Shown here piece after piece: positions 1 to 64,000 of a DNA stretch of 64,000 bases. Source of the stretch: Fimbriimonas ginsengisoli Gsoil 348. GTDB taxonomy: Bacteria; Armatimonadota; Fimbriimonadia; Fimbriimonadales; Fimbriimonadaceae. Each line of letters starts with the position of its first letter. The first letter of the stretch is position 1. The position numbers and the translations under genes were made by a program. Below the pieces are notes generated by a model. That model worked only from the letters and a program-made list of their open reading frames with translations, made no database searches and was not told the DNA's origin. The stretch spans positions 5,084,001-5,148,000 of the forward strand of contig NZ_CP007139.1 of the NCBI RefSeq assembly GCF_000724625.1. The letters are read 5' to 3'.

Positions 1-763
1 CGGGAATTTGACACGCTTCGTCCACTTCCTCCGCATATTCCTCGTTTGCGGTCGGGACCACGGCCGCCTTCCGGACCGCCACGAGACTGCCTCCCAAGGC
101 GATCGCGCCGAGAACGCTCCAAAACATCCACTGCGGCATCTCGGGGACGTAACCGGCGATAAGGCTTGGGTGCACCTTGTCCAAGTTGTGCGCCGAAAGC
201 ACCATCAGTTTGGTCCCCACCCACCCCACGAGCAGATAAGCGACGTGATCGAGGAACGGATATTTCTCCAAGAAGCGAACAAAGACGCCCGCCGCAAACC
301 GGAGAAGGATCATCCCGACGATGGCGCCGGTGTAGACGACCCAAATCTTGGAGACGCGGTTGTCGACGAAGGAGACGCCCGCCAGCACACTGTCCATGGC
401 GAACGCGATGTCGGTGAGCTCGACCGCCACCACGGTGTGCCAGAAACTGCCGCTGGATACCTTTTTCGGAGCGCCTTCCCGGTGATCGACGAAATGCTTG
501 ATCGGCAGGAAGATCAGATAGCCGGCGCCCACCGCTTGGAGCCACCACAGCTTAAGCACCGCGTTGGCGAGAAGGATGGCGACGAGGCGAAACGCGAACG
601 CGCCGCCGAGGCCGTAGAGGAGGGCCCGCTGCCGCTGCTCCTTGGGCAGATGCCGAACCATGATCGCCAGAACCAGCGCATTGTCGCCCGAGAGCATCGC
701 CTCGAGCATCACCAAGGCGGCGATGCTGGCGATATCCGCGGTCTGGAAGGTCTGTCCGAACAT
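1..763 (-). CDS. TerC/YkoY-family integral membrane protein (partial)
   Basis: Reading the minus strand from the ATG at 763 gives an open frame that runs off the left edge, about 254 residues without a stop, so the C-terminus is missing. The protein is highly hydrophobic and carries the two hallmark TerC acidic motifs: EAMLSGDNALVLAIM near residues 18-32 and VELTDIAFAMDSVLAG in the middle. Members are multi-pass membrane proteins linked to metal (often manganese) export or tellurium resistance; the substrate cannot be read here. The last visible residues turn acidic and look like a cytoplasmic tail. It is transcribed divergently from the FmdB gene, leaving 87 bp for two promoters. Family call is firm, transport role is inferred from the family. 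Confidence 0.9.
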   Translation of the reverse strand, partial: MFGQTFQTADIASIAALVMLEAMLSGDNALVLAIMVRHLPKEQRQRALLYGLGGAFAFRLVAILLANAVLKLWWLQAVGAGYLIFLPIKHFVDHREGAPKKVSSGSFWHTVVAVELTDIAFAMDSVLAGVSFVDNRVSKIWVVYTGAIVGMILLRFAAGVFVRFLEKYPFLDHVAYLLVGWVGTKLMVLSAHNLDKVHPSLIAGYVPEMPQWMFWSVLGAIALGGSLVAVRKAAVVPTANEEYAEEVDEACQIP

Positions 764-850
764 TACGGGTTGAAATGGCCGACGTGGCGGCCCGTAGGCC
801 GTGATTCTGTCACAATCTACTTTGACGACGAGTCAGAGCAATACGGAACT

Positions 851-1117
851 ATGCCCACGTACGTTTACCAGTGCAGCGCCTGTAACAATACTTTCGAAGT
901 CGAACAACGGATCACGGCCGACCCTCTCGACACATGCGAGTGCGGTTCGACGGGAACGGTCAAGCGAGTGATTCAGCGGGTAGCGGTGTCGTTCAAGGGT
1001 TCCGGCTTCCACATCAACGACTACGCCGGATCGGGTTCGGAGCCGAAGGTGGAAGCCAAAGCCGAGACGCCAGCTGAGCCAGCCCTCGCGCCCCCCGCGC
1101 CGGTCGCTTCGGAATAA
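851..1117 (+). CDS. FmdB/CxxC zinc-ribbon regulatory protein
   Basis: An 88-residue protein beginning MPTYVYQCSACNNTFEV, the standard opening of the FmdB family putative regulatory proteins. Metal-binding cysteines are visible as CSAC near residues 8-11 and CEC near residues 28-30, followed by the conserved VKRVIQR...SFKGSGFHINDY segment. The tail from about residue 60 is a low-complexity Ala/Pro/Glu stretch. The frame stays open far upstream on the same strand, but that part is antisense to the TerC gene, so the ATG at 851 is the sensible start. The function of FmdB proteins is poorly known; regulation of amidase genes was the first proposal for the family. Confidence 0.9.
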   Translation: MPTYVYQCSACNNTFEVEQRITADPLDTCECGSTGTVKRVIQRVAVSFKGSGFHINDYAGSGSEPKVEAKAETPAEPALAPPAPVASE

Positions 1118-1132
1118 CCTTCGATGCTGAGG

Positions 1133-1172
1133 AGCGGCACACGTGGGCGCCGACTACACGGCTTCGCCGTAG
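1133..1172 (+). repeat. Hairpin repeat family, copy 1 (ACACGGC/GCCGT)
   Basis: The segment reads AGCGGCAC...GCC then CTACACGGCTTCGCCGTAG, whose ACGGC and GCCGT arms fold around TTC. A very similar 40-bp block occurs at 60798-60837, and the hairpin alone at 48693-48710. All three copies have the same orientation and lie upstream of a plus-strand gene. Confidence 0.7.
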
Positions 1173-1244
1173 GGATAGGTTGTTGCTCTTGAGCGCAGGA
1201 ACCTGACTTACACCAACTCCTGGGAAGCGGCCGCGAGCCCTCAT

Positions 1245-3125
1245 GTGGGCTCTTCTTCCAGATCAACACGGAATTTTACTGATACGTTAAAATTGCGTGT
1301 GCCTTTCGCCTTCTTTCTCCCCCTGGTTATCCTCCGGTCGCCCGCTCTCGACGTGAAAATCACGCTCTCGCGCACGGAGAACGTCGCGGCGCTGGTGAAG
1401 GAGCTCTCCGATCAGTCGGGAATCCCGCTCAGCACGAGCGATCGCAAAGCAAAGGAGATTTTGATCGTCTCTCTGAAGCAGGTCACGCTGGCGGATGCGA
1501 TGAAGCGAATCGCTTGGGCCACCTACGGGACTTGGCAAAAGACGCGCGACGGGTACCGGCTCATACGCGATACCGATGCGGAGGGGGCGGCCGAGCGCCA
1601 CTTCGTGAAGTGGCAAACTCAGGAAGCCGCGACCGCCATCGAACGGTTCCGCACCTGGATGCTAAAGGGACAGCAGGAGAAGACGAGGCACGTCCCGACG
1701 GACGGCTACGACCGCCTCATCGCCAAGGCGCTTGGGTCGGTCCGGCCGGAGACAACGATCACCGCCAGCGAGTCCCCGTGGTGCGCCTACGCGGACGAGC
1801 CTACGCCGGCCCAATACCTGCTGAAAGGAGCGGACGAGCTGATTCGGGAGTTCAACGCGCGTGTTGCCTACCCCAATGCCGGAGTGGCGGCTCACTGCGT
1901 TCTCAACTGCAACTACCAGTACGAGAAGGGCACCGCCAGACTATCCTTTTACGATGCGGCGGGACGGTTGGTCGCTTCCAAGCAAGCGAATCTTTGGCTA
2001 TACGGGCCGACCGACCCTCCGCGACCGAAAGAGCTGGCCGACGAGATACCGGCTGGCATGGAGGTTCCGCTGTCGGAAGCGACCACCTTCTTTATTCGCC
2101 CCGAAACGAGACGGCTTTACATGCCCACGTCGTCGTACATGAGACAGTTACCGGAGATTCTGGAACGGACTCAGAACCCGGAGCGGTACGAGCCGCTGGC
2201 CACTTTCGCCACCGACGTTTGGCTGGCGGCGGCGAATTGGAGAGGGAAAAGCCTCGTCGCCAATATCGACGACGTGTATATGTATCCCTCCTGGACGAGC
2301 GGCCGGCCGAAGCTTCGCGAAGCGTTTATCAATGCCGGAGGCTACAACGCGGAGGAAGAGGCGGGCTGGCTACTCGCCCGGCCGGCCCTGGCGACGCCGC
2401 CTTGGCGACACCGGATCGATCGAGCGTCGCTTGGAACGCTGATCCGGTCGAAACCGGCCGATCCGGTCGCCCGCTTTCGCGAGAGGGCGGCGTTCGCCGG
2501 AGCCCAGAGCTTTACTCCGGATTCGTTTACGATGTCCGCAATCCTCGCCTGGGCGAACGCTCCGGCGCCCGAACCATTCGAGGGGTGGCTGGGCGCCCGG
2601 ATGTTCGGCTCGCTGTCGCGACGTCAGCAAGATGGCTGGCTCGCCGGAGAACGGATTCCGATCGCTTCGATCTCCGACGCGTCGAAGCGCGCCTTACTCG
2701 GCCTCGCCGCCCGGGCCTTCGGTGAGAATCCGCCCAACATGATGAAGTACGAGGCGACGGCGAGATTTCCGTATGGGCTGCCAAACGACGGCTGGCTCGA
2801 CGTGACCAAGAGTTCCACGGATGAATTTATCGTCTATCGGAAGATGGGCGACGGCCAATTCGGCGGTGGGCGATGGCCATTAAGCATGCTTGCCGGCTAT
2901 ATCGCCGAGCTCCAGCGGACGGAACCGCAGGCGGTGAAGCTCACCTACCTTGTGGAAGATTCGCGAATGAATTACGAGCTCAACGCTCACTTCAGCCAGA
3001 CCGACTACGCTCCGGTTACGCTCTTCCAGTCTTGGTACTCGCGCTACCCGGAAAAGGTGTCGTTGGAGAACGCGCCGCCTGAGCTGCTCAAGCTCATCCA
3101 TGATGCAGGTCAAAAAAGGGATTAG
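1245..3125 (+). CDS. Secreted protein with STN-like N-terminal domain, function unknown
   Basis: The frame encodes up to 626 residues. The first 16 codons from the ATG are polar; the likely real starts are TTG at 1293 or GTG at 1299, which give a hydrophobic export signal (VPFAFFLPLVILRSPAL). Residues about 35-110 (VAALVKELSDQSGIPLS...LKQVTLADAMKRIAWATYGTW...GYRLIRD) resemble the short secretin/TonB N-terminal (STN) domain, with its pattern of a helix, a strand and a Leu-rich helix. The remaining 500 residues are rich in Trp, Tyr and Arg and I do not recognise them. No secretin or TonB barrel follows, so this is not a normal secretin. It sits alone between FmdB and the toxin-antitoxin pair. 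The STN assignment is inference from pattern only. Confidence 0.75.
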   Translation: MGSSSRSTRNFTDTLKLRVPFAFFLPLVILRSPALDVKITLSRTENVAALVKELSDQSGIPLSTSDRKAKEILIVSLKQVTLADAMKRIAWATYGTWQKTRDGYRLIRDTDAEGAAERHFVKWQTQEAATAIERFRTWMLKGQQEKTRHVPTDGYDRLIAKALGSVRPETTITASESPWCAYADEPTPAQYLLKGADELIREFNARVAYPNAGVAAHCVLNCNYQYEKGTARLSFYDAAGRLVASKQANLWLYGPTDPPRPKELADEIPAGMEVPLSEATTFFIRPETRRLYMPTSSYMRQLPEILERTQNPERYEPLATFATDVWLAAANWRGKSLVANIDDVYMYPSWTSGRPKLREAFINAGGYNAEEEAGWLLARPALATPPWRHRIDRASLGTLIRSKPADPVARFRERAAFAGAQSFTPDSFTMSAILAWANAPAPEPFEGWLGARMFGSLSRRQQDGWLAGERIPIASISDASKRALLGLAARAFGENPPNMMKYEATARFPYGLPNDGWLDVTKSSTDEFIVYRKMGDGQFGGGRWPLSMLAGYIAELQRTEPQAVKLTYLVEDSRMNYELNAHFSQTDYAPVTLFQSWYSRYPEKVSLENAPPELLKLIHDAGQKRD

Positions 3126-3170
3126 AAATCGTTCGACTCTTGGTGGAAGAGAAGGGAACTAAGCTTGACT

Positions 3171-3186
3171 AGACTAAACTAAGTCT
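3171..3186. promoter_or_regulatory. Candidate antitoxin operator (AGACT-AAACTA-AGTCT)
   Basis: AGACT at 3171 and AGTCT at 3182 form an inverted repeat directly abutting the antitoxin ATG at 3187; a partial second copy of the word (TTGACTAGACT) precedes it. Phd/YefM antitoxins usually repress their own operon through palindromes near the start codon. Its role as operator is inferred from position. Confidence 0.45.
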
Positions 3187-3426
3187 ATGAAGCAGGTGAA
3201 CGTTCACGAGGCGAAAACCCATCTCTCCCGGCTGCTCGACGAAGTAGAGGCTGGCGAGGATATCGTCATCGCCCGAGGGGGTAAGCCCGCCGTTCGGCTA
3301 GTACCCTTCGGAGGGGACCGGCCCGGGGTTATTGGCCTCCTCAAAGGCAAGATGACGGTTTCCGACGATTTCGACGACCCGCTTCCCGAGGACCTCCTCG
3401 ACCTCTTTGAAGGAAAGGCCGAGTGA
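3187..3426 (+). CDS. Phd/YefM-family antitoxin
   Basis: A 79-residue protein with the typical opening of the Phd/YefM fold: MKQVNVHEAKTHLSRLLDEVEAGEDIVIARGGKPAVRLVP. This N-terminal half is the DNA-binding and dimerisation region. The acidic C-terminus (DDFDDPLPEDLLDLFEGKAE) fits the toxin-wrapping tail of such antitoxins. Its stop codon overlaps the GTG start of the downstream toxin by 4 bp (GTGA), so the two are translationally coupled. It would neutralise the PIN toxin and repress the operon. The family assignment is strong from sequence; the neutralising activity is expected from the family. Confidence 0.93.
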   Translation: MKQVNVHEAKTHLSRLLDEVEAGEDIVIARGGKPAVRLVPFGGDRPGVIGLLKGKMTVSDDFDDPLPEDLLDLFEGKAE

Positions 3427-3803
3427 GGCTTCTCCTCGATACGCACATCGCCATCTGGGTTCTTACCGACGACGTCAGGCTGTCCCAAGCCGCCAGAGAA
3501 CTACTTCGCGAACCTAGCCGAAACGTTTTCTACAGCGTGGTGAGCCTGTGGGAGATTGGGATCAAACATAGCCTTGGGCGGCTGGATATGACACCGGTCG
3601 CCGTCGGAGGCGGAATGCGAGACAGTGGATTTCAGCGGCTTCACATCGCCGATGAGCATCTCAAGCGACTAGTAACCCTTCCGTTCCACCACCGCGACCC
3701 TTTCGACCGAATGCTCGTGGCCCAAGCCGAAGCCGAACCCCTGAAACTCGTCACGAGCGACCAACGGCTGCTTGTTTACGGATCCACCGTACTCTTGGTG
3801 TGA
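3423..3803 (+). CDS. vapC: PIN-domain toxin, VapC type
   Basis: A 126-residue PIN-domain protein, normal VapC length, starting at GTG inside the antitoxin stop. The acidic metal-binding residues expected of a PIN ribonuclease are visible: Asp in LLLDTHIAIW near residue 6, Glu in SLWEIGIKHSLGRL near residue 41, and Asp pairs in HHRDPFDRMLVAQA near residues 92-96. Family members cleave RNA (often tRNA or rRNA) when freed from antitoxin. The HHRDPFDRMLVAQA signature is typical of the type that partners Phd/YefM antitoxins. No sign of truncation. The RNA target cannot be inferred. Confidence 0.93.
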   Translation: MRLLLDTHIAIWVLTDDVRLSQAARELLREPSRNVFYSVVSLWEIGIKHSLGRLDMTPVAVGGGMRDSGFQRLHIADEHLKRLVTLPFHHRDPFDRMLVAQAEAEPLKLVTSDQRLLVYGSTVLLV

Positions 3804-4039
3804 AATCCGGCACGAGCCGAGGTAATCCCACCTCCTCGTATTGCATACCTCGAATTTCGATCTAAAGGAGACATTGAGCGCGCCCAACTCCACTACCCGC
3901 GCGGTATGTGAGAGGTGTAATGACAAGGCAGTCCCACGTTGTAAAATCGATGTGTGGAGCCTAATCAGGTCATCGAAGGAACTGGTGAAGAAATCGCGGA
4001 ATATGCCCCATAACCGTTCTACATCCCAGGTCATTTTGA
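3804..4039. other. Intergenic stretch, no gene recognised
   Basis: A 236-bp gap between the convergent toxin and serine hydrolase genes. It is less GC-rich than its surroundings and is crossed by open frames on both strands (for example an antisense frame starting at 4034 and running into the toxin), but none shows a credible ribosome site or family motif. Confidence 0.4.
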
Positions 4040-5068
4040 TTACTCGATCATCCTCACCACCGCGTCGTGGAAACGCGGGCGGAATTGGATGATCTTTGCG
4101 TTCTCACTCGTCGGATGAACTCGGTTGCTCAGCAAAACTGCGAAGAGGTCGCGATCCGGATCGCACCAGACGCTCGTCCCCGTGTAGCCGGTGTGCCCGA
4201 AGGAACGGGGTCCGAAAAGAGTTCCCGCACTGCACGGATCGCTTTTCGTGTCCCACCCGAGGGCTCGGCTGCTCAATTCGCTTTGCCGAGCCGTAAAGCG
4301 AGTAACCGTGTCGTGGCTCACAATCCGGCCCGACACTAATGCCGACATAAAAGTCGTCAAATCACCGACGGTCGAAAACAGTCCGGCGTGCCCCGCGACC
4401 CCACCTAGCGCCATCGCCGTCGGGTCGTGGACCTCGCCCTGGATATACGGTCCTCGAGGGCTGCGAATTTCAGAGCGCCATTCTTCTTGCACCTCGGTAG
4501 GAGCGCACCGCTCGCGCGGAGGAAAGAATCCGGTATCCCTCATCCCCAGCGGCTGGAATAAACGCTTCGCCAGAAACTCGTCGAGCGATTGCCCCGTGAT
4601 CTGTTCGATCGCCTTGCCGACCACGATCATGCTCAAGTCGCTGTACACGCACTGGGTACCCGTTTCATAGGTGAGCGACTCCGCATAGATCGCGGCGAGA
4701 ATCTCCTCAGGCGTGCGGCAGAACTCGTGGTAGCGGCGAAAGGCCACGAGCCCTGAATCGTGAACCATTAGGTTCGTGAACGTCACATCCTCCTTCCCGT
4801 TCTGTCCGAACTCGGGCAGAACGGACGCCACCGGGCTATCTAATTCGAGCCTCCCCTCTTCGACTAACATCATCGCCGCCGTGGTGGTACCGACCACTTT
4901 TGAAACGGACGCGAGATCCCAAATCGTGTCGAGTCCAACCACCGATGACGATGGATCGTAGGTGAAGTGCCCAAAGGCATCCTGGCTCAGCCGCCCCTCG
5001 TGCCACACCGAGTAGGCCACGCCCGGGAAAACGCCGTTCGCGATCGCTTCTAGGAACAGCTCTCTCAT
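4040..5068 (-). CDS. Serine hydrolase, beta-lactamase class C / PBP family
   Basis: A 342-residue protein of the beta-lactamase/transpeptidase-like fold with no signal peptide. The three active-site motifs are present: SVSK (Ser54-Lys57), YSD (Tyr142-Asp144) and HTG (His292-Gly294). Ser54 would be the nucleophile. The combination with YSD rather than YxN is common in esterase and peptidase members. Its ATG overlaps the stop of the AmpG-like permease by 4 bp, so the two form an operon. Without a signal peptide it would act in the cytosol, which fits trimming of imported muropeptides or related wall fragments; that substrate is inferred only from the neighbour. Ends at 4040 near unrelated convergent genes. 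Confidence 0.9.
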   Translation of the reverse strand: MRELFLEAIANGVFPGVAYSVWHEGRLSQDAFGHFTYDPSSSVVGLDTIWDLASVSKVVGTTTAAMMLVEEGRLELDSPVASVLPEFGQNGKEDVTFTNLMVHDSGLVAFRRYHEFCRTPEEILAAIYAESLTYETGTQCVYSDLSMIVVGKAIEQITGQSLDEFLAKRLFQPLGMRDTGFFPPRERCAPTEVQEEWRSEIRSPRGPYIQGEVHDPTAMALGGVAGHAGLFSTVGDLTTFMSALVSGRIVSHDTVTRFTARQSELSSRALGWDTKSDPCSAGTLFGPRSFGHTGYTGTSVWCDPDRDLFAVLLSNRVHPTSENAKIIQFRPRFHDAVVRMIE

Positions 5069-6882
5069 GCAGAAGTCTTGTCCACATCCCCAAGTGGAAT
5101 AAAGAGAAGCGTGAGAAGTCCGGGAATCCCGAACAGAAGCGCCGCCGTGAAGAAGCTTACGTAGCCGAAGTTCGACTGCACGATGCCGCTTACGATTCCC
5201 GCAACCTGGATAAACAGCGCGCCGATGCCAACCCCCAGCGCGTAATGCGCGGTCTTATACGAGCCACGTTGGGCGACCCGTTGAAGGAAGATGATGTAGC
5301 CGGCGAACCCGAAACCGTAGCCGAACTGCTCCACAAAGTCCACCCCGAACATCGCCTGGTAAGGCGGGTGTGCCAACGCCGCCCACAGGTACAGAAGGTT
5401 CGGAAGGTGCATGCAGATCGCGATGTACCAAATACTCTTGCGCAGTCCAAATCGAGACACGATCCAGCCCCCCGCCAAACCACCGAGGACGATCCCGAAC
5501 ACCCCGACCAACCCTTTGATCGTGCCCACAAGCTCGGTCGAGAAGCCGAGCCCTCCCTTATCGGAGGCATCCTTGAGAAATAGCGGCGACACCTTCACGA
5601 CCATCGCCTCGCCAAACCGGTAGAGCATCAAAAACGCCAGAATCGGCACGATTCCCGGTTGACGGAAGAAGGAGCTGAAGGCATCCCCCATCGCGGTTCC
5701 CCGAATTGACCGCCGCGCCAACGTCAAAGAAGTCACGAAAACCGCTCCCGCCAGCATGAGCTGAACCACCTCGGCGAAAGCGCCCGACGTCCCGACCGGA
5801 ATCCCGAGCATCGTTGGGTTGCCCGCCAGCATCCATCCCTTGAGCGGCCCAGTGGCAGAACCGTCCCGCAACGACCAAATGGCATTCGCGCTCAAGCGAA
5901 CGATCGCATTGGCGAAGAAGTATCCCCCGAGCCCAATCGCCACCACCGTCAGCGTCCGGCGAACATTTCGGCCGAACTCGCCGGGTACCTCTTCCGCTTC
6001 GGTATCGAGCTCGGGGCGCGGAGTGGTCCGCCGCTCCACGAGGTACATGAGACCGTACAAAACCGCCCCGAGCAGAAGAATGATCGACCAAGCCGTGCGG
6101 CGGCTAAATCGGGCTGCAACCTGGACCGGCGTAACCGACGCATCCGCATCGAGCCGGATCTGCCCTGCCGGCTTTCCATCCGCCATCACCGTTCCATCCG
6201 GCTGCACAGCCAGCCCTTTCACGTCGGGACTAACCGCGATCGGAGGATCGAACGCGTTGCCGTTCTCATCGGTCAATCCGCCGCTCGTGATCTTGAGCGT
6301 CGCGGTCTGAGCGGTTACCGGTTTCTTATCCTTGATGAGATGCAGAGACCCCGTCGACGGGGACACCTTGGCTTCTGGGAACGCCATCAGTAGTCCGGCG
6401 AACAGCACCAGAAGCCCCTTCGCGAATAAGGTCCCAAGCCGGTAGCAGGTCGTCTGCACGCCGGCAAACTTCGCCTGCTCGTCTTTCGGCATGGCAAGCA
6501 GATAGAACCCGTCCATCGCCGTGTTGCAAAGCGCGGAAAAGATCGCCGCCGTAAGAAACGCCGCCAACGATAGCTCGAACGCCGCCGGCAACTGAAGTAC
6601 GAACGGCGCCGCCATCAACGCCGCGGTGATGAACATTTGGCAACGCATCACCCACTGCCGCTTCGTGCGGGTCAGGTCCACCAGCGGCCCCAACAGGAGT
6701 TGCAAGCTCCATGGAAGCGCCACGATCGAAGTCCAGCGGGTAATCGGCTCGTTCGCGATCCCCAAGTCTTTGTAGACGATCGTCGCCACGTCCTGTACCA
6801 GCGACACCGGGATCGCCTGCATGAAGTACAGCAACGGAACGAACAGCCAAGGGTTCAGCCTCTTTGCCGGCTCGGTCTGCAT
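5065..6882 (-). CDS. MFS permease, AmpG-like, with extracytoplasmic insert
   Basis: A 605-residue major facilitator protein. The first half (PWLFVPLLYFMQAIPVSLVQ...ALPWSLQLLLGPLVDL) and the FAGVQTTCYRLGTLFAKG segment match the AmpG/muropeptide-permease branch. Residues about 169-255 form a polar insert between membrane segments, in which residues 195-244 (..PPIAVSPDVKGLAVQPDGTV..GQIRL) resemble a flagellar hook/basal-body type beta segment. About six more membrane helices follow to the C-terminus. It is the first gene of a two-gene operon with the serine hydrolase. Import of anhydro-muropeptides is the likely role by family and by the hydrolase partner, but other sugar-peptide substrates are possible. 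Confidence 0.85.
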   Translation of the reverse strand: MQTEPAKRLNPWLFVPLLYFMQAIPVSLVQDVATIVYKDLGIANEPITRWTSIVALPWSLQLLLGPLVDLTRTKRQWVMRCQMFITAALMAAPFVLQLPAAFELSLAAFLTAAIFSALCNTAMDGFYLLAMPKDEQAKFAGVQTTCYRLGTLFAKGLLVLFAGLLMAFPEAKVSPSTGSLHLIKDKKPVTAQTATLKITSGGLTDENGNAFDPPIAVSPDVKGLAVQPDGTVMADGKPAGQIRLDADASVTPVQVAARFSRRTAWSIILLLGAVLYGLMYLVERRTTPRPELDTEAEEVPGEFGRNVRRTLTVVAIGLGGYFFANAIVRLSANAIWSLRDGSATGPLKGWMLAGNPTMLGIPVGTSGAFAEVVQLMLAGAVFVTSLTLARRSIRGTAMGDAFSSFFRQPGIVPILAFLMLYRFGEAMVVKVSPLFLKDASDKGGLGFSTELVGTIKGLVGVFGIVLGGLAGGWIVSRFGLRKSIWYIAICMHLPNLLYLWAALAHPPYQAMFGVDFVEQFGYGFGFAGYIIFLQRVAQRGSYKTAHYALGVGIGALFIQVAGIVSGIVQSNFGYVSFFTAALLFGIPGLLTLLFIPLGDVDKTSA

Positions 6883-6985
6883 CGGATAAGGATAACCCTA
6901 TCGACCCAGCACCGGAACCGGAAAGGCTGCTCCAGCAACCTAACGAATATAAGAGGCCGATCAAACCTCTTGGGGAGAGCAAGAG

Positions 6986-7234
6986 ATGAGCAAACGATTT
7001 GAAGAATCCCAAAACCCGAGCTTCGTCGATCTAGTGACCGCCTATCAGCTCTTGGGCATCGACAACCTACTCGGTCAGCCCGGAAAGCACACCGCGTTTG
7101 CGCAAGGCGGATGCACGGACGAAGTCGTGTTTCACGTCGTTCCGGGCGAGTGGTCCTCCGAGGATTTCGTCCACCTCATGGAGATCGCCGTCTCCACGAT
7201 TTCCACACCCGCGACCCTTTCGCTGGCCGCCTAA
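6986..7234 (+). CDS. Small conserved-looking protein, function unknown
   Basis: An 82-residue protein with a good ribosome site (GGGGAGAG about 8 nt before the ATG). The sequence is soluble, slightly acidic, and has no signal peptide, cysteine pair or repeat. Its last residues (ISTPATLSLAA) are hydrophobic. It is divergent from the AmpG-like permease, with about 100 bp between the two starts. A double-hairpin repeat follows the stop and may end transcription. I do not recognise a family; the call rests on the ribosome site and codon use similar to neighbours. Confidence 0.65.
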   Translation: MSKRFEESQNPSFVDLVTAYQLLGIDNLLGQPGKHTAFAQGGCTDEVVFHVVPGEWSSEDFVHLMEIAVSTISTPATLSLAA

Positions 7235-7241
7235 CAAGTGG

Positions 7242-7286
7242 CACGGGCGGCTCGCCCGTGGGTCTCAGGGGCGGCCCGCCCCTGAG
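7242..7286. repeat. Double-hairpin repeat, copy 1
   Basis: Two adjacent perfect hairpins, CACGGGCGGCTCGCCCGTG followed by GGTCT and CAGGGGCGGCCCGCCCCTG. The same two-hairpin layout occurs at 33094-33137 and, inverted, at 63572-63614. It lies just after a stop codon, so it could also act as a transcription end or mRNA stabiliser. Confidence 0.75.
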
Positions 7287-7321
7287 AAAATAGTCAGCCC
7301 ACATCGGGTAACCCCGTCCGT

Positions 7322-8287
7322 CTACCAAGCGTAGTGCTCGGGCGAAGTTTTGAAGCCCGGGAAGATCTCATCGATCTTCTTCAGGGTGTCCGCGTCGAAC
7401 TTGATCTCGACCGCCCGAAGCGATCCGTCAAGCTGGGCCATGGTGCGGGGGCCGATAATCGGCGCCGTCACCACAGGTTGATGCAGAAGCCATGCCAAAG
7501 CGGCATCGGCTGGCTGCTCTCCGATCTCGGCGCATAGGGCGTACCACTTGTCGAGCTGGTCACCCTTCTTCTCATAGGTGTCCTTCGCCCAACCTTCGGT
7601 CCGCCGCCCTTCCGCTTCCGGCCGGCCACCCAAAACGCCCCCGCCGAGCGGGCTCCAGGGGATCATTCCGAGGCCGTAGTCGAGACAAGCCGGCACGACT
7701 TCCATCTCCACGGTGCGTTCTAGCAAGCTGTACTTCGACTGCTCGCTGACGAGCCCCATGAAGTGGCGCTGCTTGGCCGCCTCGTTCGCCTTCGTGATGT
7801 GCCACCCGGCGAAGTTCGACGAGCCGGCGTAAATCACCTTTCCCTGCTGAACGAGGATCTCGTACGCCTGCCAGATCTCCTCCCAAGGAGAATCCCGGAA
7901 GACGTGGTGCATTTGATACAGGTCGATATAGTCGGTCTGCAAACGTCTTAGCGACGCTTCGCACGCCCGGCGAATGTGCAGCGCGCTCAGCCGGGCTTCG
8001 TTGGGCCAGTCGCCCATATCGCCGTACACCTTGGTCGCGATCACTGTTTTCTCTCGTCGCCCGCCCCCTTGTGCGAACCAGCGGCCGATGATTTGCTCGG
8101 TGATCCCTTCTCCCTTTTTCCAGCCGTAAACGTCGGCGGTATCGAAGAAGTTGATCCCATGCTCCAGCGCCCGATCCATGATCGCAAAGCTATCCGGCTC
8201 GGTGGTTTTGGGACCAAAATTCATCGTCCCAAGGCAAAGGCGGCTGACTTTCAGCCCGGTGCGTCCTAAATTCGTATATTCCATCAT
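7322..8287 (-). CDS. Aldo/keto reductase
   Basis: About 320 residues from the paired ATGs at 8287/8284 (MEYTNLGRTGLKVSRLCLGTMNFG is the classic start). The AKR catalytic tetrad is visible: Asp and Tyr in FFDTADVYG, Lys in VIATKVYG and His in LYQMHHVFRD. The NADPH-binding end IIGPRTMAQLDGSL is present too. The frame continues upstream by nearly 200 codons, but that part is antisense to the molybdoenzyme gene and lacks AKR character. The enzyme would reduce carbonyl substrates in the cytosol; it belongs to the YajO/Tas-like general reductases. Substrate unknown. Confidence 0.92.
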   Translation of the reverse strand: MMEYTNLGRTGLKVSRLCLGTMNFGPKTTEPDSFAIMDRALEHGINFFDTADVYGWKKGEGITEQIIGRWFAQGGGRREKTVIATKVYGDMGDWPNEARLSALHIRRACEASLRRLQTDYIDLYQMHHVFRDSPWEEIWQAYEILVQQGKVIYAGSSNFAGWHITKANEAAKQRHFMGLVSEQSKYSLLERTVEMEVVPACLDYGLGMIPWSPLGGGVLGGRPEAEGRRTEGWAKDTYEKKGDQLDKWYALCAEIGEQPADAALAWLLHQPVVTAPIIGPRTMAQLDGSLRAVEIKFDADTLKKIDEIFPGFKTSPEHYAW

Positions 8288-8361
8288 CCCCCGTCCCACC
8301 TCGACCTCGAGGCGGCACTTGGATCTACGTATCGCAACGTAAGCGGTTAGCGCTCCGGAGC

Positions 8362-8407
8362 CCCCTCTCCCTCCTTCGGATGCATCGTGCCGAACGAGGG
8401 AGAGGGG
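8362..8407. repeat. Long inverted repeat between divergent genes
   Basis: CCCCTCTCCCTC and CTTCGG on the left pair with CCGAAC and GAGGGAGAGGGG on the right around a ten-base loop. It lies between the divergent starts of the aldo/keto reductase and the molybdoenzyme. No T-run follows either arm, so it is not a simple terminator. Confidence 0.65.
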
Positions 8408-8470
8408 TTGGGGGTGAGAGAGTCCGGAAGAGCCGGTCTCCAGAGCGGCCAGCGGCGAACGTAGGTTCGC

Positions 8471-8496
8471 ATCATCGGCGAGGGCGCCGACGCTAC
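8471..8496. repeat. GGCGAGGCGCCGACGCTAC-family repeat, copy 1
   Basis: Reads ATCATCGGCGAGGGCGCCGACGCTAC overall (given here only by its span and its core CGGCGAGG-GCGCCG). Close copies lie at 33163-33191 and, inverted, twice at 60714-60776; a shorter one is near 54484. It sits just upstream of the molybdoenzyme start at 8517. Confidence 0.65.
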
Positions 8497-8516
8497 TTGC
8501 GGTACTTTCAATAGCG

Positions 8517-9224
8517 ATGCTCCCCAAGCGAACGATCAAACGCGTGGTCCCCGGCTCCGACCGAGCCGAGGAGGAAGCGAAGTACCAGCCTGGCGACCCG
8601 CCCGGGCCCGAGAGTGCCCCGCCCGGAGCGATCATCTCGTCCGACACCCGAAGGGAGAACCGAATCCCGCCCGGCCAAGCCCGGACGCGGAAGTGGCCGG
8701 TCCTCGACGCCTTCGGCTCGCCCGAAATCGACCTCGACGAGTGGGAGCTCAAGATCGGCGGTCTCGTGAAGGAACCCAAGACTCTCGATCTGGAGGCCTT
8801 CCAGGCGCTTCCCCGCGCAAAAGTCTTCGCCGACATGCACTGCGTCACTCGTTGGTCACGCCTTGGCAACCTTTGGGAAGGCGTTCCAACGAGCGCGCTT
8901 AAGGAGCTCGTCGAGATCGACGCTAAAGCAACCCACGTCCTCGCTTTCGGCTACGACGAGGGGTGGACGACGAACGTGCCGATCGAGGAATTTTTCGCGG
9001 AAGACGTACTTCTCGCCGACCTCCACGACGGCCGTCCCATTCCGCTCGACCACGGCGGCCCCGTCCGCCTCGTCGTCCCCCGCCTCTACGCCTGGAAGAG
9101 CGCAAAGTGGATCCACGCCATCGAATTCCTTAGCGGCGACCAAGCCGGCTTCTGGGAGAAAGGGGGATATCACATGCACGGCGATCCTTGGAATGAAGAA
9201 AGATTTGGGTCCCGTTGGTGGTAA
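8517..9224 (+). CDS. Sulfite oxidase-like molybdopterin oxidoreductase
   Basis: A 235-residue protein of the oxidoreductase molybdopterin-binding family (sulfite oxidase/MsrP fold). Cys109 in ADMHCVTRWS is the expected molybdenum thiolate ligand, and the following LGNLWEGVPTS and HGGPVRLVVPRLYAWKSAKW segments are the conserved cofactor-binding loops. Unlike MsrP it has no Tat signal or leader, so it is probably cytoplasmic, as in the YuiH-like branch. Partner heme subunit MsrQ is not adjacent. The next gene begins 4 bp after its stop and may be co-transcribed. The electron donor and substrate cannot be told from sequence. Confidence 0.9.
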   Translation: MLPKRTIKRVVPGSDRAEEEAKYQPGDPPGPESAPPGAIISSDTRRENRIPPGQARTRKWPVLDAFGSPEIDLDEWELKIGGLVKEPKTLDLEAFQALPRAKVFADMHCVTRWSRLGNLWEGVPTSALKELVEIDAKATHVLAFGYDEGWTTNVPIEEFFAEDVLLADLHDGRPIPLDHGGPVRLVVPRLYAWKSAKWIHAIEFLSGDQAGFWEKGGYHMHGDPWNEERFGSRWW

Positions 9225-9227
9225 ACC

Positions 9228-9764
9228 GTGCATCCTACGAGACGGCCTGACGTCTTAACTCCGATGGAACTTGTTCGCTATCGTCCCGGAGAGGCGATCC
9301 GTTGGCTTCAGACCGGGGCCGAGAACATCCGCCGGGGCGCCCAAGCCAAGGGGCGCGCGGCCGCTACCGCCTCCGCTCCCGACGCCCGCGCTTTTGGCGA
9401 AAACATTAAGAACGCCGCCGGCGCCCTCATCGACTACAGCAAAGGGGCCTATGCCGACCTGATGCACCGTCAGGCCGACGCGAGCGAGTACGTTCTCCAC
9501 GACGACTACTTCGACATCGTCCGCGGCGGCAACATCAAGACGATTAACTATGATCGCGTCCAGTCGATCGAGTTCACCAAAGACCGCGCGGTTATCAACC
9601 TCGAGAAGGGGACCTCGCTCACGATCAAGCCGTTCGCCCACCTCGTGGCTGGGCGAGCGAAAGTTCCGGTCGGTTGGTCCCGCAACGGCATCGAAGTCCC
9701 GTTCGAGCTCCTCATCGAGGAGCTCGCGGCGAGATGCAAGGTCGAGTTCGAAGAGAAGGACTAA
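9228..9764 (+). CDS. Soluble protein of unknown function
   Basis: 178 residues from the ATG at 9228, or 166 if the ATG at 9264 (MELVRYRPGEAIRWLQ) is used; the latter looks more natural. The first half is basic and Ala-rich, the second half (YFDIVRGGNIKTINYDRVQSIEF...AVINLEKGTSLTIKPFAHL) alternates short beta strands and resembles a PH-like or SHOCT-associated strand pattern, which I regard as a guess. No signal peptide or membrane segment. It follows the molybdoenzyme by 3 bp and its end overlaps the convergent S41 protease end by 4 bp. No family recognised. Confidence 0.7.
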   Translation: MHPTRRPDVLTPMELVRYRPGEAIRWLQTGAENIRRGAQAKGRAAATASAPDARAFGENIKNAAGALIDYSKGAYADLMHRQADASEYVLHDDYFDIVRGGNIKTINYDRVQSIEFTKDRAVINLEKGTSLTIKPFAHLVAGRAKVPVGWSRNGIEVPFELLIEELAARCKVEFEEKD

Positions 9765-11059
9765 ACGCCCTTAAGCTTTGCGATCGCCTTCTCGATGGCC
9801 GGGTCTGGCTTCCCTTCCTCGGCCTTCTCCGTAACCTCGACATCGGGAACGATCGGAGTCTTTTCGAGCCGAACCCCGTTCTTGGACACGTAATCGCTGA
9901 CCGGGAACTGCACCTCGAAGCCGTACGGCAGACGGCGGAACATCGAGGCGAGCACCGCGCCCGCGCTCTGCGCGCCCACGATCGGAGCCCCTAGGTTTTC
10001 ACGTAGCGCCATCGCGCAAATCTCGCTCGCGCTGGCGGAACCGCGGTTCACGAGCACCGCTATTTTCCCGACAAACGGGTCGACCGGCATGTGGCGAGTC
10101 TTGAACTGGTCTTTGACCTCCTTCGCGATCGCGATCGGATCGGCCGACTGGTCTCCGGCATGGTTCTCCGCGTACTGGGCCGCCTCCGAGCGATTGATGA
10201 ACGTTCCCACCACCGTCTGATCGGGCAAGAGCATATTCAGGAGGTGCTGGAGGTTGTTGATAAGCCCTCCCCCGTTCGATCGGAGATCGAGCACCAAATA
10301 CTTCGCCTTTCCGGCCTCGGACATGAGCTTCGCGATGTTTTCCCGCGAGTAACCGCGTGAAAAGCTATGGATCTTCAAGACCGCGGTATCGTCGCCCATC
10401 CAGGTCAGCGTATCTTCGCGAACCGTCGAGTATCGCTCGCGCTTGATCTTGAGCTCCCGCTCCTTCCCATCCTTGTCGCGGAGCTTCAGAGTCATCTCCG
10501 TCCCTTCGTCACCCAGAAGGGCGTCGGAGGCCTCCGGCAACTTGCCGTCTACGGAGACGATGGTCTCCCCCTGCTTGATCCCCGCCACCTCGGCCGGGCT
10601 CTTCGGGAAGACCGACATGATGGTGAGTCCGTCCTTGTCCGGCCGAGTGCCGACTCCAATTCCGATTGTCGAAGTTCGAACCCGGCTTTGCGCCGCCCGC
10701 GGGGGCAGGAACCGAATGTGGCTTACGCCGAACTGACTTAGCGCCCGATTGACCGCCCGCGCGAAGTCGGTGTCTTTCTCCGCCTTGTCGATATCTTCCC
10801 GCTGCTTCTCCAGAAACTCCGGCCATTTCGAGAGATTCACACCCGGAACGAACGCCTGCTTCAGGACGACGTTGCCGAGCTCCGACAAGATCTCTTCTTT
10901 TCGCTCCTTGGTGAGAGGTTCCGTCTTCGGGGCCTCGGGGCCGGTCACGAATGGATTGTTCGGCAGCGTGTTCGGAGGCGAGGTCTGCGCGCGACCCGTG
11001 GCCAACGCCAAAAACATGGCCGGCAGCAGCAGGCCGACGCGGAAGGCGGATTGACGCAT
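9761..11059 (-). CDS. S41-family peptidase with PDZ domain (Ctp-like), secreted
   Basis: 432 residues from the ATG at 11059, which gives a clean signal peptide (MRQSAFRVGLLLPAMFLALATGRAQ); a GTG at 11098 would add 13 residues. A PDZ domain occupies about residues 125-215 (GIGVGTRPDKDGLTIMSVFPKSPAEVAGIKQGETIVSVDG). The S41 catalytic domain follows, with VLDLRSNGGGLINNL and the serine nucleophile in VNRGSASASEICAMAL. Tail-specific proteases of this type cut exported proteins at the C-terminus in the cell envelope. Gene stands alone, tail-to-tail with the preceding gene. Family assignment is strong; the particular substrate is unknown. Confidence 0.93.
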   Translation of the reverse strand: MRQSAFRVGLLLPAMFLALATGRAQTSPPNTLPNNPFVTGPEAPKTEPLTKERKEEILSELGNVVLKQAFVPGVNLSKWPEFLEKQREDIDKAEKDTDFARAVNRALSQFGVSHIRFLPPRAAQSRVRTSTIGIGVGTRPDKDGLTIMSVFPKSPAEVAGIKQGETIVSVDGKLPEASDALLGDEGTEMTLKLRDKDGKERELKIKRERYSTVREDTLTWMGDDTAVLKIHSFSRGYSRENIAKLMSEAGKAKYLVLDLRSNGGGLINNLQHLLNMLLPDQTVVGTFINRSEAAQYAENHAGDQSADPIAIAKEVKDQFKTRHMPVDPFVGKIAVLVNRGSASASEICAMALRENLGAPIVGAQSAGAVLASMFRRLPYGFEVQFPVSDYVSKNGVRLEKTPIVPDVEVTEKAEEGKPDPAIEKAIAKLKGV

Positions 11060-11171
11060 AAGTCCAAGCACTAACGCGTAGTTACGAAGAGAGTTCACCC
11101 GAAGTGCCTAGGGTCAAACCTTTGAGGAAAATAAGGCACTACTTGTCGCCATAAGCGGTCCAAGGCAAGAG

Positions 11172-11900
11172 ATGCTTCTAGCGCGCCTGCCCGAATACCT
11201 TGTGCGTTATCGAACCCGCGCCGCGATTTTGGCGATGGTCACCTTGCTCGCCATCTTCGTCGCCGTCGCCATCGGGCTTCGGACATCCCTTCTGGCGCAC
11301 GTGGACCTTTGGTTTACGAAAGAGGCGCAAGAGCGAAGCGGCGTAGCAATGCGAATGACGATGATCACGATCTCGTCGTTCGGAAATTCCATCACCCTGA
11401 TCGTGGTCGCCCTCGCGACCTCGCTCTTCCTCGCCTCCCGAAAACTAAAACAGGCGGCCGCGTTCGCTTTCGCCAGCCTGATCGGCCTTCCCATCGACTT
11501 TGGACTCAAAGCGATCTTTGCCCGCCCGAGGCCGGGGCAGGACCTCGTAAGCATCCTGCTCCCCGCATCCGGATACAGCTTTCCATCCGGGCATGCCCTC
11601 GGCTCAACCGTCGTCTACGGCTTCTTGGCGTTTCTTTCCTGGGTTCATCTGAAGGAGTACAAAGCAAGGAAACCGGTAACCGTTATCTTCGCGATTCTCC
11701 CGCTCCTCATCTCGCTGAGCCGCGTTTATGTCGGCGCCCACTGGCTCTCGGACGTCGTCGCCGGCGTCACCCTTGGGTTGATTGTGGTGATTTTAATGGC
11801 TCTCACCTACCAAAAATGGGCAAAAGCCGCCCGCCCGGTGGAACCAACCGCGGGACCCTTGGACCCAAACGCGTCGGATTCGTCGTCGTACAACGCGTGA
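11172..11900 (+). CDS. PAP2-family membrane phosphatase
   Basis: 242 residues with about six membrane helices and the full acid phosphatase signature: KAIFARPRP (Lys113-Pro121), PSGH (residues 138-141) and SRVYVGAH (Ser183-His190), then WLSDVVAG. PAP2 enzymes of this length dephosphorylate lipid phosphates such as undecaprenyl pyrophosphate, phosphatidic acid or phosphatidylglycerol phosphate on the outer face of the membrane. The last bases overlap the GTG start of the glycosidase gene (GTGA), indicating one operon. Undecaprenyl-PP recycling is the most likely role but cannot be separated from other lipid substrates by sequence. Confidence 0.92.
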   Translation: MLLARLPEYLVRYRTRAAILAMVTLLAIFVAVAIGLRTSLLAHVDLWFTKEAQERSGVAMRMTMITISSFGNSITLIVVALATSLFLASRKLKQAAAFAFASLIGLPIDFGLKAIFARPRPGQDLVSILLPASGYSFPSGHALGSTVVYGFLAFLSWVHLKEYKARKPVTVIFAILPLLISLSRVYVGAHWLSDVVAGVTLGLIVVILMALTYQKWAKAARPVEPTAGPLDPNASDSSSYNA

Positions 11901-13234
11901 ACCTCGACTCCTCGCGTCCGGCCCCTCCCTATTTCCTCTTTGCCACCGGCATCGAGAATAGTTATCCGACCATCCACAACGGCACGGTGCGCGTGGATGA
12001 AATGGAGGTGTGCGGGCATTACCTCCATTGGCAGAAAGACTTCGATCTCGTCGAGGAGCTTGGGATCCGGTTTCTTCGCTACGGACCTCCCATCCACAAG
12101 ACTTGGCTCGGAGCGGGGAAATACGATTGGAGCTTCGCCGACACGACGTTTGGCGACCTCAGGCGTCGAGACATCGTTCCCATCGTCGACTTGTGCCATT
12201 TCGGCGTCCCGGACTGGATCGGTAATTTCCAGAATCCCGATTTCCCAAACCTTTTCCGCCAATATGCACGCGATTTCGCCGTCCGTTTTCCATGGGCCCA
12301 GCTCTACACGCCAGTGAACGAAATGTTCATTACCGCTACGTTTTCGGCCGCCTACGGCTGGTGGAACGAGCAGCTTAGCAACGACACCGCGTTCGTTAAC
12401 GCTCTAAAGCACATCGTCAAAGCCAACGTGCTCGCGATGCAGTCGATCCTCGAGGTCCGGCCCGACGCGCTTTTCGTTCAGAGCGAGTCCTCGGAATATT
12501 TCCACGCCTCGAACCCCGAGGCGATCCATCCCGCCGAGATTCTCAATGCGAGGCGGTTCCTTTCCCTCGACCTCAATTACGGCCGGCGCGTCGAGTCCGA
12601 GATGTATGAGTTCCTGTTGGACAACGGCATGACCCGCGAGGAGTACCACTTCTTTCTGGGAAACCGGCTGAAGCAGCACTGCATCATGGGGAACGATTAC
12701 TACATCACCAACGAACACCGCGTGAGCCCCGACGGATCGACTCAAGCCTCCGGCGAGGTCTTCGGCTACGACGAGATCACGCGGCAGTATTACTCTCGCT
12801 ATCGTTTGCCGGTGATGCACACGGAGACGAATATTCAGGAGGGGCCAACCGGCGACGAGGCGGTCTATTGGCTTTGGAAGGAATGGGCCAATGTGCTCAG
12901 GCTTCGCAACGACGGGATCCCGATCGTCGGCTTTACCTGGTACTCGCTCACCGACCAAATCGACTGGGACGTCGCCCTGCGCGAGAAGAACGGGACGGTC
13001 AATCCGCTGGGTCTCTACGACCTGAACCGGAAGATCCGCCCGGTAGGAGAAGCGTACAAACAGCTCATTTCAGACTGGAAAGAGGTGCTCCCCACCCAAA
13101 GCGTCTGCCTCCGAATGCACATCTCGTTTCCTAGCGAGTACCGCTCGGAGGCCGACACTCAGTCACGAGAGGAGGCGTCGGATCGAGCTCGCAACGCCAC
13201 CTTGGAACCGGTCTCTTCCGGAGGCGACTCCTAA
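11897..13234 (+). CDS. GH1-like glycoside hydrolase
   Basis: 445 residues from a GTG at 11897 that overlaps the PAP2 stop; the frame is open further upstream but that part is antisense-free shadow of PAP2. It has a family 1 (clan A) glycosidase layout: FGVPDWIGNFQNPDFPNLFRQYA, the acid/base YTPVNEM with Glu142, and the nucleophile strand VMHTETN with Glu310; the end FTWYSLTDQIDWDVAL...GLYDLNRKIRPVGEAYKQL matches GH1 closing strands. The sequence is diverged from classical beta-glucosidases (TPVNEM instead of TxNEP, HTETN instead of TENG). No signal peptide, so cytosolic. The last 30 residues are polar and variable. Substrate unknown. Confidence 0.85.
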   Translation: MNLDSSRPAPPYFLFATGIENSYPTIHNGTVRVDEMEVCGHYLHWQKDFDLVEELGIRFLRYGPPIHKTWLGAGKYDWSFADTTFGDLRRRDIVPIVDLCHFGVPDWIGNFQNPDFPNLFRQYARDFAVRFPWAQLYTPVNEMFITATFSAAYGWWNEQLSNDTAFVNALKHIVKANVLAMQSILEVRPDALFVQSESSEYFHASNPEAIHPAEILNARRFLSLDLNYGRRVESEMYEFLLDNGMTREEYHFFLGNRLKQHCIMGNDYYITNEHRVSPDGSTQASGEVFGYDEITRQYYSRYRLPVMHTETNIQEGPTGDEAVYWLWKEWANVLRLRNDGIPIVGFTWYSLTDQIDWDVALREKNGTVNPLGLYDLNRKIRPVGEAYKQLISDWKEVLPTQSVCLRMHISFPSEYRSEADTQSREEASDRARNATLEPVSSGGDS

Positions 13235-13297
13235 TTCACGGAACGTTGCCCGGCGGACTTTCGCCAAACCGCTAGCCCCAGATTTGGGGCGAGGTTT

Positions 13298-13876
13298 GTG
13301 ATGGATAGACGCATTGATGGAAAGCGAATCGCAATTTTAGCGACCGACGGTTTTGAGCAGGCCGAGCTTCTCGGACCTCGCCGGATTCTGGACGAGGCAG
13401 GCGCCTTGACGGCCGTCGTCTCCGTGAAACCTGGAGAGATTAAAGGTTGGAACGAGTCGGACTGGGGACAATCGGTACCGGTCGATAAGACGCTCGACCA
13501 ATGTTCGCCCGGCGATTTCGATGCCCTCGTTCTTCCGGGCGGGGTGATCAACCCGGACAAGCTGAGGATGATCCCGGAGGCGGTTGCCTTCGTTCGCGGG
13601 TTCTTCGACGCCGGCAAGCCGATCGGCGCGATCTGTCACGGGCCGTGGCTCCTCGTGGAAGCAAATATCGTTCGTGGCCGAACCGTCACAAGCTGGGCCT
13701 CGCTTCAAACCGACCTCCGAAACGCGGGCGCTCACTGGGTGGACCAACGAGTCGTGACCGACCAAGGGATCGTTACCAGCCGAAAGCCAGACGACATCCC
13801 TGCCTTCGGACAAAAACTCATCGAAGAAATCGGAGAGGGCGTCCACGCCAAACGATCCGGCGCGGAACTGTATTAG
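13298..13876 (+). CDS. DJ-1/PfpI-family protein (class I amidotransferase-like)
   Basis: 192 residues of the PfpI/YhbO type. The nucleophilic elbow AICHGPW holds Cys113 followed by His114, and the loop GFEQAELLGPRR supplies the conserved Glu. Proteins of this family act as protein/nucleotide deglycases, chaperones or peptidases; the exact activity is debated. It is preceded by GGGGCGAGG just upstream of the paired ATG codons. It stands alone between the glycosidase and a long inverted repeat, transcribed in the same direction as the glycosidase with a 63-bp gap. Confidence 0.93.
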   Translation: MMDRRIDGKRIAILATDGFEQAELLGPRRILDEAGALTAVVSVKPGEIKGWNESDWGQSVPVDKTLDQCSPGDFDALVLPGGVINPDKLRMIPEAVAFVRGFFDAGKPIGAICHGPWLLVEANIVRGRTVTSWASLQTDLRNAGAHWVDQRVVTDQGIVTSRKPDDIPAFGQKLIEEIGEGVHAKRSGAELY

Positions 13877-13883
13877 GCAGTCT

Positions 13884-14000
13884 GGCATGTGGCATGTGGC
13901 TTGTGGACTGAATGGGATGAAGGGGTGGTTGGGCCGCTTACATCTCAATCAGATTTGTTCCCCCACAGTCCACATGCCATATGCCACATGCCACATGCCA
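13884..14000. repeat. Inverted-repeat element built on GGCATGT words
   Basis: The left arm (13884-13910) repeats GGCATGT and ends GTGGACTG; the right arm (13966-14000) begins CAGTCCACATGCC and repeats the complementary ATGCCAC word. The arms enclose about 55 bp. Layout matches the other word-repeat elements at 17672-17748 and 45659-45757. It lies between the PfpI-like gene and the LacI promoter. Confidence 0.75.
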
Positions 14001-14029
14001 CGGCGCCTCCCGCGCCCGAAATTAAAAAT

Positions 14030-14061
14030 TTGTTTTGTTCTGCTGCAAAGGGATGTACAAT
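14030..14061 (+). promoter_or_regulatory. Candidate promoter of the LacI-family gene
   Basis: TACAAT at 14056-14061 is a good -10 box. Possible -35 boxes are TTGTTT at 14030 or TTGTTC at 14035, with spacing 20 or 15, neither ideal. The expected start of transcription falls within the palindrome at 14065-14092. Confidence 0.45.
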
Positions 14062-14064
14062 ACT

Positions 14065-14092
14065 TCCGAAACGTTTCGCGAAACGTTTCGGA
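14065..14092. promoter_or_regulatory. Perfect 28-bp LacI-type operator palindrome
   Basis: The half-site TCCGAAACGTTTCG is followed by its exact reverse complement, so the whole 28 bp is a perfect palindrome, and each half carries its own GAAACGTTTC palindrome with the central CG typical of LacI-family sites. It ends 8 bp before the ATG of the LacI-family gene, covering the predicted transcription start, which implies autorepression. Confidence 0.8.
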
Positions 14093-14100
14093 TAGCCTAA

Positions 14101-15129
14101 ATGGCCGCAACGATCAAAGACATCGCAAGGCAGTTGAACATCTCGACGAGCACCGTGAGCTACGCCCTTAACGACGGGCCGCGAAACGTGCCGGAAGGGT
14201 TGAAGCAGCGCATCCTGGAGCTGGCGAAGGAGCTCGACTATCGGCCAAACCGTTTGGCCCGATCGCTGGTGACTCGGCGCTCCAACACCATCGGTGTCGT
14301 CCCCCCGTCGACCGAAGCGAACGTTTTCCTCTCCCCATTCGTGCGCCTGACCTGGAACGCGCTCGTCAACGAGGCGGAAGCGCTTGGGCAAGATCTTCTT
14401 CTCTTCACCGGTCACAACCGTAACGACCCGGCGGAGTCCGGAGCCGAGTTGCTGGACGGCCGCATCGACGGCGTCGTTTTTATCGCTCCGCTCCCCGACG
14501 CCAGCGCGATCCCGTTCCTTGCCGAGCGAAACTTTCCGTTCACAACCGTTGCCAGCGGCAGCGCGACCGCGGGCGTCCGCTTTACTTGCGATAACAACGG
14601 CGGCGTGCGCCAAGCCATGGATCATTTGGTGGAAATGGGGCACCGCCGAATCGCACACATCACCGGCAATCCCGCTTCGACGGATGCCCAGCGGCGCGCC
14701 GAGGCGTATCGCGAGTACGTCGCCCAACACGGGCTGGAAGCGCGTGCCGACTACGTCCAGCAGGGGCTCTTTACGGTCGAAAGCGGCTACAACGCGGGCA
14801 AGCGGCTTTTGCGCTTGCCGACGCGCCCTACCGCTGTGTTCGTCGCTAACGACGAAATGGCATACGGTCTCTGCCAGGCGCTTCGCGAAGGAGGGTTGGA
14901 TGTTCCGCGCGAAATGAGCGTCGTAGGATTTGACGACTGCGACATGAGCTACACCTTCAATCCGCCGATAACCACCGTCGAGCAGCCCGTTGCCGAAATG
15001 GCGTCGGCCGCTTTACGGGGCGCGGTCTCGCTCGCCGCCGGGGCCGAGTACATCGCGAGCATCGACTTTCCAACCCGCCTGATCGTGCGAGGATCGACGT
15101 TTCCCATCCAGGAGGTCGCCCTTGCTTAA
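14101..15129 (+). CDS. LacI-family transcriptional regulator
   Basis: 342 residues, the normal LacI/GalR length. The N-terminal helix-turn-helix with hinge reads ATIKDIARQLNISTSTVSYALN...VPEGLKQRILELAKELDYRPNRLARSL. The rest is a periplasmic-binding-protein-like sugar sensor (SNTIGVVPPS, MDHLVEMGHRRIAHITG, PTAVFVANDEMAYGL, MSVVGFDDCDMS). It directly follows the perfect palindrome, so autoregulation is likely. A second CG-centred site, AAAACGTTTT, overlaps its stop codon and could control the downstream prepilin-like and lipoprotein genes. The effector is probably a sugar by family, not identifiable here. Confidence 0.95.
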   Translation: MAATIKDIARQLNISTSTVSYALNDGPRNVPEGLKQRILELAKELDYRPNRLARSLVTRRSNTIGVVPPSTEANVFLSPFVRLTWNALVNEAEALGQDLLLFTGHNRNDPAESGAELLDGRIDGVVFIAPLPDASAIPFLAERNFPFTTVASGSATAGVRFTCDNNGGVRQAMDHLVEMGHRRIAHITGNPASTDAQRRAEAYREYVAQHGLEARADYVQQGLFTVESGYNAGKRLLRLPTRPTAVFVANDEMAYGLCQALREGGLDVPREMSVVGFDDCDMSYTFNPPITTVEQPVAEMASAALRGAVSLAAGAEYIASIDFPTRLIVRGSTFPIQEVALA

Positions 15130-15137
15130 AACGTTTT
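15128..15137. promoter_or_regulatory. Second LacI-type half palindrome (AAAACGTTTT)
   Basis: A 10-bp perfect palindrome with the same central ACGT as the upstream operator. It overlaps the TAA stop of the regulator and lies about 100 bp before the prepilin-like gene start. A role as operator for that gene is inference. Confidence 0.4.
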
Positions 15138-15240
15138 TACTCTCGCTCTCGTCGATATCGGCCATCCGGCCCACTACCTATCTCAGCAATCTAATGGCGC
15201 CCAATGTAGGCGCGCACATGTCCACAGGAGGACTATTACC

Positions 15241-16077
15241 GTGAATCGCAGAAAGGCTTTCACCCTCATCGAGCTACTCGTCGTCATCGCGATCATCGCG
15301 ATCCTCGCCGCCATCCTTTTCCCGGTCTTCGCGCAAGCCAAGCTCGCCGCGAAGAAGACGGTTGCCCTGAGCAACGCAAAGCAGGTCGCAACCGCGAACA
15401 TGATCTACATGGGCGACTACGATGACGCCCTGGTCAAGGAATTCTTCGGATTCCCGGCCGACTGTTCGAGCTGGGGCAGCACGTACTACAACTGGCGTCA
15501 CGTCATGAATCCGTACGTTGCCAAGAGCAACGGCCTGCTTCAAGACCCGACCAACCCATTCCGGGACAAGAACTACTGGACCGAGTCGTTTACCGACGGA
15601 GTCGCCGCGGATCACGAAGTGCTCCCGTCGAACTTCGCCGTCAACAACGACCTGGTGGGATTTGCCAACGGCCACTGCGCCGGCCCTTGGACCCCCGAGG
15701 GTCTGGGCTCCCTCGACCAAATCGACGAGCCGGCGGGGACCATCCTTATGGTTCCGAGCCGCGCTCAGTGGAACGACCTCAAGCCGAGCTTCCTGAGCAC
15801 GATCGAGGCCAAGCCCGACTGGTGTATCCCCCAGGGCAGCGGCTCCGCTTGTCCTTCGGGCAACAACGGGCCGGTTCATGCGGTCGGTAAGCAAGTCTCG
15901 TGGGTATGGGCAGACGGCCACGCGAAGAGCAAGCCGGCCCTTGCCACCCTCGACGCGGCGAACGCTACCCGCGACGACTGGGGTTCCAAGTACGCGATCA
16001 ACCCGCGGACGAACGCCTACTGGACCCAGAAGGATCGCCAGGATGTCGTCGCCTCCGCTTGGGGCGAGTACAAGTAA
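15241..16077 (+). CDS. Prepilin-type N-terminal cleavage protein (pseudopilin-like, H-X9-DG type)
   Basis: 278 residues from a GTG with a strong AGGAGG ribosome site about 12 nt upstream. The leader RRKAFTLIELLVVIAIIAILAAILFPVF is a class III type IV prepilin signal with Phe after Ala/Lys cleavage context and Glu at mature position 5. FPVFAQAKLAAKK following the helix is the form seen throughout Armatimonadota and Planctomycetes. Near the C-terminus HAVGKQVSWVWADGHAKSK is the H-X9-DG motif of the DUF1559-like group. These proteins are exported and probably processed by a prepilin peptidase; function unknown. Flanked by a LacI-type regulator and a lipoprotein, an arrangement that suggests carbohydrate-responsive expression. 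Confidence 0.93.
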   Translation: MNRRKAFTLIELLVVIAIIAILAAILFPVFAQAKLAAKKTVALSNAKQVATANMIYMGDYDDALVKEFFGFPADCSSWGSTYYNWRHVMNPYVAKSNGLLQDPTNPFRDKNYWTESFTDGVAADHEVLPSNFAVNNDLVGFANGHCAGPWTPEGLGSLDQIDEPAGTILMVPSRAQWNDLKPSFLSTIEAKPDWCIPQGSGSACPSGNNGPVHAVGKQVSWVWADGHAKSKPALATLDAANATRDDWGSKYAINPRTNAYWTQKDRQDVVASAWGEYK

Positions 16078-16098
16078 ACCAGCCCGAGCGATCGGGCG

Positions 16099-16128
16099 GT
16101 CCGCCGGTTCCGAAAGGGACCGGCGGAC
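16099..16128. other. Strong intergenic hairpin in prepilin-lipoprotein spacer
   Basis: GTCCGCCGGTTCC pairs with GGGACCGGCGGAC around GAAA, a 13-bp stem. No T-run follows, so it is more likely an mRNA stability element or partial terminator that sets the ratio of the prepilin-like and lipoprotein products. Confidence 0.55.
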
Positions 16129-16149
16129 ATCCTATTTAGAGACCATTCT

Positions 16150-16344
16150 ATGACTAAGAAGCTTTTGTTCCTTGTCCCGGCGCTGGCCGTGATGCTCGTT
16201 GGATGTAATTCGGGCGATACCCCCGTCGAAACCATGAAGGTTGACCAGGTCCCCACGAAAACGGACCCGATGCAAAACGCGATCAAGAGCAACCCGAACA
16301 TGCCCGACAGCGCGAAGAGCGCCATCCTCAACGGGAAGAAGTAA
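16150..16344 (+). CDS. Small lipoprotein
   Basis: 64 residues. The lipobox is visible as LAVMLVGC with Cys17 the lipidation site. The mature part is only about 45 residues, polar and without structure that I recognise (PVETMKVDQVPTKTDPMQNAIKSNPNMPDSAKSAILNGKK). It lies 72 bp after the prepilin-like gene in the same direction, and probably belongs to the same transcript. A small lipoprotein after a prepilin-like protein recurs in related genomes, as far as I recall; this cannot be checked here. Confidence 0.8.
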   Translation: MTKKLLFLVPALAVMLVGCNSGDTPVETMKVDQVPTKTDPMQNAIKSNPNMPDSAKSAILNGKK

Positions 16345-16346
16345 GC

Positions 16347-16745
16347 CTACAACAGAGCCAGAACGGCCGTGTTGAATTCATCCCGGGGGGTGCTCCACTG
16401 CTCCGGGAAAGGCCAATCGTCGGCCTGGAACGTCAATCGCACCTCGGAACCGACCGGATAAAGCGCGAAACAGGCGTCCGTCGTCTTCACCGCCGTGCAA
16501 GCTCCTCCCAAGGTCATCACCAGGGTTGCGTACTCCAGTTCGACTTCCAAAAATGGGCGTCCGCTAATTCCCAGGAAGTAATCGACCAACTGAAGGCTGC
16601 ACCGATCGGCCGCCGTCCGATGGATCCGCACGGTTCGCTCCGCGTCGGGCGCTCCCCCCTCGAAAACTCTAATTTCACTATCCATGTCCTGCGCTCGTTC
16701 CCGTCGACGGTAATTTGGCGTCGCCTCAATTATTCGGTCAGGCAT
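16347..16745 (-). CDS. Protein of unknown function
   Basis: 132 residues from the furthest ATG at 16745, or 112 from the ATG at 16685 (MDSEIRVFEGG), which I prefer since the first 20 residues are basic and unlike the rest. The core (TVRIHRTAADRCSLQLVDYFLGISGRPFLEVELEYATLVMTLGGACTAVKT) alternates beta strands, with no signal peptide or membrane helix. It faces the lipoprotein gene tail to tail with 2 bp between stops. No family recognised. Confidence 0.6.
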   Translation of the reverse strand: MPDRIIEATPNYRRRERAQDMDSEIRVFEGGAPDAERTVRIHRTAADRCSLQLVDYFLGISGRPFLEVELEYATLVMTLGGACTAVKTTDACFALYPVGSEVRLTFQADDWPFPEQWSTPRDEFNTAVLALL

Positions 16746-16943
16746 GGCGCCCGACCACTTCCTTTGAAGGCGATCGACCGAAAAGGGTTCGTCACCCCGT
16801 CATTAAATAGGACCCCTGGTTAGTCGCGCATCGGAGAACCGCCCAGACGAAGGAGGGTCGCCGAAATACGGTCACCTAAAGGCGGGACCGTAAAATCGGG
16901 TTGGATACACTATTGCGCGGAGCCCCGTAAAGGTCCCGAACCG

Positions 16944-16972
16944 GGAACTGTTCGATTAACGATTTTGTCTCT
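16944..16972 (+). promoter_or_regulatory. Candidate ECF-type promoter of the ECF sigma gene
   Basis: GGAACTG at 16944-16950 and GTCTCT at 16967-16972 are separated by exactly 16 bp, matching the general ECF pattern of a GGAAC -35 and a GTC-containing -10. Transcription would start near 16980, where GTCGCGCTAGTGCGAC forms a near-perfect hairpin. Suggests autoregulation by the sigma factor encoded 66 bp downstream. Confidence 0.5.
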
Positions 16973-17037
16973 ATGTATAGTCGCGCTAGTGCGACCCTGT
17001 ACATATGCATGGGCTCCTTTGAAGGGGGAGCGTCAAA

Positions 17038-17661
17038 ATGTCCACTCAAGCTTATCAACTCAACGCCAGCGACCAGAAGAGATTCAACGAACTCATGGAG
17101 GCCACCTACAAGAAGGTGTTCAACATGTCGTACCGTCTCGCTGGGAACCGCACGGATGCCGAGGACTTGACCCAGGAGGCGTTCTTCCGGGCGTACCGAT
17201 CGTTCAACGACTATGAGGGCGACCGGCCGTTCGAGAACTGGATCTTCCGGATCGTGACTCGGCTCTTCCTCGATTTGCTGCGCAATCGACGACGCCGAAT
17301 CAAGGCCGTCTCGTACGATACGCCGCTTAACCAGGGCAGCGGCGACGACAACCTGTTCTTCGAAATGCCGGATGAGACCTCGAATCCCGAAGTTCGGATC
17401 CTCGAAGGAACGTTCAGCGAGGACCTGCAGAAGGCGCTGAACTCCCTTTCGCCCGAACAACGGTTGCTGATCACCCTCGCCGACATCGAAGGCGTGCCTT
17501 ACAAGGACATCGCCGACATGCTCGGCAAGCCGGTCGGAACGATCCGCTCGCGCCTGCACCGAACCCATAAGCTCATCCGAGCCCGCCTCGAGCAGATCAA
17601 GCGAGAAGGCCACCCGATCTCGAGCAGCCAGCGAACGCTGAAGCTAGCCACGTCGCACTGA
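17038..17661 (+). CDS. ECF-family RNA polymerase sigma factor
   Basis: 207 residues with both ECF regions. Region 2 reads FNELMEATYKKVFNMSYRLAGNRTDAEDLTQEAFFRAYRSFNDYEGDRPFENWIFRIVTRLFLDLLR, containing the DAEDLTQE core-binding motif; region 4 reads LNSLSPEQRLLITLADIEGVPYKDIADMLGKPVGTIRSRLHRTHKLIRARL, an HTH for the -35 element. The ribosome site GGGGGAG lies 8 nt upstream of the ATG. No anti-sigma gene follows; the next genes are on the other strand. A matching ECF promoter sits upstream, so positive autoregulation is plausible. The acidic linker between regions is about 40 residues. Confidence 0.95.
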   Translation: MSTQAYQLNASDQKRFNELMEATYKKVFNMSYRLAGNRTDAEDLTQEAFFRAYRSFNDYEGDRPFENWIFRIVTRLFLDLLRNRRRRIKAVSYDTPLNQGSGDDNLFFEMPDETSNPEVRILEGTFSEDLQKALNSLSPEQRLLITLADIEGVPYKDIADMLGKPVGTIRSRLHRTHKLIRARLEQIKREGHPISSSQRTLKLATSH

Positions 17662-17671
17662 CTGGATAGGC

Positions 17672-17748
17672 GGGGTTAGCGGTTGGCAGTTAGCAGTTAG
17701 AAGAAGGGATGCGATTTCTCCAACAGCCAACCGCTAACTGCCAACCCC
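17672..17748. repeat. Inverted-repeat element built on GTTAGC/GTTGGC words
   Basis: The left arm (17672-17700) strings GGTTAGC, GGTTGGC and AGTTAGC words; the right arm (17721-17748) is CAACCGCTAACTGCCAACCCC and close variants. A related 34-bp string lies at 51597-51630 next to the HPPD stop. It separates the sigma factor from the convergent ABC permease and might end transcription of both. Confidence 0.7.
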
Positions 17749-17749
17749 C

Positions 17750-18940
17750 TCAAGCCTCGTATTCCCAACGGATCCGCTTCAAAGCAAACACTCCGAAGAA
17801 GACCGCGAAGCCGAGCAGGGCGTACACCGCCGGCATTGCGTGCTGTAGATCTTGAGCTCGCCACAGCATCGAATCGAATCCGTCGACGGCCCAGCGGACC
17901 GGGATGAAGAGGGAGATCGACTGCACCCAGCCCGGCATTAGGAATGACGGGAACCAGGCTCCGCCGAGCATGGTCATCGTCAAGACTGCCAGGATCGACA
18001 AGCCCCGGCTCTGCTGCTCCGTTCTTCCCAGCGCCGCCACGAAAAGCCCGAACGTGGCCGCCATGAACGAGGCGGCCAGGGCCACCAGGGCAAACCCGAT
18101 CACGCTCCCTTGAACCCGCATGTGGAACAAGATCGCCCCCGAGCCGAAGACGACCGCCAGGATCATTAGAGCCCGAAGCGCCCCGCTTAGCACCTTTCCG
18201 AGCAACAGCATGGGAGCGCCCACTGGCGCCGCCCGCAACCGCCGCCAGATCCCTTGTCGCCGCTCTCGCAGAATTCCCATTGCGGACTCGATCGACCAGA
18301 ACAGCAGACCTTGGATCGCCATGCCTGCGAACGAGTGCGCGATCCCACTCCATTTCTCGTTTCCATCGGTGGAGGCCGCCTGCGCCGTTTTCGGCGCGTC
18401 TTTTACCACGTACGGCATTTTCTGCTCACTTGAGCCTGCGACGTCGCCGAACGCGGCATGGACGATGCTGGAAGAGAGCACCCGGCTCGTCGTCCCTTCC
18501 GCGACTCCCGCCTCGTATGCCTTGGATGGGTCGCTCATCTTGATGAGCTCAGGCGGATCCCCCTGGCCCTGCATCGCCGCGACCGCCTTCTGGGAGAAGC
18601 CTTTCGTGAGGACGATTCCATAGCCGATCCTCCCCTCGTTAACCCACTGTTGCGCCGTCGCCCGATCGGTCGGCAATGCTTCGATCGAATCGCTCTTGGC
18701 GATCCGCTTGAGGACGTCCGCCGCTACCGGGCCGTTGTCTTCGTCCACCAGGGCAATCTGAATCTTGCTCTTGGGCGCGGCGCTCTTTCCCGCGCCGTTA
18801 TTGTTGTCCATGTTGCTCGTCAGCATCCCCATGAACGAGGCGATGGCCACCGGTACGGCGAACGAGATGATCATCGCCTTCCGGTCCGCGACGAACACTT
18901 TGAGATCTTTACGAATGAGTTCGAGAAGTAACTTGAACAT
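17750..18940 (-). CDS. ABC-2 type exporter permease
   Basis: 396 residues. One N-terminal helix (MIISFAVPVAIASFMGMLTS) is followed by a large outside domain of about 160 residues, then five helices at the C-terminus (GLLFWSIESAMGILRERRQG, ALMILAVVFGSGAIL, GFALVALAASFMAATFGLFVAAL, GLSILAVLTMTMLGGAWFPS, ALLGFAVFFGVFAL), the ABC-2 membrane type. It would form the channel for the ATPase encoded 3 bp upstream. Family members export drugs, lipids or proteins. The substrate is not visible; the LRERRQGIWRRLRAAPV signature is shared with drug/NodJ-type exporters. Confidence 0.92.
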   Translation of the reverse strand: MFKLLLELIRKDLKVFVADRKAMIISFAVPVAIASFMGMLTSNMDNNNGAGKSAAPKSKIQIALVDEDNGPVAADVLKRIAKSDSIEALPTDRATAQQWVNEGRIGYGIVLTKGFSQKAVAAMQGQGDPPELIKMSDPSKAYEAGVAEGTTSRVLSSSIVHAAFGDVAGSSEQKMPYVVKDAPKTAQAASTDGNEKWSGIAHSFAGMAIQGLLFWSIESAMGILRERRQGIWRRLRAAPVGAPMLLLGKVLSGALRALMILAVVFGSGAILFHMRVQGSVIGFALVALAASFMAATFGLFVAALGRTEQQSRGLSILAVLTMTMLGGAWFPSFLMPGWVQSISLFIPVRWAVDGFDSMLWRAQDLQHAMPAVYALLGFAVFFGVFALKRIRWEYEA

Positions 18941-18943
18941 GGC

Positions 18944-19858
18944 TTAGTCCCTCATGCTCCGGCCCGTCAGGTGGAGGAAGACCTCTTCCAGGCTCGGCGA
19001 GTGACACTTGATAGATGTAATGCGCGCTCCACTCTCCCGTAGCGCGATCAAGATGTGGGGTAGGTCGTCCGTCAGGTCGTCGACCTGGAAACTTAGTGTT
19101 TGTCCCTCAAGCCGCACGTTTTTCGCGCCCGGCAATTCCAGCCCATCCGGCAGCAGATCGAGGTCGATGACGACCGTCTCCTCTTGACCCAACATCCGCT
19201 GCAGGTCGGCCATCGATCCGACCGCGACCACTTCTCCGTGATCCATCACCGCCGCCCGTTGGCAAAGCCGCTCGACCTCCTCCATATAGTGCGTGGTGTA
19301 GATAATCGTCTTCCCTTCGTCGGCGAGATTCAGAAGCGTCTCGAAAATCAGGTTCCGGCTCTGTGGGTCGACTCCGACGGTGGGCTCGTCGAAGACAAGC
19401 AGCTCCGGGTCGTGCAGCAACGCCACCGCGATGTTCAGACGCCGCTTCATTCCACCGGAGTAATTCTTCACCGGCTCCTTATCGCGGTCCCGCAGGCCGG
19501 CGATTTCCAAAGCCCGGTCGCTCGCTCTCGCGATATCCAAGCCAGCCAGCCCGTAGAGCGCGCCAAAGAACCGAAGGTTGTCCCGCGCGGAAATCTCGTC
19601 GTACAGGGCGATCTCTTGGGGAACGTAGCCGATCTTTCGCTTGGCCCCCATCGCGGAAGTGGTGACCGTCTCTCCGTCCACCTTCGCTTCCCCGCCGTCC
19701 GGATCCAAGGTTCCGGTGATCATAGAAATCGTGGTCGTCTTCCCCGCCCCGTTCGGCCCAAGCAACCCAAATCTCTCCCCCCGCGCCACCTCGAAGCTAA
19801 CGTTCTTAACCGCTGCAAGGTCCCCATATCTCTTCTGTAAGCCGCTTACTTGAAGCAC
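18944..19858 (-). CDS. ABC transporter ATP-binding protein (exporter type)
   Basis: 304 residues with Walker A GPNGAGKT (34-41), Q-loop in GYVPQEIALYDEIS, signature NYSGGM (132-137) and Walker B LLVFDEP (153-159), then the H-loop TTHYMEE. The C-terminal 80 residues (VVIDLDLLPDGLELPG...SIKCHSPSLEEVFLHLTGRSMRD) are the accessory domain of the drug-exporter/CcmA-like ATPases. The gene is 3 bp upstream of the permease, and both form a dimeric exporter with two copies of each. No regulator is adjacent; the divergent side is a 200-bp gap. Confidence 0.95.
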   Translation of the reverse strand: MLQVSGLQKRYGDLAAVKNVSFEVARGERFGLLGPNGAGKTTTISMITGTLDPDGGEAKVDGETVTTSAMGAKRKIGYVPQEIALYDEISARDNLRFFGALYGLAGLDIARASDRALEIAGLRDRDKEPVKNYSGGMKRRLNIAVALLHDPELLVFDEPTVGVDPQSRNLIFETLLNLADEGKTIIYTTHYMEEVERLCQRAAVMDHGEVVAVGSMADLQRMLGQEETVVIDLDLLPDGLELPGAKNVRLEGQTLSFQVDDLTDDLPHILIALRESGARITSIKCHSPSLEEVFLHLTGRSMRD

Positions 19859-20057
19859 GATGGAATCTTACGACGATCGCCGCCTGGCGTTGCAAGACTC
19901 GCCCATGGGCGTCAGGCGCAGATCCACCATTCGTGGCGTCTCAACCTCCTTGTGCCCTGACCAAAAGGGGCAAACTAACTCAAGACCCCCATTAAATGAA
20001 CCTCTCCCCTAGCGAGTGTCCGTTCCGCAGGGAGAGGCATAGCTATGGGCGTCGCCG

Positions 20058-21182
20058 TTACTTCAGCGTAACCTTCTCCTCCCTAACGTAAGCCCCGCCG
20101 AGGAAGTAGGTTCGGAACTCCAGCCTCGCCTTCGAGGGGGCGGTGAAGGCGAGGGTGAACGCCTGGTAGTTATTCGCCTTTTTGAACTGCTTCCGCGTCA
20201 GCTTCTGACTTGCCAGCACACAGCCCGAGTTTGCGTCGTAGACGTCGAGATTCACGATCGCCTTATTGTCGGCGGTCACGTTGTCGAGCATGAGATGGAA
20301 CTCTGCCCCGTAGTCACCCGCTGGCGCTTCGTCCTCGTACGGGCCGTAGCAAAGGTATTTGTTGGCGGGGTCGCTCTTGGACGCGCTCCAGCCACCCGAG
20401 TCGGCGCGACCCACTTGGTGGAAGAGGCCCGTTGATGCCTTATAGGTCCATATCTGGGGAACGACCTGGATCATCCCCTCGACGAAGGCGGTTTCTCCTT
20501 TCTTCATGGAGCCGAACCCCAGCTCCAAGTTGTTCGTACCAAAGTGATTGTAGAAGTGGAGGTTGCCATAGTGGCTTGAGCGCGTCACATCCACTCGGAC
20601 GGTACCGAAGCCCCCCGAGACCTCGGCCCAGGTGGTTGGCAACGTGGTCGAGGCGACGCCGACGTAACCGAGCAGATTGCCCTGCGCATCGGTGACCCTG
20701 AATGGCGTCGGGATATCCCGATAGTTACCCGCGGAACCTTGCCGCCACGGATTTGGGACCCCACCTAGCAAGTACCGCGTTCCGTTGAATCGGAAGCTCG
20801 ATACCGCCTGCTTTCCAAAGTCGAACGGCATGCTCATGCCGGCGAACGTGGTCTGCACCGGTCCGACTTCCGCATAGAACGACACCGAAGTGGGTCCGGT
20901 CTGGGTGAAACTCAGCTTAAATTTCGGCCCGGGGATCGTGGGCGAGTCGGACATCATGATCCCGTTGGTCGACCCTTTCGAGGTAACGCTTTTCCCATGG
21001 GCGTCCGACCCGTCGAGCGTTCCGATCAAATAGATCCCGCCGGTACCGACGCGGTCGCCGAGAATAGAGCTCCCCCGGACCGAGATGTCCGACATTCTTC
21101 CGGGTGCGTTGGTAAACGTAACGGACTGAGCGGCAGCCGCGCCGCAAATGCCGAGAACAAGCAAACTGAGAAGTTTTCTCAT
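20058..21182 (-). CDS. Secreted beta-rich protein, function unknown
   Basis: 374 residues from the ATG at 21182, preceded by AGAAGGA 8 nt upstream; the longer frame to 21305 is non-coding leader. A signal peptide is clear (MRKLLSLLVLGICGAAAAQ). The rest is Gly/Ser/Thr-rich and looks all-beta; the last 100 residues (YDANSGCVLASQKLTRKQFKKANNYQAFTLAFTAPSKARLEFRTYFLGGAYVREEKVTL) resemble a carbohydrate-binding-like beta sandwich. No catalytic motif seen. It is last in a run of minus-strand genes starting with the sigma-like/CHAT pair and has its own conserved upstream motif plus an upstream terminator, so it is probably an independent transcript. Confidence 0.8.
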   Translation of the reverse strand: MRKLLSLLVLGICGAAAAQSVTFTNAPGRMSDISVRGSSILGDRVGTGGIYLIGTLDGSDAHGKSVTSKGSTNGIMMSDSPTIPGPKFKLSFTQTGPTSVSFYAEVGPVQTTFAGMSMPFDFGKQAVSSFRFNGTRYLLGGVPNPWRQGSAGNYRDIPTPFRVTDAQGNLLGYVGVASTTLPTTWAEVSGGFGTVRVDVTRSSHYGNLHFYNHFGTNNLELGFGSMKKGETAFVEGMIQVVPQIWTYKASTGLFHQVGRADSGGWSASKSDPANKYLCYGPYEDEAPAGDYGAEFHLMLDNVTADNKAIVNLDVYDANSGCVLASQKLTRKQFKKANNYQAFTLAFTAPSKARLEFRTYFLGGAYVREEKVTLK

Positions 21183-21203
21183 AAGTTTTCCTTCTGTCAA
21201 CCC

Positions 21204-21233
21204 GTGAAGCTCTACGAGGCCGAGGTTCTTACA
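21204..21233 (-). promoter_or_regulatory. Conserved upstream motif, copy 1 (TGTAAGAAC...CTTCAC)
   Basis: On the minus strand the span reads TGTAAGAAC, then CTCGGCC, GTAG and CTTCAC. A near copy lies at 22320-22348 before the next secreted-protein gene. It is placed between a terminator and the ribosome site of the 21182 gene, so it is best read as a shared promoter, though the -10 does not match a standard box. Confidence 0.55.
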
Positions 21234-21235
21234 GG

Positions 21236-21272
21236 AAAAATCGCCCGGCTCCGTAGAGCCGGGCGATTTTTT
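21236..21272 (-). terminator. Rho-independent terminator
   Basis: AATCGCCCGGCT and AGCCGGGCGATT flank a 6-base loop, with T-runs on both strands. It starts 2 bp after the stop of the 21275-22276 gene and would end its transcript. Confidence 0.9.
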
Positions 21273-21274
21273 TC

Positions 21275-22276
21275 TTACTTCACGTAGCGAACGATCGTCG
21301 CGCAAAGGCTGTCGAGGTCCGCGCCGGATACCTCCGTGCGTGGGTTATCGTAATAGAAGTGGCCGTTGCGCTTGGGCCAGAGGTGGAACGCCGGATGCCA
21401 AAGCAGCGAGTTGCCGCCCCACCCGGATTGGAACGCCGAGAGCGTCATCGACGGAATCGCCTTCCATGCGCCGTTTTTCAGCGAGTAGGCGAGATCCTTT
21501 GGCTCCTTCTGGTCCACGTCGTTTACGGCCCAGCCGTCGTTGCTAACGACCGTGAAACCCGACTTCGCAAGCTTTTTGGGATCGGAGATCCCCTCAGGAA
21601 AATGGTATTCCGTTTCGGTCGAAAACGATGGATAACCCTTGCCGGGCGAGAAGCTCGAGGCGAGGGAGAAGGTGGTCGCCTTGATCCTTCGAACGAGCAC
21701 TTGGCTGGCGGGGAACGTCCCCTTCGGATTGTCCTTCTTCCACGCGTCGACCAACCCCTTCAACAAGCCGCTCATGCGGGTCGACCAATCCGAGTTGGAG
21801 TAGTCGTCTTCGTTTGCCACGGCGAGTCGATAGCGAGCCGCCGTCGGATACTTCTTAAAGATGTTGGTGTAGAACTCCTTGCCGAGGTCGGCCGCGTTTC
21901 CGGACATGGTGTGGTGACCATAGTCGATGACCAGACTGAGCGATCGGCCCGGGAGTCCAGTTAAAAAGCAGATAGCGTTACCATATCGGTTGCTAGAAAA
22001 TTGGGGCGCGTAGGCCAGCTCTATCGTTCGGTTCGGACCCGCCTGCCCCAGCGCCGAGACGATTCTGAGCGCTGCCGTCGCCGAGAAGGCGCCAAAGTAG
22101 AGCGATTGGATCCCCCGGCGGGAGGAGGCCGAGCGGTCTCCATCCATCGAGCTCGGATCCTCGTTGGTGGTAAGCGTCCCTCCGTTACCTCCGCAGCCGA
22201 CGATCAGGCCTCCGGCGAGGACGACGGCACAGGGAGATACGGCTCTCCAAATGACAAATCTTGTTTTGGTCTTCAT
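21275..22276 (-). CDS. Lipoprotein of unknown function
   Basis: 333 residues with a lipoprotein signal ending LAGGLIVGC (Cys28), then a Gly/Asn/Ser-rich linker. The body contains SLYFGAFSATAALRIVSALGQAGPNRTIELAYAPQF and NDGWAVNDVDQ...WHPAFHLWPKRNGHFYYDNPRTEVSGADLDSLCATIVRYVK, with no family I know. The ribosome site GGAG sits 10 nt before the ATG, and a 7-bp hairpin (22293-22308) lies in the 5' leader. The conserved upstream motif is shared with the next secreted gene. Lies 90 bp downstream of the CHAT gene in the same direction. Cell-surface location is clear; role unknown. Confidence 0.8.
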   Translation of the reverse strand: MKTKTRFVIWRAVSPCAVVLAGGLIVGCGGNGGTLTTNEDPSSMDGDRSASSRRGIQSLYFGAFSATAALRIVSALGQAGPNRTIELAYAPQFSSNRYGNAICFLTGLPGRSLSLVIDYGHHTMSGNAADLGKEFYTNIFKKYPTAARYRLAVANEDDYSNSDWSTRMSGLLKGLVDAWKKDNPKGTFPASQVLVRRIKATTFSLASSFSPGKGYPSFSTETEYHFPEGISDPKKLAKSGFTVVSNDGWAVNDVDQKEPKDLAYSLKNGAWKAIPSMTLSAFQSGWGGNSLLWHPAFHLWPKRNGHFYYDNPRTEVSGADLDSLCATIVRYVK

Positions 22277-22319
22277 CGGATTTCTCCGGCTCGGGGGCTC
22301 AAGCCCCCTCGCTTGACCT

Positions 22320-22348
22320 GTGAAGACCTACACCGCCGAGTTCTTACA
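22320..22348 (-). promoter_or_regulatory. Conserved upstream motif, copy 2 (TGTAAGAAC...CTTCAC)
   Basis: On the minus strand TGTAAGAAC, TCGGC, GTAG and CTTCAC occur in the same order as in 21204-21233, with one base less between the ends. Here the TGTAAGAA word lies in the loop of a hairpin formed by CCGCCGAG and CTCGGCGG (22333-22357). Confidence 0.55.
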
Positions 22349-22365
22349 TCTCGGCGGGATTTTTT

Positions 22366-25300
22366 TCAAAAATGTACCGGCTGACTATCGCCGATAAGCC
22401 GGAACCCGGCCCAGTAGTAGGGATGCTCTTTTCCGCGAGTCCGCATCACGTTCAGGGCGGCGCGCTGTAGGCTCAGGTCGCACGGCTTACCTGCCTTCAA
22501 CTGTCGGAACAAAGCGACGACCAGAGAGCGGGAGTCGTCTCCCGGGATGTCCCAGCCCGTCGCCACCACGCTTCGGCAACCCGCCGTGCGAAACGCCCAT
22601 GCCAGCCCCAGCAGTCCGTCGCCCCCCCGCATAGGCACCTACCCCGGTTTCGCAGGCAGACAAGACGGCCAGATCGGCCCGCAGTTGCATGGCCGCCACT
22701 TCCCTTGCCCGAAAAACCCCATCGTCTCCACCACCGGCGCCGATACGCAGGTACGAATCCATCGGATCTCGCAAAGCGAATGAGCCGTGGCACGAGAAGA
22801 GAAGGACGCGAAACAAAACCATGTCGCGTTTGGCCCAGTCTTCCCGTTCGGAGGGCCGCACAACTGCGCCCGCAATCTCCCGCCCGACCGCCCTGACCTC
22901 ATCCAATGCCCACTGGTCCATCGGCAGTTGCTGAGCAAACCCGGCGGCATACAGACCCTTCCGGGCTCGAGCCCCGCGCGCCTCCTCCAGAGAGCCCAGG
23001 GACGGTGCAAAGCTGATGGCGAAACGCTCCACAAGCCGCTTCCCACTACCGTCGATCAGCGCAGCGAACGGCACAACGTGAAACGCCGCATCCCCCGCCA
23101 CGACGATGCGGGAGAACCGATGAGGAGCGAGTAAACCCGCCGCCGCGAGGCGGCCCAACAGCATCGAGCCCAAGGCTTTCGCCCCTGCTCGCTCCGACGC
23201 TACCGACTTGCCACTGATGACCGGCGAGCTGTCGGGGCTCCAGTCGTTCATCGCGTGGGTAAGCCTGGCCGGGTCGAAGGGAATCTCGAACGCCTGCGGC
23301 GCGCCATCCGATGGAGAAGCGATCACCAGCGTGCTCCGCTCGTCCAGAAAGGCGTATTGCACAACCAGCGTTCGAGGATGCCGCCGGATGGCCCGCGCAA
23401 TGGGCTCGATTTGAGTGTGCCAGTCCCGACCGAGCGAATCCGGTTCCTTCAGCTTCTGTCCCAGATCGCGACCGCTGTCTAACATCGCCTGGGCTGCTCG
23501 CAAGTCCTTGGACCGCCGCCAGAGCGTCCATGCATAGCGGGCGTAAACGGTTCCCACGAGGTACTGCTGAGCGGAGCCGATGCTTTCAGGCCCTTGGTGA
23601 ACGGACAGTCTCTTCGTGAATAGGTCGAGCGACTTCTCGAAATGGTCGAGAGCGGAAGCCGTCTCCCCCAACTGCGCCTCTATCCACGCCAAGTTGCTCA
23701 ATGCAAGCGCTCGATAGATCCCCGGTCCTCGCAACTTTACGGCCTCATGGGCGGGACCGGAAGCTTCCTGCCAGCGGCGGCGAAAGAGAAGCGCGGAGAC
23801 CTCATTGTTCAGCTTCAGCAGCGACGAAACGCCGGGCACGGCGCCCGCGCCTCCATCTAGCGCCCTCGCCAAGCTGTTCAGATCGAACAACGCCGTCGCC
23901 GCAGAGCTCGGCGACTTTGCCCGCAATGCAAGCCGCTTTGCCTCGGCAAAGCTCTTCTTCGCATCGGAAACGTTGCCGCGTCGCAAGTGCAACATTCCCA
24001 GCGTCACCATTAGGTCGGCTTCCCCGCCAAGGTTCGGATGAGCCGCATAGATGCCACGGGCATCGATGATGTCCTCCTCGGCCCGCGCAAACTCTCCCAT
24101 TTCCAGTCGCGACGCCGCTCGTATATTCAACAGCGAGGCGACGGACAAGGGGTCGAGCTTGGCTCGAAGGGCCAGCGCCCGATCGCTGGCCGCTGCCGCG
24201 CTCTCAAATTCGGTAAGGTGGTAACGGGCGGCGGCAAGATTGTTCTGCGACGCGCCGAATTGGAAGTACCAGGATAGCGGCGAGCCCGAGTTCCCCTCCG
24301 GCAGTTCTCCCAGCACCTTCAGGTGCGCCTCGAACCCCGCTGCCGCCTCTTCGTAATTCCCTTCGTCCCACTCCACCATCGCGGCTTCAAAGTCGAGCAA
24401 TGCCTGCAGATTGGGCGTTTTGCATTCGCGGGTCGCCCTTTGGCCTTCCTGGGCAAGCGCGCGAGCCTCCTTGAAGCGGCCAAGCCGACGATAGGCCGAG
24501 CTACCCCAGTAGCAAGCGCCGGTGTAGCTAACGATGATCGAAGTCCGCTTGTCGCCCGTCTGCTTGTCGTCCCGAAAGAGGAGCCGGCCCGCCTCCAAGG
24601 TCGGCCCGATATACGGAAGCGCCGACTCCGAGTCGTCGAGTGAGACGAAGAATTGGATCGTCTCATATCCCGACCGCAGGATGGCGCTCGGCCGACGCAT
24701 GCGGCGCGACATGGCTACCGTGTCCCGCAACAACCGGGCCGCCTCTGGCCGGTTGGTTTCCTCTAGGCGAAGCGCCTGGTCGAACAGTTTCTGAACCGCC
24801 TCGAGCGTATCTCCCGGTCCAGCCGGCGGAACGACCTCCTGCGCCGATGTGCTCTGGGGGCTCGGCGCGCACTTGCCCGCTGTCCATTTCACGATCCTCA
24901 TGGGCCGGCCCGGCGCCGGTGCGCCGGCGAGCTGGTCGGGCACGATCGACAATTCTTCGCCGACTTTCGCCACCTTCCGCCACTCGTCGAGCCCCCGTCG
25001 AAGGTCGCGGACTTGGGGGCCCGTCACAGCGGCCAGAACCTTGTCCGCCTCATCCAAACGATCGACCTGGAACAGGTCGGCAGCCGCCAAGGCCGGTGCC
25101 CTGCGGATCAGCAGACGCGCCGTAGCAAGGGTTCTTTTTTCTTCGGGACTTAACACGTGAATCCGGAAAATCCGCCACTTACGCTCAGCCTCGGCGCGAA
25201 CAGAATTTGGCTCCAACGGCCTCACACCCACAGCGTACCGGCCGGGCGTCAGCTTGGCGACGGGCTCGAGGATCGCGCGTCCGCCTGCGGTCCGTTGCCG

Positions 25301-26143
25301 AATGGGGATCGCTCGGCGCGGCGCGCCGCCCTCGGTCTCCCATAGTCCCCACTGCCATTGCTTATTCCCTAGACCGGAAAACTCGAAGCGCGGAGTTCTC
25401 TCGGTCAACCCCCGGCTACCCGGAGCCGGGCGGATCAATACCGGGGTCGCGCCCATTCCGCTCGCACTTTTCTGACCGGCATGAAGCATTCGGTTCAGTA
25501 CCGCAAGGCTCGTGCTGTCACTGTAGAGCGGCAGGTAGAGCGACGATATCGCCCCGACCCTCGGGCGCTGAAGCTTGCCCTTAAGGCGATCGACCTCCTT
25601 CTGCAGCTCCTTGATCCGGGCTCTACTGGCGCCATTCTCGGCGGCGTCGGCGGCCAGGTGTTTGAGCTCTTCTTGCGCCCTGGCGAGTTCCTGGCGAGCG
25701 GCGCTCAGCTCGGCGCTTTGGGTTACGAACAGAGAGTCACGCACCGCCACCGGTGGCGAACCCAGGCGACTTCCGCCCAAAAGGAATGCGCCGACTATAA
25801 GGCAGGCGATGAAAAAGTAACGCGTTAAGATTTCCCAGCGTGAGCTGGGCGCCTTGTCCATGACGGGAGCCACGGGGGCCGTATCTCCGATTCGAGGCTC
25901 CTCGGCGATCGGCTTTAGATTGATGGGGCTGACCGGTGGCAGCTTCGGTTCGACCTGCTCCAACGCCAGTTGCTCGCGAGCATCTTCGATCTCTGCCCGG
26001 GCTTGTTCGTCGACGCTCAGCAATGCATCGACTTCCGCCCTCTCCTGATCGCTCATCAAGCCGAGGAGGTACCGGCGGGTCTCCTCGGGACTCAACGCCG
26101 GCTCTCCAGAGCCAAACGCATAGATATCGCTGAAGTCTTTCAT
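22366..26143 (-). CDS. Membrane-anchored TPR-CHAT (caspase-like) protein, frameshifted at a G7 run
   Basis: Starts at 26143, overlapping the sigma-like gene by 4 bp. Residues 1-100 resemble an anti-sigma-like cytoplasmic region (LSPEETRRYLLGLMSDQERAEVDALL); a membrane helix lies at about 105-123; a coiled coil at 141-190; TPR-like helical repeats from about 450 to 900; then a C-terminal CHAT domain. The caspase-like dyad is intact: His1119 in FSCHGSF and Cys1164 in LSACETG. Just after the cysteine the frame breaks at seven C's on the plus strand (22622-22628): the first frame stops at 22487, while the normal CHAT ending (GDGLLGLAWAFRTAGCRSVVATGWD...HPYYWAGFRLIGD) continues in the other frame to 22366. 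Removing one G restores the domain. It may be a sequencing error, true mutation, phase switch or programmed slip. Confidence 0.85.
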
Positions 26144-27279
26144 AGTCCGAGCTCCTCCGATGCTTGTCGTAGGCCGGACCGAGCATCTTGCCCGAACCGC
26201 CGAAGCAGTTTAATGACGAGCATACGCCGACCTCGAAGCCTTAGCACGGGAACATAAGCCGGCTGAACACCCAATAACCTTCCAATCTGTGCATCGTCTG
26301 GCACCGGCAAATTCAGGAGCGCAAGTTCGCGCTCCTCCTTCGGAAGATCGGAGGGCGGGTCCCACTCCGGCAGTGCGTCCACCAGCATCTGGCGGGAGAC
26401 GCGCTTCCCTTCTCCTTCTTTGTCGCGCAAGACCTCGTGCAACCGCTGGTTTTCCGCAAATGGCTCGTCAGCGTCGGACTGCTGGGCCAAAGACGCCAGC
26501 GCCTCATGGATCATATCGGGCGGAGCCTCTCCGAATCGCTCTTGATAACCCAGGTAGGCGGACAGAATGACGAGGTCGCTCAGCTTGAGCAATATCGTCG
26601 CCTTATAACGATGCGGAAGCGACACGATCTCCTCCCAGTATCCGCTGAGATCGGATCGACCATGCTCGCTCGGGGCGCTCGCCGGGCTCGATGGTTCCCG
26701 CACGAGAGGCTCGGCCATTCGCGGCAGTACTCTCACCACTCTGGAGGCAATTAGATCGATGAGCACTTCCCACTGGATGGGGTGTCCGAAGTACATCACA
26801 AATCTTGTCACAATCGTTCGCGTCGTAAGGTGATCCGGGTTTTCTGCGTAAAGCCCGCCTCCGTTGAAGAACCCCTCGAGATGATCCCGAAGCTGGGAAT
26901 GATCCAGCGCCGTGAAAGGCGTGTCCGATTGCTGCCTACGAAGCCCAATAATCCGGCGATTCTTGTCGTCACGCCACGCAATGAGCTCATCCTCGCCAAC
27001 GGTGGAAGGCCCGTGCAAAACGGTATTGAGTCGGTCGCGAAAGACCTTCCGCGCCGAACCGGTCAAAGCCGAGACCAAGCGAAGAACTACCTGTCTCCCA
27101 TAGGCCACGAAGTCCGGGTGCGCCTCCCCTATTTCGGACCCTAAATACCTACGGGTTAGCTCCATCGCGCGATCGGCGACGATATCGGCATCAGCCTCCG
27201 ACGCCCCAGCCTCGCGAGCCAAGCGCTGCAAAATGATCCACGTCTCGCCATATTCCTTTCCGAATTCTGGAAGCGCCAT
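26140..27279 (-). CDS. Highly divergent sigma-factor-like protein
   Basis: 379 residues from the ATG at 27279 (AAGGA about 11 nt upstream); the longer frame to 27687 has no domain. The N-terminal part (WIILQRLAREAGASEADADIVADRAMELTRRYL) resembles sigma region 2 patterns; the C-terminus (LNLPVPDDAQIGRLLGVQPAYVPVLRLRGRRMLVIKLLRRF) reads like sigma region 4, with an HTH followed by a basic helix. The middle 200 residues, including a Ser/Pro-rich linker near 210, have no counterpart in standard ECF factors. Overlap with the TPR-CHAT gene and the position before an anti-sigma-like domain support a sigma/anti-sigma pair. The sigma assignment is inference at the pattern level. Confidence 0.7.
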   Translation of the reverse strand: MALPEFGKEYGETWIILQRLAREAGASEADADIVADRAMELTRRYLGSEIGEAHPDFVAYGRQVVLRLVSALTGSARKVFRDRLNTVLHGPSTVGEDELIAWRDDKNRRIIGLRRQQSDTPFTALDHSQLRDHLEGFFNGGGLYAENPDHLTTRTIVTRFVMYFGHPIQWEVLIDLIASRVVRVLPRMAEPLVREPSSPASAPSEHGRSDLSGYWEEIVSLPHRYKATILLKLSDLVILSAYLGYQERFGEAPPDMIHEALASLAQQSDADEPFAENQRLHEVLRDKEGEGKRVSRQMLVDALPEWDPPSDLPKEERELALLNLPVPDDAQIGRLLGVQPAYVPVLRLRGRRMLVIKLLRRFGQDARSGLRQASEELGL

Positions 27280-27844
27280 TTTCGACTGAGTCCTTGTTAA
27301 AAAAGGACTATAACTCGAAGTCGCATGGTTCTTCCTATCCCGAAAGAAGACGAGCAAAATCCGAGTACCCGACAAGGAAATGGACCGCCGGTCACTAGAC
27401 CGCCAAATTGAGCCGCCGCTGTCTTTGCCCGTTTCCGGGTCATAGGCTTGCGATCTCGAAGGCGCATAAGCCGCCCTTACCAAGGAGTCCCCCAGCGGCC
27501 GCTTCCATTCGAGCTTCCTCGCCCGACGCAAAAACATGCTGTGCCTCCCCGGCCTAATCCGCGCGAGCCTAGCGGTTCTACCGACGAAAGCCCCCTCGTA
27601 TGAAGCCCCGGACAATCCGCTTGACTGCGATAACCAAGGCCACCCAAATCCTCCGCACTGCGCCAAAACCACCTCCCGAAGGCGCATCGTCGCCTTCGAG
27701 TTTCTTAAGGCCGATGCTCCGGCGGTTATTACAGGTGATTTCGAGAATTATGCGAAAACGATTCGAGATCCTCAAGCAACCCTCATCGCAAGGATCGAAG
27801 TCGGTTTACCGTACCTTCCAAATTTCTCGTGCCACGATAGAGGT
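27280..27844. other. 565-bp divergent intergenic region
   Basis: Lies between the starts of the sigma-like gene and the metalloprotease. It must hold two promoters. Open frames cross it on both strands (27536 onward on plus, up to 27687 on minus) but they are extensions of the flanking genes or lack ribosome sites. It is long for this compact genome. I see no clear repeat or RNA motif in it. Confidence 0.5.
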
Positions 27845-29200
27845 ATGAATGCCGATCGCCTCGGTGTGGCGTTGCTTCTCGGAGCTCTTGTCACGGCCGC
27901 CCACGCGGACATCACCATCGACAACTTTGAACCGGGCGAGGTTGTCCGCCACCCGGTGGTGGTGCTCCGCGGGCATGCCGGCGGAGACTCGATCGCCGTC
28001 GGTCAGAGCTGGGCCAACGCCGGTCGGACCCCCGTGGTGAAGGGTGAATTCCGGGCCATCGTTGAATTGAGACCCGGCCCGAACATGATCGTTCTCCAGT
28101 CCGGTCGCGACACCATGAAATACCGGATCGACTACCGCCCCCCAACCTCGCCGATCAAGGTTTTAGCGATTTGGGTGCGGGCGAAGGATGAACCAGAGGA
28201 CGCTTATTACTATTCACCCACCGGCGACCGCCCCCGCGTGCGCGAAAAATTCGATACCGCCTTGAAAGCGATCCAATGCTTCTATGCCGAGGCGATGCAC
28301 GACGCCGGATACGGCAGAAAGACCTTTCCGCTCGAGCTCGATAAGAACGGCAAGGTCGTCGTCCACGTCCTCACCGTCCCCAAGACCGGCGCTGAAATGC
28401 GGGCGATGGAGAACAACGAGTCGTGGAGCTACATCTACGGCCTCCTCTCGAAGGAATTCCCGGAAAACGACACCCATTGGTGCGCCATGCTCGGCTTCTC
28501 TGGCTACGACCGAGGTACCAAGAAATCCCCCGGCCACTACGCCCTCGGCGGCGGCTCCCTCGGCGCTTTCGGCACCGGCAGCATGTCGCACTGGCCCGCC
28601 TCTCTAAAGGAGATCCAGAAGGTGATGACCGACGCCACCCTGCTGGATCCCAACCAAACGTTCGACGACAGCGCCTTCCGCCGGACCGTTTGGGCAAACG
28701 TCTCCACCGCCTGGGGTGCGATGGCGCACGAAATGGGCCACACCTTCGGCCTCCCCCACTCGAACGACCCGTTCAGCGTCATGTCCCGCGGTTTCGACTA
28801 CGTGAATCGAACCTTCGTGGTGGAAGAAGCGCCAAGGGCCGGGGTCGACCATTGGGTCGCCGTCAAGCCCGACGAGCACTCTCGATGGGACAAATACTCG
28901 GCCGCCAAACTCAACTGGAACCCCTATTTCCAACCCGACCTCGTCCGTGACACCACCTCCGCCGCCCCCTCGATCAGAGTCGACGGAGACCAGGTCGTCA
29001 TCACCGCGGCGTCTGGAATCCGGGTCTGGGGAGCCGACCGCGACGACACCACCCCAGTATTTAGCGAGTTCTTAAAGGACGCGCCCACCGAGGTGACAAC
29101 GTCACTCAAAGAGCTTCGGGAGAAGTTCAAGTCTCCTTACCGGATTACCGTCGTAGACACGGCGGGGCGCCAGGTTACAATCGACGAAAAAGGGCAATAA
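27845..29200 (+). CDS. Secreted zinc metalloprotease (HExxHxxGxxH)
   Basis: 451 residues from the ATG at 27845, which gives a signal peptide (MNADRLGVALLLGALVTAAHA). An N-terminal beta domain (ITIDNFEPGEVVRHPVVVLRGHAGG) of about 90 residues precedes the catalytic domain. The zinc site is AHEMGHTFGLPHS with the third ligand histidine in place, and a Met-turn SVMSRGF follows about 10 residues later, so this is a metzincin. A beta-sandwich tail follows. The layout resembles the putative Metallopeptidase_3 group related to yeast YIL108W. A lipoprotein gene starts 9 bp after its stop. Substrate unknown; the extended frame upstream of 27845 is non-coding. Confidence 0.9.
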   Translation: MNADRLGVALLLGALVTAAHADITIDNFEPGEVVRHPVVVLRGHAGGDSIAVGQSWANAGRTPVVKGEFRAIVELRPGPNMIVLQSGRDTMKYRIDYRPPTSPIKVLAIWVRAKDEPEDAYYYSPTGDRPRVREKFDTALKAIQCFYAEAMHDAGYGRKTFPLELDKNGKVVVHVLTVPKTGAEMRAMENNESWSYIYGLLSKEFPENDTHWCAMLGFSGYDRGTKKSPGHYALGGGSLGAFGTGSMSHWPASLKEIQKVMTDATLLDPNQTFDDSAFRRTVWANVSTAWGAMAHEMGHTFGLPHSNDPFSVMSRGFDYVNRTFVVEEAPRAGVDHWVAVKPDEHSRWDKYSAAKLNWNPYFQPDLVRDTTSAAPSIRVDGDQVVITAASGIRVWGADRDDTTPVFSEFLKDAPTEVTTSLKELREKFKSPYRITVVDTAGRQVTIDEKGQ

Positions 29201-29209
29201 AATAGGGCG

Positions 29210-30202
29210 ATGGTTCGTCGACTACTGCTGCCAACTTTTGTCGTCGCTCTTGCCGGATGCGGAGGAGGCACGGGATCCGCCGGGAGCGGAACCCCGGAAC
29301 GAAGTCCAATCGTCGCCGTGGCGATGACCACTCCGTTCGGCTACTCGGCGATTCCGTCGGTTCGTAACGACGGGTCGATGTTCGGATATGAGCTCGTCAC
29401 CGATAGCCCCAAACCGTACGTTCCGAGCTTTTGGATGCGCCCAGACCTGGTGGAGACCATCCCGATTCTCGACGACAGGACTGTCTATGAGTCGGTGATC
29501 GGTCTTTCGCCAAATCAAGATCTGGTCATTGGCTCGAGCCTCGATGTCCACAACTCGTTCGGGCCTCGGCGGGGATTTGTCTACCGGCGGAGCACCGGCG
29601 CCTTCCATGTCCTAAGGTTGGCGGGAACTTCCTCCCTCCAGGTATATCCGCTCACCGTAAGCGACTCCGGCGCCGTCACCGGAACCGTCTACGATCCGGA
29701 CGGCGTGGATCGCTACGAAAGGCGGTTCACGTACAACCTTTCCGACGATTCCTATCAGGTCTTAGGGCCGACACCGGATACCCGCTTCGATCCCGGCTAT
29801 CCCGCCGAAGCTACCAGCCGGATGGTCGACTCAGTTTCATCGAATCGGGCCTACGCCACCGGACGCCTGACCCTCGTGGGTCATGCCCGTTTCGTCATTT
29901 GGTCTCTGTTAACTCACGAATACCGTCTCATCGGCCCTGTCGATGTAAACGGAGTCGGGGGCGCAATTTCCGACGATGGAACGGTTTCAACCTTTCAAAA
30001 CTCGGTCTCTCCCTACCAAACTTGGCTCTGCAAAGAAGATGGACAGTTGCACGACCTGCTGACAACGATCCGCGCCAGCGGTTACGGATCTGCCTGGGGG
30101 CGAATCGGATTCGTCTCTCTTTCGCCGAACGGCAAGTATCTGACCGCCACCGGAGTTAACGGCAACTATTTCAATTCCGCCGTCCGGCTCCAAATCAAAT
30201 AG
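29210..30202 (+). CDS. Lipoprotein with HAF-like beta-repeat pattern
   Basis: 330 residues. The lipobox VVALAGC gives Cys17, followed by a Gly/Ser linker. The body shows recurring blocks such as SVRNDGSMFGYELV, LSPNQDLVIGSSLD, VSDSGAVTGTVYDPDG, ISDDGTVSTF and LSPNGKYLTATGVNG, consistent with a beta-propeller of HAF-type repeats (D-G-x-V-x-G). It is probably co-transcribed with the metalloprotease 9 bp upstream and anchored on the cell surface; a binding or adaptor role is a guess. Repeat reading is mine and not confirmed. Confidence 0.75.
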   Translation: MVRRLLLPTFVVALAGCGGGTGSAGSGTPERSPIVAVAMTTPFGYSAIPSVRNDGSMFGYELVTDSPKPYVPSFWMRPDLVETIPILDDRTVYESVIGLSPNQDLVIGSSLDVHNSFGPRRGFVYRRSTGAFHVLRLAGTSSLQVYPLTVSDSGAVTGTVYDPDGVDRYERRFTYNLSDDSYQVLGPTPDTRFDPGYPAEATSRMVDSVSSNRAYATGRLTLVGHARFVIWSLLTHEYRLIGPVDVNGVGGAISDDGTVSTFQNSVSPYQTWLCKEDGQLHDLLTTIRASGYGSAWGRIGFVSLSPNGKYLTATGVNGNYFNSAVRLQIK

Positions 30203-30205
30203 CGT

Positions 30206-31633
30206 TCAGGGCAGCACCAGGAACTCCTGAACCTTGCCATCCGGCGTCCGGTACAGGAGCATGCGGATAACATTTCCGGGAAAGTGAAAGATCGGCACCG
30301 AAACCCTCATGCCGCCCCTTTCCCCTGCCGGGGAAATCGTCACCGATTCCGGTTTGCCAAACCGCCCCAGCGACTTCGCCGCCTCGGCGAGTCGGCCTTT
30401 AGAGAGGAAGTAGGAGAACTCCTCCCCGAGGGCGGTTCGGTCGACTTCGCCCGACTGAAGTTGGGCAAAGAGTCTTTTCGCCACGACCAGATCGGAATCT
30501 CCGACGATCGTCAGCGTCCGCTGGGCCGAAGGCAATGGCTGCGAGGGCGTCTTCGCCGCCCCCTTGACGGCCGGTGGCAACACCCGCTGAACCAGGGCGT
30601 TCATCACTAAGGAAACGTTTCCCATGTCACGGTTCATCAGAATCGCCACCGCCATCCGATTAGCCGGGCAGTAGAGGTTATCCGCGGCGAATCCTCCAAC
30701 CGCTCCGCTGTGCTCGTAGGCGACATTCCCGCGCAAATCCAGCACCTGAATCCCGGCGGCATACTGCGTGTCGGCGCCGTTCGAAACCTTTCGTGCCGTC
30801 GTGAAGATTGCGTAGGACGCGGGGGACATGACCTTTCCATCCATCAACGCGAGGTCCCACTTCAACAGGTCCGAGGCCGTCGAATAAAGATCGCCCGCGG
30901 CGCCCGCCCATCCGCTTCCTTCGCGAAGAGCCGGCTCATCCAGCCCAAGGTACTGCGACATCGTCCCCTCCGCGAACCGGGAGCCCGGGTGTTTCGGCGA
31001 ATAAAACGTGTCGCGCATGTCCAGCGGGACAAATATTTCCCTCATAAGAAAGTCGTTCATCGAACGCCCGCTCACCTTCTCGACTACCAAGCCCAGAAGG
31101 ATGTAGTCGGTGTTGCTGTACGACCATTGCGTGCGAGGAGGAAAATCAAGCGGCAGCGTTCCGTATCGATTGGCCAGATCCAAGGCCTTGATCGGTCGCA
31201 TCATTCGACGGTCGACGAAGTCGAGCGGATAGTAATCCGGATACCCCGCTACGTGGTTCATCAAGTCGAGGAGGGTGACGTTGTCCGCCGAGGTCATCTG
31301 AGGAAAATATATTGCCAGCTTATCGTTTACCGAAAGCTTTCCGGCGTCGGCCAACTTGAGGATACAGGCGGAAGTGAACTGCTTCGTCACCGAGCCGACC
31401 GCGAACGGCGTACTCGCCAGAACCGGCTCGTTTCGTCCGGCCCGTTTGGTTCCGTAACCTTTGGCGAGAATGACCTTCCCATCCACCATCACGGCGACAG
31501 ACGCGCCGACGAGCTTTGCAGCAGCTAACGCTTTGGAAGCGACCTGGTCGGCCTCAGTGGCGGTAAGGGTCTGAGAGAAGCCGGAGGTGGAGGCAATGGC
31601 GACGAAAAGCGAGCCAAAGTTACGGCGAAACAC
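30206..31633 (-). CDS. Secreted serine hydrolase, class C beta-lactamase family
   Basis: 475 residues with an N-terminal signal (MFRRNFGSLFVAIASTSGFSQ). Active-site motifs are SVTK (nucleophile Ser in GSVTKQFTSACILKL), YSN (WSYSNTDYILLGLV) and HSG (YEHSGAVGGF). The last 110 residues (from about 365) form an extra domain (LTIVGDSDLVVAKRLFAQLQSGEVDRTALGEEFSYFLS) often seen as a DUF3471-like tail on such hydrolases. This makes it a D-aminopeptidase/esterase-type member rather than a dedicated beta-lactamase. It is convergent with the HAF-like gene (3-bp gap). Distinct from the cytosolic hydrolase at 4040-5068. Confidence 0.92.
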   Translation of the reverse strand: MFRRNFGSLFVAIASTSGFSQTLTATEADQVASKALAAAKLVGASVAVMVDGKVILAKGYGTKRAGRNEPVLASTPFAVGSVTKQFTSACILKLADAGKLSVNDKLAIYFPQMTSADNVTLLDLMNHVAGYPDYYPLDFVDRRMMRPIKALDLANRYGTLPLDFPPRTQWSYSNTDYILLGLVVEKVSGRSMNDFLMREIFVPLDMRDTFYSPKHPGSRFAEGTMSQYLGLDEPALREGSGWAGAAGDLYSTASDLLKWDLALMDGKVMSPASYAIFTTARKVSNGADTQYAAGIQVLDLRGNVAYEHSGAVGGFAADNLYCPANRMAVAILMNRDMGNVSLVMNALVQRVLPPAVKGAAKTPSQPLPSAQRTLTIVGDSDLVVAKRLFAQLQSGEVDRTALGEEFSYFLSKGRLAEAAKSLGRFGKPESVTISPAGERGGMRVSVPIFHFPGNVIRMLLYRTPDGKVQEFLVLP

Positions 31634-32087
31634 TTACGATTATGCGTCGAAGTCACCTCGTGGCCGGACAATCCTTATCCACCAGTTCAGAAAATCGCCC
31701 CTGCCCGAAGAATGTTCGGCGGGCCTTCCACAAATGCCGACTGTCGACGGGCAACTCGACCGAGCGCTTTCAACAAGTGCCGGGCTCCCGTCGAAAAATC
31801 GAACAAATCTACTCGCCGCGATTTCGAACCGATAACTGCTTCGTGTTGATCATCGGCAAGTAGCACTCGCCGCCGGTAACGACCTCCCGAAGAGCCTGCA
31901 CCTTAACTTTTGGCGTAGAAACCGGGTGACGCCAAGCGTGAACGGCGGCGTACTTCGAATGAAGCAATAGACACACGGCCGAGACAAGAGCCATGCCGAA
32001 TCAGACCCGCGACCCTTGGTTACTGTTCCATGGCTTGGGTATAAAGCCCCCACGCCCAACGTCGCGCGTGTCTGACCCAACAAGAAG
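31634..32087. other. 454-bp intergenic region, no gene recognised
   Basis: Divergent promoter region between the serine hydrolase and the flavoprotein. Somewhat lower in GC. Small open frames exist (for example minus 31809-31994) without family motifs or clear ribosome sites. It could hold decayed coding sequence. Confidence 0.4.
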
Positions 32088-33080
32088 ATGAACACCGTGG
32101 ACGTGACGATCATCGGCGGCGGCCCCTGCGGCCTTTTCGCGAGCTTTTATGCCGGCCTGCGCGGGATGTCGGTGCGCATCATCGACTCCTTACCGGAGCT
32201 CGGCGGCCAGCTCACGGCCCTTTACCCCGAAAAGTACGTTTACGATATGCCGGGATTTCCCAAGGTGCTGGCGAAGGACCTCGCCCGCGAACTGATTCGT
32301 CAGGGCACGCAGTTCGAAACCGAGGTTGTTCTCGAAGAGACCGCTTCGGCACTGGAAAAGACCGACGACGGCTACCTCATCCGAACTCTTAAAGGTCTCG
32401 AGCTTCCAACTCGTACCGTGATCATCTCCGCCGGTGCGGGCGCCTTCCAACCGACTAAGATCGGAGTCGAGAGGGAGGAGGATTTCGCCGGCAAGGGAAT
32501 CTACTACGGCGTGAAGGACAAGGCGCGGTTTGCCGGCAAGAACATCGCCATTGTCGGCGGCGGCGACTCCGCCTTCGACTGGGCGCTCAATCTCGAAGAC
32601 GTGGCCGGCCCGATGACCCTCATCCACCGCCGCGACGTCTTCAAGGCGCACGAAGACTCGGTCGACAAGGTCAAAGCCAGCCGAGTCGAGATGAAGCTCT
32701 GGTACGCCGTCAAGGCGCTCCACGGCGACGGCGAGATCACCGGCGTCACTCTGGAGAACACCCAAACCAAAGAGTGCCATCACCACGAATGCGACGCCGT
32801 CATCGTAAATATCGGCTTCAAGTCGAGCCTCGGCCCGATCAAGGAATGGGGCCTCGATATCGAGAAGAACCAGATCAAGGTGGACGAGCGGTACGAGACG
32901 AACCTTCCCGGCGTCTTCGCCGTGGGCGACGTCTGCTCCTTCCCGAGCAAGATCAAGCTCATCGCCACCGGCGTCGGTGAGGCCGCTACCGCCGTCTGCT
33001 ACGCCAAAACCCGCCTAGACCCCGCCGCCAAACTCTTCCCCGGCCACTCCTCCGACATGGAGCTCCCGGCAACGCATTAA
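32088..33080 (+). CDS. Ferredoxin/flavodoxin--NADP reductase, thioredoxin-reductase-like
   Basis: 330 residues. FAD-binding GGGPCGLFASFYAGLRG near residue 10, NADPH-binding GGGDSAFDWALNLEDVA near residue 160 and the FAD-contact VFAVGDVC near residue 275 mark a two-dinucleotide-binding-domain flavoprotein. The thioredoxin-reductase CxxC is absent, and the layout (PELGGQLTALYPEKYVYDMPGFPKV) matches the YumC/FNR type 2 group, which reduces ferredoxin or flavodoxin with NADPH. Standard length. It is followed by a cluster of hairpin repeats and then a convergent gene. Confidence 0.95.
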   Translation: MNTVDVTIIGGGPCGLFASFYAGLRGMSVRIIDSLPELGGQLTALYPEKYVYDMPGFPKVLAKDLARELIRQGTQFETEVVLEETASALEKTDDGYLIRTLKGLELPTRTVIISAGAGAFQPTKIGVEREEDFAGKGIYYGVKDKARFAGKNIAIVGGGDSAFDWALNLEDVAGPMTLIHRRDVFKAHEDSVDKVKASRVEMKLWYAVKALHGDGEITGVTLENTQTKECHHHECDAVIVNIGFKSSLGPIKEWGLDIEKNQIKVDERYETNLPGVFAVGDVCSFPSKIKLIATGVGEAATAVCYAKTRLDPAAKLFPGHSSDMELPATH

Positions 33081-33093
33081 TCTTCCCGCGTGA

Positions 33094-33137
33094 CACGGGC
33101 GGCTCGCCCGTGGGTATCCATGGGCGGCCCGCCCATG
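33094..33137. repeat. Double-hairpin repeat, copy 2
   Basis: CACGGGCGGCTCGCCCGTG, GGTAT, then CATGGGCGGCCCGCCCATG. The first hairpin is identical to that at 7242-7260; the second keeps its pairing although its sequence differs by compensating changes, which suggests the fold is what is conserved. Confidence 0.75.
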
Positions 33138-33162
33138 TTTCGGCGTACCTTTCGGTACGCCG

Positions 33163-33191
33163 GATCGTCGGCGAGGCGCCGACGCTACGTT
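33163..33191. repeat. GGCGAGGCGCCGACGCTAC-family repeat, copy 2
   Basis: Reads GATCGTCGGCGAGGCGCC then GACGCTACGTTG, matching 8471-8496 in the same orientation. It lies between the convergent flavoprotein and acetyltransferase genes, directly after a smaller GGCGTACC/GGTACGCC hairpin. Confidence 0.65.
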
Positions 33192-33194
33192 GGG

Positions 33195-34346
33195 CTAGAA
33201 GAAATCCGCGCAGATGACCGGCGACGGCGGCATTAGCCGTTGCGCCGCCTTTAGCGCGGCGGCATTCCCAACCGTCACGAGCCCGAGCCTCGCGAGATCC
33301 GCGAGGCTCGGCTCGCCAAGAAACGCCTGCGCAAAGGGCCGAACGTCCAGCGTCAGTTCCGCGGTATCCGCCGGCTCGACCACCACCTCGCCCGGTCGGA
33401 ACGCCACCCGCCAAGGCCCCTCGTTCTCGGGGACCACGTCGTCCACCACCCGAATAGTGAACTCGCCCGACTCCTCCGTATGCAGAGAACGGAGTGCCAA
33501 CGGCACGTCACAAACGCGAAACATCACCGGCCGATCCGCGGTTACCTGCACCCCTTGGTCGAGATACTGCGCAAAGAACGGCGAGTCGGATGGCTCGAAC
33601 CAAGAGAGCGCGGTCTTGTTGATGCCGATCCCGGCAAAGGTGTCGAGGAGCGCTCGATATCCTTCCAGAGTCGACCAAGCGACGTCCGAAATATGGTCGG
33701 TTGACCAAAAGTCGACGTTGTGGCTGACCACCGCGTACGCCTCGACCGGATCGCCGGCGGCGTAGATCGTCAGCGGACGGTTCTCGCCGAGGACCCGCTC
33801 CCATAGCTTCTCCGTGCGCAAGCTAAGCCCGCTACGCGCATGGGCGAACGCTTCGTAACAAGGGTTCAACTGCTCCCAATCCGCCGGCGTAAGCCGTCGA
33901 ATCGGCAAGTCGTGCGCGACCTTTGGGAAGCGCGGCGTGGGGCAAACGATCTTGAGCCGCTTTCCCGCGACCTCATATCCCGCCCGCCGGTAGAAGGGCT
34001 CGCGGAATGCGTACAGGCTCGCCACCGGGATTCCCTCTTCTCGCAGCTGGCGGATCAGCCACTTCATCATCGTGGTCCCGATGCCCCCCTTCCGCCGGTG
34101 CGGATAAACCGCCACGCCGGCCACGCCCACGCACCTCAAAGTCGCCTTTCCGCGCGTACAGGTGAGATCGAGGGTAACGAACGCCCCCGCGACCTCGCCG
34201 TCGGACAACGCGGCGAACGGGCGGGTGTGCTTGAATACGCGCCGTTCCTCCGGCACCGGGTCGCCATTGTTATACGTCAACGCCCGGACGTCGTAAAAAC
34301 CCCCGGCATCCTCGGGTTGCATCGGTCGAACGATGATTGACGGCAT
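33195..34346 (-). CDS. Eis-like GNAT N-acetyltransferase with SCP2-type C-terminal domain
   Basis: 383 residues. The GNAT core holds the acetyl-CoA loop VAVYPHRRKGGIGTTMM near residue 80 and the YAFREPFYRRAGYEVAGK segment near 115. A second degenerate GNAT-like part and a C-terminal sterol-carrier-like domain (TIRVVDDVVPENEGPWRVAF...VVVEPADTAELTLDVRPFAQAFLGEPSLADL) follow, giving the three-domain Eis arrangement. Family members acetylate aminoglycosides, peptides or lysines. It ends in VICADFF, where the C-terminal carboxylate of Eis proteins lies in the active site. The natural substrate is unknown. Confidence 0.93.
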   Translation of the reverse strand: MPSIIVRPMQPEDAGGFYDVRALTYNNGDPVPEERRVFKHTRPFAALSDGEVAGAFVTLDLTCTRGKATLRCVGVAGVAVYPHRRKGGIGTTMMKWLIRQLREEGIPVASLYAFREPFYRRAGYEVAGKRLKIVCPTPRFPKVAHDLPIRRLTPADWEQLNPCYEAFAHARSGLSLRTEKLWERVLGENRPLTIYAAGDPVEAYAVVSHNVDFWSTDHISDVAWSTLEGYRALLDTFAGIGINKTALSWFEPSDSPFFAQYLDQGVQVTADRPVMFRVCDVPLALRSLHTEESGEFTIRVVDDVVPENEGPWRVAFRPGEVVVEPADTAELTLDVRPFAQAFLGEPSLADLARLGLVTVGNAAALKAAQRLMPPSPVICADFF

Positions 34347-34493
34347 GTAGTGAATCTTACTTCCGAGATATCCCCGCCCGCCGCCAAAACGCGGCCACCC
34401 CCGGAGCGCGGCCGTCCCGGCCGCTCCCCGGACCCCGGGCGTCCCGCCCGGTCCGCACTCCTACAGATTTTCTTAGGAGGTAGCCTCTAGGCG

Positions 34494-35312
34494 ATGAAGG
34501 TGGGCGTAGTCGGGCTGGGATTGATCGGCGGATCGATCGGTCTCGCTCTTCGCGATCCTTCCCGAGAGATTCTCGGATTCGATCCTTCCGAAGCGAACGC
34601 CAAGCTCGCCCTCGACCGCTTTTGTGTCGACCGCCTCGCCCCATTGGAGGAGGTCGCGAAGGCAGAGATCGTCTTCGTCGCCGCGCCGCCGCTTCACGTC
34701 ATTGCCGTGCTTGACCAAATCGCCAAACTCCGCGGCGAACAAACCGTGGTAACCGATTGCACAAGCGTGAAGGCCGAGGTAGCGGCTTGGGCTGTCCGCA
34801 CCGGCGCGCCCTGGTTCGTCGGCGGACACCCGATGGCGGGGCATGAAAAGTCAGGCCCCGGCTTCGCCTCTTCCTGGATGTTCCGCAACGCCCGATGGAT
34901 CCTCACCCCCGTTAAGGCGACGGACAAAGCGGCTGTCAAGCAAGTGGAAGAGCTCGTTCGCGCCATGGGCGCGGTTCCGGTCCGCGCCAAACCGGATGCG
35001 CACGACCGCCAGGTCGCCATCCTCAGCCATCTTCCCCACGCCTTCGCCTCGGTCCTGGTCACGTTGGGCGAAGAGCTCGAACGGACCGACGTCGCCGCCG
35101 GCTCCTGGCGTGACCTCACCCGGGTGGGCGGGGTCGACCCCGACCTCTGGTCCCAGATCCTCCTCGGCAATCGGACCGAGCTCACCAAAGTGCTGGAAGA
35201 CGCCGAGCGCGAGCTGGCCGCCTTGCGCGAAGCGCTCCAAACCGACGACCGAAAGGCGGTCCGCGCCATCCTAGAACGGTCCCGAATCGCGAAGAAGAAA
35301 CAAGAAGCATGA
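34494..35312 (+). CDS. tyrA: Prephenate dehydrogenase
   Basis: 272 residues with an N-terminal NAD(P) fold (MKVGVVGLGLIGGSIGLAL) and the prephenate-site segment WFVGGHPMAGHEKSGPGFAS, in which the histidine is the catalytic residue of TyrA. The closing helices are typical (LSHLPHAFASVLV, SWRDLTRVGGVDPDLWSQILL). It converts prephenate to 4-hydroxyphenylpyruvate in tyrosine synthesis. AGGAGG lies at 34474-34479, 14 nt before the ATG. It overlaps aroA by 4 bp, consistent with an aromatic amino acid operon. HPPD at 51631-52734 uses the same intermediate. Confidence 0.96.
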   Translation: MKVGVVGLGLIGGSIGLALRDPSREILGFDPSEANAKLALDRFCVDRLAPLEEVAKAEIVFVAAPPLHVIAVLDQIAKLRGEQTVVTDCTSVKAEVAAWAVRTGAPWFVGGHPMAGHEKSGPGFASSWMFRNARWILTPVKATDKAAVKQVEELVRAMGAVPVRAKPDAHDRQVAILSHLPHAFASVLVTLGEELERTDVAAGSWRDLTRVGGVDPDLWSQILLGNRTELTKVLEDAERELAALREALQTDDRKAVRAILERSRIAKKKQEA

Positions 35313-36580
35313 CCCTCGAAATCTCCCCCGTGGCCACTCTCCAAGGCGACTTGCGCCCACCCAGCGACAAGTCGCTCACCCACCGCGCCTATATGTTCGC
35401 CTCCATCGCGGACGGCGACTCGGTGGTGCGGATGCCGTTGCGCGGAGAGGACTGCGAATCCACGCTGCACTGCTTGATCCAGCTCGGCCTCCGGCACGAG
35501 TGGATGAGCCCCTCCGAGATCCGCCTCGTTCCTCCTAGAGAGTGGCAAGTGCCAAGGGGCGACCTCGACTGCGGGAACAGCGGCACCACGATGCGGCTGA
35601 TGAGCGGCCTTCTCGCCAGCCGGCCGCTCGATGTAACGCTCGTCGGCGACGCCTCCCTCAGCCGCCGCCCGATGCAACGGATCGCCGAGCCACTGCGCAT
35701 GATGGGCGCGACCGTCGAAGGCGACACCGCTCCGCTCCACATTGTCGGCGGACAGCTTCGCGGCATAGACTACGTCAGTCCCGTCGCCAGCGCGCAGATC
35801 AAGAGCTGCGTCCTACTTGCCGGATTGGGGGCAGAAGGGGTTACGAGCGTCCGAGAGCCGAGTCCGAGCCGGGACCACACGGAGCGGATGCTCCGCGCGA
35901 CCGGGGTTCGGATCGAGCAGAACGGCGCCGTCTCCCTCGCCGGCGGCCAGCGCCCGCACGGCTTCGAGATCACGATCCCGGCCGACATCTCTTCTGCCGC
36001 TTTCTTCCTCGTGGCCGCCGCCATGCTGCCCCAGTCCAGTTTGGCCATCCACGACCTGAGCATGAATCCCACCCGCACCGGCATCCTCGACGTCCTCCGG
36101 CAATGCGGCGTGCCGTACGAGCTACTCGGCGAGCGAGAGGAGCTCGGTGAGCCGGTCTCCACTCTGGAAATCCGCGCGCCGAAGTTTCTCAAACCGTTCG
36201 AAATCTCCGGATCGCTAGTACCGCGCCTCATCGACGAGATCCCCGTCCTCGCCGTGCTCGCCACCCAATGCGAGGGAACGAGCGTCATCCGCGACGCTCG
36301 TGAGTTGCGCGTGAAAGAGACTGACCGGATCGAGACTGTCTCCACCGGCCTGCGCGCCATGGGCGCCGAGGTCGAGACGTTCGAGGATGGACTCGCGATC
36401 ACCGGCCCCACCAAGTTGAAAGCCGCTCAAATCGACGCCGCCGGGGACCACCGGATTGGGATGGCGTTCGCGATCGCCGGGTTGATCTCCGATGGCGGGG
36501 TCAAGATCGACAACGCCGAATCGATCGCCACCAGTTATCCCGGCTTCACCGACGACCTGATGCGATTGGCCATTATCTAG
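35309..36580 (+). CDS. aroA: 5-enolpyruvylshikimate-3-phosphate synthase
   Basis: 423 residues, full length. Substrate-binding PPSDKSLTHRAYMFASIADG at the start, the PEP-binding loop LDCGNSGTTMRLMSGLLA with the conserved GNSGTT, and ELRVKETDRIE near the end are the classic EPSPS motifs. It catalyses shikimate-3-phosphate plus PEP to EPSP. Its start overlaps tyrA by 4 bp. The loop is of the glycine-containing form typical for glyphosate-sensitive enzymes (GNSGTTMR). Confidence 0.97.
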   Translation: MTLEISPVATLQGDLRPPSDKSLTHRAYMFASIADGDSVVRMPLRGEDCESTLHCLIQLGLRHEWMSPSEIRLVPPREWQVPRGDLDCGNSGTTMRLMSGLLASRPLDVTLVGDASLSRRPMQRIAEPLRMMGATVEGDTAPLHIVGGQLRGIDYVSPVASAQIKSCVLLAGLGAEGVTSVREPSPSRDHTERMLRATGVRIEQNGAVSLAGGQRPHGFEITIPADISSAAFFLVAAAMLPQSSLAIHDLSMNPTRTGILDVLRQCGVPYELLGEREELGEPVSTLEIRAPKFLKPFEISGSLVPRLIDEIPVLAVLATQCEGTSVIRDARELRVKETDRIETVSTGLRAMGAEVETFEDGLAITGPTKLKAAQIDAAGDHRIGMAFAIAGLISDGGVKIDNAESIATSYPGFTDDLMRLAII

Positions 36581-36609
36581 ACTCGAACTTCCACGATCCA
36601 ACGGAATCT

Positions 36610-37281
36610 ATGAACGCACACAAATCCATCGTCATCGCTATCGACGGTCCGGCCGGGGCCGGCAAAAGCACGGTCTCCAAGCGTCTCGCCCACGAGCTCG
36701 GGCTCCATTACCTGGATACCGGCGCGATGTACCGAGCTCTCGCATTAAAGGCGGATCGAGCCGGTTTGGATCCGGCCGACGGAGCCGGCGTCGCCGCGCT
36801 CATGGAAGATACGACGATCGACTTCGGCGATGGGGAGCCCCAGCGTGTGCTGCTGGACGGGGAGGATGTTACCGACGCCATCCGCACCCTCAAAGCGGGC
36901 GAGCTGGCCAGCGCGATCTCCACCCAAACCCCGGTCCGGCGCGCCCTCGTCGTGCGGCAGCAGGCACTCGTCGCCAAGGGCGGCGTCATCCTCGAGGGTC
37001 GCGACGCCACCACCGTCATCGCCCCTCATGCCGACGTGAAGGTGTACCTGACCGCTTCCCTCGAAGAGCGCGCCAAGCGGCGCACCACCGAGATGGTCAA
37101 CAAAGGGATGGAGCCCTCGTTCGAGGATGTTCGTTCACAGATCGAGAACCGCGACCACCGGGACATCACCCGGGACGACAGTCCGCTCACTGTCGCGCCC
37201 GATGCCCATCTGGTGGAGTCGGCCGGGTTAACCGTGGACCAGGTCGTCGCCGCCATCAAAGCGCTCCTGCCGAACGAGTAA
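36610..37281 (+). CDS. cmk: Cytidylate kinase
   Basis: 223 residues. P-loop IDGPAGAGKSTVSKRLA near residues 11-27, substrate-binding LHYLDTGAMYRALAL, GRDATTVIAPHADVKVYLTAS and the RxxxD-type segment IENRDHRDITRDDSPL all match Cmk. It phosphorylates CMP and dCMP with ATP. It follows aroA by 29 bp; this aroA-cmk order is common in bacteria. Some of the family have a fused ribosomal S1 domain; not the case here. Confidence 0.97.
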   Translation: MNAHKSIVIAIDGPAGAGKSTVSKRLAHELGLHYLDTGAMYRALALKADRAGLDPADGAGVAALMEDTTIDFGDGEPQRVLLDGEDVTDAIRTLKAGELASAISTQTPVRRALVVRQQALVAKGGVILEGRDATTVIAPHADVKVYLTASLEERAKRRTTEMVNKGMEPSFEDVRSQIENRDHRDITRDDSPLTVAPDAHLVESAGLTVDQVVAAIKALLPNE

Positions 37282-37325
37282 CCTATTGGGGGTCTTGGGC
37301 GACGCTCGGGACCACCAACAAGCAA

Positions 37326-38213
37326 ATGGGCGCATTTTTTGGACCGAAGGATTGGGGCAAGCTCCTCACCGCAATGCTCACGCCGTTCCACGAGGACGGC
37401 TCCGTCAACTACGACGAGGCGGGACGCCTCGCCGCCTACCTCGTCGACAAACAGAAAAACGACGGACTGGTAGTGAACGGCACCACCGGCGAATCGCCGA
37501 CGCTGACGGAAGAGGAGAAACTTAAACTTCTGGAGGTCGTGCTCGCCGCCGTCGGCGACCGCGCCGCCGTCATCTTCGGCGCCGGCACCTACAACACCGC
37601 CGAGTCGATCCACGTGACGCGCGAAGCCGACCGTCGCGGCGCTCACGGCATCATGCTGGTCAATCCTTACTACAACAAGCCCGGACAAGCCGGCTTGTAC
37701 GCGCACTTCTCCACGATCGCCAAGGAAACCGAACTCCCGGTGATGCTTTACAACATAATGCCGCGTAGCTCGATCAACTTGGAAACGTCGACCTTGCTCC
37801 GTCTCGCCGAGATCCGAAACATCGTCGCGGTAAAGGAGGCGAGCGGATCGATTCCCCAGATCAGCGACGTCTGCCGCCAAGCCCCGGAAGGGTTCCGCAT
37901 CTACAGTGGCGACGACGCCCTGACCCTGCCGATCTTGAGCCTCGGCGGGCACGGTTTGGTAAGCGTCGCCGCCCATATCGTGGGTGACCGCCTCAAGGAA
38001 ATGATCGAGCGCTTCCCCACCGATCCCAAAGGCGCGGCCGCGATCCACCACGAGCTTACGCCCACCTTCAAAGCCATCTTCTCCGCCCCCAGCCCCGTCC
38101 CGATCAAGTACGCGACTAGCAAGCAAGGCTTCGCCTGCGCCAACGTCCGCCTCCCCCTGGTCGAGCTGAGCGACGAAGAACGAGCAGTAGTGGATGCCGG
38201 CCTAGGAATGTAG
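37326..38213 (+). CDS. dapA: 4-hydroxy-tetrahydrodipicolinate synthase
   Basis: 295 residues, the TIM-barrel length of DapA. The pyruvate Schiff-base lysine is in NIVAVKEASGS, the loop NGTTGESPTLTEEEK binds substrate, and NPYYNKPGQAGLYAHF plus VMLYNIMPRSS supply the catalytic Tyr residues and the Arg that binds the aspartate semialdehyde carboxylate. First step of the diaminopimelate/lysine branch, needed for peptidoglycan. It follows cmk by 44 bp and could be in the same transcript. Confidence 0.95.
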   Translation: MGAFFGPKDWGKLLTAMLTPFHEDGSVNYDEAGRLAAYLVDKQKNDGLVVNGTTGESPTLTEEEKLKLLEVVLAAVGDRAAVIFGAGTYNTAESIHVTREADRRGAHGIMLVNPYYNKPGQAGLYAHFSTIAKETELPVMLYNIMPRSSINLETSTLLRLAEIRNIVAVKEASGSIPQISDVCRQAPEGFRIYSGDDALTLPILSLGGHGLVSVAAHIVGDRLKEMIERFPTDPKGAAAIHHELTPTFKAIFSAPSPVPIKYATSKQGFACANVRLPLVELSDEERAVVDAGLGM

Positions 38214-38335
38214 CCCGCAAATAGCGCAAAGCAACCCGCCCTGTAGACTGCAGTGACCTGTCAACGCTTTGGTAAGTGAGCTTGCGAACGCTTGACCCAC
38301 ACTCCCTGCAAAGCCGGCATCCCTACGACGCAGTC

Positions 38336-38456
38336 GTGTAGCAGCAGGTTGGCTCGTACCTGCGTTGAGCCCCCCGACGATCCACAAGTTTGGTCAAAGG
38401 GCGAAACGCTCTCGCGCAGATACGAACCAACCTGCGGCTACAACGCTTCGCGTTAG
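38336..38456 (-). repeat. Mobile-looking inverted-repeat element, copy A
   Basis: About 121 bp bounded by inverted GTAGC[C]GCAGGTTGGCTCGTACCTGCG arms (given as core words GCAGGTTGG and CCAACCTGC). Read on the minus strand it aligns along its whole length with the element at 48371-48484, including the outer word CTAACGCGAAGCGTTGTAGC and the inner GGATCG. The surrounding gap 38214-38633 (420 bp) contains no gene that I can support. Confidence 0.8.
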
Positions 38457-38633
38457 CTAGCTCTCACTTTCAGGCGTCACTACCTACTCCCGAAAAGCCG
38501 TCAACCCTCCCGAACCTCAAAGAGGTTCCATTCCCTAGCGAACGGGTTGCGAGGCACGAGCTACCCTGGTACCGGTGCCGACGCACCATCTACCCCAACG
38601 GGGTTGCGTTCTCCGGCGCTGGATTTAGCGTCG

Positions 38634-39086
38634 TCAGAACTGTTCGCGAATCCACTGCAATGCGTTTTGGACAAAAGAACCCTTTCGTGCAACCGCGACC
38701 GCAGTTTTTCCCTCAAACGCTGGGTTAGTTCGAACGCCGTAATCCTCCAGATAATGGGGAGCGTGGCTCCCTCTCCTCTCCACTAGCGGTTCAAACTTTA
38801 CGGCAAATACGTCCCAAATAGAAGGATTGCGGTTAACAAGTGAATCGGTCGGGGTCGCCGGATCGCGATCGACAATCCACAGATCGCACATCGGTGCCTC
38901 TGCATAGGTGCATCCGTGATTCACCTCGGGCCAGATGGTAAGGCCCGCTCGACCCGTTCCGGCAAAAATCGCCCCAGGAAGAAAAGGCGGTGGCTCAGGC
39001 TTTCCGAAAGGTACGGCCAAGGCAGCAACGAGGCTGGCGAGCAGAACCGATGCCACAAACATTCGCCCTTTCGCCTTCCTCCTCAT
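38634..39086 (-). CDS. Small secreted or membrane-anchored protein, function unknown
   Basis: 150 residues. An N-terminal export signal or anchor is visible (MRRKAKGRMFVASVLLASLVAALAVP). The mature part includes three cysteines near NHGCTYAEAPMCDLWIVDRDPATP and a C-terminal segment GKTAVAVARKGSFVQNALQWIREQF. No family recognised. It lies 22 bp after the DUF1501 gene in the same direction and may be the third gene of that operon. GC and codon use look like the neighbours. Confidence 0.65.
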   Translation of the reverse strand: MRRKAKGRMFVASVLLASLVAALAVPFGKPEPPPFLPGAIFAGTGRAGLTIWPEVNHGCTYAEAPMCDLWIVDRDPATPTDSLVNRNPSIWDVFAVKFEPLVERRGSHAPHYLEDYGVRTNPAFEGKTAVAVARKGSFVQNALQWIREQF

Positions 39087-39108
39087 CCGATTTTCCCATG
39101 ATGCTCAA

Positions 39109-40635
39109 CTACTTGATCAGATCCTTCACCACGTGGCCGTGAACGTCCGTAAGCCGGAAGTCGCGGCCCTGGTACCGGTAGGTCAGCTTCGTGTGATCGA
39201 CGCCGAGCTGGTTCAGAATCGTTGCCTGTAGGTCGTGGACGTGCACCGCCCCTGGCGTCAGCGTGTCTACGCTCGGGTCGATGACGGCGCCGTCCTTGTC
39301 GACGATGTTGTAGCCATAGTCGTCGGTCTGGCCATAGGCGATTCCCGGCTGCACGCCGCCGCCGGCCATCCACACCGTAAACGCCCGTGGGTGGTGGTCG
39401 CGCCCGTAATTCTCGTGCGAAAGCGCGCCCTGGCAATAGACCGTTCGGCCGAACTCGCCTCCCCAGATGACGAGCGTGTCGTCCAGCAGTCCGCGCTGCT
39501 TAAGATCCTTCACTAACGCCGCGCATGCCTGGTCGACGTCTTTGGTCTGCATCGGAAGGTCGCCGGTCAAGTTGCCGTGCTGGTCCCAGCCTCGGTGGAA
39601 GATCTGGATGTATCGAACGCCGCGCTCCACCATCCGGCGAGCCAGCAGGCAGTTCGCGGCGAACGTCCCCGGTTCGTGGGCTTCTTTACCGTAGAGCTCG
39701 AACGTGTCCGCCGACTCTTTGCTCAGGTCCATCAGGTCGGGAACGCTGGTCTGCAGCCGGTACGCCATCTCGTACTGCGTAATGCGGGCCGCAATCTCGG
39801 GGTCGCCGAAAGCGCCAAGCTGCATCTCGTTCAGCTTCGCGAGGTCGTTCAACATCCCCCTCCGGGTGGTACGGTCCATGCCGTCCGGATCGGTGAGATA
39901 CAGCACCGGATCTCCGGAAGACCGGAGGCTGACCCCCTGGTACTCGCTCGGCAAGAATCCCGTGCCCCAGAGCCGCGAGAAAAGCGCCTGGTCGACTTTG
40001 CCGCTCGAGACCTTGCTGTGGAGCACCACGTAGGTGGGCAGATTCTCGTTCTCGGTACCCAGCCCGTAGCTCACCCACGAGCCCATGCTTGGGCGCCCGG
40101 GAAGCTGGCTTCCGGTCTGGATGTAGGTGACCGCGGGGTCGTGATTGATCGCCTCCGTCCACATCGAGCGGACGACGCATAGGTCGTTCACGATCCCCGC
40201 CGTGTGCGGGAGAAGCTCGCTCACCCAGACGCCGTCGGCCTGGTTGTCGTACTTCTTGAACTTGTAGCGTGAGGGCGCGATCGGGAACCGCGTCTGGCCG
40301 CTCGTCATCGTGGTGATCCGCTGCCCACGCCGAACCCGATCAGGGAGATCGGTATCATAGATGTCGTTCAGCTTCGGCTTGTAATCCCAGAGGTCGAGCT
40401 GGCTGGGGCCGCCGTTCATGAAGAGGTAGATGACGTGCTTCGCTTTCGGGGCGAAGTTCGGCATTCCGGCAAGTCCCTTGTGCCCTTCGCTCCCCATCGC
40501 GGCCGCCGCCAACCCTCCCGCCATTCCCCCGGTCATCAGGAGGCGGCTCAGGGCCGCCGTTCCCAGTCCTAGGGTGGTCTTGCCGAACAATTGTCGGCGC
40601 GTCATCATCAGCTCGGCTTCGCGAATCGGGTCCAT
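39109..40635 (-). CDS. DUF1501 protein (sulfatase-like, Tat-type leader)
   Basis: 508 residues from the ATG at 40635 ([19 protein letters not shown]); a GTG at 40683 inside the previous gene is less likely. TRRQLFG followed by a hydrophobic stretch ([26 protein letters not shown]) is a Tat-like leader. DUF1501 hallmarks are the [20 protein letters not shown] start, [15 protein letters not shown] and [13 protein letters not shown]...[17 protein letters not shown]. These proteins have an alkaline-phosphatase/sulfatase-like fold and occur next to DUF1553 cytochromes in Planctomycetes and Armatimonadota. Exact role unknown; polysaccharide or glycoside breakdown is proposed for the pair by some. 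Here the partner lies directly upstream. Confidence 0.93.
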
Positions 40636-40670
40636 GGTGTAAGGGGTGAGGGAGGAGGGGTGAACGTTGG

Positions 40671-43592
40671 TTAGTGCATACACAGAAACTCGTCCGTGTT
40701 CATCAGGGTCGAGCAGATCAGCATCCAGGCTGCGTGCTCGGAAGCCGGGATGGCTTGAGAGCGCGGGGCGTCGCCGACTTTGAGCAGATGCTCGGCTCCG
40801 GCCGGATCGGCCGCGTACCGTTGCCGATAGCGCTCCAAGGCGCCCTTAATAAGCGAGATCTCGGCCGGCTTAGGCGCTCGTCCGAGCGCGATCTCGTAAC
40901 CCTTTCGGAGACGGCTTTCGTCGTCGCCGGGGGCGCGGAGGAGGATCTCCGCCATCGTGCGGCTCGCCTCCAAGAAGGCAGGCTCGTTTAAGGTCGTCAA
41001 TGCCTGTAGCGGCGTGTTCGTCCGGCTGCGCCGGACGACGCAGCTATCGCGCATCGGCGCGTCGAAGGTGAGCATCACCGGGTGCGGACTCGTTCGCTTC
41101 CAGAAAAGGTACAAGCTCCGCCGGTAAATCGTGTCCCCGCGGTCGCGCATGTACTTCGCCGTCGTGCTGCTGTCGAAGGCGATCGCCTCCCATAGTCCGT
41201 CCGGCTGGTACGGCTTGAACCCCTTGCCACCCACTTGGTGGAGCAGCAGCCCGCCCGCCGCCAGTGCCTTGTCCCGAATGACCTCGGCGTCGAGCCGGTA
41301 GCGCGGGCCGCGCGAGATAAGCCGGTTCTCGGGGTCGGCTTCGTGCTTTGCCTTCGAAATCCGCGAGCTCTGCCGGAAAGACGCGGACGTCACGATCATC
41401 CGGTTCAGTTGCTTCACGCTCCAGCCGTTCTGTACGAAGGTGACCGCCAGGTAGTCGAGCAACTCAGGATTCACCGGCCACTCTCCTTGGCTGCCAAAAT
41501 CCTCCGCCGTCTTCACGATCCCCGTGCCGAAGTGCTGCTGCCATACACGGTTGACGAAGACTCGAGCCACCAACGGGTTCGAGGGTGAAATAAACCATTT
41601 CGCGAGCGAGAGCCGGTCGGCTTTTGCGGCGGTGGGCAACGCACCCAGCGACGGCGGAATGTGGCGCACCACCGGATCGCCCTTCAAGTTGTATTCGCCG
41701 CGGCGAAGGATGAATGCCGGGCGCGGCTTCATCATCTCCTTCGCGATCATCGTCATCGGAATGCCCGCCTCGAAGTCGTCTCGCTCCTTCCGAACCGTCC
41801 GAAACCGGATCGCGCCAACGGAAGCGGGACCGTTCTCCAAGTAGATCCGTCGAAGCTCGTCAGCCGCCGCCGGTGTCGGGCTCTTGTGGAAATCGGCGAG
41901 CGCCTTGTCCATCCGCTCAGCCCCGGGGTCCCCCATCCGGATGTTGATCCCGTCTTCGCCGCCCGCGTTCACGACCTTGGCAACCAACACGTTATCGCCT
42001 GCCTTGAGATCCGCCTTGACCGCATCGGTAGCCGTCGTGAGCCCACGTAGCGCCTTGTTGTCGTGGATCAAGTTGCCGTTCAACCAGATCTTGATTCCAT
42101 CGTCGCTCGAGACGCCCAAAGTGATCGTCCGCGCTTTTTCGACCGAGATCGTGCCTCGCACGTAAATGGAGGCGTTCTCTTTGGCGATGATGTTGGCGAG
42201 CGGCTTGCCCACCTCCAATTTGACCGGCTTCCAAGCCGGCTCCGCTTGGCCCGGCTCTCCCGGCTGCGCCTTCGCATAAGCTTCCTCGAAGTTCGCTGCC
42301 ATGTAGACCGGACTGACTTGCCAATCCCGGGTCGCTGGGTTCGGCACATGGCTCTTCGTCAGCCAATCCTCGGCGACGGAAGCGTCCACCTTCGCCGTGA
42401 GCGCCGCCAGCTCCCGGTCCAATGCCGCGAGGTGCGACTCTTCTTCTTCAGTAGCGGCTCGGACGACCGGAGGCGGCAACAGAGCGTTATCGTCGAGCGG
42501 CTTGTCTTCCGTGCTGTTGAAGAAGGCGTACAGCCCATAGTAGTCGCGCTGCTTGATCGGGTCGTACTTGTGGTCGTGGCACCGGGCACATGCCACCGAG
42601 AGGCCGAGGAAAACCGTAGAGGTCGTATCCACCCGGTCAAACGTATTGCGGGCGAGGAACTCTTCCTCGATCGCGCCCCCCTCGTCCGATGTCGGATTCA
42701 TTCGGACGTAACCGGTGGCCACAAGCTGCTCGGTGGTCGGCTTCGGCAAGAGGTCTCCGGCAAGCTGCCACTCGGTGAACTTGTCGAACGGAAGATCCTT
42801 GTTGAACGCTCGCACGACCCAGTCTCGGTACGGATAGATTCCCCGCTCGTTGTCGAGGTGAAGGCCATGCGTGTCGCCGTATCGAACCGCGTCAAGCCAA
42901 TATCTGGCTTGGTGCTCGCCATAGGTCGGGCTGGCGAGGAGCCGGTCGACGTACCGCTCGTAGGCGCCCGTGCCCTTGTCTTTAAGGAATCGCTCGAGCG
43001 CCGCCGGAGTCGGTTGGAGCCCGGTGAGGGTTAGCGACGCCCGCATCGCCAGCGTTTCGCGGTCGGCTTCCGGTTCCGGCTTCAGCCCCGCCTTATCGAG
43101 CTTCGCCATGACGAAACGGTCGATGAGGTTACGGCACCACTTGGGGTCGCTCACCGAGGGAGCGGCCGGCAGCTTAGGTGGGACGAACGACCAGTGAAGC
43201 TCGTACTTCGCACCTTGGGCGATCCAACGCCGGAGGATGTCCACCTGGGCCGGCGTAAGGCTGGGGACTCCCGCATCGGGCGGCGGCATCCGCATCTCTT
43301 TGTCGGGCGCGCCCACTCGCTTCAGCAACCAAGACGCGTCCGGCTTCCTGGGGACGATCGCGGCGTGACCGCCGGCCAAGAGCTTCGTTGCCCCCGCGAA
43401 AGAGTCAAGTCGCAGTCCAGCCGCGGCTTTCGTCACGTCGGGGCCGTGGCACTTGAAGCACCGCTGGCTCAGGATCGGTTTAACGTCGCGGCTAAAGCTG
43501 ACCCGCTCGGCGGCGGCAGGCGTCTGAACCGGGGTCACGGCATAGCCGACGACCCCCAGGGACAACAATAAAGCAGGAAGCGATGCCTTCAT
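40671..43592 (-). CDS. Planctomycete-type cytochrome c with DUF1549 and DUF1553
   Basis: 973 residues with a signal peptide. Order: a PSCyt1-type heme domain with CFKCHG (Cys45-His49) and KPILSQR before it; DUF1549 ([43 protein letters not shown]...[20 protein letters not shown]); a [18 protein letters not shown] segment, which is a second CxxCH; a beta sandwich in the middle ([33 protein letters not shown], a PA14-like pattern); and DUF1553 at the end ([17 protein letters not shown]...[32 protein letters not shown]). It would be an exported redox protein, partnered with the DUF1501 protein. The electron partner and substrate are unknown. Confidence 0.95.
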
Positions 43593-43733
43593 AAGATCGA
43601 CACTGACCAGGAAGCTGAACGGGCTTCCCTAGTGTAAGCGATAGAGGCATCGCTTGACGAACATAGGTGTGCCCGACTGCCCGTAGATTTCAGGCAATCG
43701 GGACCCACGGGCCTCCCTCCGGCAAAGGATTAG

Positions 43734-44378
43734 CTACGGGGCGGTTCCAGTTTCGATCTTCGCGGTCACGAGGGCGTAGTTGTTTCCGGTCGCGAACTCG
43801 ATGATGTCGGTGGCTGGGTCCAGGACCGGCGTGTAGAAATCGAAATTGTAGGCGCCGCCGGCCAGGGTGACGGTCTTTGAGTTGAGGAAACTCAGAGTGC
43901 CGTTTCGGTACAAGAAGATCCTGAAGTCGACAGAACCCGCGTTGGTGGCATTGATAGTCCCGGTAAGGTGGTGTTTGCCACTCATCGCAACCCGAAACCG
44001 GATGCAAGGCCGGTAGCTCTGGCCGCTGGGACCGATGAAAATGAACGTCTGCGGAGGAACCGGCGTGCTGTATACACTGTCGGTAATCGTCAAGTCGGTG
44101 TTCTTGATAATTGCCGGTGGCTGAATATTGTTCGGGAAGACGCTCCATCCGCGAGAATATCCCTGCGCCTGCGCCTCCGAGTAAAGTGCCGAGTTCACGG
44201 CCGTATATGGCAAAAGAGTGAATTTTCCCCCAAAGCCATTCGTGTAGCCATAGTAGAAGCGGTTAGTTGGGATGTTTTCGTAGGTCGAGAACAAGCCGTT
44301 GAGGGACCAAGTCGTCACGGTCGTCGCCGGACGCGTTAAGCCAAGGGCCAGAGCAGCCGAGATCGCCAAGGTTAGCAT
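43734..44378 (-). CDS. Secreted beta-sandwich protein, function unknown
   Basis: 214 residues with a signal peptide (MLTLAISAALALGLTRPA). The rest looks all-beta with Thr, Asn and aromatic-rich strands (TWSLNGLFSTYENIPTNRFYYGYTNGFGGKFTLLPY ... GSVDFRIFLYRNGTLSFLNSKTVTLAGGAYNFDFYTPVLDPATDIIEF). This pattern is that of a carbohydrate-binding or PEP-CTERM-like sandwich, but no PEP-CTERM tail is seen. The gene stands between the cytochrome gene and the PLP enzyme gene, on the same strand, without overlap. No family recognised. Confidence 0.7.
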   Translation of the reverse strand: MLTLAISAALALGLTRPATTVTTWSLNGLFSTYENIPTNRFYYGYTNGFGGKFTLLPYTAVNSALYSEAQAQGYSRGWSVFPNNIQPPAIIKNTDLTITDSVYSTPVPPQTFIFIGPSGQSYRPCIRFRVAMSGKHHLTGTINATNAGSVDFRIFLYRNGTLSFLNSKTVTLAGGAYNFDFYTPVLDPATDIIEFATGNNYALVTAKIETGTAP

Positions 44379-44464
44379 ATCTAAAGTTTAGGATAACGAA
44401 GATGTTGCCTAGGTCCTTTAGCCCGACCTTTGCATTCCCATTGCTCAAGGGGGCACGGATAGAG

Positions 44465-45631
44465 CTAGGCCAACAGATGCATCGCCCGTTCCAAATCGCT
44501 CACCAGGTCCCCCGGCTCTTCGAGTCCGCAGAAGAGCCGAATGAACCAGCGGCCGTCAGGAACTCCAGACGCCGTGATCGGCAGAGGAACCACCAAACTC
44601 TCGAATCCGCCCCAGCTCACGCCACGGCCAAACAGCGATAGCGAATCGCAGAACGCCTTGATCTTGATTGGGTCCTGAACCTTCGGCTCGAACGAGAAGA
44701 GCCCGCCCGAGCCGCTGAACGACTTGAGGAACAGCTCCCGCTGGGGGAATGAATCGAGCGAAATATGGTGGACGCGGTCGATTTCCGGCCGCGTCTCGAG
44801 CCAGCGGGCCACGATGTTCCCGGTCGATTCGTGCCGCTTCAACCTTAACGGCAGCGTCCGAAGTCCCCGGGTTAAGAGCCACGCCGTAAACGGGTGAAGA
44901 ATCGAGCCGATGTAGTTCAACTCGTGCCGGACGATCCCATTCATCCGCTCCCGGGTGGTGCAGAGCGCCCCCGCCGTGAGGTCGCTGTGTCCCCCAAGGT
45001 ACTTGCTCGCGCTGTGGCAAACGATGTCCACCCCATGCTTGATCGGGTTGTAGTGGATCGGCGTGTTGTAGGTGTTATCGATGATCGTGGTGATGCCGCG
45101 TTCGCGAGCGACCTTCGTAATCGCGTCGACATCCTGCAGGCGGAACAGGAGACTGCTGGGCGATTCAAGATAGATCAGCGTCGTTTCCGGCCGAATCGCA
45201 TCGATAAAATCCACCGGATCGCGCCCGTCGACAAAGGTGTAGCTCACCCCGAATCTCTGCAGCATCTCCGACAGCATCGATCGCACCGGACCGTAGCAAG
45301 TATCGGGAGCGATGACATGGGCGCCCGCCGCGACGACGCTGAGGATCGCCAAGGCGATCGCGCCCTGCCCGGTACCGCAAAGCTTGCAAGCCTCCGCCCC
45401 TTCCAGAGCCGCGATCTTCTTTTCGGCGATCGCGACGCTCGGATTGCTGATCCGGCTGTAATGAAACGGCGGCCCCTCGAGATCGGTCGTGAGCGCCTTA
45501 TGAAGGTCGTCGCAGGTGTCGAAGAGGAAGAGCGAGTTCTGAAAGATCGGCGAAACCACCGCCCCCTTAACCTTCTCCTCCTCGCCCAGGTGGGACAGCA
45601 AAGTGCCAAGCCCCATTTCATCGGAGTGCAT
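44465..45631 (-). CDS. Cys/Met-metabolism PLP-dependent enzyme
   Basis: 388 residues from the ATG at 45631; the 49-codon extension to 45778 spans a repeat and is not coding. The family features are: SRISNPSVAIAEKKIAALEGAEACKLCGTGQGAIALAI, the strand IDNTYNTP, and the PLP lysine in VCHSASKYLGGHSDLTAG. This is the cystathionine gamma-synthase/beta-lyase/methionine gamma-lyase superfamily; sequence does not decide which reaction. FSGSGGLFSF and SWGGFESLV near the end are conserved. Trans-sulfuration or O-acylhomoserine sulfhydrylation are the best guesses. Upstream repeat 45659-45757 lies in its 5' region. Confidence 0.92.
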   Translation of the reverse strand: MHSDEMGLGTLLSHLGEEEKVKGAVVSPIFQNSLFLFDTCDDLHKALTTDLEGPPFHYSRISNPSVAIAEKKIAALEGAEACKLCGTGQGAIALAILSVVAAGAHVIAPDTCYGPVRSMLSEMLQRFGVSYTFVDGRDPVDFIDAIRPETTLIYLESPSSLLFRLQDVDAITKVARERGITTIIDNTYNTPIHYNPIKHGVDIVCHSASKYLGGHSDLTAGALCTTRERMNGIVRHELNYIGSILHPFTAWLLTRGLRTLPLRLKRHESTGNIVARWLETRPEIDRVHHISLDSFPQRELFLKSFSGSGGLFSFEPKVQDPIKIKAFCDSLSLFGRGVSWGGFESLVVPLPITASGVPDGRWFIRLFCGLEEPGDLVSDLERAMHLLA

Positions 45632-45658
45632 GCTGGGGAAGAGGGTACCAGTGGAATC

Positions 45659-45757
45659 GGGCGTTGGGTGTTGGGCGCTAAGGCGCGAGGCATGAGGGTA
45701 GAAGGAAATAGTGTCGCACCATGCAGACAACGCCCAGCGCCTTAACGCCCAACGCCC
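45659..45757. repeat. Inverted-repeat element built on GGGCGTTGGG words
   Basis: Left arm GGGCGTTGGG, TGTTGGGCGCTAAGGCGC; right arm CGCCCAGCGCCTTAACGCC, CAACGCCC. The ends pair with small mismatches and enclose about 45 bp that is poorer in GC. Layout as at 13884-14000 and 17672-17748. Lies between the divergent PLP enzyme and omega subunit genes. Confidence 0.7.
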
Positions 45758-45797
45758 TTCCCCAAGGTATACTTCCACGTTCCCGGAATAACGCCTG

Positions 45798-46286
45798 ATG
45801 CTGCCAAGTCCCGATATCCTGAACGATTACGAGCACGGTAAGTTTGTGCTCTCCAACCTCGCGGCCAAGCGTGCAAAGCAGCTTCGCGAGGGCGCTCCAC
45901 CTCTCGTGCAGGTCGAGTCCAACCACCCCCTGACCATTGCTCTGGCGGAGATCGCCGCCGGCAAGATCAAGCCGATTTTGAGCGGAGTCGCCGAAGCGAT
46001 CGAGCCGACGTCCGAGATGACGCTTCTCATCGACGAGAACGTACCGGCCGAGCTCGGAATGCTTCTCCCGGCTCTCGACGAGAGCGAAGCCGCCATGGTG
46101 ACCGCCGTCGACCACGACGAGGCCGACGCCGAGATCGACCACGAGGACGCCCTTTCCCTTTCCGACCTGGTGGAAGAAGAGGATGAAGATGCCGCCGCCA
46201 TCGCGAGCGACGACGACACTCTCTCGCTCACCGACATCGCGGAGCAAGAGGAAAGCGGCGACGACGAAGAGACCGAAGAGGTCTAA
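45798..46286 (+). CDS. rpoZ: RNA polymerase omega subunit with long acidic tail
   Basis: 162 residues. The first 65 hold the omega fold (YEHGKFVLSNLAAKRAKQLREGAPPLVQVESNHPLTIALAEIAAGKI), which stabilises beta-prime folding. From about residue 95 the chain is dominated by Asp and Glu (HDEADAEIDHEDALSLSDLVEEEDEDAAAIASDDDTLSLTD...). Ordinary omega is 70-100 residues, so an acidic tail of about 65 residues is unusual. The tail contains two copies of a LSLSDLVEE/LSLTDIAEQ-like motif. It is followed after 6 bp by dnaJ. Omega identity is good but not overwhelming; the tail is a clear sequence fact. Confidence 0.8.
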   Translation: MLPSPDILNDYEHGKFVLSNLAAKRAKQLREGAPPLVQVESNHPLTIALAEIAAGKIKPILSGVAEAIEPTSEMTLLIDENVPAELGMLLPALDESEAAMVTAVDHDEADAEIDHEDALSLSDLVEEEDEDAAAIASDDDTLSLTDIAEQEESGDDEETEEV

Positions 46287-46292
46287 TCCAAG

Positions 46293-47417
46293 ATGGCGGT
46301 TAAGGATCCTTACGAGGTCCTGGGAGTTGCGCGAGGGGCGAATGCGGACGAAATCAAGTCCGCATATCGCCGGCTTGCCCGGCGTCATCACCCTGACGTA
46401 AATCCCGGCGACCCTTCCGCCGAAGAGAAATTTAAAGAAGTCGGTGAGGCCTACTCGATCCTCAGCGATCCCCTGAAGCGCGCCCGGTTCGACCAGTACG
46501 GCACGACCGACGACATGCCGAGCGACCCGTTCTTCGGGGGCGGTGGCGGCGGCAATCTAAACGATCTCTTCGACATGTTCTTTGGGAACATGGCCGGCGG
46601 CGGCGCCCCGCGCGGACGTCGGGGCCGCGACGGCGACGACATCCGGTCCGACGTCGAATTGACGCTCAATGAAGTGATTCACGGCGTACGCAAAGAGATC
46701 GAAGTCACCCGCATGGCCGAGTGCAACTCGTGCCACGGCACCGGCGTCGAAGGGGGTGGCCAACCGGACACTTGCCCGACGTGCCGCGGCCAAGGCGCGG
46801 TGGCATCGGTTCGCAACACGTTTTTGGGCCAGGTGCGAACAACGTCACCCTGTCCCACCTGCGGCGGAACCGGGACGCAGATCAAAAATCCGTGCCACGA
46901 GTGCCACGGAAGAATGGTGGTCCAGGAGACGGCGACCGTCGTCGTCAACATCCCGCCCGGAGTGGAGAGCGGCGCCACCATGCAGGTGCCCGGCCAAGGA
47001 AGCGACGGAGTCGGCGAGGGGCGCCAAGGCGACCTCTACGTGGTCCTCCACGTAAAGGAAGATTCCCGGTTCGACCGGCGAGGTCAAACCCTGATCTCCC
47101 GCCTCAATATCTCCTTCGCTCAAGCTGCCCTCGGCGACCAGCTTCAAATTGAGGGAGTCGACGAGACCGTCGACGTGAATATCGCCGCCGGCACTCAGCC
47201 GGGAACGCAGATCACCGTTAAAGGGGCCGGCCTTCCTCCGCTTCACGGCGGACGCCGAGGCGACATGATCGTGCTGGTTCAAGTGAAGGTTCCCACGAGG
47301 CTTAGCGAAGCTGAGGTGAAGCTGATCCGCGAGCTCGCCGAGCTGAGCGGCGACTCGGTGCCGAAAGGCGAGGACCGTGGCGGAATTCTAGGTGGGCTAT
47401 TCGGGAAGAAGAAGTGA
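46293..47417 (+). CDS. dnaJ: Chaperone DnaJ
   Basis: 374 residues in the full type I order: J domain with HPD ([28 protein letters not shown]), Gly/Phe-poor but Gly-rich linker ([25 protein letters not shown]), zinc domain and two beta client-binding domains. The zinc motifs are [24 protein letters not shown] and CHECHGRM; the last lacks the final Gly of the CxxCxGxG consensus. It stimulates DnaK ATPase and delivers unfolded clients. It is followed by prmA with a 4-bp GTGA overlap. Preceded by rpoZ, 6 bp away. grpE and dnaK are not in this window. Confidence 0.97.
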
Positions 47418-48364
47418 GCTGGATTGAGGTGCGTGCGCAGCTCCCGGTCTGCGACGATATTTCCCACCTCATCGAGATCTTTCGGGATTTCGGCATCGAA
47501 AACACCCAGGAAGAGGGCTCGGACCTCGTCGGCTGCCTTGTCGAAGTCGAAGGCTCGACCGAACGTGCCCAGGCGCTTTCCCAAGCCTTACTCGCGGCTG
47601 GCGCGATCGACGTCAAGCAGTCCCCTTTCGAGGAGCAGAATTGGGACGAGGTTTGGCGTCAATTCTTCAAGCCTCGCCGCGTCGGAAACCACTTCGTTGT
47701 ACGCCCCACCTGGGAGGAATTCGAGTCCCAGCCGGACGATCTGACGATCGTTCTAGATCCCGGCGAAGCGTTCGGCACCGGCGACCATCCCACCACGCGC
47801 ATGTGTCTGGAGCTCCTGGAGCAAGCCCCGGTGAATGGGAGCCGAGTTGCCGACATCGGGTGCGGTAGCGGCATTCTCTCCATCGGCGCGGTCTTGCTCG
47901 GCGCGGCCCAAGTAGATGCGGTCGACGTCGATCCCGCTTCGGTGGCGATCAGTAAAGAGAATGCCGAATTGAACGGCGTCTCGTTCCGCGTGATCGTCGG
48001 CGAAGGGGTCCGATCTCTCTTCGAGGCCGAAACCGACGCGGCCACGCGCGTGGCCGCTCAGAAAGAGTGGGATCAAGACGAACACCCTCTCGACGCTTCT
48101 TTCACGAAGCCCGAAACGGTCCAGGTCAAACCCGGTCCGGAATCGCTCTACGACCTGGTGATCTCGAACATCATCAGCCGCGTTCTCATCCGCCTCGCCC
48201 CGGAAGTCGCCACCGCCCTCCGCCCCGGCGGCGAGTGGATCGTCAGCGGAATCATCCACGACAACTGGCCCGACGTGCAAGCCGAAGCCGAGGCCAACGG
48301 CTTCACGTTGGAAGAGAAGCGAGAAGAAGGCGAGTGGGTCGCCGCCCGTTTCCACAAGAGTTAG
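47414..48364 (+). CDS. prmA: Ribosomal protein L11 methyltransferase
   Basis: 316 residues from a GTG start overlapping dnaJ's stop. The N-terminal substrate-recognition part ([29 protein letters not shown]) and the SAM fold ([72 protein letters not shown]) are all present. Between the SAM strands there is an extra segment of roughly 45 residues ([38 protein letters not shown]), longer than in typical PrmA. It trimethylates L11 of the large ribosomal subunit. Part of the dnaJ-prmA-rsmE cluster seen in many bacteria. Confidence 0.95.
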
Positions 48365-48370
48365 GGGAAA

Positions 48371-48484
48371 CTAACGCGAAGCGTTGTAGCCGCAGGTTGG
48401 CTCGTACCTGCGCGAGAGGTTTCCGGGCTAGACCGTGGTTTTGGATCGATGGGAACGCAGGTACGAGCCAACCTGCGGCTACAC
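48371..48484 (+). repeat. Mobile-looking inverted-repeat element, copy B
   Basis: 114 bp. Begins CTAACGCGAAGCGTTGTAGC and has inverted GCAGGTTGGCTCGTACCTGC and GCAGGTACGAGCCAACCTGC arms. It starts 7 bp after the prmA stop. It is a sister copy of 38336-38456 with the arms nearly intact and a middle that has diverged. The rest of the gap to rsmE (48485-48692) shows no gene. Confidence 0.8.
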
Positions 48485-48692
48485 AGACCATCGCAAAAAC
48501 CCTGGTGCGTGTTCTGGTTGCCCACGATTGTTGGCGGAAGGGACGGCGAAGAATGAGGTCGCCACGTTCAGGGCTCGGAGTATGGGTGCTCTCATGACCA
48601 GGGCTTCGCCCTTTGCTTTAGAAGGTCGCGCTTTCAGCGCTGATGCCGGATTTTGGCGGCTACGTCGGGTTTCAGAGTTTTGAGATCGTTTG

Positions 48693-48710
48693 TACACGGC
48701 TGCGCCGTAA
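48693..48710 (+). repeat. Hairpin repeat family, copy 2 (ACACGGC/GCCGT)
   Basis: TACACGGCTGCGCCGTAA forms a hairpin with one loop base changed from the other copies. It ends 15 bp before the GTG start of rsmE, so it could hide or expose the ribosome site. Confidence 0.6.
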
Positions 48711-48725
48711 GGTAGTGTCCTTCCA

Positions 48726-49424
48726 GTGCGAGCATCCCTGCGTGCCCTTCCCCGCCTCTTCGTGCCCGACGCGTCGCCCGAGGGGCCGATCGAGCTTCCG
48801 AAGGAGGAGATCGATAAGCTTCGTAAGGTGCTTCGACTCTCCGCCGGGGCGGAGATCGCGGTGCTTCCGAACGACGGGACTCTTATCCGATGCCAATTCC
48901 AAAACCGCGAAGCGATCCCGCTCGAAGTAATCCACCCCAATACCGAGTCCCCCTTGAGACTGACGGTTGCCCAGGCGCTGCCGAAGGGGGACAAGCTGGA
49001 CGAGATCGTGCGGGCTTGCACGGAGCTCGGAGTCGCCCACTTCATCCTCTTCCCTAGCGAGCGCACCATCGTCCGATGGGACGAGAAGAAAAAAATCGAC
49101 CGCGTCCACCGGCTCGCCACCATCGCGCGAGAAGCCGCCGAGGTCAGTTTTCGCGCCGTCCTTCCGACCTTTTCGCTGGCCGACGACCTGGCCGCCGTCT
49201 TGCAGGCGAAACCCGACTCGGTGGTCCTCTCCGAGGTCGAAGGGCTCTCGCCAAAGCTGGTCCCTGTCCCCGGCGAGATGACGATCGTCGTCGGCCCGGA
49301 AGGGGGTTGGGCGCAGCGGGAGCTGGCTCTGATCGGCGATCGCGGGGTCACCCTCGGCCCGAGGGTCTTACGCGTAGATCACGCCGCGCCCGCCGCGGCG
49401 GCGCTTCTTCTCCTGGACCGGTGA
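48726..49424 (+). CDS. rsmE: 16S rRNA (uracil-1498-N3)-methyltransferase
   Basis: 232 residues from a GTG start. SPOUT-family knot signature is at the end: TIVVGPEGGWAQRELALIGDRGVTLGPRVLRVDHAAPAAAALLL, with GPEGG and LGPRVLR for SAM binding. The start (RLFVPDASPEGPIELPKEEIDKLRKVLRLSAGAEIAVL) is the PUA-like RNA-binding domain. The second part ALPKGDKLDEIVRACTELGVAHFILFPSERTIV is typical. It methylates U1498 in the 30S decoding site. It belongs with dnaJ-prmA, though separated by 361 bp that include two repeats. Confidence 0.95.
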   Translation: MRASLRALPRLFVPDASPEGPIELPKEEIDKLRKVLRLSAGAEIAVLPNDGTLIRCQFQNREAIPLEVIHPNTESPLRLTVAQALPKGDKLDEIVRACTELGVAHFILFPSERTIVRWDEKKKIDRVHRLATIAREAAEVSFRAVLPTFSLADDLAAVLQAKPDSVVLSEVEGLSPKLVPVPGEMTIVVGPEGGWAQRELALIGDRGVTLGPRVLRVDHAAPAAAALLLLDR

Positions 49425-49499
49425 AACAACCTCGCGTCGAAGTCAGTCCCGACACTTGTCGGGCCGGCGCCTTGCCGAGCCCCAAGGGAGAGACGCATC

Positions 49500-49697
49500 A
49501 TGAGAAGCATTCATCGGCTCGTCATCGCCATGGGAACCGCTAGCCTTATTTTCCTGGGTCTCGCCGGTACCCGCGCGCATGCCGACAACATCGTCCCTTT
49601 GAAGTCCAATAAGCAAGTCGTAAAAGGAATGGACGATCTGGCGCAAATCCGCGCCGCCGTCCAGCGCCGCAACCAAGAAGACGGCGGTTGCGGCTAA
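49500..49697 (+). CDS. Small secreted peptide, function unknown
   Basis: 65 residues with a strong ribosome site (GGGAGAG 9 nt before the ATG) and a signal peptide (MRSIHRLVIAMGTASLIFLGLAGTRAHA). The mature part is about 37 residues, positively charged (DNIVPLKSNKQVVKGMDDLAQIRAAVQRRNQEDGGCG) with a single Cys near the end. It is directly upstream of convergent dsbD, with a 5-bp gap between stops. No known family; a lone Cys at the tail next to a thiol reductase gene is only suggestive. Confidence 0.7.
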   Translation: MRSIHRLVIAMGTASLIFLGLAGTRAHADNIVPLKSNKQVVKGMDDLAQIRAAVQRRNQEDGGCG

Positions 49698-49702
49698 CCG
49701 CG

Positions 49703-51478
49703 TTAGCGGTTCAAAGCAACCTTGCTCGGGTTCGGCGAGAGGAACTTCAGGTACTTCTGCACGTCCGGCGTGGACCCCTCGAAGATTCTTAAAACGTCCC
49801 CCTTCGGCGACATCACGACGTAGATCGGCATCGTGACCTTCTGCGTCAACTTCAGCATCAGGTCCTGGTTTGCCTTGTCGCTCGGCCGATCCGTGTACAG
49901 CTTAGTCAGCACGTAATTCTTCAGTTCCTGGGCCACTTCCGGGCGCGGGAACATGTTTCGCTCCATCCATCGGCAGTTGGTGCACGTCACGCCGGTGAAG
50001 TCGATCAGCAACGGCTTGTTGTCTCGCTTCGCCACTTGGAGAGATCGCTCGTAATTCTCGCTCCAACCGTCGGAAGCTCCCGGTGGCAGGAATGCTTCGA
50101 GGTCGCCCAGCGATTTACCGGTCGCGCCGACCAGCATCCAAACGGCGAGCAGCGAGGTCAGGATTGCGGTGACCGCCCGGCCTCGGCCAAGCTTCGCCGG
50201 CACCTCGATCTTAGGCAGCCGAATCACCCGCAGCAAGAACAGCACCGAGCCTCCGAAGATGGCAGCCCAAATCAAAAGGAACGTGGTCCGGGAGATAAGG
50301 CCCGTGCCCCAAACGAGGTCGGCATTGCTTACGAACTTGACCGCCGCCGCCACCTCCAGGAACCCCATGAACGCTTTCACGACTTCCAGCCAAGAGCCGC
50401 TCTTGGGGAGCCGAGCCAGATACTGAGGGAAGAGAGCGAGCAAGAAGAACGGGAGCGCGAACGCCGTGCTGAACGCCAGCATCCCCACGAGCGGGTAGAT
50501 CAGGTCGCCGTTGGCCGCGCTCACGAGAACGGTCCCGACGAACGGGCCAGTGCACGTGAAGGAGGTGAGCGTAAACGTCAGCCCCATCAGGAACGGAGCG
50601 AGCAAACCGCTCTTGCTGTGGGGAGAAAACGCGTTCGTGAGCTTCGATGGGAGCGAAACCTCGAGGAGCCCGAAGAGGTTCAGCGCAAGCAACACGAAGA
50701 TGATCGCCAGAACCAGGTTCACGTACGGATTCGCGGCGAAGTTCTGGATGCCGCTGGCCCCAAATAGAACGGTGACCAAGATCCCGAACGCGGTGTACGC
50801 GCCGATGATGCCGAAGCAGTAGGCGCCCGCATGCAGCAGCCCGGTCTTGGCGCCCATGTTCTCCCGCCGCTTCGAGAAGAAGCTGACGGTGATTGGAACC
50901 ATCGGAAAAACGCATGGGGTGAGGAGGGCGATCAGGCCGGAAAGGAAGGCAAAGCCAAGGAAAGGAAGGAGCCCCTTCGCTCGGGCATTGGCGACATCGC
51001 CTTGTTCCACGACCACCTTAGCCTCGGCGCCGGAGAGCGGAACCTCGACGGTCTTGGGAAAGGCGCAGGCGCGATCGTCGCAAGTTTGGAAGTGGACGCT
51101 GAGCTTGTCCTTCTTAGGATCGGGGCCGAGCGTGACCGGCACAGTGAAAGTAGCGGTGTCGCCGTAATACTCAACCTCAACCTGAAAGTTGGGATCGATC
51201 CGCTTCAGCGGGGTCGACTGGTCGATCTTGCCGCTGATCTTGAGCGGAGCGACCGCTTCGATCGTAGTGGGCGTCGGTCCGGTCCCCTTCGGCTTGGTAA
51301 GCGAATAAAGATGGTTGCCCGGAACCACCTTTCCGGTAAGCGTCACGGTAGTCGCCGCCCCTGGCTTTGCATCGGCCGGAATCGAGGCCGTCCACTTCAC
51401 CAGGTCCGCCGCCGAGGCGAGCAAAGGAGCCATGAGGCAAAGCCCAAGCAAGAACGTCCGCAACAGTCGGGTCATCAT
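49703..51478 (-). CDS. dsbD: Protein-disulfide reductase DsbD
   Basis: 591 residues in the three-part DsbD order. A signal peptide leads into DsbD-N (CDDRACAFP with the redox cysteines); an eight-helix CcdA-like membrane domain holds ALLTPCVFPMVPITVSFFSK and TLTSFTCTGPFVGTVL, with one cysteine each; the C-terminal thioredoxin-like domain holds DFTGVTCTNCRWMERNMFP, i.e. a CTNC centre rather than the more usual CVAC. It carries electrons from cytosolic thioredoxin to periplasmic partners such as cytochrome maturation or peptide reductases. Standard length. No adjacent partner other than the small peptide. Confidence 0.95.
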   Translation of the reverse strand: MMTRLLRTFLLGLCLMAPLLASAADLVKWTASIPADAKPGAATTVTLTGKVVPGNHLYSLTKPKGTGPTPTTIEAVAPLKISGKIDQSTPLKRIDPNFQVEVEYYGDTATFTVPVTLGPDPKKDKLSVHFQTCDDRACAFPKTVEVPLSGAEAKVVVEQGDVANARAKGLLPFLGFAFLSGLIALLTPCVFPMVPITVSFFSKRRENMGAKTGLLHAGAYCFGIIGAYTAFGILVTVLFGASGIQNFAANPYVNLVLAIIFVLLALNLFGLLEVSLPSKLTNAFSPHSKSGLLAPFLMGLTFTLTSFTCTGPFVGTVLVSAANGDLIYPLVGMLAFSTAFALPFFLLALFPQYLARLPKSGSWLEVVKAFMGFLEVAAAVKFVSNADLVWGTGLISRTTFLLIWAAIFGGSVLFLLRVIRLPKIEVPAKLGRGRAVTAILTSLLAVWMLVGATGKSLGDLEAFLPPGASDGWSENYERSLQVAKRDNKPLLIDFTGVTCTNCRWMERNMFPRPEVAQELKNYVLTKLYTDRPSDKANQDLMLKLTQKVTMPIYVVMSPKGDVLRIFEGSTPDVQKYLKFLSPNPSKVALNR

Positions 51479-51566
51479 CGGTTATCTACGCTTTCGTGTG
51501 AATTATGAACGCAAGGGTGGCATGGCAAGTTTCCGGAAGTGGCGAACATGCGTCCGCCACGAGAAC

Positions 51567-51630
51567 GCCGGTCTGTAGACCAGCGTTCCCTTCCGGAACT
51601 GCTAACCGCTAACTGCTAACCGCCAACCCC
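51567..51630. repeat. Two short repeats in the dsbD-HPPD gap
   Basis: 51567-51585 reads GCCGGTCTGTAGACCAGCG, a hairpin that recurs inverted with one change at 63541-63559. 51597-51630 repeats the words CTAACCG, CTAACTG and CCAACCC seen at 17672-17748 and ends right at the stop of the HPPD gene on the minus strand. Confidence 0.65.
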
Positions 51631-52734
51631 TTACAACGTCCCGCGCAGCGCCTGCTCGCGTTCGATCGCCTCGAATAGCGCTTTGAAGTTCCCCTTTCCG
51701 AAGCTCTTCGCGCCTTTGCGGTGGATGATTTCGTAGAACAGGGTCGGCCGGTCGGTGACCGGCTTCGAGAAGATCTGAAGCAGATACCCCTCGTCGTCCC
51801 GGTCCACCAAAATCCCAAGCTCGGCGAGCTCATCGATGTTCTCGTCGATCTTCCCTACTCGATCCTCGAGCACCTCGTAGTAGGCGTGCGGAACCCGCAG
51901 GAATTCCAAGCCGCGTGCTTGGAGCCGGCTCACCGTCTCGATAATGTTGTCCGTCCGCAACGCCACGTGCTGGACGCCGGGGCCGCCGAAGAACTCGAGG
52001 AACTCATCGATCTGGCTCTTCTTCTTCCCTTCGGCAGGCTCGTTAATCGGGAACTTCACGCGGCCGTTGCCGCTCGTCATCACCTTTGACATCAGCGCCG
52101 TGTATTCGGTGGAGATGTCCTTATCGTCGAACGTCAGGATGTTCCTAAAGCCTAGGACGTCTTCGTACCAGTGCACCCACTCGTTCATGTGGCCGAGCTC
52201 GACGTTCCCGACGCAGTGGTCGATCTCCACCAATCCGAGCGGATCTCCTGGCTGGTTTTCCTCGCGGAATCCCGGCATGAAGTGTCCCCGGTAGTGATCG
52301 CGGTTTATCAAACTGTGCACCGTATCGCCATAGGTGCGGATCCCTGCAACCCGAACGTGCCCGTGGTCGTCGTCGAGCGATTTCGGTTCGTACGCCGGTT
52401 TGGCGCCCCGCGAAAGCGCGGTTCGGAATGCGAGGTCTACGTCTTCGACTTCGAAGGCGATGTCTTGAACGAAGTCGCCGTGCTCGCAGATGAGCGGCGC
52501 CATGGGGTGACCTGGGCGAACGGGGGCGCTAAGCACCACCCGAATATCTTTCTGCTCCAGCAAATAGTCCACTTGCTCGGTTCGCCCGGTTTCCAAGCCG
52601 GCGTAGCCGGTGATGTCGAAGCCGAAGACGTTTTGGTAGTAGTACGCGGACTGCCGGGCGTTGTTCACGTAGTGGCGGATGTGATCGACTCGGCGGATAG
52701 GAAAAGTGTCTTGCATCGTTGAGAGACCATCCAT
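51631..52734 (-). CDS. hppD: 4-hydroxyphenylpyruvate dioxygenase
   Basis: 367 residues. Two vicinal-oxygen-chelate halves; the iron ligands are His173 (VEIDHCVGNV), His256 (GVQHVALRT) and Glu335 (FYEIIHRKG). The C-terminal helix GAKSFGKGNFKALFEAIEREQALRG gates the site in HPPD. It makes homogentisate from 4-hydroxyphenylpyruvate in tyrosine breakdown (and tocopherol-like quinone synthesis). Clearly the HPPD rather than the HMS group by the C-terminal helix. No homogentisate dioxygenase is adjacent. The start may be the ATG at 52734 or codon 7. Confidence 0.96.
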   Translation of the reverse strand: MDGLSTMQDTFPIRRVDHIRHYVNNARQSAYYYQNVFGFDITGYAGLETGRTEQVDYLLEQKDIRVVLSAPVRPGHPMAPLICEHGDFVQDIAFEVEDVDLAFRTALSRGAKPAYEPKSLDDDHGHVRVAGIRTYGDTVHSLINRDHYRGHFMPGFREENQPGDPLGLVEIDHCVGNVELGHMNEWVHWYEDVLGFRNILTFDDKDISTEYTALMSKVMTSGNGRVKFPINEPAEGKKKSQIDEFLEFFGGPGVQHVALRTDNIIETVSRLQARGLEFLRVPHAYYEVLEDRVGKIDENIDELAELGILVDRDDEGYLLQIFSKPVTDRPTLFYEIIHRKGAKSFGKGNFKALFEAIEREQALRGTL

Positions 52735-52761
52735 TGGCGGTTTGACCGAAGTATGGAGCCC

Positions 52762-54012
52762 TTAGGCTCCGGCGGTCGGCACACTTACGCTGTACTCTTT
52801 GGAGAACAGTTGGAGCAATTCGGCTACATTGGGCGGAGGTGTGCTGCTATCCGCCATCGCAGAGACGATCTCGATGTAATTCTGCGGACTGAGCTGCCCT
52901 TGCGGCGCGATGGAAACCACGCCCATCCCGTCCGACTGAGCCATCAGCTCGTTCCCCTGCAGATACACCTTGGCGGGGGCCGGGGGCGAGCCGGGGAAGG
53001 TGAGCAGAGGCACCGAAATCGGGTTCGCCAAAGACGTGGCGCGGCTCAACTGAGCCACGCGGAACGAATCTAGGTCGCGGAGCTGCTTAAATGTGTTCGC
53101 GGATTCTTCTGGCGCCACCCAAGGGTCTTTGGTCAGCTTGGCGACGAGATCGTCGAATTTATATTCGCTCTTGAGCTTGTCGAACTCGGCTCGAGTGAAG
53201 GGGTGCGACGCCACCACCGGCGGCGCAACCGTTCCGCCTCTGGCGTCGGAACCCTGCGTGTCCCCGCTCGTTTTTCCGGTCTTACTGGGCCGATCGACCA
53301 TGGCGGGAGGCGGTTTCTTCAGCCGGCTCACGCCAAATCCGAGTCCTCCCAGCAGCACGAGGCTGGCCATGACCAAGAGCCCCGCCTTCCAACCGGCAAC
53401 CCCGGCCGCGGGAGGGGTCGCGCTCATCGCCGGCAGGTCGTCGCTCGGGGTGACCAGGCGGCCGTCGCCGAGCGGCGGCACCTGCCACACCTTTACCGGC
53501 TCGCCGAGGTTCTTAAGCTGGCGGGGGCCGAGGTACGTGGCGTCCACCTTAAGCTTGTTCTTCACGATCTCATAGACCGTGCTGGAGAAGCAAACCGCAT
53601 CCGGCTTGGCAAGCGCCTGCAGCCGGGCCGCAACGTTGACGCCGTCCCCAAAGACGTTGTCTCCGTTCATGATGACGTCGCCGAGGTGGACCCCGATCCG
53701 GTGATGGAGCACCTCGATGCTCGGCAGCGACTGCGCCTGGTTGTAAAGGGTCCGCTGGATCTCCACCGCGCACGATAGGGCGTCGACCGCGCTGGTGAAG
53801 CAAAGGAGCATGCCGTCTCCCATGGTGTTCAAGACCTGCCCGCCGTGCGACCGGCAGAGGTTGGTCATGACGGCCATGTCGCGCTGCAAGGCGACGTAGA
53901 CGCGCGCCTCGTTCACGGAAGCAAGCTTGGAAAAGCCCACGACGTCGGTAAAGACGATCGCGGCCAACATCCTGGCCTCTCTCGGTTGCGGGTCCGTCGT
54001 CGCCGGGTCCAT
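52762..54012 (-). CDS. Class III adenylate/guanylate cyclase with membrane anchor and C-terminal domain
   Basis: 416 residues from the ATG at 54012 (a TTG at 54039 would add nine). The cyclase domain comes first: AAIVFTDVVGFSKL (metal Asp), LNTMGDGMLLCF (second metal Asp), GVHLGDVIMNGDNVFGDGVNVAARLQ (transition-state Asn and Arg). It is followed by a Pro-rich linker, a single membrane helix (GLLVMASLVLLGGLGFGVSRL), and an outside domain of about 170 residues with a beta pattern (KVYLQGNELMAQSDGMGVVSIAPQGQLSPQNYIEIVSAM). Catalytic residues seem intact. The outer part could sense a signal. Whether the product is cAMP or cGMP cannot be told. Confidence 0.92.
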   Translation of the reverse strand: MDPATTDPQPREARMLAAIVFTDVVGFSKLASVNEARVYVALQRDMAVMTNLCRSHGGQVLNTMGDGMLLCFTSAVDALSCAVEIQRTLYNQAQSLPSIEVLHHRIGVHLGDVIMNGDNVFGDGVNVAARLQALAKPDAVCFSSTVYEIVKNKLKVDATYLGPRQLKNLGEPVKVWQVPPLGDGRLVTPSDDLPAMSATPPAAGVAGWKAGLLVMASLVLLGGLGFGVSRLKKPPPAMVDRPSKTGKTSGDTQGSDARGGTVAPPVVASHPFTRAEFDKLKSEYKFDDLVAKLTKDPWVAPEESANTFKQLRDLDSFRVAQLSRATSLANPISVPLLTFPGSPPAPAKVYLQGNELMAQSDGMGVVSIAPQGQLSPQNYIEIVSAMADSSTPPPNVAELLQLFSKEYSVSVPTAGA

Positions 54013-54243
54013 CTCTCTTATTATCCAAGACGAATCCAAAACCGGTTTGGATCAACGCTGCGGGCGATATCTTCAATCATCGGCTATCTGAGCTTCCGTT
54101 TGGAACGATTCCGTTCTTTTTGAGCCGTTTTCCCGAGCCGCCTCGCTCCCGTAGGGAGCCTTGACCTTGGCTCACGTCGCGGGTATCATCACATCCACCT
54201 TCGGCAACCCATTGCCTCGCGCCCCTGCGGCAGCCGAATCCAA

Positions 54244-54318
54244 GCCGACGTAGCTCAGTGGTAGAGCAGCTGTTTCGTAAACAGCAGGTCACCGGTTCGA
54301 GTCCGGTCGTCGGCTCCA
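54244..54318 (+). tRNA. tRNA-Thr (anticodon CGT)
   Basis: Folds into a full cloverleaf: acceptor GCCGACG/CGTCGGC, D arm GCTC/GAGC, anticodon stem GCTGT/ACAGC with loop TTCGTAA (anticodon CGT), five-base variable loop AGGTC, T arm ACCGG-TTCGAGT-CCGGT, discriminator T and encoded CCA at the 3' end. It decodes ACG. Lies in a 450-bp gap between the cyclase and the amidase, upstream of a repeat element. Confidence 0.98.
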
Positions 54319-54354
54319 GATCTTGAACGCGAACAACCGCGGTTTAAGGGTGTC

Positions 54355-54461
54355 GATCCCTCCAGACGCGCCGTCTGGCAGGGTCCGACCATTGGTCGGG
54401 CATCTCCACCGAGAACGCCCCACTGATGCGGGACCCTCCAGACGGCGCGTCTGGAGGGATC
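54355..54461. repeat. Inverted-repeat element next to tRNA-Thr
   Basis: About 107 bp. Left arm GATCCCTCCAGACGCGCC-GTCTGG and right arm CCAGACGGCGCGTCTGGAGGGATC (each listed by words) are near-perfect reverse complements, each itself a hairpin on CCAGACG/CGTCTGG. A GACCATTGGTC hairpin sits between. Starts 37 bp after the tRNA 3' end, a common integration spot. No open frame of note. A short CATCGCCGACGCTAC repeat follows at 54483. Confidence 0.8.
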
Positions 54462-54495
54462 AACCACAGCGATGACTCATCGCCGACGCTACGGT

Positions 54496-55128
54496 TCAGC
54501 CATGGTTCTCGCCGGTATAGATCGGCAGGCCGAAATACTTTAGGCGGTCCCAGGGGAAGGCTTTGGGGTCGTTTTTGCGGCCGGGGGGTTGGGCGATGTA
54601 TTCGTGGCTGACGATCTGTTTGATCGGGAAGCGACGGCGCATTTCGGCGATGATTCCGCAGAGGGCTTGGAGCTGCTTCTCGGGGTAGGGGTCCTTGCCG
54701 TCGTTCAGGTTCACCAGCTCGATGCCGATCGAGTAGTGATTCAGGTTCTGGCGGCCCGAGGCGTCTTTACTGACGCCGGCGTGCCAGGCGCGATCAAACG
54801 TAGAGACGTTTTGCACGATGCTCCCGTCCTTGCCGATCGTGAAGTGGGCGCTCACTTGGCTTGCCACCCGCTGGAACGCCTCGGTGGTCTTCTCCAGCGT
54901 TGGAATCACCGTCGAGTGCACGACGATCGTGTCGACCACCGAGCCGACCGGGCGTTGGCCATAGTTGGGCGATTGGATCCAGGCGATCTGGAGGTATCCG
55001 GGGTCCTTCCAGGGGGACGGCATCGGGATTCGAGGATCGGGAACATACCCGACGATCTCTCCGGCTTTCGGCGTCTGGGCAACTCCTTGCGCCGCGGCGA
55101 TCGCGAGCGCCAAAGCGAAACGGACCAT
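54496..55128 (-). CDS. N-acetylmuramoyl-L-alanine amidase (AmpD-like), exported
   Basis: 210 residues from the ATG at 55128, which gives a signal peptide (MVRFALALAIAAAQGVAQ). The Amidase_2 fold is clear: the zinc ligands are His in TIVVHSTV, His in FDRAWHAGVS and Asp in NDPKAFPWDRLKYFG. NHYSIGIELVNLNDG and IVSHEYIAQPPGRKNDP are also conserved. It cleaves the MurNAc-L-Ala bond of peptidoglycan. The export signal makes it periplasmic, unlike cytosolic AmpD, more like AmiD. It is not in an operon with the neighbouring glycosyltransferases (150-bp gap). Confidence 0.93.
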   Translation of the reverse strand: MVRFALALAIAAAQGVAQTPKAGEIVGYVPDPRIPMPSPWKDPGYLQIAWIQSPNYGQRPVGSVVDTIVVHSTVIPTLEKTTEAFQRVASQVSAHFTIGKDGSIVQNVSTFDRAWHAGVSKDASGRQNLNHYSIGIELVNLNDGKDPYPEKQLQALCGIIAEMRRRFPIKQIVSHEYIAQPPGRKNDPKAFPWDRLKYFGLPIYTGENHG

Positions 55129-55277
55129 GGTTGCGAGTCTAACCCAACACGAGCCGTTCCAGTAGCATCGGCTCCCAGCCGATGAACGGATTTCCGGACC
55201 GGCGAGGTCACGCAAAGGCGCGAAGACGCGAAGAGAGTCGGGAAGGCAGGTCTGGAAGAGAACAACGAGGAGATCTG

Positions 55278-56993
55278 TTAGAGTGTAGCGATGGGCCTCA
55301 GCAGCCAGTCAAAGGTGACGATCGCCGCGGCGAAGAGGGTGATTAGAGCGGCATGTAGCAAAGGGGGATAGGTCAAACCGCCGACCGCGCACGCCCCGGC
55401 GACCGTCGCCAGCGCGTGGATCTCTGGGCGTTCTCGCCACGCCGAGCGCAACTGGTGGGCGAAGAATCCACTACCGAAAACCGCACCCACTGCGAGCAAG
55501 AACAAAGATCCCAGCACCGCGGGAGACACGACGAAGCGGAGGTGCTCGTAAAGGTTGAGCCGGTGCCAGTCGCGGTATGAGGCGAGCAGGCCGTTGGGTG
55601 AAAACGACACACCGCGCAAGAAGAGATCGGCCACTCCCGGCGTCAGCAGACCGGCCGCCAGCCAGGCGCGCCCGGGGATTCGACCGAGGCCGACGGCGGC
55701 GGCAATCGTCCACCAAACGGTTAGTATCCATCCGTCGCGCACCCACCATGCGGCGGCCAAAACGCCGAATCCGGCCAAAAATCCGGCGAGCGAGAACGCT
55801 ACGGTGTCACCGTGGCGGCGGCGTGAGACCGCCGATGCGATCAGCGTGAAGGAGGCCAACGCGGCGCCGAGCAGTTCGCCCGACACGGCGACCGGGCCGG
55901 TTTGAGCGAGGGGACCGAAGATCGAATAGGTGGGGTCCACGAGGAGCGAAGCGGCCAAGGTGGCGACCGCCGGACCGAGCCAGTGGGCGGAGCCGTTTCG
56001 GGCGTCGATCAGCGCGGCAAGTCCGGCCAGAGCAAGCCAAGCGACCCCAATCCACACGTATCCGCCGTTCAAACCGGCGACCTTCGTCAGCCCACCACCC
56101 AATAGGAGCGCGCCGGGCGCCAACGCCAACCCACGTAACGCGGCCGCCATAAGCGGGCTTCGCTTCTCTTGACTCACCAAGTAGCCGCCGGCGACGGCCA
56201 AGATCGCTCCGAACAGTCCGACGAAACCGAGGATCCAGGGACGGGCGGTCGATAGGAACGCCAGCCAACGGTTGGCGCCCGGCCATCCGTCCGGAGCCGG
56301 GCGCCACGGGAACTTCTCCGGCTGGGAGAGCAGGAGCGAAATCTGGGATGCCCGCACCAGTCCGGGTATTCCGAGGGATGGATCGGTGACGACGCCGCTT
56401 GGCCATCCCGGCCCCTCCAACCAGAAGCGGCTCCAACTCTGCCCCACGCGAGGCGGATACTCGACCACGAGAATTCGGTCCGTGGCTCGCTTCTTGACCG
56501 CTTGGAGGTCGTCACCGGCGCCGGCTAAAACCATGGTCTTCCCCGCGGGCCAGCGATCGGCTAATCGATACCCATGGATGGTGGACGCTTGCGGATCGAG
56601 CGCCAGAACGAGCCCGTCTCGCCGGGTTCCGCCGGTCAAGTTCAGTAGTAGAGCGTGCGAGATGCCGGGGAGAAAGTCGCGTTGGGCTCGAAAATGGCCT
56701 CGATCTTGAAACACGGAATAGTTTCTGGAGCGCCAAGCCACTTGACCGTGGACTTCCTCGAACGACGCGTCGGCCGGGTCGCCCTGCCAATCGAGGCCGC
56801 TGGCCAAAGAAAGCAAACGATTCCCGTTATCGGGCAGAAAGGAGGCCGGCCAACGCACCCAGTAGGGGTGAACAAAGGTGTTCGGTTCCACGATCGGGTC
56901 GTACGCGCCCGGCTGAACCAGCACCAATACGGGATTGGAGGCGATCGCCGGCACGGAGAATAAGACCAGAATCAGGGCCCAAAGGAGCCTCAC
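55278..56993 (-). CDS. Multi-pass membrane protein, function unknown
   Basis: 571 residues from the GTG at 56993 (GGAGGG 5 nt upstream), overlapping the GT9 gene by 4 bp. The first 25 residues are a signal or anchor (VRLLWALILVLFSVPAIA). Residues about 26-250 form an outside domain (NPVLVLVQPGAYDPIVEPNTFVHPYWVRWPASF...); then about ten membrane helices run to the C-terminus. The frame to 57146 is non-coding overlap. No family recognised; in this spot it could be a flippase-, ligase- or polymerase-like partner of the two heptosyltransferase-type enzymes, but no motif supports that. Confidence 0.8.
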   Translation of the reverse strand: MRLLWALILVLFSVPAIASNPVLVLVQPGAYDPIVEPNTFVHPYWVRWPASFLPDNGNRLLSLASGLDWQGDPADASFEEVHGQVAWRSRNYSVFQDRGHFRAQRDFLPGISHALLLNLTGGTRRDGLVLALDPQASTIHGYRLADRWPAGKTMVLAGAGDDLQAVKKRATDRILVVEYPPRVGQSWSRFWLEGPGWPSGVVTDPSLGIPGLVRASQISLLLSQPEKFPWRPAPDGWPGANRWLAFLSTARPWILGFVGLFGAILAVAGGYLVSQEKRSPLMAAALRGLALAPGALLLGGGLTKVAGLNGGYVWIGVAWLALAGLAALIDARNGSAHWLGPAVATLAASLLVDPTYSIFGPLAQTGPVAVSGELLGAALASFTLIASAVSRRRHGDTVAFSLAGFLAGFGVLAAAWWVRDGWILTVWWTIAAAVGLGRIPGRAWLAAGLLTPGVADLFLRGVSFSPNGLLASYRDWHRLNLYEHLRFVVSPAVLGSLFLLAVGAVFGSGFFAHQLRSAWRERPEIHALATVAGACAVGGLTYPPLLHAALITLFAAAIVTFDWLLRPIATL

Positions 56994-57925
56994 GCACCCT
57001 CCAGCACCTCGAGAGCGGCGGCCAGAACGGTTCGTGGCTCGATCCTTTCCATCTTCCCTTCCGGGGCCTGTAGAACCTGGTTTCGACCGTAGGCATGTCC
57101 CCACTTTTCGGCCGGCGTCGGTCCGAAGACCTGCACCACCGGACATCCGGCGGCGGCGGCCAGGTGCATCACTCCGGTATCGTTGCCGACCATCGCGCGC
57201 AAGCCGGCGAGGGCTCCAATCGTCTGGCGGATCGAGGTCTTGCCGACGAGGTCCACCACCGGGTCGGGGAGCGATTCCGCGACGCGGCGCGCATCCTCCG
57301 CTTCTTCGGGCCCGCCCAAGAAGGCGAGCCGGTAGCCGCGGCGTTGAAGATCGGTGGCGACCGAGGTGGTCGTCTCTAGGGGGAGCTGTTTGGCGGGAAA
57401 GCGGGCGCCAGGTTGTAGGCCAACGGTCGCCCCTGCGAGGGCGGCCAACCCTTCCGCGCGCTCTTCGGCGGTCAAATAGATCGAAGGAAGCTCGTCGGCA
57501 ACCGGAAGGCCGAGCGGTTTGGCAAGATCGAGCGCACAGTACGCCTCGAACCGGTTTGGCGCGTAGGGGATGGTGTGGGAGAGAAGCGGGTCGCGTCCTT
57601 CGCCCGAGTGGCCGATCCGACGCGGGATTCCGGCGAGCCGGGAAACGAGCGCGGTTCGGAAGCTCCTATTCACTAAAATCGCGGTGGAGAACCCTTCCCG
57701 GCGGATGGCGAGCGCCTTTTGAACCACCGCCCATGGGGACCGGCTCCTTTCCAGGGCGAGATAGCTAAACGCATATCTCGGCGACCAGAAGACAGGATAG
57801 GCGAGCTTCGAAGTCATCACCGATACCGAACGGTAGCTGGTTCCCAGCAGCTCGGCGAGCGGCAGCGTCATCACGGCGTCGCCGATGTAACTCTTCAGAA
57901 ATAGCAGGATGCGGTCATCGTGCAC
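56990..57925 (-). CDS. Glycosyltransferase family 9 (heptosyltransferase-like)
   Basis: 311 residues. GT9 layout with the N-terminal LFLKSYIGDAVMTLPLAELLG donor/acceptor start, GLQPGARFPAKQLPLE and the donor-binding NDTGVMHLAAAAGCPVVQVFGPTPAEKWGHAYG. WaaC/WaaF-like enzymes add heptose to lipopolysaccharide or related glycans. Its start overlaps the end of the second GT9 gene by 11 bp, and its end overlaps the membrane protein by 4 bp. The sugar cannot be inferred; whether this organism makes LPS is not visible here. Confidence 0.93.
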   Translation of the reverse strand: MHDDRILLFLKSYIGDAVMTLPLAELLGTSYRSVSVMTSKLAYPVFWSPRYAFSYLALERSRSPWAVVQKALAIRREGFSTAILVNRSFRTALVSRLAGIPRRIGHSGEGRDPLLSHTIPYAPNRFEAYCALDLAKPLGLPVADELPSIYLTAEERAEGLAALAGATVGLQPGARFPAKQLPLETTTSVATDLQRRGYRLAFLGGPEEAEDARRVAESLPDPVVDLVGKTSIRQTIGALAGLRAMVGNDTGVMHLAAAAGCPVVQVFGPTPAEKWGHAYGRNQVLQAPEGKMERIEPRTVLAAALEVLEGA

Positions 57926-58928
57926 TTTCGAGCGCCTCCAACACCGTTTCGGGCGCGATCTCCGCCACTTGCCCGCCCGAGGGGGGCGTAATAACTTTCA
58001 AATTCGAAACCGGAGGGGCCCATAGGCGGTGAATCCCCTCACGAAACAGGCCGATCGTTGGAGTGGAGGTGGCGGCGGCCAGGTGAAGGATGCCGTTGTC
58101 CAGGGTAAGGACGAGCTTGGCCTTGGCCAGCGCCCCCACGACCTCCGAAAGCGAGAGCCGGCCCCGAAGATCTTGGGCGAGCCCTTCGTCCACCATCCTT
58201 TGCTCAGCCTCCTCGCCCTGCCAAAAATGCCTTTGCGCAGAAGGCTTGGCCCCGAGCAAGCCGACGGTGAACCGGTTGTCGCGCAGGAAAGTGAGGGCTC
58301 GCCGCCATCCTTCAAGCGGCCAAAGCTTCTCCGGGAGGCTGGCGGAAGTGGCGATCAAGACTTCGGGTACCTCGAACTCCGGAGTTTTCGAGGGGACCCG
58401 GTAACCCGGAACGGGACCATCTAGATAGGCGAGGCGGCTGAAGATTTCGCCGATGAAGCCGGAATGCAAAAACGGGTAGCGGGAAGTCAAATCGGCGGCC
58501 GTCCATTCCGCGTCGGCGGCGAGCCGTCCTCTTTCGTCCTGGGCAAACGGCAGGTCCCCGCGACCTTGAGGACCGACTGAGGGACCGACCACAAATCCGT
58601 CGTGGCCGGACGCGATCGAGGTAAACGCCTTCGCCCATTCGCTCGATTCCAGATTCACTACTAAGTTGTACGTCCCAGAAGTGATCAGGTGCGAGGCCAA
58701 TTCGTAGGGCGGGCGGCCAAATATCGCGTAACCGTGGTCGATCATCGGCTCGTTGGACCACAACTCTTCGGTTCTGGTGCCACCGTAGTAGTCCAAATCC
58801 GCGCCCGGATACTTCGATCGAAGCATCTGTATCAAGGGGGTGGAAACGACGTAGTTGCCAAGGGCATCGTTTGCCACGATGGCGATGCGCGAGTGTTCCG
58901 GTAGCGGCTCCCCCTGGAATCTTCTCAC
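57915..58928 (-). CDS. Glycosyltransferase family 9, second copy
   Basis: 337 residues from the GTG at 58928 (VRRFQGEPLPEHSRIAIVANDALGNYVVSTPLIQMLRSKYPG is the GT9 start). The end LVLTLDNGILHLAAATSTPTIGLFREGIHRLWAPP is the donor-binding segment in which LDNG replaces the common GNDTG. A weaker upstream frame to 59510 is antisense to the kinase. It is first in a three-gene operon (this gene, the other GT9, the membrane protein). The two GT9 proteins are paralogous with about the same order but distinct motifs, so they probably add different sugars in sequence. Confidence 0.9.
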   Translation of the reverse strand: MRRFQGEPLPEHSRIAIVANDALGNYVVSTPLIQMLRSKYPGADLDYYGGTRTEELWSNEPMIDHGYAIFGRPPYELASHLITSGTYNLVVNLESSEWAKAFTSIASGHDGFVVGPSVGPQGRGDLPFAQDERGRLAADAEWTAADLTSRYPFLHSGFIGEIFSRLAYLDGPVPGYRVPSKTPEFEVPEVLIATSASLPEKLWPLEGWRRALTFLRDNRFTVGLLGAKPSAQRHFWQGEEAEQRMVDEGLAQDLRGRLSLSEVVGALAKAKLVLTLDNGILHLAAATSTPTIGLFREGIHRLWAPPVSNLKVITPPSGGQVAEIAPETVLEALESAR

Positions 58929-59009
58929 CCGTACGATTTTACCCGCCGGTCCTGCGGTCGGGCGGGCCGGAGGTACATTTAGAAGCCGGCCCGACGCGGG
59001 CCGAATCCC

Positions 59010-59909
59010 ATGGGTGTCTACGTCGGATTGGATTGTGGCGGGTCGTCGAGCCGGGTATTGGCTGTCGATGAGGGAGGACACATCCTCTTCCAAGGTCAGT
59101 CGGGGGCGGCAAACCTTGTCTCCACACCGGACATCCGACTCCGAAACAACCTCGCTCACGCCACCGAGGGGTGCCCCCGCGCCGACTATGTTTGCGGCTG
59201 CTTTGCGGGCCTTATCAGCGATGAGACGCGGCGGCGAGGGGAGGACCATCTTCGCAACCTCTTCCCGCACGCCAAGGTTCGAGCGGAGCCGGATTACGTG
59301 GCCGCCCTTTACGCGGCTCCGCCCGAAACGGATGTCTGCGTCATCGCGGGCACCGGATCGCTCGTCTGCTCCGCGGGTCCGGCGGGAATCGTGAAGAGCG
59401 GCGGGCGGGGCTATCTGCTGGGAGATTTCGGTTCGGGCTTTCAGTTCGGCCGGGACGCCCTGCTTCGCTACCTGGACGAACCGAACAAAGTGTCGCCCAC
59501 GCTCCGTCAAGCGGTCGTGGACCTCTTTCGAGCCGACGACGAGGCGAGCATCGTGGCGGCGGTTTATAAGTCACCCACTCCCGCCGGAGTATTGGGCAAG
59601 TTGGCGAAGACGCTTGGAACGGACGCTCGGGACGGAGAGAAGTACGCGCTTGCCAGCATCGAGAGGAATCTTGGTCATCTGGTCAATGTCGTGCAACGAC
59701 ACGTCGAGCGCCACATTCCCCGTTCCGAAAGGCTCGGAGTGAGCCTCGCCGGAGGGGTTTGGAAGGCGGCGGCCATTTTTAGGGAGCGATTCGCCGAACT
59801 TATCGTCGAGGCGTTTCCGGATCGGGAAGTAACGGTATCGCGAATCACCCGCCCACCCTTGCAGGGGGCCGTCGAGTTGGCAAAGGAGATTTCCACTATT
59901 GGGCACTGA
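59010..59909 (+). CDS. BadF/BadG/BcrA/BcrD ATPase family sugar kinase (MurK/NagK-like)
   Basis: 299 residues in the actin/hexokinase fold. The phosphate loops are GVYVGLDCGGSSSRVLAVDEGG near residue 3, VCVIAGTGSLVCS near residue 110 and SLAGGVW near residue 245; GRGYLLGDFGSGFQFGRDAL is the substrate loop of N-acetylglucosamine/muramic acid kinases. It overlaps murQ by 11 bp, which strongly points to phosphorylation of MurNAc or GlcNAc in peptidoglycan recycling. Such kinase-etherase pairs (MurK-MurQ) occur in other bacteria. Kinase identity firm; the exact sugar is inferred. Confidence 0.9.
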   Translation: MGVYVGLDCGGSSSRVLAVDEGGHILFQGQSGAANLVSTPDIRLRNNLAHATEGCPRADYVCGCFAGLISDETRRRGEDHLRNLFPHAKVRAEPDYVAALYAAPPETDVCVIAGTGSLVCSAGPAGIVKSGGRGYLLGDFGSGFQFGRDALLRYLDEPNKVSPTLRQAVVDLFRADDEASIVAAVYKSPTPAGVLGKLAKTLGTDARDGEKYALASIERNLGHLVNVVQRHVERHIPRSERLGVSLAGGVWKAAAIFRERFAELIVEAFPDREVTVSRITRPPLQGAVELAKEISTIGH

Positions 59910-60720
59910 GTCGAGAAATTCAAGATCTTACGGCCTCGATAAGATGTCGGCGCGCGAGATCGTGCGCCTGATGAACGAGGACGAAGGGGCGGTGCTGCGG
60001 GCGCTCACCGCCGCCGAGGAGCCACTTGCCCACGCCATCGAGCGGGCGGCGCACGCCTTTCAGACCGGCGGCCGGGTGATTTACGTGGGCGCGGGCACGA
60101 GCGGGCGGGTCGCGACGATGGACGCCGCGGAGATGCCGCCGACGTTCGGTATCGAGCCCGACCGGTTTATTGCCCTCATTGCCGGCGGCAACGACGCCGG
60201 CGGGAAGGCGATCGAGAACGCGGAAGACGAAATCCACACTCCCGTGGTGGCCCTCAACGAGCTTCGAATTGGCGCGAACGACGTGGTCATCGGCCTTGCC
60301 GCGAGCGGCACGACGCCGTTCGTCGTCTCCGCGATCCGCCATGCGCGGCAGAAAGGGGTCTGGACCTGCGGGATCGCGAACAACCGAAACTCGCCCCTGC
60401 TTCGCGAAGCCGACCTGGCGATTTTCCTGGATACGGGTCCCGAAGTGCTGACCGGGTCGACCCGGCTCAAGGCCGGAACCTCTCAAAAGCTGGCGCTCAA
60501 CCGGATCTCGACCGGAGCGATGGTGCTTAGCGGGAAAGTGATCGAGAACCTGATGGTCGACGTCAAGGCCAGCAACGCGAAGCTGAAGGAACGGTGCGCC
60601 CGCATCGTCTGCGAGTTGTCGACGGCGACTCAAGACGAGGCCTGGGATCTACTCGAAGCCAACGACTGGAATATCCGCCGAGTTTTAGACGCCCTGAAAT
60701 CGCCCGCCGGCCGAACGTAG
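59899..60720 (+). CDS. murQ: N-acetylmuramic acid 6-phosphate etherase
   Basis: 273 residues from a TTG at 59899 (GGAG about 12 nt before); ATG at 59944 would remove the conserved TESRNSRSYGLDKMSAREIVRLMNEDE. SIS fold with GRVIYVGAGTSGRVATMDAAEMPPTFG, LAASGTTPFVVSAI and TGSTRLKAGTSQKLALNRISTGAMVLSGKVIENLMVDVKASN. The C-terminal 40 residues are the helical UBA-like end of MurQ. It splits the lactyl ether of MurNAc-6-P to GlcNAc-6-P and D-lactate. Its stop codon lies inside a repeat unit that starts at 60714. Confidence 0.96.
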   Translation: MGTESRNSRSYGLDKMSAREIVRLMNEDEGAVLRALTAAEEPLAHAIERAAHAFQTGGRVIYVGAGTSGRVATMDAAEMPPTFGIEPDRFIALIAGGNDAGGKAIENAEDEIHTPVVALNELRIGANDVVIGLAASGTTPFVVSAIRHARQKGVWTCGIANNRNSPLLREADLAIFLDTGPEVLTGSTRLKAGTSQKLALNRISTGAMVLSGKVIENLMVDVKASNAKLKERCARIVCELSTATQDEAWDLLEANDWNIRRVLDALKSPAGRT

Positions 60721-60776
60721 CGTCGGCGCCTCGCCGATCATCCCCAACGTAGCGTCGGCGCCTCGCCGATGATTCC
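60714..60776 (-). repeat. GGCGAGGCGCCGACGCTAC family, tandem copies 3 and 4
   Basis: Two direct copies, AACGTAGCGTCGGCGCC-TCGCCGAT at 60714-60740 and 60746-60771, separated by a few bases. Inverted relative to the copies at 8471 and 33163. The first overlaps the murQ TAG stop codon. A short GTACCGAAGGTAC hairpin follows at 60781. Confidence 0.7.
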
Positions 60777-60797
60777 GGCCGTACCGAAGGTACGGCT

Positions 60798-60837
60798 AGC
60801 GGCACGCGTAGGTGCCTTCTACACGGCTTCGCCGTAA
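60798..60837 (+). repeat. Hairpin repeat family, copy 3 (ACACGGC/GCCGT)
   Basis: AGCGGCAC...GCC then CTACACGGCTTCGCCGTAA. Nearly the same as 1133-1172. Ends 39 bp before the TTG start of accD. Confidence 0.7.
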
Positions 60838-60876
60838 ATGTCCGATACACAAATCTAGAAGGTATCCTTTGGAGTC

Positions 60877-61698
60877 TTGAGCAATCGATCCGGCGATCGG
60901 ACGGAGGGGTTTCTTCAGTGCATGAGCTGCAAGAAGATCATTTTCTCCGTGGACTTCGAGCAGAACTTTCGAGTGTGTCCGTATTGCGGGCATCACCACC
61001 GCCTTCCGGCCATGATGCGGATCGAGCTAACGTTCGATCCTGGGTCGTTCGAAGAGATGGATGCCGACCTGCGCTCGGTCGACCCCCTGAACTTTCCTGA
61101 ATATCAGGAAAAACTTCAGACCGCCATCGAGAAGACGGATGCCAAAGACTCGATGATCTCGGGCCGAGCCCTGCTTGATGGCAACCCGGTTTCTGTAGCC
61201 GTCGCCGATTTCTCGTTCATGGGGGGATCGATGGGGTCTGTGGCTGGCGAAAAGGTCACTCGGACGCTCGAACGGGCGGCCGAGACGGGGGCGACGGCGA
61301 TTATCTTCTGCGCTTCTGGCGGCGCCAGGATGCAGGAGGGACTCTTCTCGCTGATGCAAATGGCGAAGACGACGGCGGCCGCCGAGCGATGCGCCCATGC
61401 GGGGGTTCCATACATCGCGGTCTTTACCGACCCCACCATGGCGGGAGTGCTTGCCAGCTACGCTAGCATCGCGGACGTGATCGTGGCCGAACCAAAGGCG
61501 CTCGTGGGATTTGCCGGGGCGCGAGTGAGCAAACAAGCGGGAGTCAGTAAGGTGCCCGACGACTTTCAGACCGCCGAATTCGTCCTTGGCCATGGGATGA
61601 TCGATCGAATCGTTCCCCGCAAGGAGATGCGCTCGACGCTTTCCCACCTAGTTCGAATGCTTGGGGACCATGCGCGTACGAAACATCGGAGCGACTGA
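60877..61698 (+). CDS. accD: Acetyl-CoA carboxylase carboxyltransferase beta subunit
   Basis: 273 residues from a TTG at 60877; an in-frame stop at 60856 excludes a longer start and the next Met lies inside the zinc site. Zinc ribbon ligands are Cys15, Cys18 (CMSC), Cys34 and Cys37 (CPYC). The crotonase-fold carboxyltransferase part includes FMGGSMGSVAGEKVTRTLERA, IIFCASGGARMQEGLFSLMQMAKT and VGFAGARVSKQAG. With AccA it transfers carboxyl from biotin carrier to acetyl-CoA for fatty acid synthesis. accA starts 2 bp after the stop. The GGAG at 60871 is very close to the start. Confidence 0.96.
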   Translation: MSNRSGDRTEGFLQCMSCKKIIFSVDFEQNFRVCPYCGHHHRLPAMMRIELTFDPGSFEEMDADLRSVDPLNFPEYQEKLQTAIEKTDAKDSMISGRALLDGNPVSVAVADFSFMGGSMGSVAGEKVTRTLERAAETGATAIIFCASGGARMQEGLFSLMQMAKTTAAAERCAHAGVPYIAVFTDPTMAGVLASYASIADVIVAEPKALVGFAGARVSKQAGVSKVPDDFQTAEFVLGHGMIDRIVPRKEMRSTLSHLVRMLGDHARTKHRSD

Positions 61699-61700
61699 TC

Positions 61701-62708
61701 ATGGATAGACAGGGCAAGGAAAAGGATCGACCGATGGCCAAGACGCATAAAGAGTGGGAGAAGCCGCTTGCCGAGCTCGAGGAGGGTATTGCCAAGCTTC
61801 GCGAACTCGCCCGCAAGGAGAACGACTCTGCCAAGCGCGAGGCTCTCGAAGTCAAGATCAAGGAATTCGAGGATCGCCGCGATCGATACGTCGACGTCAT
61901 GTACGCGAACCTTGGCCCTTGGGAGAAGGTTCTCGTGGCAAGGGCCGAGAGGCGGCCTTACACGCTGGACTACGTCCAGGCGATCTTCACGAATTTCACC
62001 GAATTGCAGGGAGATCGGCGAGGATTTATCGACAACGCGATCATCGGGGGCCCCGCGATGCTGGACGGGGAGCCGGTCATGATCGTCGGCCACCAAAAGG
62101 GGCGCAACATTCAGGAGCGCCAAATGCGCAACTTCGGAATGGCGAAGCCAGAGGGGTATCGCAAGGCGATCCGGTTGTTCGACATGGCGGAGCGGTTCCG
62201 GATGCCAGTGATCTCGTTCGTCGACACTCCCGCTGCCGATCCAGGCGTGGAGAGCGAGTCGAGAGGAATCTCCGAAGCGATCGCGGCCGGCATGTTTAAG
62301 ATGTTCGAGCTGACGGTTCCGACGGTTGCCGTCGTGATCGGAGAGGGAGGCTCGGGCGGGGCGATCGGCATCGCGGCGTCGAGCCGGGTTTTGATGCTAG
62401 AGCATTCGATCTATTCGGTTATTCCGCCCGAGGGTTGCGCAGCCATCTTGTGGCGGGCGCCGGAGCGGGGGGCGGACGCGGCGAAGGCGCTTCAGCTCAC
62501 CGCGCAATCGGCCAAAGAATATGGGCTTATCGATGAGATCGTTCCCGAGCCGAAAGGGGGCGCCCACCGCGATTGGGTGGAATCCGCCGGCCTCGTGAAA
62601 GGGGCGATCGTCCGAAATCTGGATGCCCTATCCGGCATCCCCGCCGAGCGGATCCGTGAGGAGCGGTACCGGAAGTTCCGAAATATGGGGATGTACCAGG
62701 CGGCGTAA
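61701..62708 (+). CDS. accA: Acetyl-CoA carboxylase carboxyltransferase alpha subunit
   Basis: 335 residues. The helical N-terminus (EWEKPLAELEEGIAKLRELARKE) and the core ARAERRPYTLDYVQAIFTNFTELQGDRRG, VGHQKGRNIQERQMRNFGMAKPEGYRKAIRL, VISFVDTPAADPGVESESRG and VIGEGGSGGAIGIA match AccA. It forms the A2D2 carboxyltransferase with AccD encoded just upstream. Start could be the ATG at 61701 or the one at 61737 (MAKTHKEWE), the latter looking more like typical AccA starts. Confidence 0.97.
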   Translation: MDRQGKEKDRPMAKTHKEWEKPLAELEEGIAKLRELARKENDSAKREALEVKIKEFEDRRDRYVDVMYANLGPWEKVLVARAERRPYTLDYVQAIFTNFTELQGDRRGFIDNAIIGGPAMLDGEPVMIVGHQKGRNIQERQMRNFGMAKPEGYRKAIRLFDMAERFRMPVISFVDTPAADPGVESESRGISEAIAAGMFKMFELTVPTVAVVIGEGGSGGAIGIAASSRVLMLEHSIYSVIPPEGCAAILWRAPERGADAAKALQLTAQSAKEYGLIDEIVPEPKGGAHRDWVESAGLVKGAIVRNLDALSGIPAERIREERYRKFRNMGMYQAA

Positions 62709-62725
62709 CCGCGCCTTAACAATCC

Positions 62726-63529
62726 ATGCGTACCTTTAGCTCCGAGACGATGGAACCGACCGCGCCCGTGGCCGCCCAGCCGAAGATCTCGGCTCAGAGC
62801 CTCAATTTCTTTTACGGCGCATTCCAGGCGCTGAAAGGGGTCAACGTCGATGTTCCGGCGAACCGGGTGACGGCGTTCATCGGCCCGTCCGGATGCGGAA
62901 AGTCAACCTTCCTACGTTGTCTCAACCGGATGAACGACCTGATCGATGGGACGCGCATCGAGGGAAAGATCACTCTCGATGGGACGGACATCTACGACGC
63001 TTCGGTCGACCCGGTCGAATTGCGGAAAGAAGTTGGGATGGTGTTTCAAAAGCCGAACCCGTTCCCGATGTCGATCTACGACAACATCGCCTACGGTCCG
63101 CGGATTCACGGCGTTCGCGAGAAATCGAAGCTCGACGAGATCGTAGAAGGGTCGCTAAAGAAGGCGGCGCTCTGGGAAGAGGTGAAGGATAAGCTCAAGC
63201 AGAGCGGCCTCATGCTCTCCGGCGGTCAGCAGCAACGGCTCTGCATCGCCCGGACGATGGCGGTCGATCCCAAGATCATTCTCATGGACGAGCCGTGCTC
63301 GGCGCTCGACCCGATCGCCACCTCGCGGATCGAAGACCTGATCTTCGAGCTCAAGCGCGACTACACGATCGTGATCGTCACGCACAACATGCAGCAAGCT
63401 CAGCGAGCGAGCGACTTCACCGCCTTCTTCATGATGGGGGAACTGATCGAATTCAACGCCACCCCTTCCCTCTTCCTGCACCCGAAGCAGCAGCGAACCG
63501 AGGATTACATCTCCGGACGCTTTGGGTAG
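62726..63529 (+). CDS. pstB: Phosphate ABC transporter ATP-binding protein
   Basis: 267 residues with Walker A GPSGCGKS (53-60), [20 protein letters not shown], the Q-loop [22 protein letters not shown], signature LSGGQQQR, Walker [17 protein letters not shown] and the PstB-type end [19 protein letters not shown]. The PFPMSIYDN and [16 protein letters not shown] segments are particular to PstB. pstS, pstC, pstA and phoU are not upstream and the next gene is rarA, so it is separated from the rest of its transporter. It follows accA by 17 bp and could share its transcript. Confidence 0.95.
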
Positions 63530-63540
63530 TTCCGGCGGAC

Positions 63541-63614
63541 CGCTGGTCTCCAGACCGGCAATCCGGATCTACAGGGGCGAGCCGCCCCTGATACCCACGG
63601 GCAAGCTGCCCGTG
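63541..63614. repeat. Hairpin repeats before rarA (GGTCTCCAGACC unit and double-hairpin copy 3)
   Basis: 63541-63559 is CGCTGGTCTCCAGACCGGC, the inverse of the unit at 51567-51585. 63572-63614 is CAGGGGCGAGCCGCCCCTG then CACGGGCAAGCTGCCCGTG, the reverse orientation of the double hairpins at 7242 and 33094. They fill the gap between pstB and rarA. Confidence 0.75.
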
Positions 63615-63639
63615 CCACTTGGGGCGGTACCCTCGTTCG

Positions 63640-64000
63640 ATGGCGCGTGAGGTTCCTAGCGAAGCTCCTCTGGCGGCGAGGATGCGGCCGCGGACGTTCG
63701 ACGAGTTCTTTGGGCAGGGGCACTTGGTCGGTCCGACGTCGGCGTTTCGCCGGGCGGTGGAGGCGGATCGGCTGGGGTCGGCGATTCTCTGGGGGCCGCC
63801 GGGGGTGGGAAAGACGACGCTGGCGGAGATCGTGGCCAACGTGACCGACGCGGCCTTCGAAAGGGTGAGCGCGGTTTCGGCCGGGGTGGCGGACCTGCGG
63901 CGCATCGTCGAAGATGCGCGGAGGCGGCGGAATGCGAAGGCAGGCTCGACCGACCTCTTCAGCGAGGGGAGCGACGCAAAGCGGACGATCCTGTTCATCG
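63640..64000 (+). CDS. rarA: RarA/MgsA-type AAA ATPase (partial)
   Basis: The last 361 bp hold the first 120 codons of a frame that runs off the right edge. MAREVPSEAPLAARMRPRTFDEFFGQGHLVGPTSAFRRAVEADRLGSAILWGPPGVGKTTLAEIVANVT is the standard opening of the RarA/MgsA/WRNIP1 replication-associated recombination ATPase, with Walker A GPPGVGKT. FERVSAVSAGVADLRRIVEDAR follows; the Walker B strand begins (TILFI) where the window ends. It acts at stalled replication forks. Start at the ATG 63640 fits the family. Confidence 0.93.
   Translation, partial: MAREVPSEAPLAARMRPRTFDEFFGQGHLVGPTSAFRRAVEADRLGSAILWGPPGVGKTTLAEIVANVTDAAFERVSAVSAGVADLRRIVEDARRRRNAKAGSTDLFSEGSDAKRTILFI

Follow-up and report, generated by a model that had tools for sequence, protein, structure and literature searches.

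What breaks the reading frame of a large CHAT protease gene in Fimbriimonas ginsengisoli Gsoil 348? Its caspase-like domain is divided between two frames at a run of seven G, and the cause could lie in the organism, as a mutation, a variable tract or a slippery site, or in the counting of bases during sequencing. The gene was studied in the window (the whole stretch of 64,000 nucleotides that was analysed, whose coordinates are used below), in other parts of the Gsoil 348 genome and in genomes of its order.

The CHAT gene and its two frames

The open reading frame listing gives a minus-strand frame of 1218 aa at 26143-22487. The protein has an anti-sigma-like N-terminus (residues 23-125, where the NCBIfam score is under the cut-off of the model), TPR found by Pfam, a match to Pfam CHAT positions 4-222 (E 5e-24, 85.7 bits against a cut-off of 24), and, at the end, about 45 residues that show no homology. 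The conserved ending of the domain is found in the +1 frame (minus strand, 22629-22366, stop TGA), which matches CHAT positions 207-289 (E 5e-17). Both matches are far above chance level. When the frames are joined across the G run, a single match to positions 4-289 results, with 162.3 bits versus 85.7 for the zero frame alone. The gene belongs to the CHAT family PF12770: the zero-frame match and the read-through match both exceed the curated cut-off, and the His and Cys motifs are present. The dyad residues, His1119 in SCHGS and Cys1164 in SACET, both lie upstream of the break, as the earlier note had stated. Judged by its domains, the protein probably works as a caspase/separase-like protease to which an anti-sigma-like module is fused.

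On the plus strand the run reads as seven C (22622-22628), corresponding to codons 1171-1173 in the minus-strand context TAT GCG GGG GGG CGA CGG. A hexamer coding model trained on the Gsoil 348 genome also changes frame here: the zero frame scores +18 upstream of the break and the +1 frame +27 downstream, the other frames of the same strand being negative. As a TAG (22639-22641) closes the +1 frame upstream, the switch is confined to about 20 nt that include the run. Between that TAG at 22641 and the zero-frame stop at 22487, about 150 nt are open in both frames. The break exists in the deposited sequence, and sequence, Pfam and coding model agree on the site given in the earlier note.

One biological explanation is that the G run truly gained a base not long ago, either in nature or during culture; this +1 mutation would have inactivated the gene and left a young pseudogene whose zero-frame product is missing the final quarter of the domain. 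G runs are indeed mutable in real genomes. Against a pseudogene, no second disabling lesion was found in the 3.7 kb (1218 codons) of the gene, and the coding signal is still intact past the break.

The gene upstream, minus strand 27279-26140, shares 4 nt (ATGA) with the CHAT gene and is a probable operon partner. It has no match in Pfam or NCBIfam, belongs to no recognised family and has almost no relatives among 60 genomes. Inspection by eye, together with the anti-sigma-like N-terminus of the neighboring CHAT protein, suggests that it may be a sigma-like factor that has diverged. Divergent from the CHAT operon, a metallopeptidase (PF12044, E 4e-65) is found at 27536-29200.

The protein ending and the CHAT genes of the order

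Which of the two tails is the real one was judged from BLOSUM62 local scores against 16 CHAT proteins from the order and from the Gsoil 348 genome. The start of the +1-frame tail scores 41-113, and the zero-frame tail at equal length 17-29. All 16 proteins are matched by the former and none by the latter. In the read-through protein, the spacing from LSAC to LLGL is 12 residues, identical to that of the best-scoring relative (L008). By these alignments the genuine ending of the protein is the one predicted in the +1 frame. The earlier observation that the zero frame leaves homology and stops at 22487, with the CHAT ending in the other frame to 22366, is thus borne out by both Pfam and the tail scores. 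The suggestion made with it, that a full product and one with a scrambled end both exist, finds no support.

A search for CHAT across the order (113 genomes) returned 125 matches, two of which are the pieces of the split Gsoil 348 gene. None of the other matches is split at the same place. Two further CHAT genes, both in fragmentary genomes, are divided between frames on a single contig, but their splits are at profile positions of about 185 (G059:C55 about 4300, L281) and 48 (G058:C10 about 13839, L282). A few more matches are partial. Within 60 nt after the motif, the longest G run is 2-5 in 27 motif hits in the loci of relatives, some of these hits being chance repeats within one protein. 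No close ortholog of the gene was found among 60 relatives, which suggests a dispensable accessory gene and so favors a mutation, and searching the genome contigs for related loci did not yield a close relative of the CHAT locus.

These comparisons bear directly on programmed slippage, in which the ribosome or polymerase slips at G7 to give complete and truncated proteins in a set ratio. The earlier note had named a seven-G run conserved in relatives with the same split as the sign of slippage; no same-place split was found among the order-wide CHAT matches, and the run was not found in the loci of relatives that were read. A G run at the frame junction and the overlap of the frames are what slippage would use. 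However, a +1 shift is required, whereas the tandem G GGG GGG would favor -1; moreover, the codon that follows, CGA, is a common one (18% of Arg codons), the site is without a stop, and the 27 other scorable runs of this kind in the genome are read in frame (below). Slippage is the least credible of the explanations considered.

Homopolymer runs and broken genes in the Gsoil 348 assembly

If tract length were used as a switch in this organism, long tracts should be over-represented in the genome. The opposite is seen: in 1.26 Mb, under a first-order model, there are 22 G/C runs of length seven where 191 are expected (about ninefold depletion), and 4 of length eight where 54 are expected. This depletion argues against phase (contingency) switching, in which the length of the G tract would differ between cells and turn the CHAT protein on or off. 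Seven G is also short for a contingency tract, and near the site the runs of relatives reach only 2-5. The location of the tract within the gene of a possible cell-death protease is what makes such switching attractive, but we hold it to be highly improbable. The broader proposition, that the seven G are real and that slippage or a change in tract length yields controlled complete and inactive forms of a membrane-bound TPR-CHAT protease, would cover either mechanism and is very unlikely.

Among the 28 G/C7 runs that could be scored, the one in the CHAT gene is the sole exception: the other 27 keep one frame across the run. A systematic 454 error at G7 would be expected to leave many broken runs and was rejected; error at G7 is occasional. 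The in-frame runs fit a true mutation at the CHAT site and count against a base-count error. One other run (L220 12168), within a gene for an oxidoreductase-like protein, appeared shifted at first look and is actually in frame. Wider scans for frame breaks were less informative. A single-strand Viterbi frameshift finder made 125 calls, mostly false, and was discarded; most of what the stricter scans for frame switches picked up was plain gene overlap, for example in an antitoxin/toxin-like pair and between two neighboring glycosyltransferases. A homopolymer of at least 5 is found at 36 of 193 switches (19%) compared to a background of 13%, a mild enrichment. Separately, the chromosome has 56 copies of a REP-like family whose arm is CGTGGCACGGGCGG; these often form paired hairpins, and one of them is at window position 7238.

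The history of the assembly is pertinent here. The genome (5,231,762 bp, present as one contig) was obtained by Roche GS FLX pyrosequencing at about 22x and assembled with Newbler and Phrap; Sanger reads (PCR/ABI patches) were used for gaps and weak spots only, and the accuracy is given as 99.994% (PMC4072686), which amounts to about 310 residual errors. There were no short reads to correct the pyrosequencing. For another bacterium, a 20x GSFLX assembly contained one error per 8.4 kb, mainly indels in or around homopolymers (PMC2625371). A direct comparison on a test set put the share of genes touched by 454 homopolymer errors at 2.1-2.8%; such errors rise with run length and are commoner in A/T than in G/C runs (PMC3277595).

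A break of the same kind is present in a core gene, found in a 464-kb sample of the chromosome. In scpA, expected to be intact, one extra base at a T5 run (L080 15363-15367 = G000:C1 3965363-3965367) divides the gene, with its N-part ending at 3965364 and its C-part starting at 3965369, four bases being between them. Both parts were located in 18 congeners, and in every one of these they are three bases apart in a single open frame; the halves match ScpA models weakly. A homopolymer break by an extra base is therefore present in this assembly, and the split of scpA is a probable assembly error, to judge from the congeners. It also weakens the case for a true mutation in the CHAT gene. We infer that the process behind the scpA break produced the CHAT break as well.

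In the only clear murC, the first ~80 codons are in a different frame from the remainder of the gene. The break is at a perfect GC-rich palindrome with arms GTGGCACGGGCGG and a central base (L239 689-728; G000:C1 about 5190689-5190728), and in 19 congeners the matching part belongs to a frame that stays open for 766-883 aa. The palindrome could be either a real insertion or bases miscounted in a hairpin. Since the site of this break is a palindromic repeat rather than a homopolymer, murC offers only indirect support for 454 error.

Taken together, the frame break of the CHAT gene is most likely a miscounted G run in the 454-derived consensus of an intact gene. The chromosome would then carry one G fewer than the deposited sequence at 22622-22628, and encode a single intact membrane-anchored TPR-CHAT protein ending at 22366. 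The best support for this comes from the 454-only assembly, the scpA break, and the well-conserved frame on both sides of a homopolymer across which the CHAT domain is complete. Besides the in-frame G/C7 runs, two points count against it: 454 errors favor A/T runs (PMC3277595), and low-quality regions were reportedly resequenced by Sanger (PMC4072686). We consider a recent mutation unlikely. Of the four options left by the earlier note, assembly error is thus the best supported and mutation a possible one, and phase switching and programmed slippage are unsupported. The weights given to the four explanations are judgements and were not computed.

The main value of the case is caution. Gsoil 348 is the reference genome of its class, is 454-derived and has a frame break even in scpA, so claims of pseudogenes or recoding made from it need reads. 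The frameshift is probably an ordinary sequencing artefact in an intact gene; were the tract genuine and its length variable, a bacterial caspase-like protein would be under the control of a switch.

Comparison with known systems

The CHAT break resembles the published 454 indels (PMC2625371, PMC3277595) in that a one-base error in homopolymer length leaves a gene in two frames, and those cases share the platform and a similar coverage with Gsoil 348. They differ in preferring A/T runs, where the CHAT break is at a G run. Phase-variable poly-G contingency genes likewise have a G tract in coding sequence, but the Gsoil 348 tract is short, not expanded genome-wide and absent from relatives. With the known CHAT proteases of PF12770 (TPR-CHAT/Csx29 of Craspase; separase-like), the read-through protein has in common the His and Cys motifs and CHAT positions 4-289, and the CHAT chains of Craspase match it weakly in sequence (E about 0.1). 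Unlike them, the Gsoil 348 protein has an anti-sigma-like N-terminus and a frame that is broken as deposited.

Follow-up and report, generated by a model that had tools for sequence, protein, structure and literature searches.

A divergent ECF-type sigma factor and an overlapping anti-sigma/TPR/CHAT fusion gene at a putative envelope-signalling locus of Fimbriimonas ginsengisoli

Introduction

What might a CHAT protease domain do in the same polypeptide as an anti-sigma-like domain, encoded directly behind a sigma-like gene? Bacterial CHAT proteases are common and, to our knowledge, few of them have known substrates. A locus of this composition in Fimbriimonas ginsengisoli raises that question in a direct form: since an anti-sigma domain and a caspase-like protease share one chain, cleavage of that chain may switch on gene expression. 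The initial annotation had described a sigma-like protein overlapping a membrane protein of 1,250 residues, and had proposed for the pair a one-piece signal path leading from TPR sensing through proteolysis to sigma release.

The present study analysed the locus within a window of 64 kb, i.e. the whole stretch of DNA under consideration, and in related genomes of the phylum Armatimonadota; all coordinates are positions in the window, and all features lie on the minus strand. The preferred reading, to which about an even chance is given, is that of an envelope-signalling sigma locus in which an anti-sigma and a TPR-CHAT protease, separate neighbours in relatives, are fused in one chain, with CHAT-triggered release of the sigma factor.

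Results

The sigma-like protein

The first gene (26140..27279) encodes a protein of 379 aa, P0001, for which direct scans of Pfam, NCBIfam, PHROGs and PADLOC gave no match. Its assignment relies on a family profile seeded with P0005 alone (25 members), from which both P0001 and P0003 had been left out. This profile found P0001 at E 7.4e-16, against 0.52 for the best of 1,000 shuffles, and P0003 at 1.3e-19. The family, here termed sigmaX, matched canonical ECF sigma factors in a profile-profile comparison (probability 97.5%, E 8.4e-12, 223 columns), and P0005 itself matched the sigma70-ECF model TIGR02937 over residues 30-354 (5.4e-11; 42.4 bits, cut-off 42.9). By way of its family, P0001 shows detectable homology to sigma region 2 and then to region 4, in the expected order.

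The weakest part of the protein comprises the sigma region 2-like helices (residues 10-75; 27055..27252), delineated by profile alignment and structural model: the family profile aligns with residues 55-75 but not confidently with residues 10-54, and region 2.2 is degenerate. A family-specific conserved middle domain follows (residues 76-220; 26620..27054), covered by a profile alignment of residues 52/55-235, and then the first helix of sigma region 4 (residues 221-235; 26575..26619), where the first profile domain ends. An insert separates this helix from the helix-turn-helix of region 4 (residues 317-361; 26197..26331), which forms the second profile domain (i-E 8.8e-5). Because P0001 is matched by the family profile, its middle, initially held to be without counterpart, is conserved across the family and not unique.

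Structural modelling yielded nothing usable for this assignment. The AlphaFold model, built from two sequences only, reached a pLDDT of 40.2 and a pTM of 0.26, with residues 11-70 alone well modelled (pLDDT 62-81), and Foldseek with this poor model returned 40 matches at E up to 10, several sigma chains among them and none below 2. A PDB sequence search with a three-sequence sigma alignment gave only sub-threshold matches to ECF SigW/sigma (best E 0.02), and a scan of the whole collection with a two-sequence sigma alignment found no relative. By profile, and not by fold, P0001 is thus placed, as a divergent member, in an ECF-type family of long sigma factors that carry an insert, which supports the sigma region 2- and 4-like ends noted initially.

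The overlap and the layout of the fusion protein

The stop codon of the sigma gene and the start codon of its large partner share four nucleotides (ATGA, 26140..26143), in agreement with the initial annotation, and a ribosome-binding-like stretch, GGAGGAG, directly precedes the ATG of the long frame at 26143. Scans for promoters and terminators gave results near chance.

The partner gene encodes the anti-sigma/TPR/CHAT fusion P0002, whose in-frame part (22487..26143; 1,218 aa) was delimited by its reading frame and by Pfam/NCBIfam matches. The N-terminus is anti-sigma domain-like (residues 16-62; 25958..26098): residues 23-125 match NCBIfam NF052375 (E 6.4e-6; 26.3 bits, below the curated cut-off of 100), and a profile of sigmaX partners gives a modest match to residues 22-182 (E 2.4e-4; best of 500 shuffles, 0.031). 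The zinc-binding motif HxxxCxxC is absent from the P0002 sequence and present in P0004 and P0006, while the partner of P0005 exceeds the Pfam cut-off for zf-HC2 (25.7 bits vs 22.2); zinc binding is not universal among anti-sigma domains. The two profile matches support the anti-sigma-like character that had been suggested for this end of the protein.

The membrane helix, coiled coil and TPR-like repeats initially described were also recovered. A single membrane helix is predicted at residues about 102-123 (25775..25840; hydropathy maximum of 2.1 at residue 105, model helix 102-122), followed by a coiled coil at residues 133-191 (25571..25747), modelled as long helices 133-167 and 173-191 with a pLDDT mostly of 59-78 beyond residue 140. 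Farther along lies a TPR region at residues about 550-845 (23609..24496; Pfam TPR_12, E 1.2e-10, and TPR_2), in which residues 550-688 also show a weak NsdA-family TPR match; a PDB sequence search with P0002 returned PilF TPR matches only (E 0.0088). Two further elements lie between the coiled coil and the repeats. The first is a putative Ig/fibronectin-like beta-sandwich (residues 250-330; 25154..25396), seen as seven strands in a low-confidence model (pLDDT about 61-77 in most blocks, 48 at residues 311-320), for which Foldseek returned many Ig-like folds and CopC as the best match (E 1.3e-3). The second is a helical tail common to stand-alone anti-sigma proteins (residues 333-393; 24965..25147), matched by an ectodomain profile at E 2.3e-7 (best of 1,000 shuffles, 0.03). 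For a DUF928 reading of the ectodomain there was one sub-threshold match, in L042.

SigmaX, anti-sigma and CHAT genes in related genomes

A search made regardless of CHAT found sigmaX in 31 of 291 genomes of the phylum; in the relatives, the gene that comes next usually encodes a separate anti-sigma. Of the 30 other places, 22 have a match to the anti-sigma profile downstream of sigmaX, a count that is partly circular because 16 partner proteins trained the profile. At 10 of the 30, a separate CHAT gene occurs within 4 kb of sigmaX, compared with 0.14 expected by chance (calculated for the 26 of these genomes in which CHAT genes were counted); at six of these places it stands directly upstream on the same strand, with gaps of 0-81 nt. 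Three further CHAT-sigmaX-anti-sigma triples were present among 12 regions chosen by anti-sigma match, and of 60 regions picked by CHAT, 32 contain a sigma gene no more than 4 kb from CHAT. A functional link between the sigmaX family and CHAT proteins is supported by the 10 neighbouring genes and the three triples.

The fusion of anti-sigma and CHAT was found only in the F. ginsengisoli genome, and in G020, the closest relative to have the pair, the anti-sigma is without CHAT. The fusion is not conserved in relatives, where the genes are separate. A CHAT tree gave no supported grouping of the P0002 domain with sigmaX-linked CHATs.

Several candidate relatives were set aside. Among 101 relatives, phmmer with P0001 gave three weak matches besides itself, of which that in G020 is real and that in L006 spurious (a stop inside the match, unrelated genes around). 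In one search, five of eight genomes gave weak matches only (L129, with a sixth-family match, L131, L132, L133 and L134); in L131 and L132 the matching ORF is short and sigma-like, with a zinc-finger-like anti-sigma after it, as judged by eye, and those in L133 and L134 are unrelated. A second family of long sigma factors beside CHAT (L088, L093, L096, L098, L102 and L103) was rejected as sigmaX because its own profile does not match P0001 or P0003 better than shuffled sequences.

The same survey bears on whether CHAT releases the sigma factor at all. The ectodomain might sense the signal, and a shape change or another site-1 protease might free the sigma factor, with CHAT acting on other envelope proteins. 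Such an arrangement would suit the 20 of 30 sigmaX places without CHAT within 4 kb, some of them near contig ends, as well as the existence of alternative partners: a protein kinase, encoded after sigmaX at two places (L165, by Pfam; L176, by eye on the sequence), a symporter-fused anti-sigma and a caspase C14. We consider it unlikely, given the tight gene coupling in six genomes and the presence of the catalytic His and Cys in every sigmaX-linked CHAT examined.

The CHAT domain and its frame break

In the deposited sequence, the single chain of 1,250 residues does not exist: the frame that opens at 26143 ends after 1,218 aa, at 22487, and the CHAT domain extends over two frames. Its in-frame part (22580..23182; positions 4-222 of PF12770; E 5e-24, 85.7 bits) contains His1119 and Cys1164, and its C-terminal third (22387..22629; profile positions 206-289; E 3.1e-17, 63.4 bits) is completed in a shifted frame, both scores exceeding the cut-off of 24. 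The break coincides with a run of seven Gs (22622..22628). The domain is confirmed but split by a frameshift, and the catalytic pair is retained in 95 of 96 aligned CHAT domains including that of P0002.

Taken at face value, the stop at 22487 would mean that the fusion gene is truly broken, leaving an inactive CHAT without its last third on a membrane anti-sigma with a TPR ectodomain. The part downstream of the break is nevertheless undamaged, with 80 CHAT residues still matched and a normal codon-position GC up to a natural stop. This GC is 0.67/0.50/0.73 before the break and 0.65/0.52/0.73 after it in the shifted frame, as against 0.75/0.66/0.57 if the old frame is retained; the shifted frame is therefore the coding one. 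Moreover, the G run is the only G/C run of at least seven bases in the window, and the available text of the genome report gives Roche GS FLX sequencing at 22-fold with a stated accuracy of 99.994% (PMC4072686), which by arithmetic amounts to ~300 errors over the single chromosome of 5.23 Mb. As the genome was apparently 454-sequenced, a sequencing error is likely but unproven. Most likely, the break reflects a pyrosequencing error at the G run, or slippage, and a truly broken gene is quite unlikely.

Discussion

The observations on which a mechanism can be built are the sequence relationships, the gene order, the conserved His/Cys pair and the presence of M50 proteases. From them we infer binding, topology, cuts, signal and targets as follows. 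The N-terminal ~60 residues of P0002 would be cytoplasmic and keep the sigma factor inactive; the single helix would span the membrane, placing the coiled coil, Ig-like domain, TPRs and CHAT outside. A signal met by the TPR/Ig part would turn on CHAT, which would make the site-1 cut near the membrane, either in the chain that carries it or in an adjacent copy kept close by the coiled coil. Because the predicted topology puts the protease outside, release would need a second, intramembrane cut, presumably made by an M50 protease, after which the freed sigma factor would transcribe its targets. M50 matches above the cut-off occur in the genome, a weak point since all 14 control genomes have M50 as well. 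The one-piece path of the initial annotation is partly supported, by the sigma and anti-sigma assignments and by the link between sigmaX and CHAT; it is qualified by the broken CHAT frame, by the separate genes of relatives and by the consideration that a protease outside would not alone free a sigma factor inside. Overall, the architecture and overlap described there were borne out, the intact frame of 1,250 residues and the middle without counterpart were not.

Known systems offer partial parallels. According to the available description of Craspase, the TPR-CHAT protease Csx29 cleaves Csx30, an inhibitor of CASP-sigma, so that one pathway links a TPR-CHAT protease, a sigma inhibitor and an ECF sigma, and cleavage lifts sigma inhibition (PMC10028731). 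Csx29, however, belongs as a protein of its own to an RNA-guided Cas7-11 complex and cuts Csx30 in trans, whereas here anti-sigma and CHAT appear joined in one membrane-anchored chain with an Ig-like ectodomain; the NCBIfam Csx29 model was not among the P0002 matches at E up to 1. The RpoE/RseA/DegS/RseP pathway, as outlined in the text available, likewise comprises a single-span anti-sigma with its sigma-binding part inside, a site-1 cut outside and a site-2 cut in the membrane (PMC8103513). M50 proteases are encoded here too. DegS is a separate serine protease, whereas the presumed site-1 protease of P0002 is a caspase-like CHAT domain within the anti-sigma chain itself.

Caspase-fold proteases are also genetically tied to sigma factors in metacaspase operons with sigma-70 (PMC3501461) and in EACC2-caspase systems with ECF sigma factors (PMC8195603); as far as the available descriptions go, the proteases there are caspases, with no CHAT domain joined to an anti-sigma, and the sigmaX family is not described (PMC3501461, PMC8195603). 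A conserved CHAT near an ECF sigma is shared with ECF54, whose neighbours are CHAT, subtilase and carboxypeptidase; ECF54 differs in being described, in the accessible part of the source, as without anti-sigma, and sigma proteolysis has been proposed for it from the CHAT and subtilase neighbours (PMC8999054). By analogy, CHAT could cleave the sigma factor itself or keep its level low instead of releasing it, which is very unlikely here, given the anti-sigma-like domain of P0002 and a predicted topology with the protease outside the membrane and the sigma factor inside. As near ECF54, a subtilase gene follows CHAT at L060, the second CHAT locus in the genome. That P0001 is a degenerate sigma factor, no longer binding promoters and acting as adaptor or decoy for the anti-sigma, would fit the lack of a Pfam/NCBIfam match and the region 2.2 left unaligned by the profile, but is most improbable, as the region 4 helix-turn-helix and the middle are retained (E 7e-16 overall) and its reading frame is whole and coupled to the partner gene.

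CHAT-triggered release of the sigma factor remains the preferred reading. More tentatively, and with a probability somewhat short of even, P0002 may represent a one-piece membrane receptor, caspase-like protease outside and anti-sigma inside, that would cut itself and free its sigma factor. Behind it may stand a phylum-wide kind of sigma/anti-sigma/CHAT signalling in Armatimonadota, served by a sigma family in which an insert domain is conserved and the partners (CHAT, C14 caspase, kinase, symporter-fused anti-sigma) are exchangeable. A CHAT domain joined to an anti-sigma in one chain would directly name its likely substrate and output, and the recurring order of sigma, anti-sigma and CHAT genes suggests that, outside CRISPR, CHAT proteases may commonly serve in sigma control. 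The fusion would also provide a naturally occurring blueprint for a one-component transcription switch triggered by a protease.

P0001 as a member of a sigma factor family

P0001, the 379-aa sigma-like protein of the window, is encoded by an open reading frame (ORF) at 26140-27279 on the minus strand, and its stop codon overlaps by 4 nt (ATGA) the start of its partner P0002, whose frame begins at 26143 (-); the host genome is a single contig of 5,231,762 bases. When P0001 alone was scanned against Pfam, NCBIfam, PADLOC and PHROGs, zero matches were obtained. Its relative P0003, from the Prado032 MAG (G020), gave a weak match to the ECF superfamily (TIGR02937, E 0.0017), and a profile of P0001 and P0003 retrieved P0005 from the genome G125 (E 2.9e-6), which matched TIGR02937 over residues 30-354 with E 5.4e-11 and 42.4 bits (cut-off 42.9). 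To avoid circularity, P0001 and P0003 were kept out of the profile for this long, insert-bearing ECF-type family (sigmaX), which was seeded with P0005 alone and iterated on the ORF set from the fetched loci, reaching 25 members. This profile recovered P0001 (E 7.4e-16; best among 1,000 P0001 shuffles, 0.52) and P0003 (E 1.3e-19), the loci having been fetched using a profile that contained P0001, so that the search space, not the P0005-seeded profile, was chosen with its help. Profile-profile comparison with the canonical ECF sigmas of the same loci gave 97.5% probability (E 8.4e-12). Judged by these profiles, P0001 is a sigma factor by descent.

The alignment covers P0001 residues 55-235 and 318-360, in the order region 2 end, middle domain of ~145 residues, region 4 first helix, insert and region 4 helix-turn-helix, with region 2.2 as the weakest part. 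The middle, initially annotated as having no known counterpart, lies within residues 55-235 and, because the profile alignment spans it, is at the level of sequence a conserved mark of the sigmaX family. An AlphaFold model of P0001 built from only two sequences had a mean pLDDT of 40, and Foldseek with this poor model gave no match below E 2.

Domain architecture and frame of P0002

P0002 joins an anti-sigma-like part to TPR-CHAT. Its N-terminus matched an NCBIfam anti-sigma family under the cut-off (residues 23-125, E 6.4e-6) and a profile from 16 proteins downstream of sigmaX elsewhere (residues 22-182, E 2.4e-4, against 0.031 for the best-scoring of 500 shuffles), while the zinc ligands of its relatives are absent. 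An ectodomain profile of sigmaX-downstream proteins matched residues 293-387 (E 2.3e-7 for the segment alone, 7.5e-6 for P0002 as a whole; lowest among 1,000 shuffles, 0.03). The model of residues 1-430 (mean pLDDT 53) comprised helices at 19-62, a helix at 102-122, coiled-coil helices at 133-191 and a beta-sandwich at ~252-330 followed by a helical tail, with Ig-like folds as the best Foldseek matches (CopC, E 1.3e-3). TPR and CHAT gave clear domain matches. Together, the profiles and the model bear out the N-terminus, membrane helix, coiled coil, TPR and CHAT of the initial annotation, which had also described a single 1,250-residue chain.

That chain proved to be split: the main frame holds CHAT profile positions 4-222, a different one holds 207-289, and the break falls at a seven-base G run (22622-22628) just past the catalytic Cys. 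The simplest explanation is a pyrosequencing error. The run is the only G/C run of at least seven in the 64 kb, the CHAT part beyond it is intact by codon-position GC and profile fit, and the genome was published from Roche GS FLX data at 22-fold coverage and 99.994% accuracy (PMC4072686). Slippage is possible too, as is a genuine mutation of recent date. The fusion gene was not found in any close relative, sigmaX occurring in 2 of 85 family genomes, of which G020 has no adjacent CHAT.

The fetched loci contain 98 CHAT ORFs, counting duplicates and fragments, and of these the window's alone showed an anti-sigma-like N-terminus followed by a membrane helix; in relatives the fusion is not kept, anti-sigma and CHAT being encoded there by separate genes. 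Six other CHAT ORFs flagged by a hydropathy rule were rejected, their N-termini not being anti-sigma-like by eye. At 1,240 aa, the window's frame was the longest among the 150 matches listed in the phylum, out of a larger number, for an anti-sigma profile, the second being 840 aa.

Neighbourhoods of sigmaX

SigmaX was detected in 31 of 291 Armatimonadota genomes. Of the 30 other sigmaX places, which are non-independent since several share a family (f21, f29, f31), 22 had a downstream anti-sigma profile match and 10 had CHAT no more than 4 kb away, against 0.14 of the latter expected by chance over the 26 genomes for which CHAT genes were counted; the remaining 20, some of them near contig ends, had no CHAT within that distance. 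At six places (L174, L175, L177, L179, L180, L181) sigmaX directly follows a co-oriented CHAT gene, separated from it by 0-81 nt. Twelve further regions, picked by anti-sigma match, included three with the full CHAT-sigmaX-anti-sigma order (L195, L196, L197), one with CHAT and an adjacent anti-sigma (L199), one with CHAT and a farther anti-sigma (L198), one with sigmaX and anti-sigma (L201) and six with neither CHAT nor sigmaX. In 32 of 60 CHAT-picked regions a sigma gene, mostly a short ECF sigma, lay within 4 kb of CHAT, a count that takes in the overlapping pair L086/L097, the opposite-strand housekeeping-type sigma of L111 and the sigmaX region L067. PMC4072686 counts 40 sigma genes in F. 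ginsengisoli, a mean spacing of roughly 130 kb.

Other partners were also observed. C14 caspase genes occur near sigmaX in L169, L171 and L130; that of L169 (6533-8647, +) lies 11 bp upstream, and sigmaX is therefore linked to two types of protease with a caspase fold. In L172, a zf-HC2 anti-sigma fused to a sodium:dicarboxylate symporter (818-2494, +) directly follows sigmaX as a possible transporter-sensor for the sigma factor. A protein kinase replaces the anti-sigma directly downstream in L165 (7929-8966, -; Pfam) and L176 (7980-8936, -; by eye). A second CHAT locus of the own genome (L060, C1:1476000-1494000; 5329-10334, +) encodes consecutively a short ECF sigma, a zinc-finger-like anti-sigma, CHAT and a subtilase S8, a cytoplasmic-looking version of the theme. 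A second long-sigma family (374-413 aa) heads operons of sigma, a ~380-aa protein and CHAT (L088, L093, L096, L098, L102, L103), the CHAT protein of L093 being CHAT-NB-ARC-TPR and also matching PADLOC SAVED_CHAT. Sigma-like proteins that carry a C-terminal repeat region and recall ECF57 (PMC8999054) stand beside anti-sigma genes at L039 1727-3262, L055 8067-9653, L056 1678-3255 (PQQ_2/PD40 matches) and L058 1908-3440, with CHAT also present in L039, L055 and L056. The divergent neighbour in the window, at 27536-29200 (+), matches PF12044 (E 4e-65) and putatively encodes a secreted metallopeptidase; it is a possible target of the sigma factor.

Discussion

In the proposed mechanism, the anti-sigma part would lie inside the cell, bound to sigma. 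Because it must be inside to bind, and P0002 has one membrane helix, Ig, TPR and CHAT would lie outside. Among the eleven separate CHATs listed at sigmaX-linked loci, ten have a hydrophobic signal-like start by eye, and the other (the second CHAT of L169) has a hydrophobic stretch farther in. Of 96 CHAT domains, 95 retain both His and Cys, among them the window's and every sigmaX-linked one. An external CHAT could make the first cut only; the second could be made by an M50 protease, and such proteases are present in the own genome and all 14 control genomes.

The nearest known system in mechanism is Craspase, in which the TPR-CHAT protein Csx29 cleaves Csx30, an inhibitor of CASP-sigma (PMC10028731). 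For ECF54, CHAT and subtilase neighbours were reported and sigma proteolysis was proposed (PMC8999054), and similar ideas come from operons that combine a metacaspase with sigma-70 genes (PMC3501461) and from EACC2-caspase systems that include an ECF sigma (PMC8195603). Among the matches listed, the open-access literature on CHAT/anti-sigma or ECF54/CHAT did not describe an anti-sigma-CHAT fusion. The one-chain version in the window is rare and perhaps unique; the connection between sigma, anti-sigma and CHAT is real and conserved.
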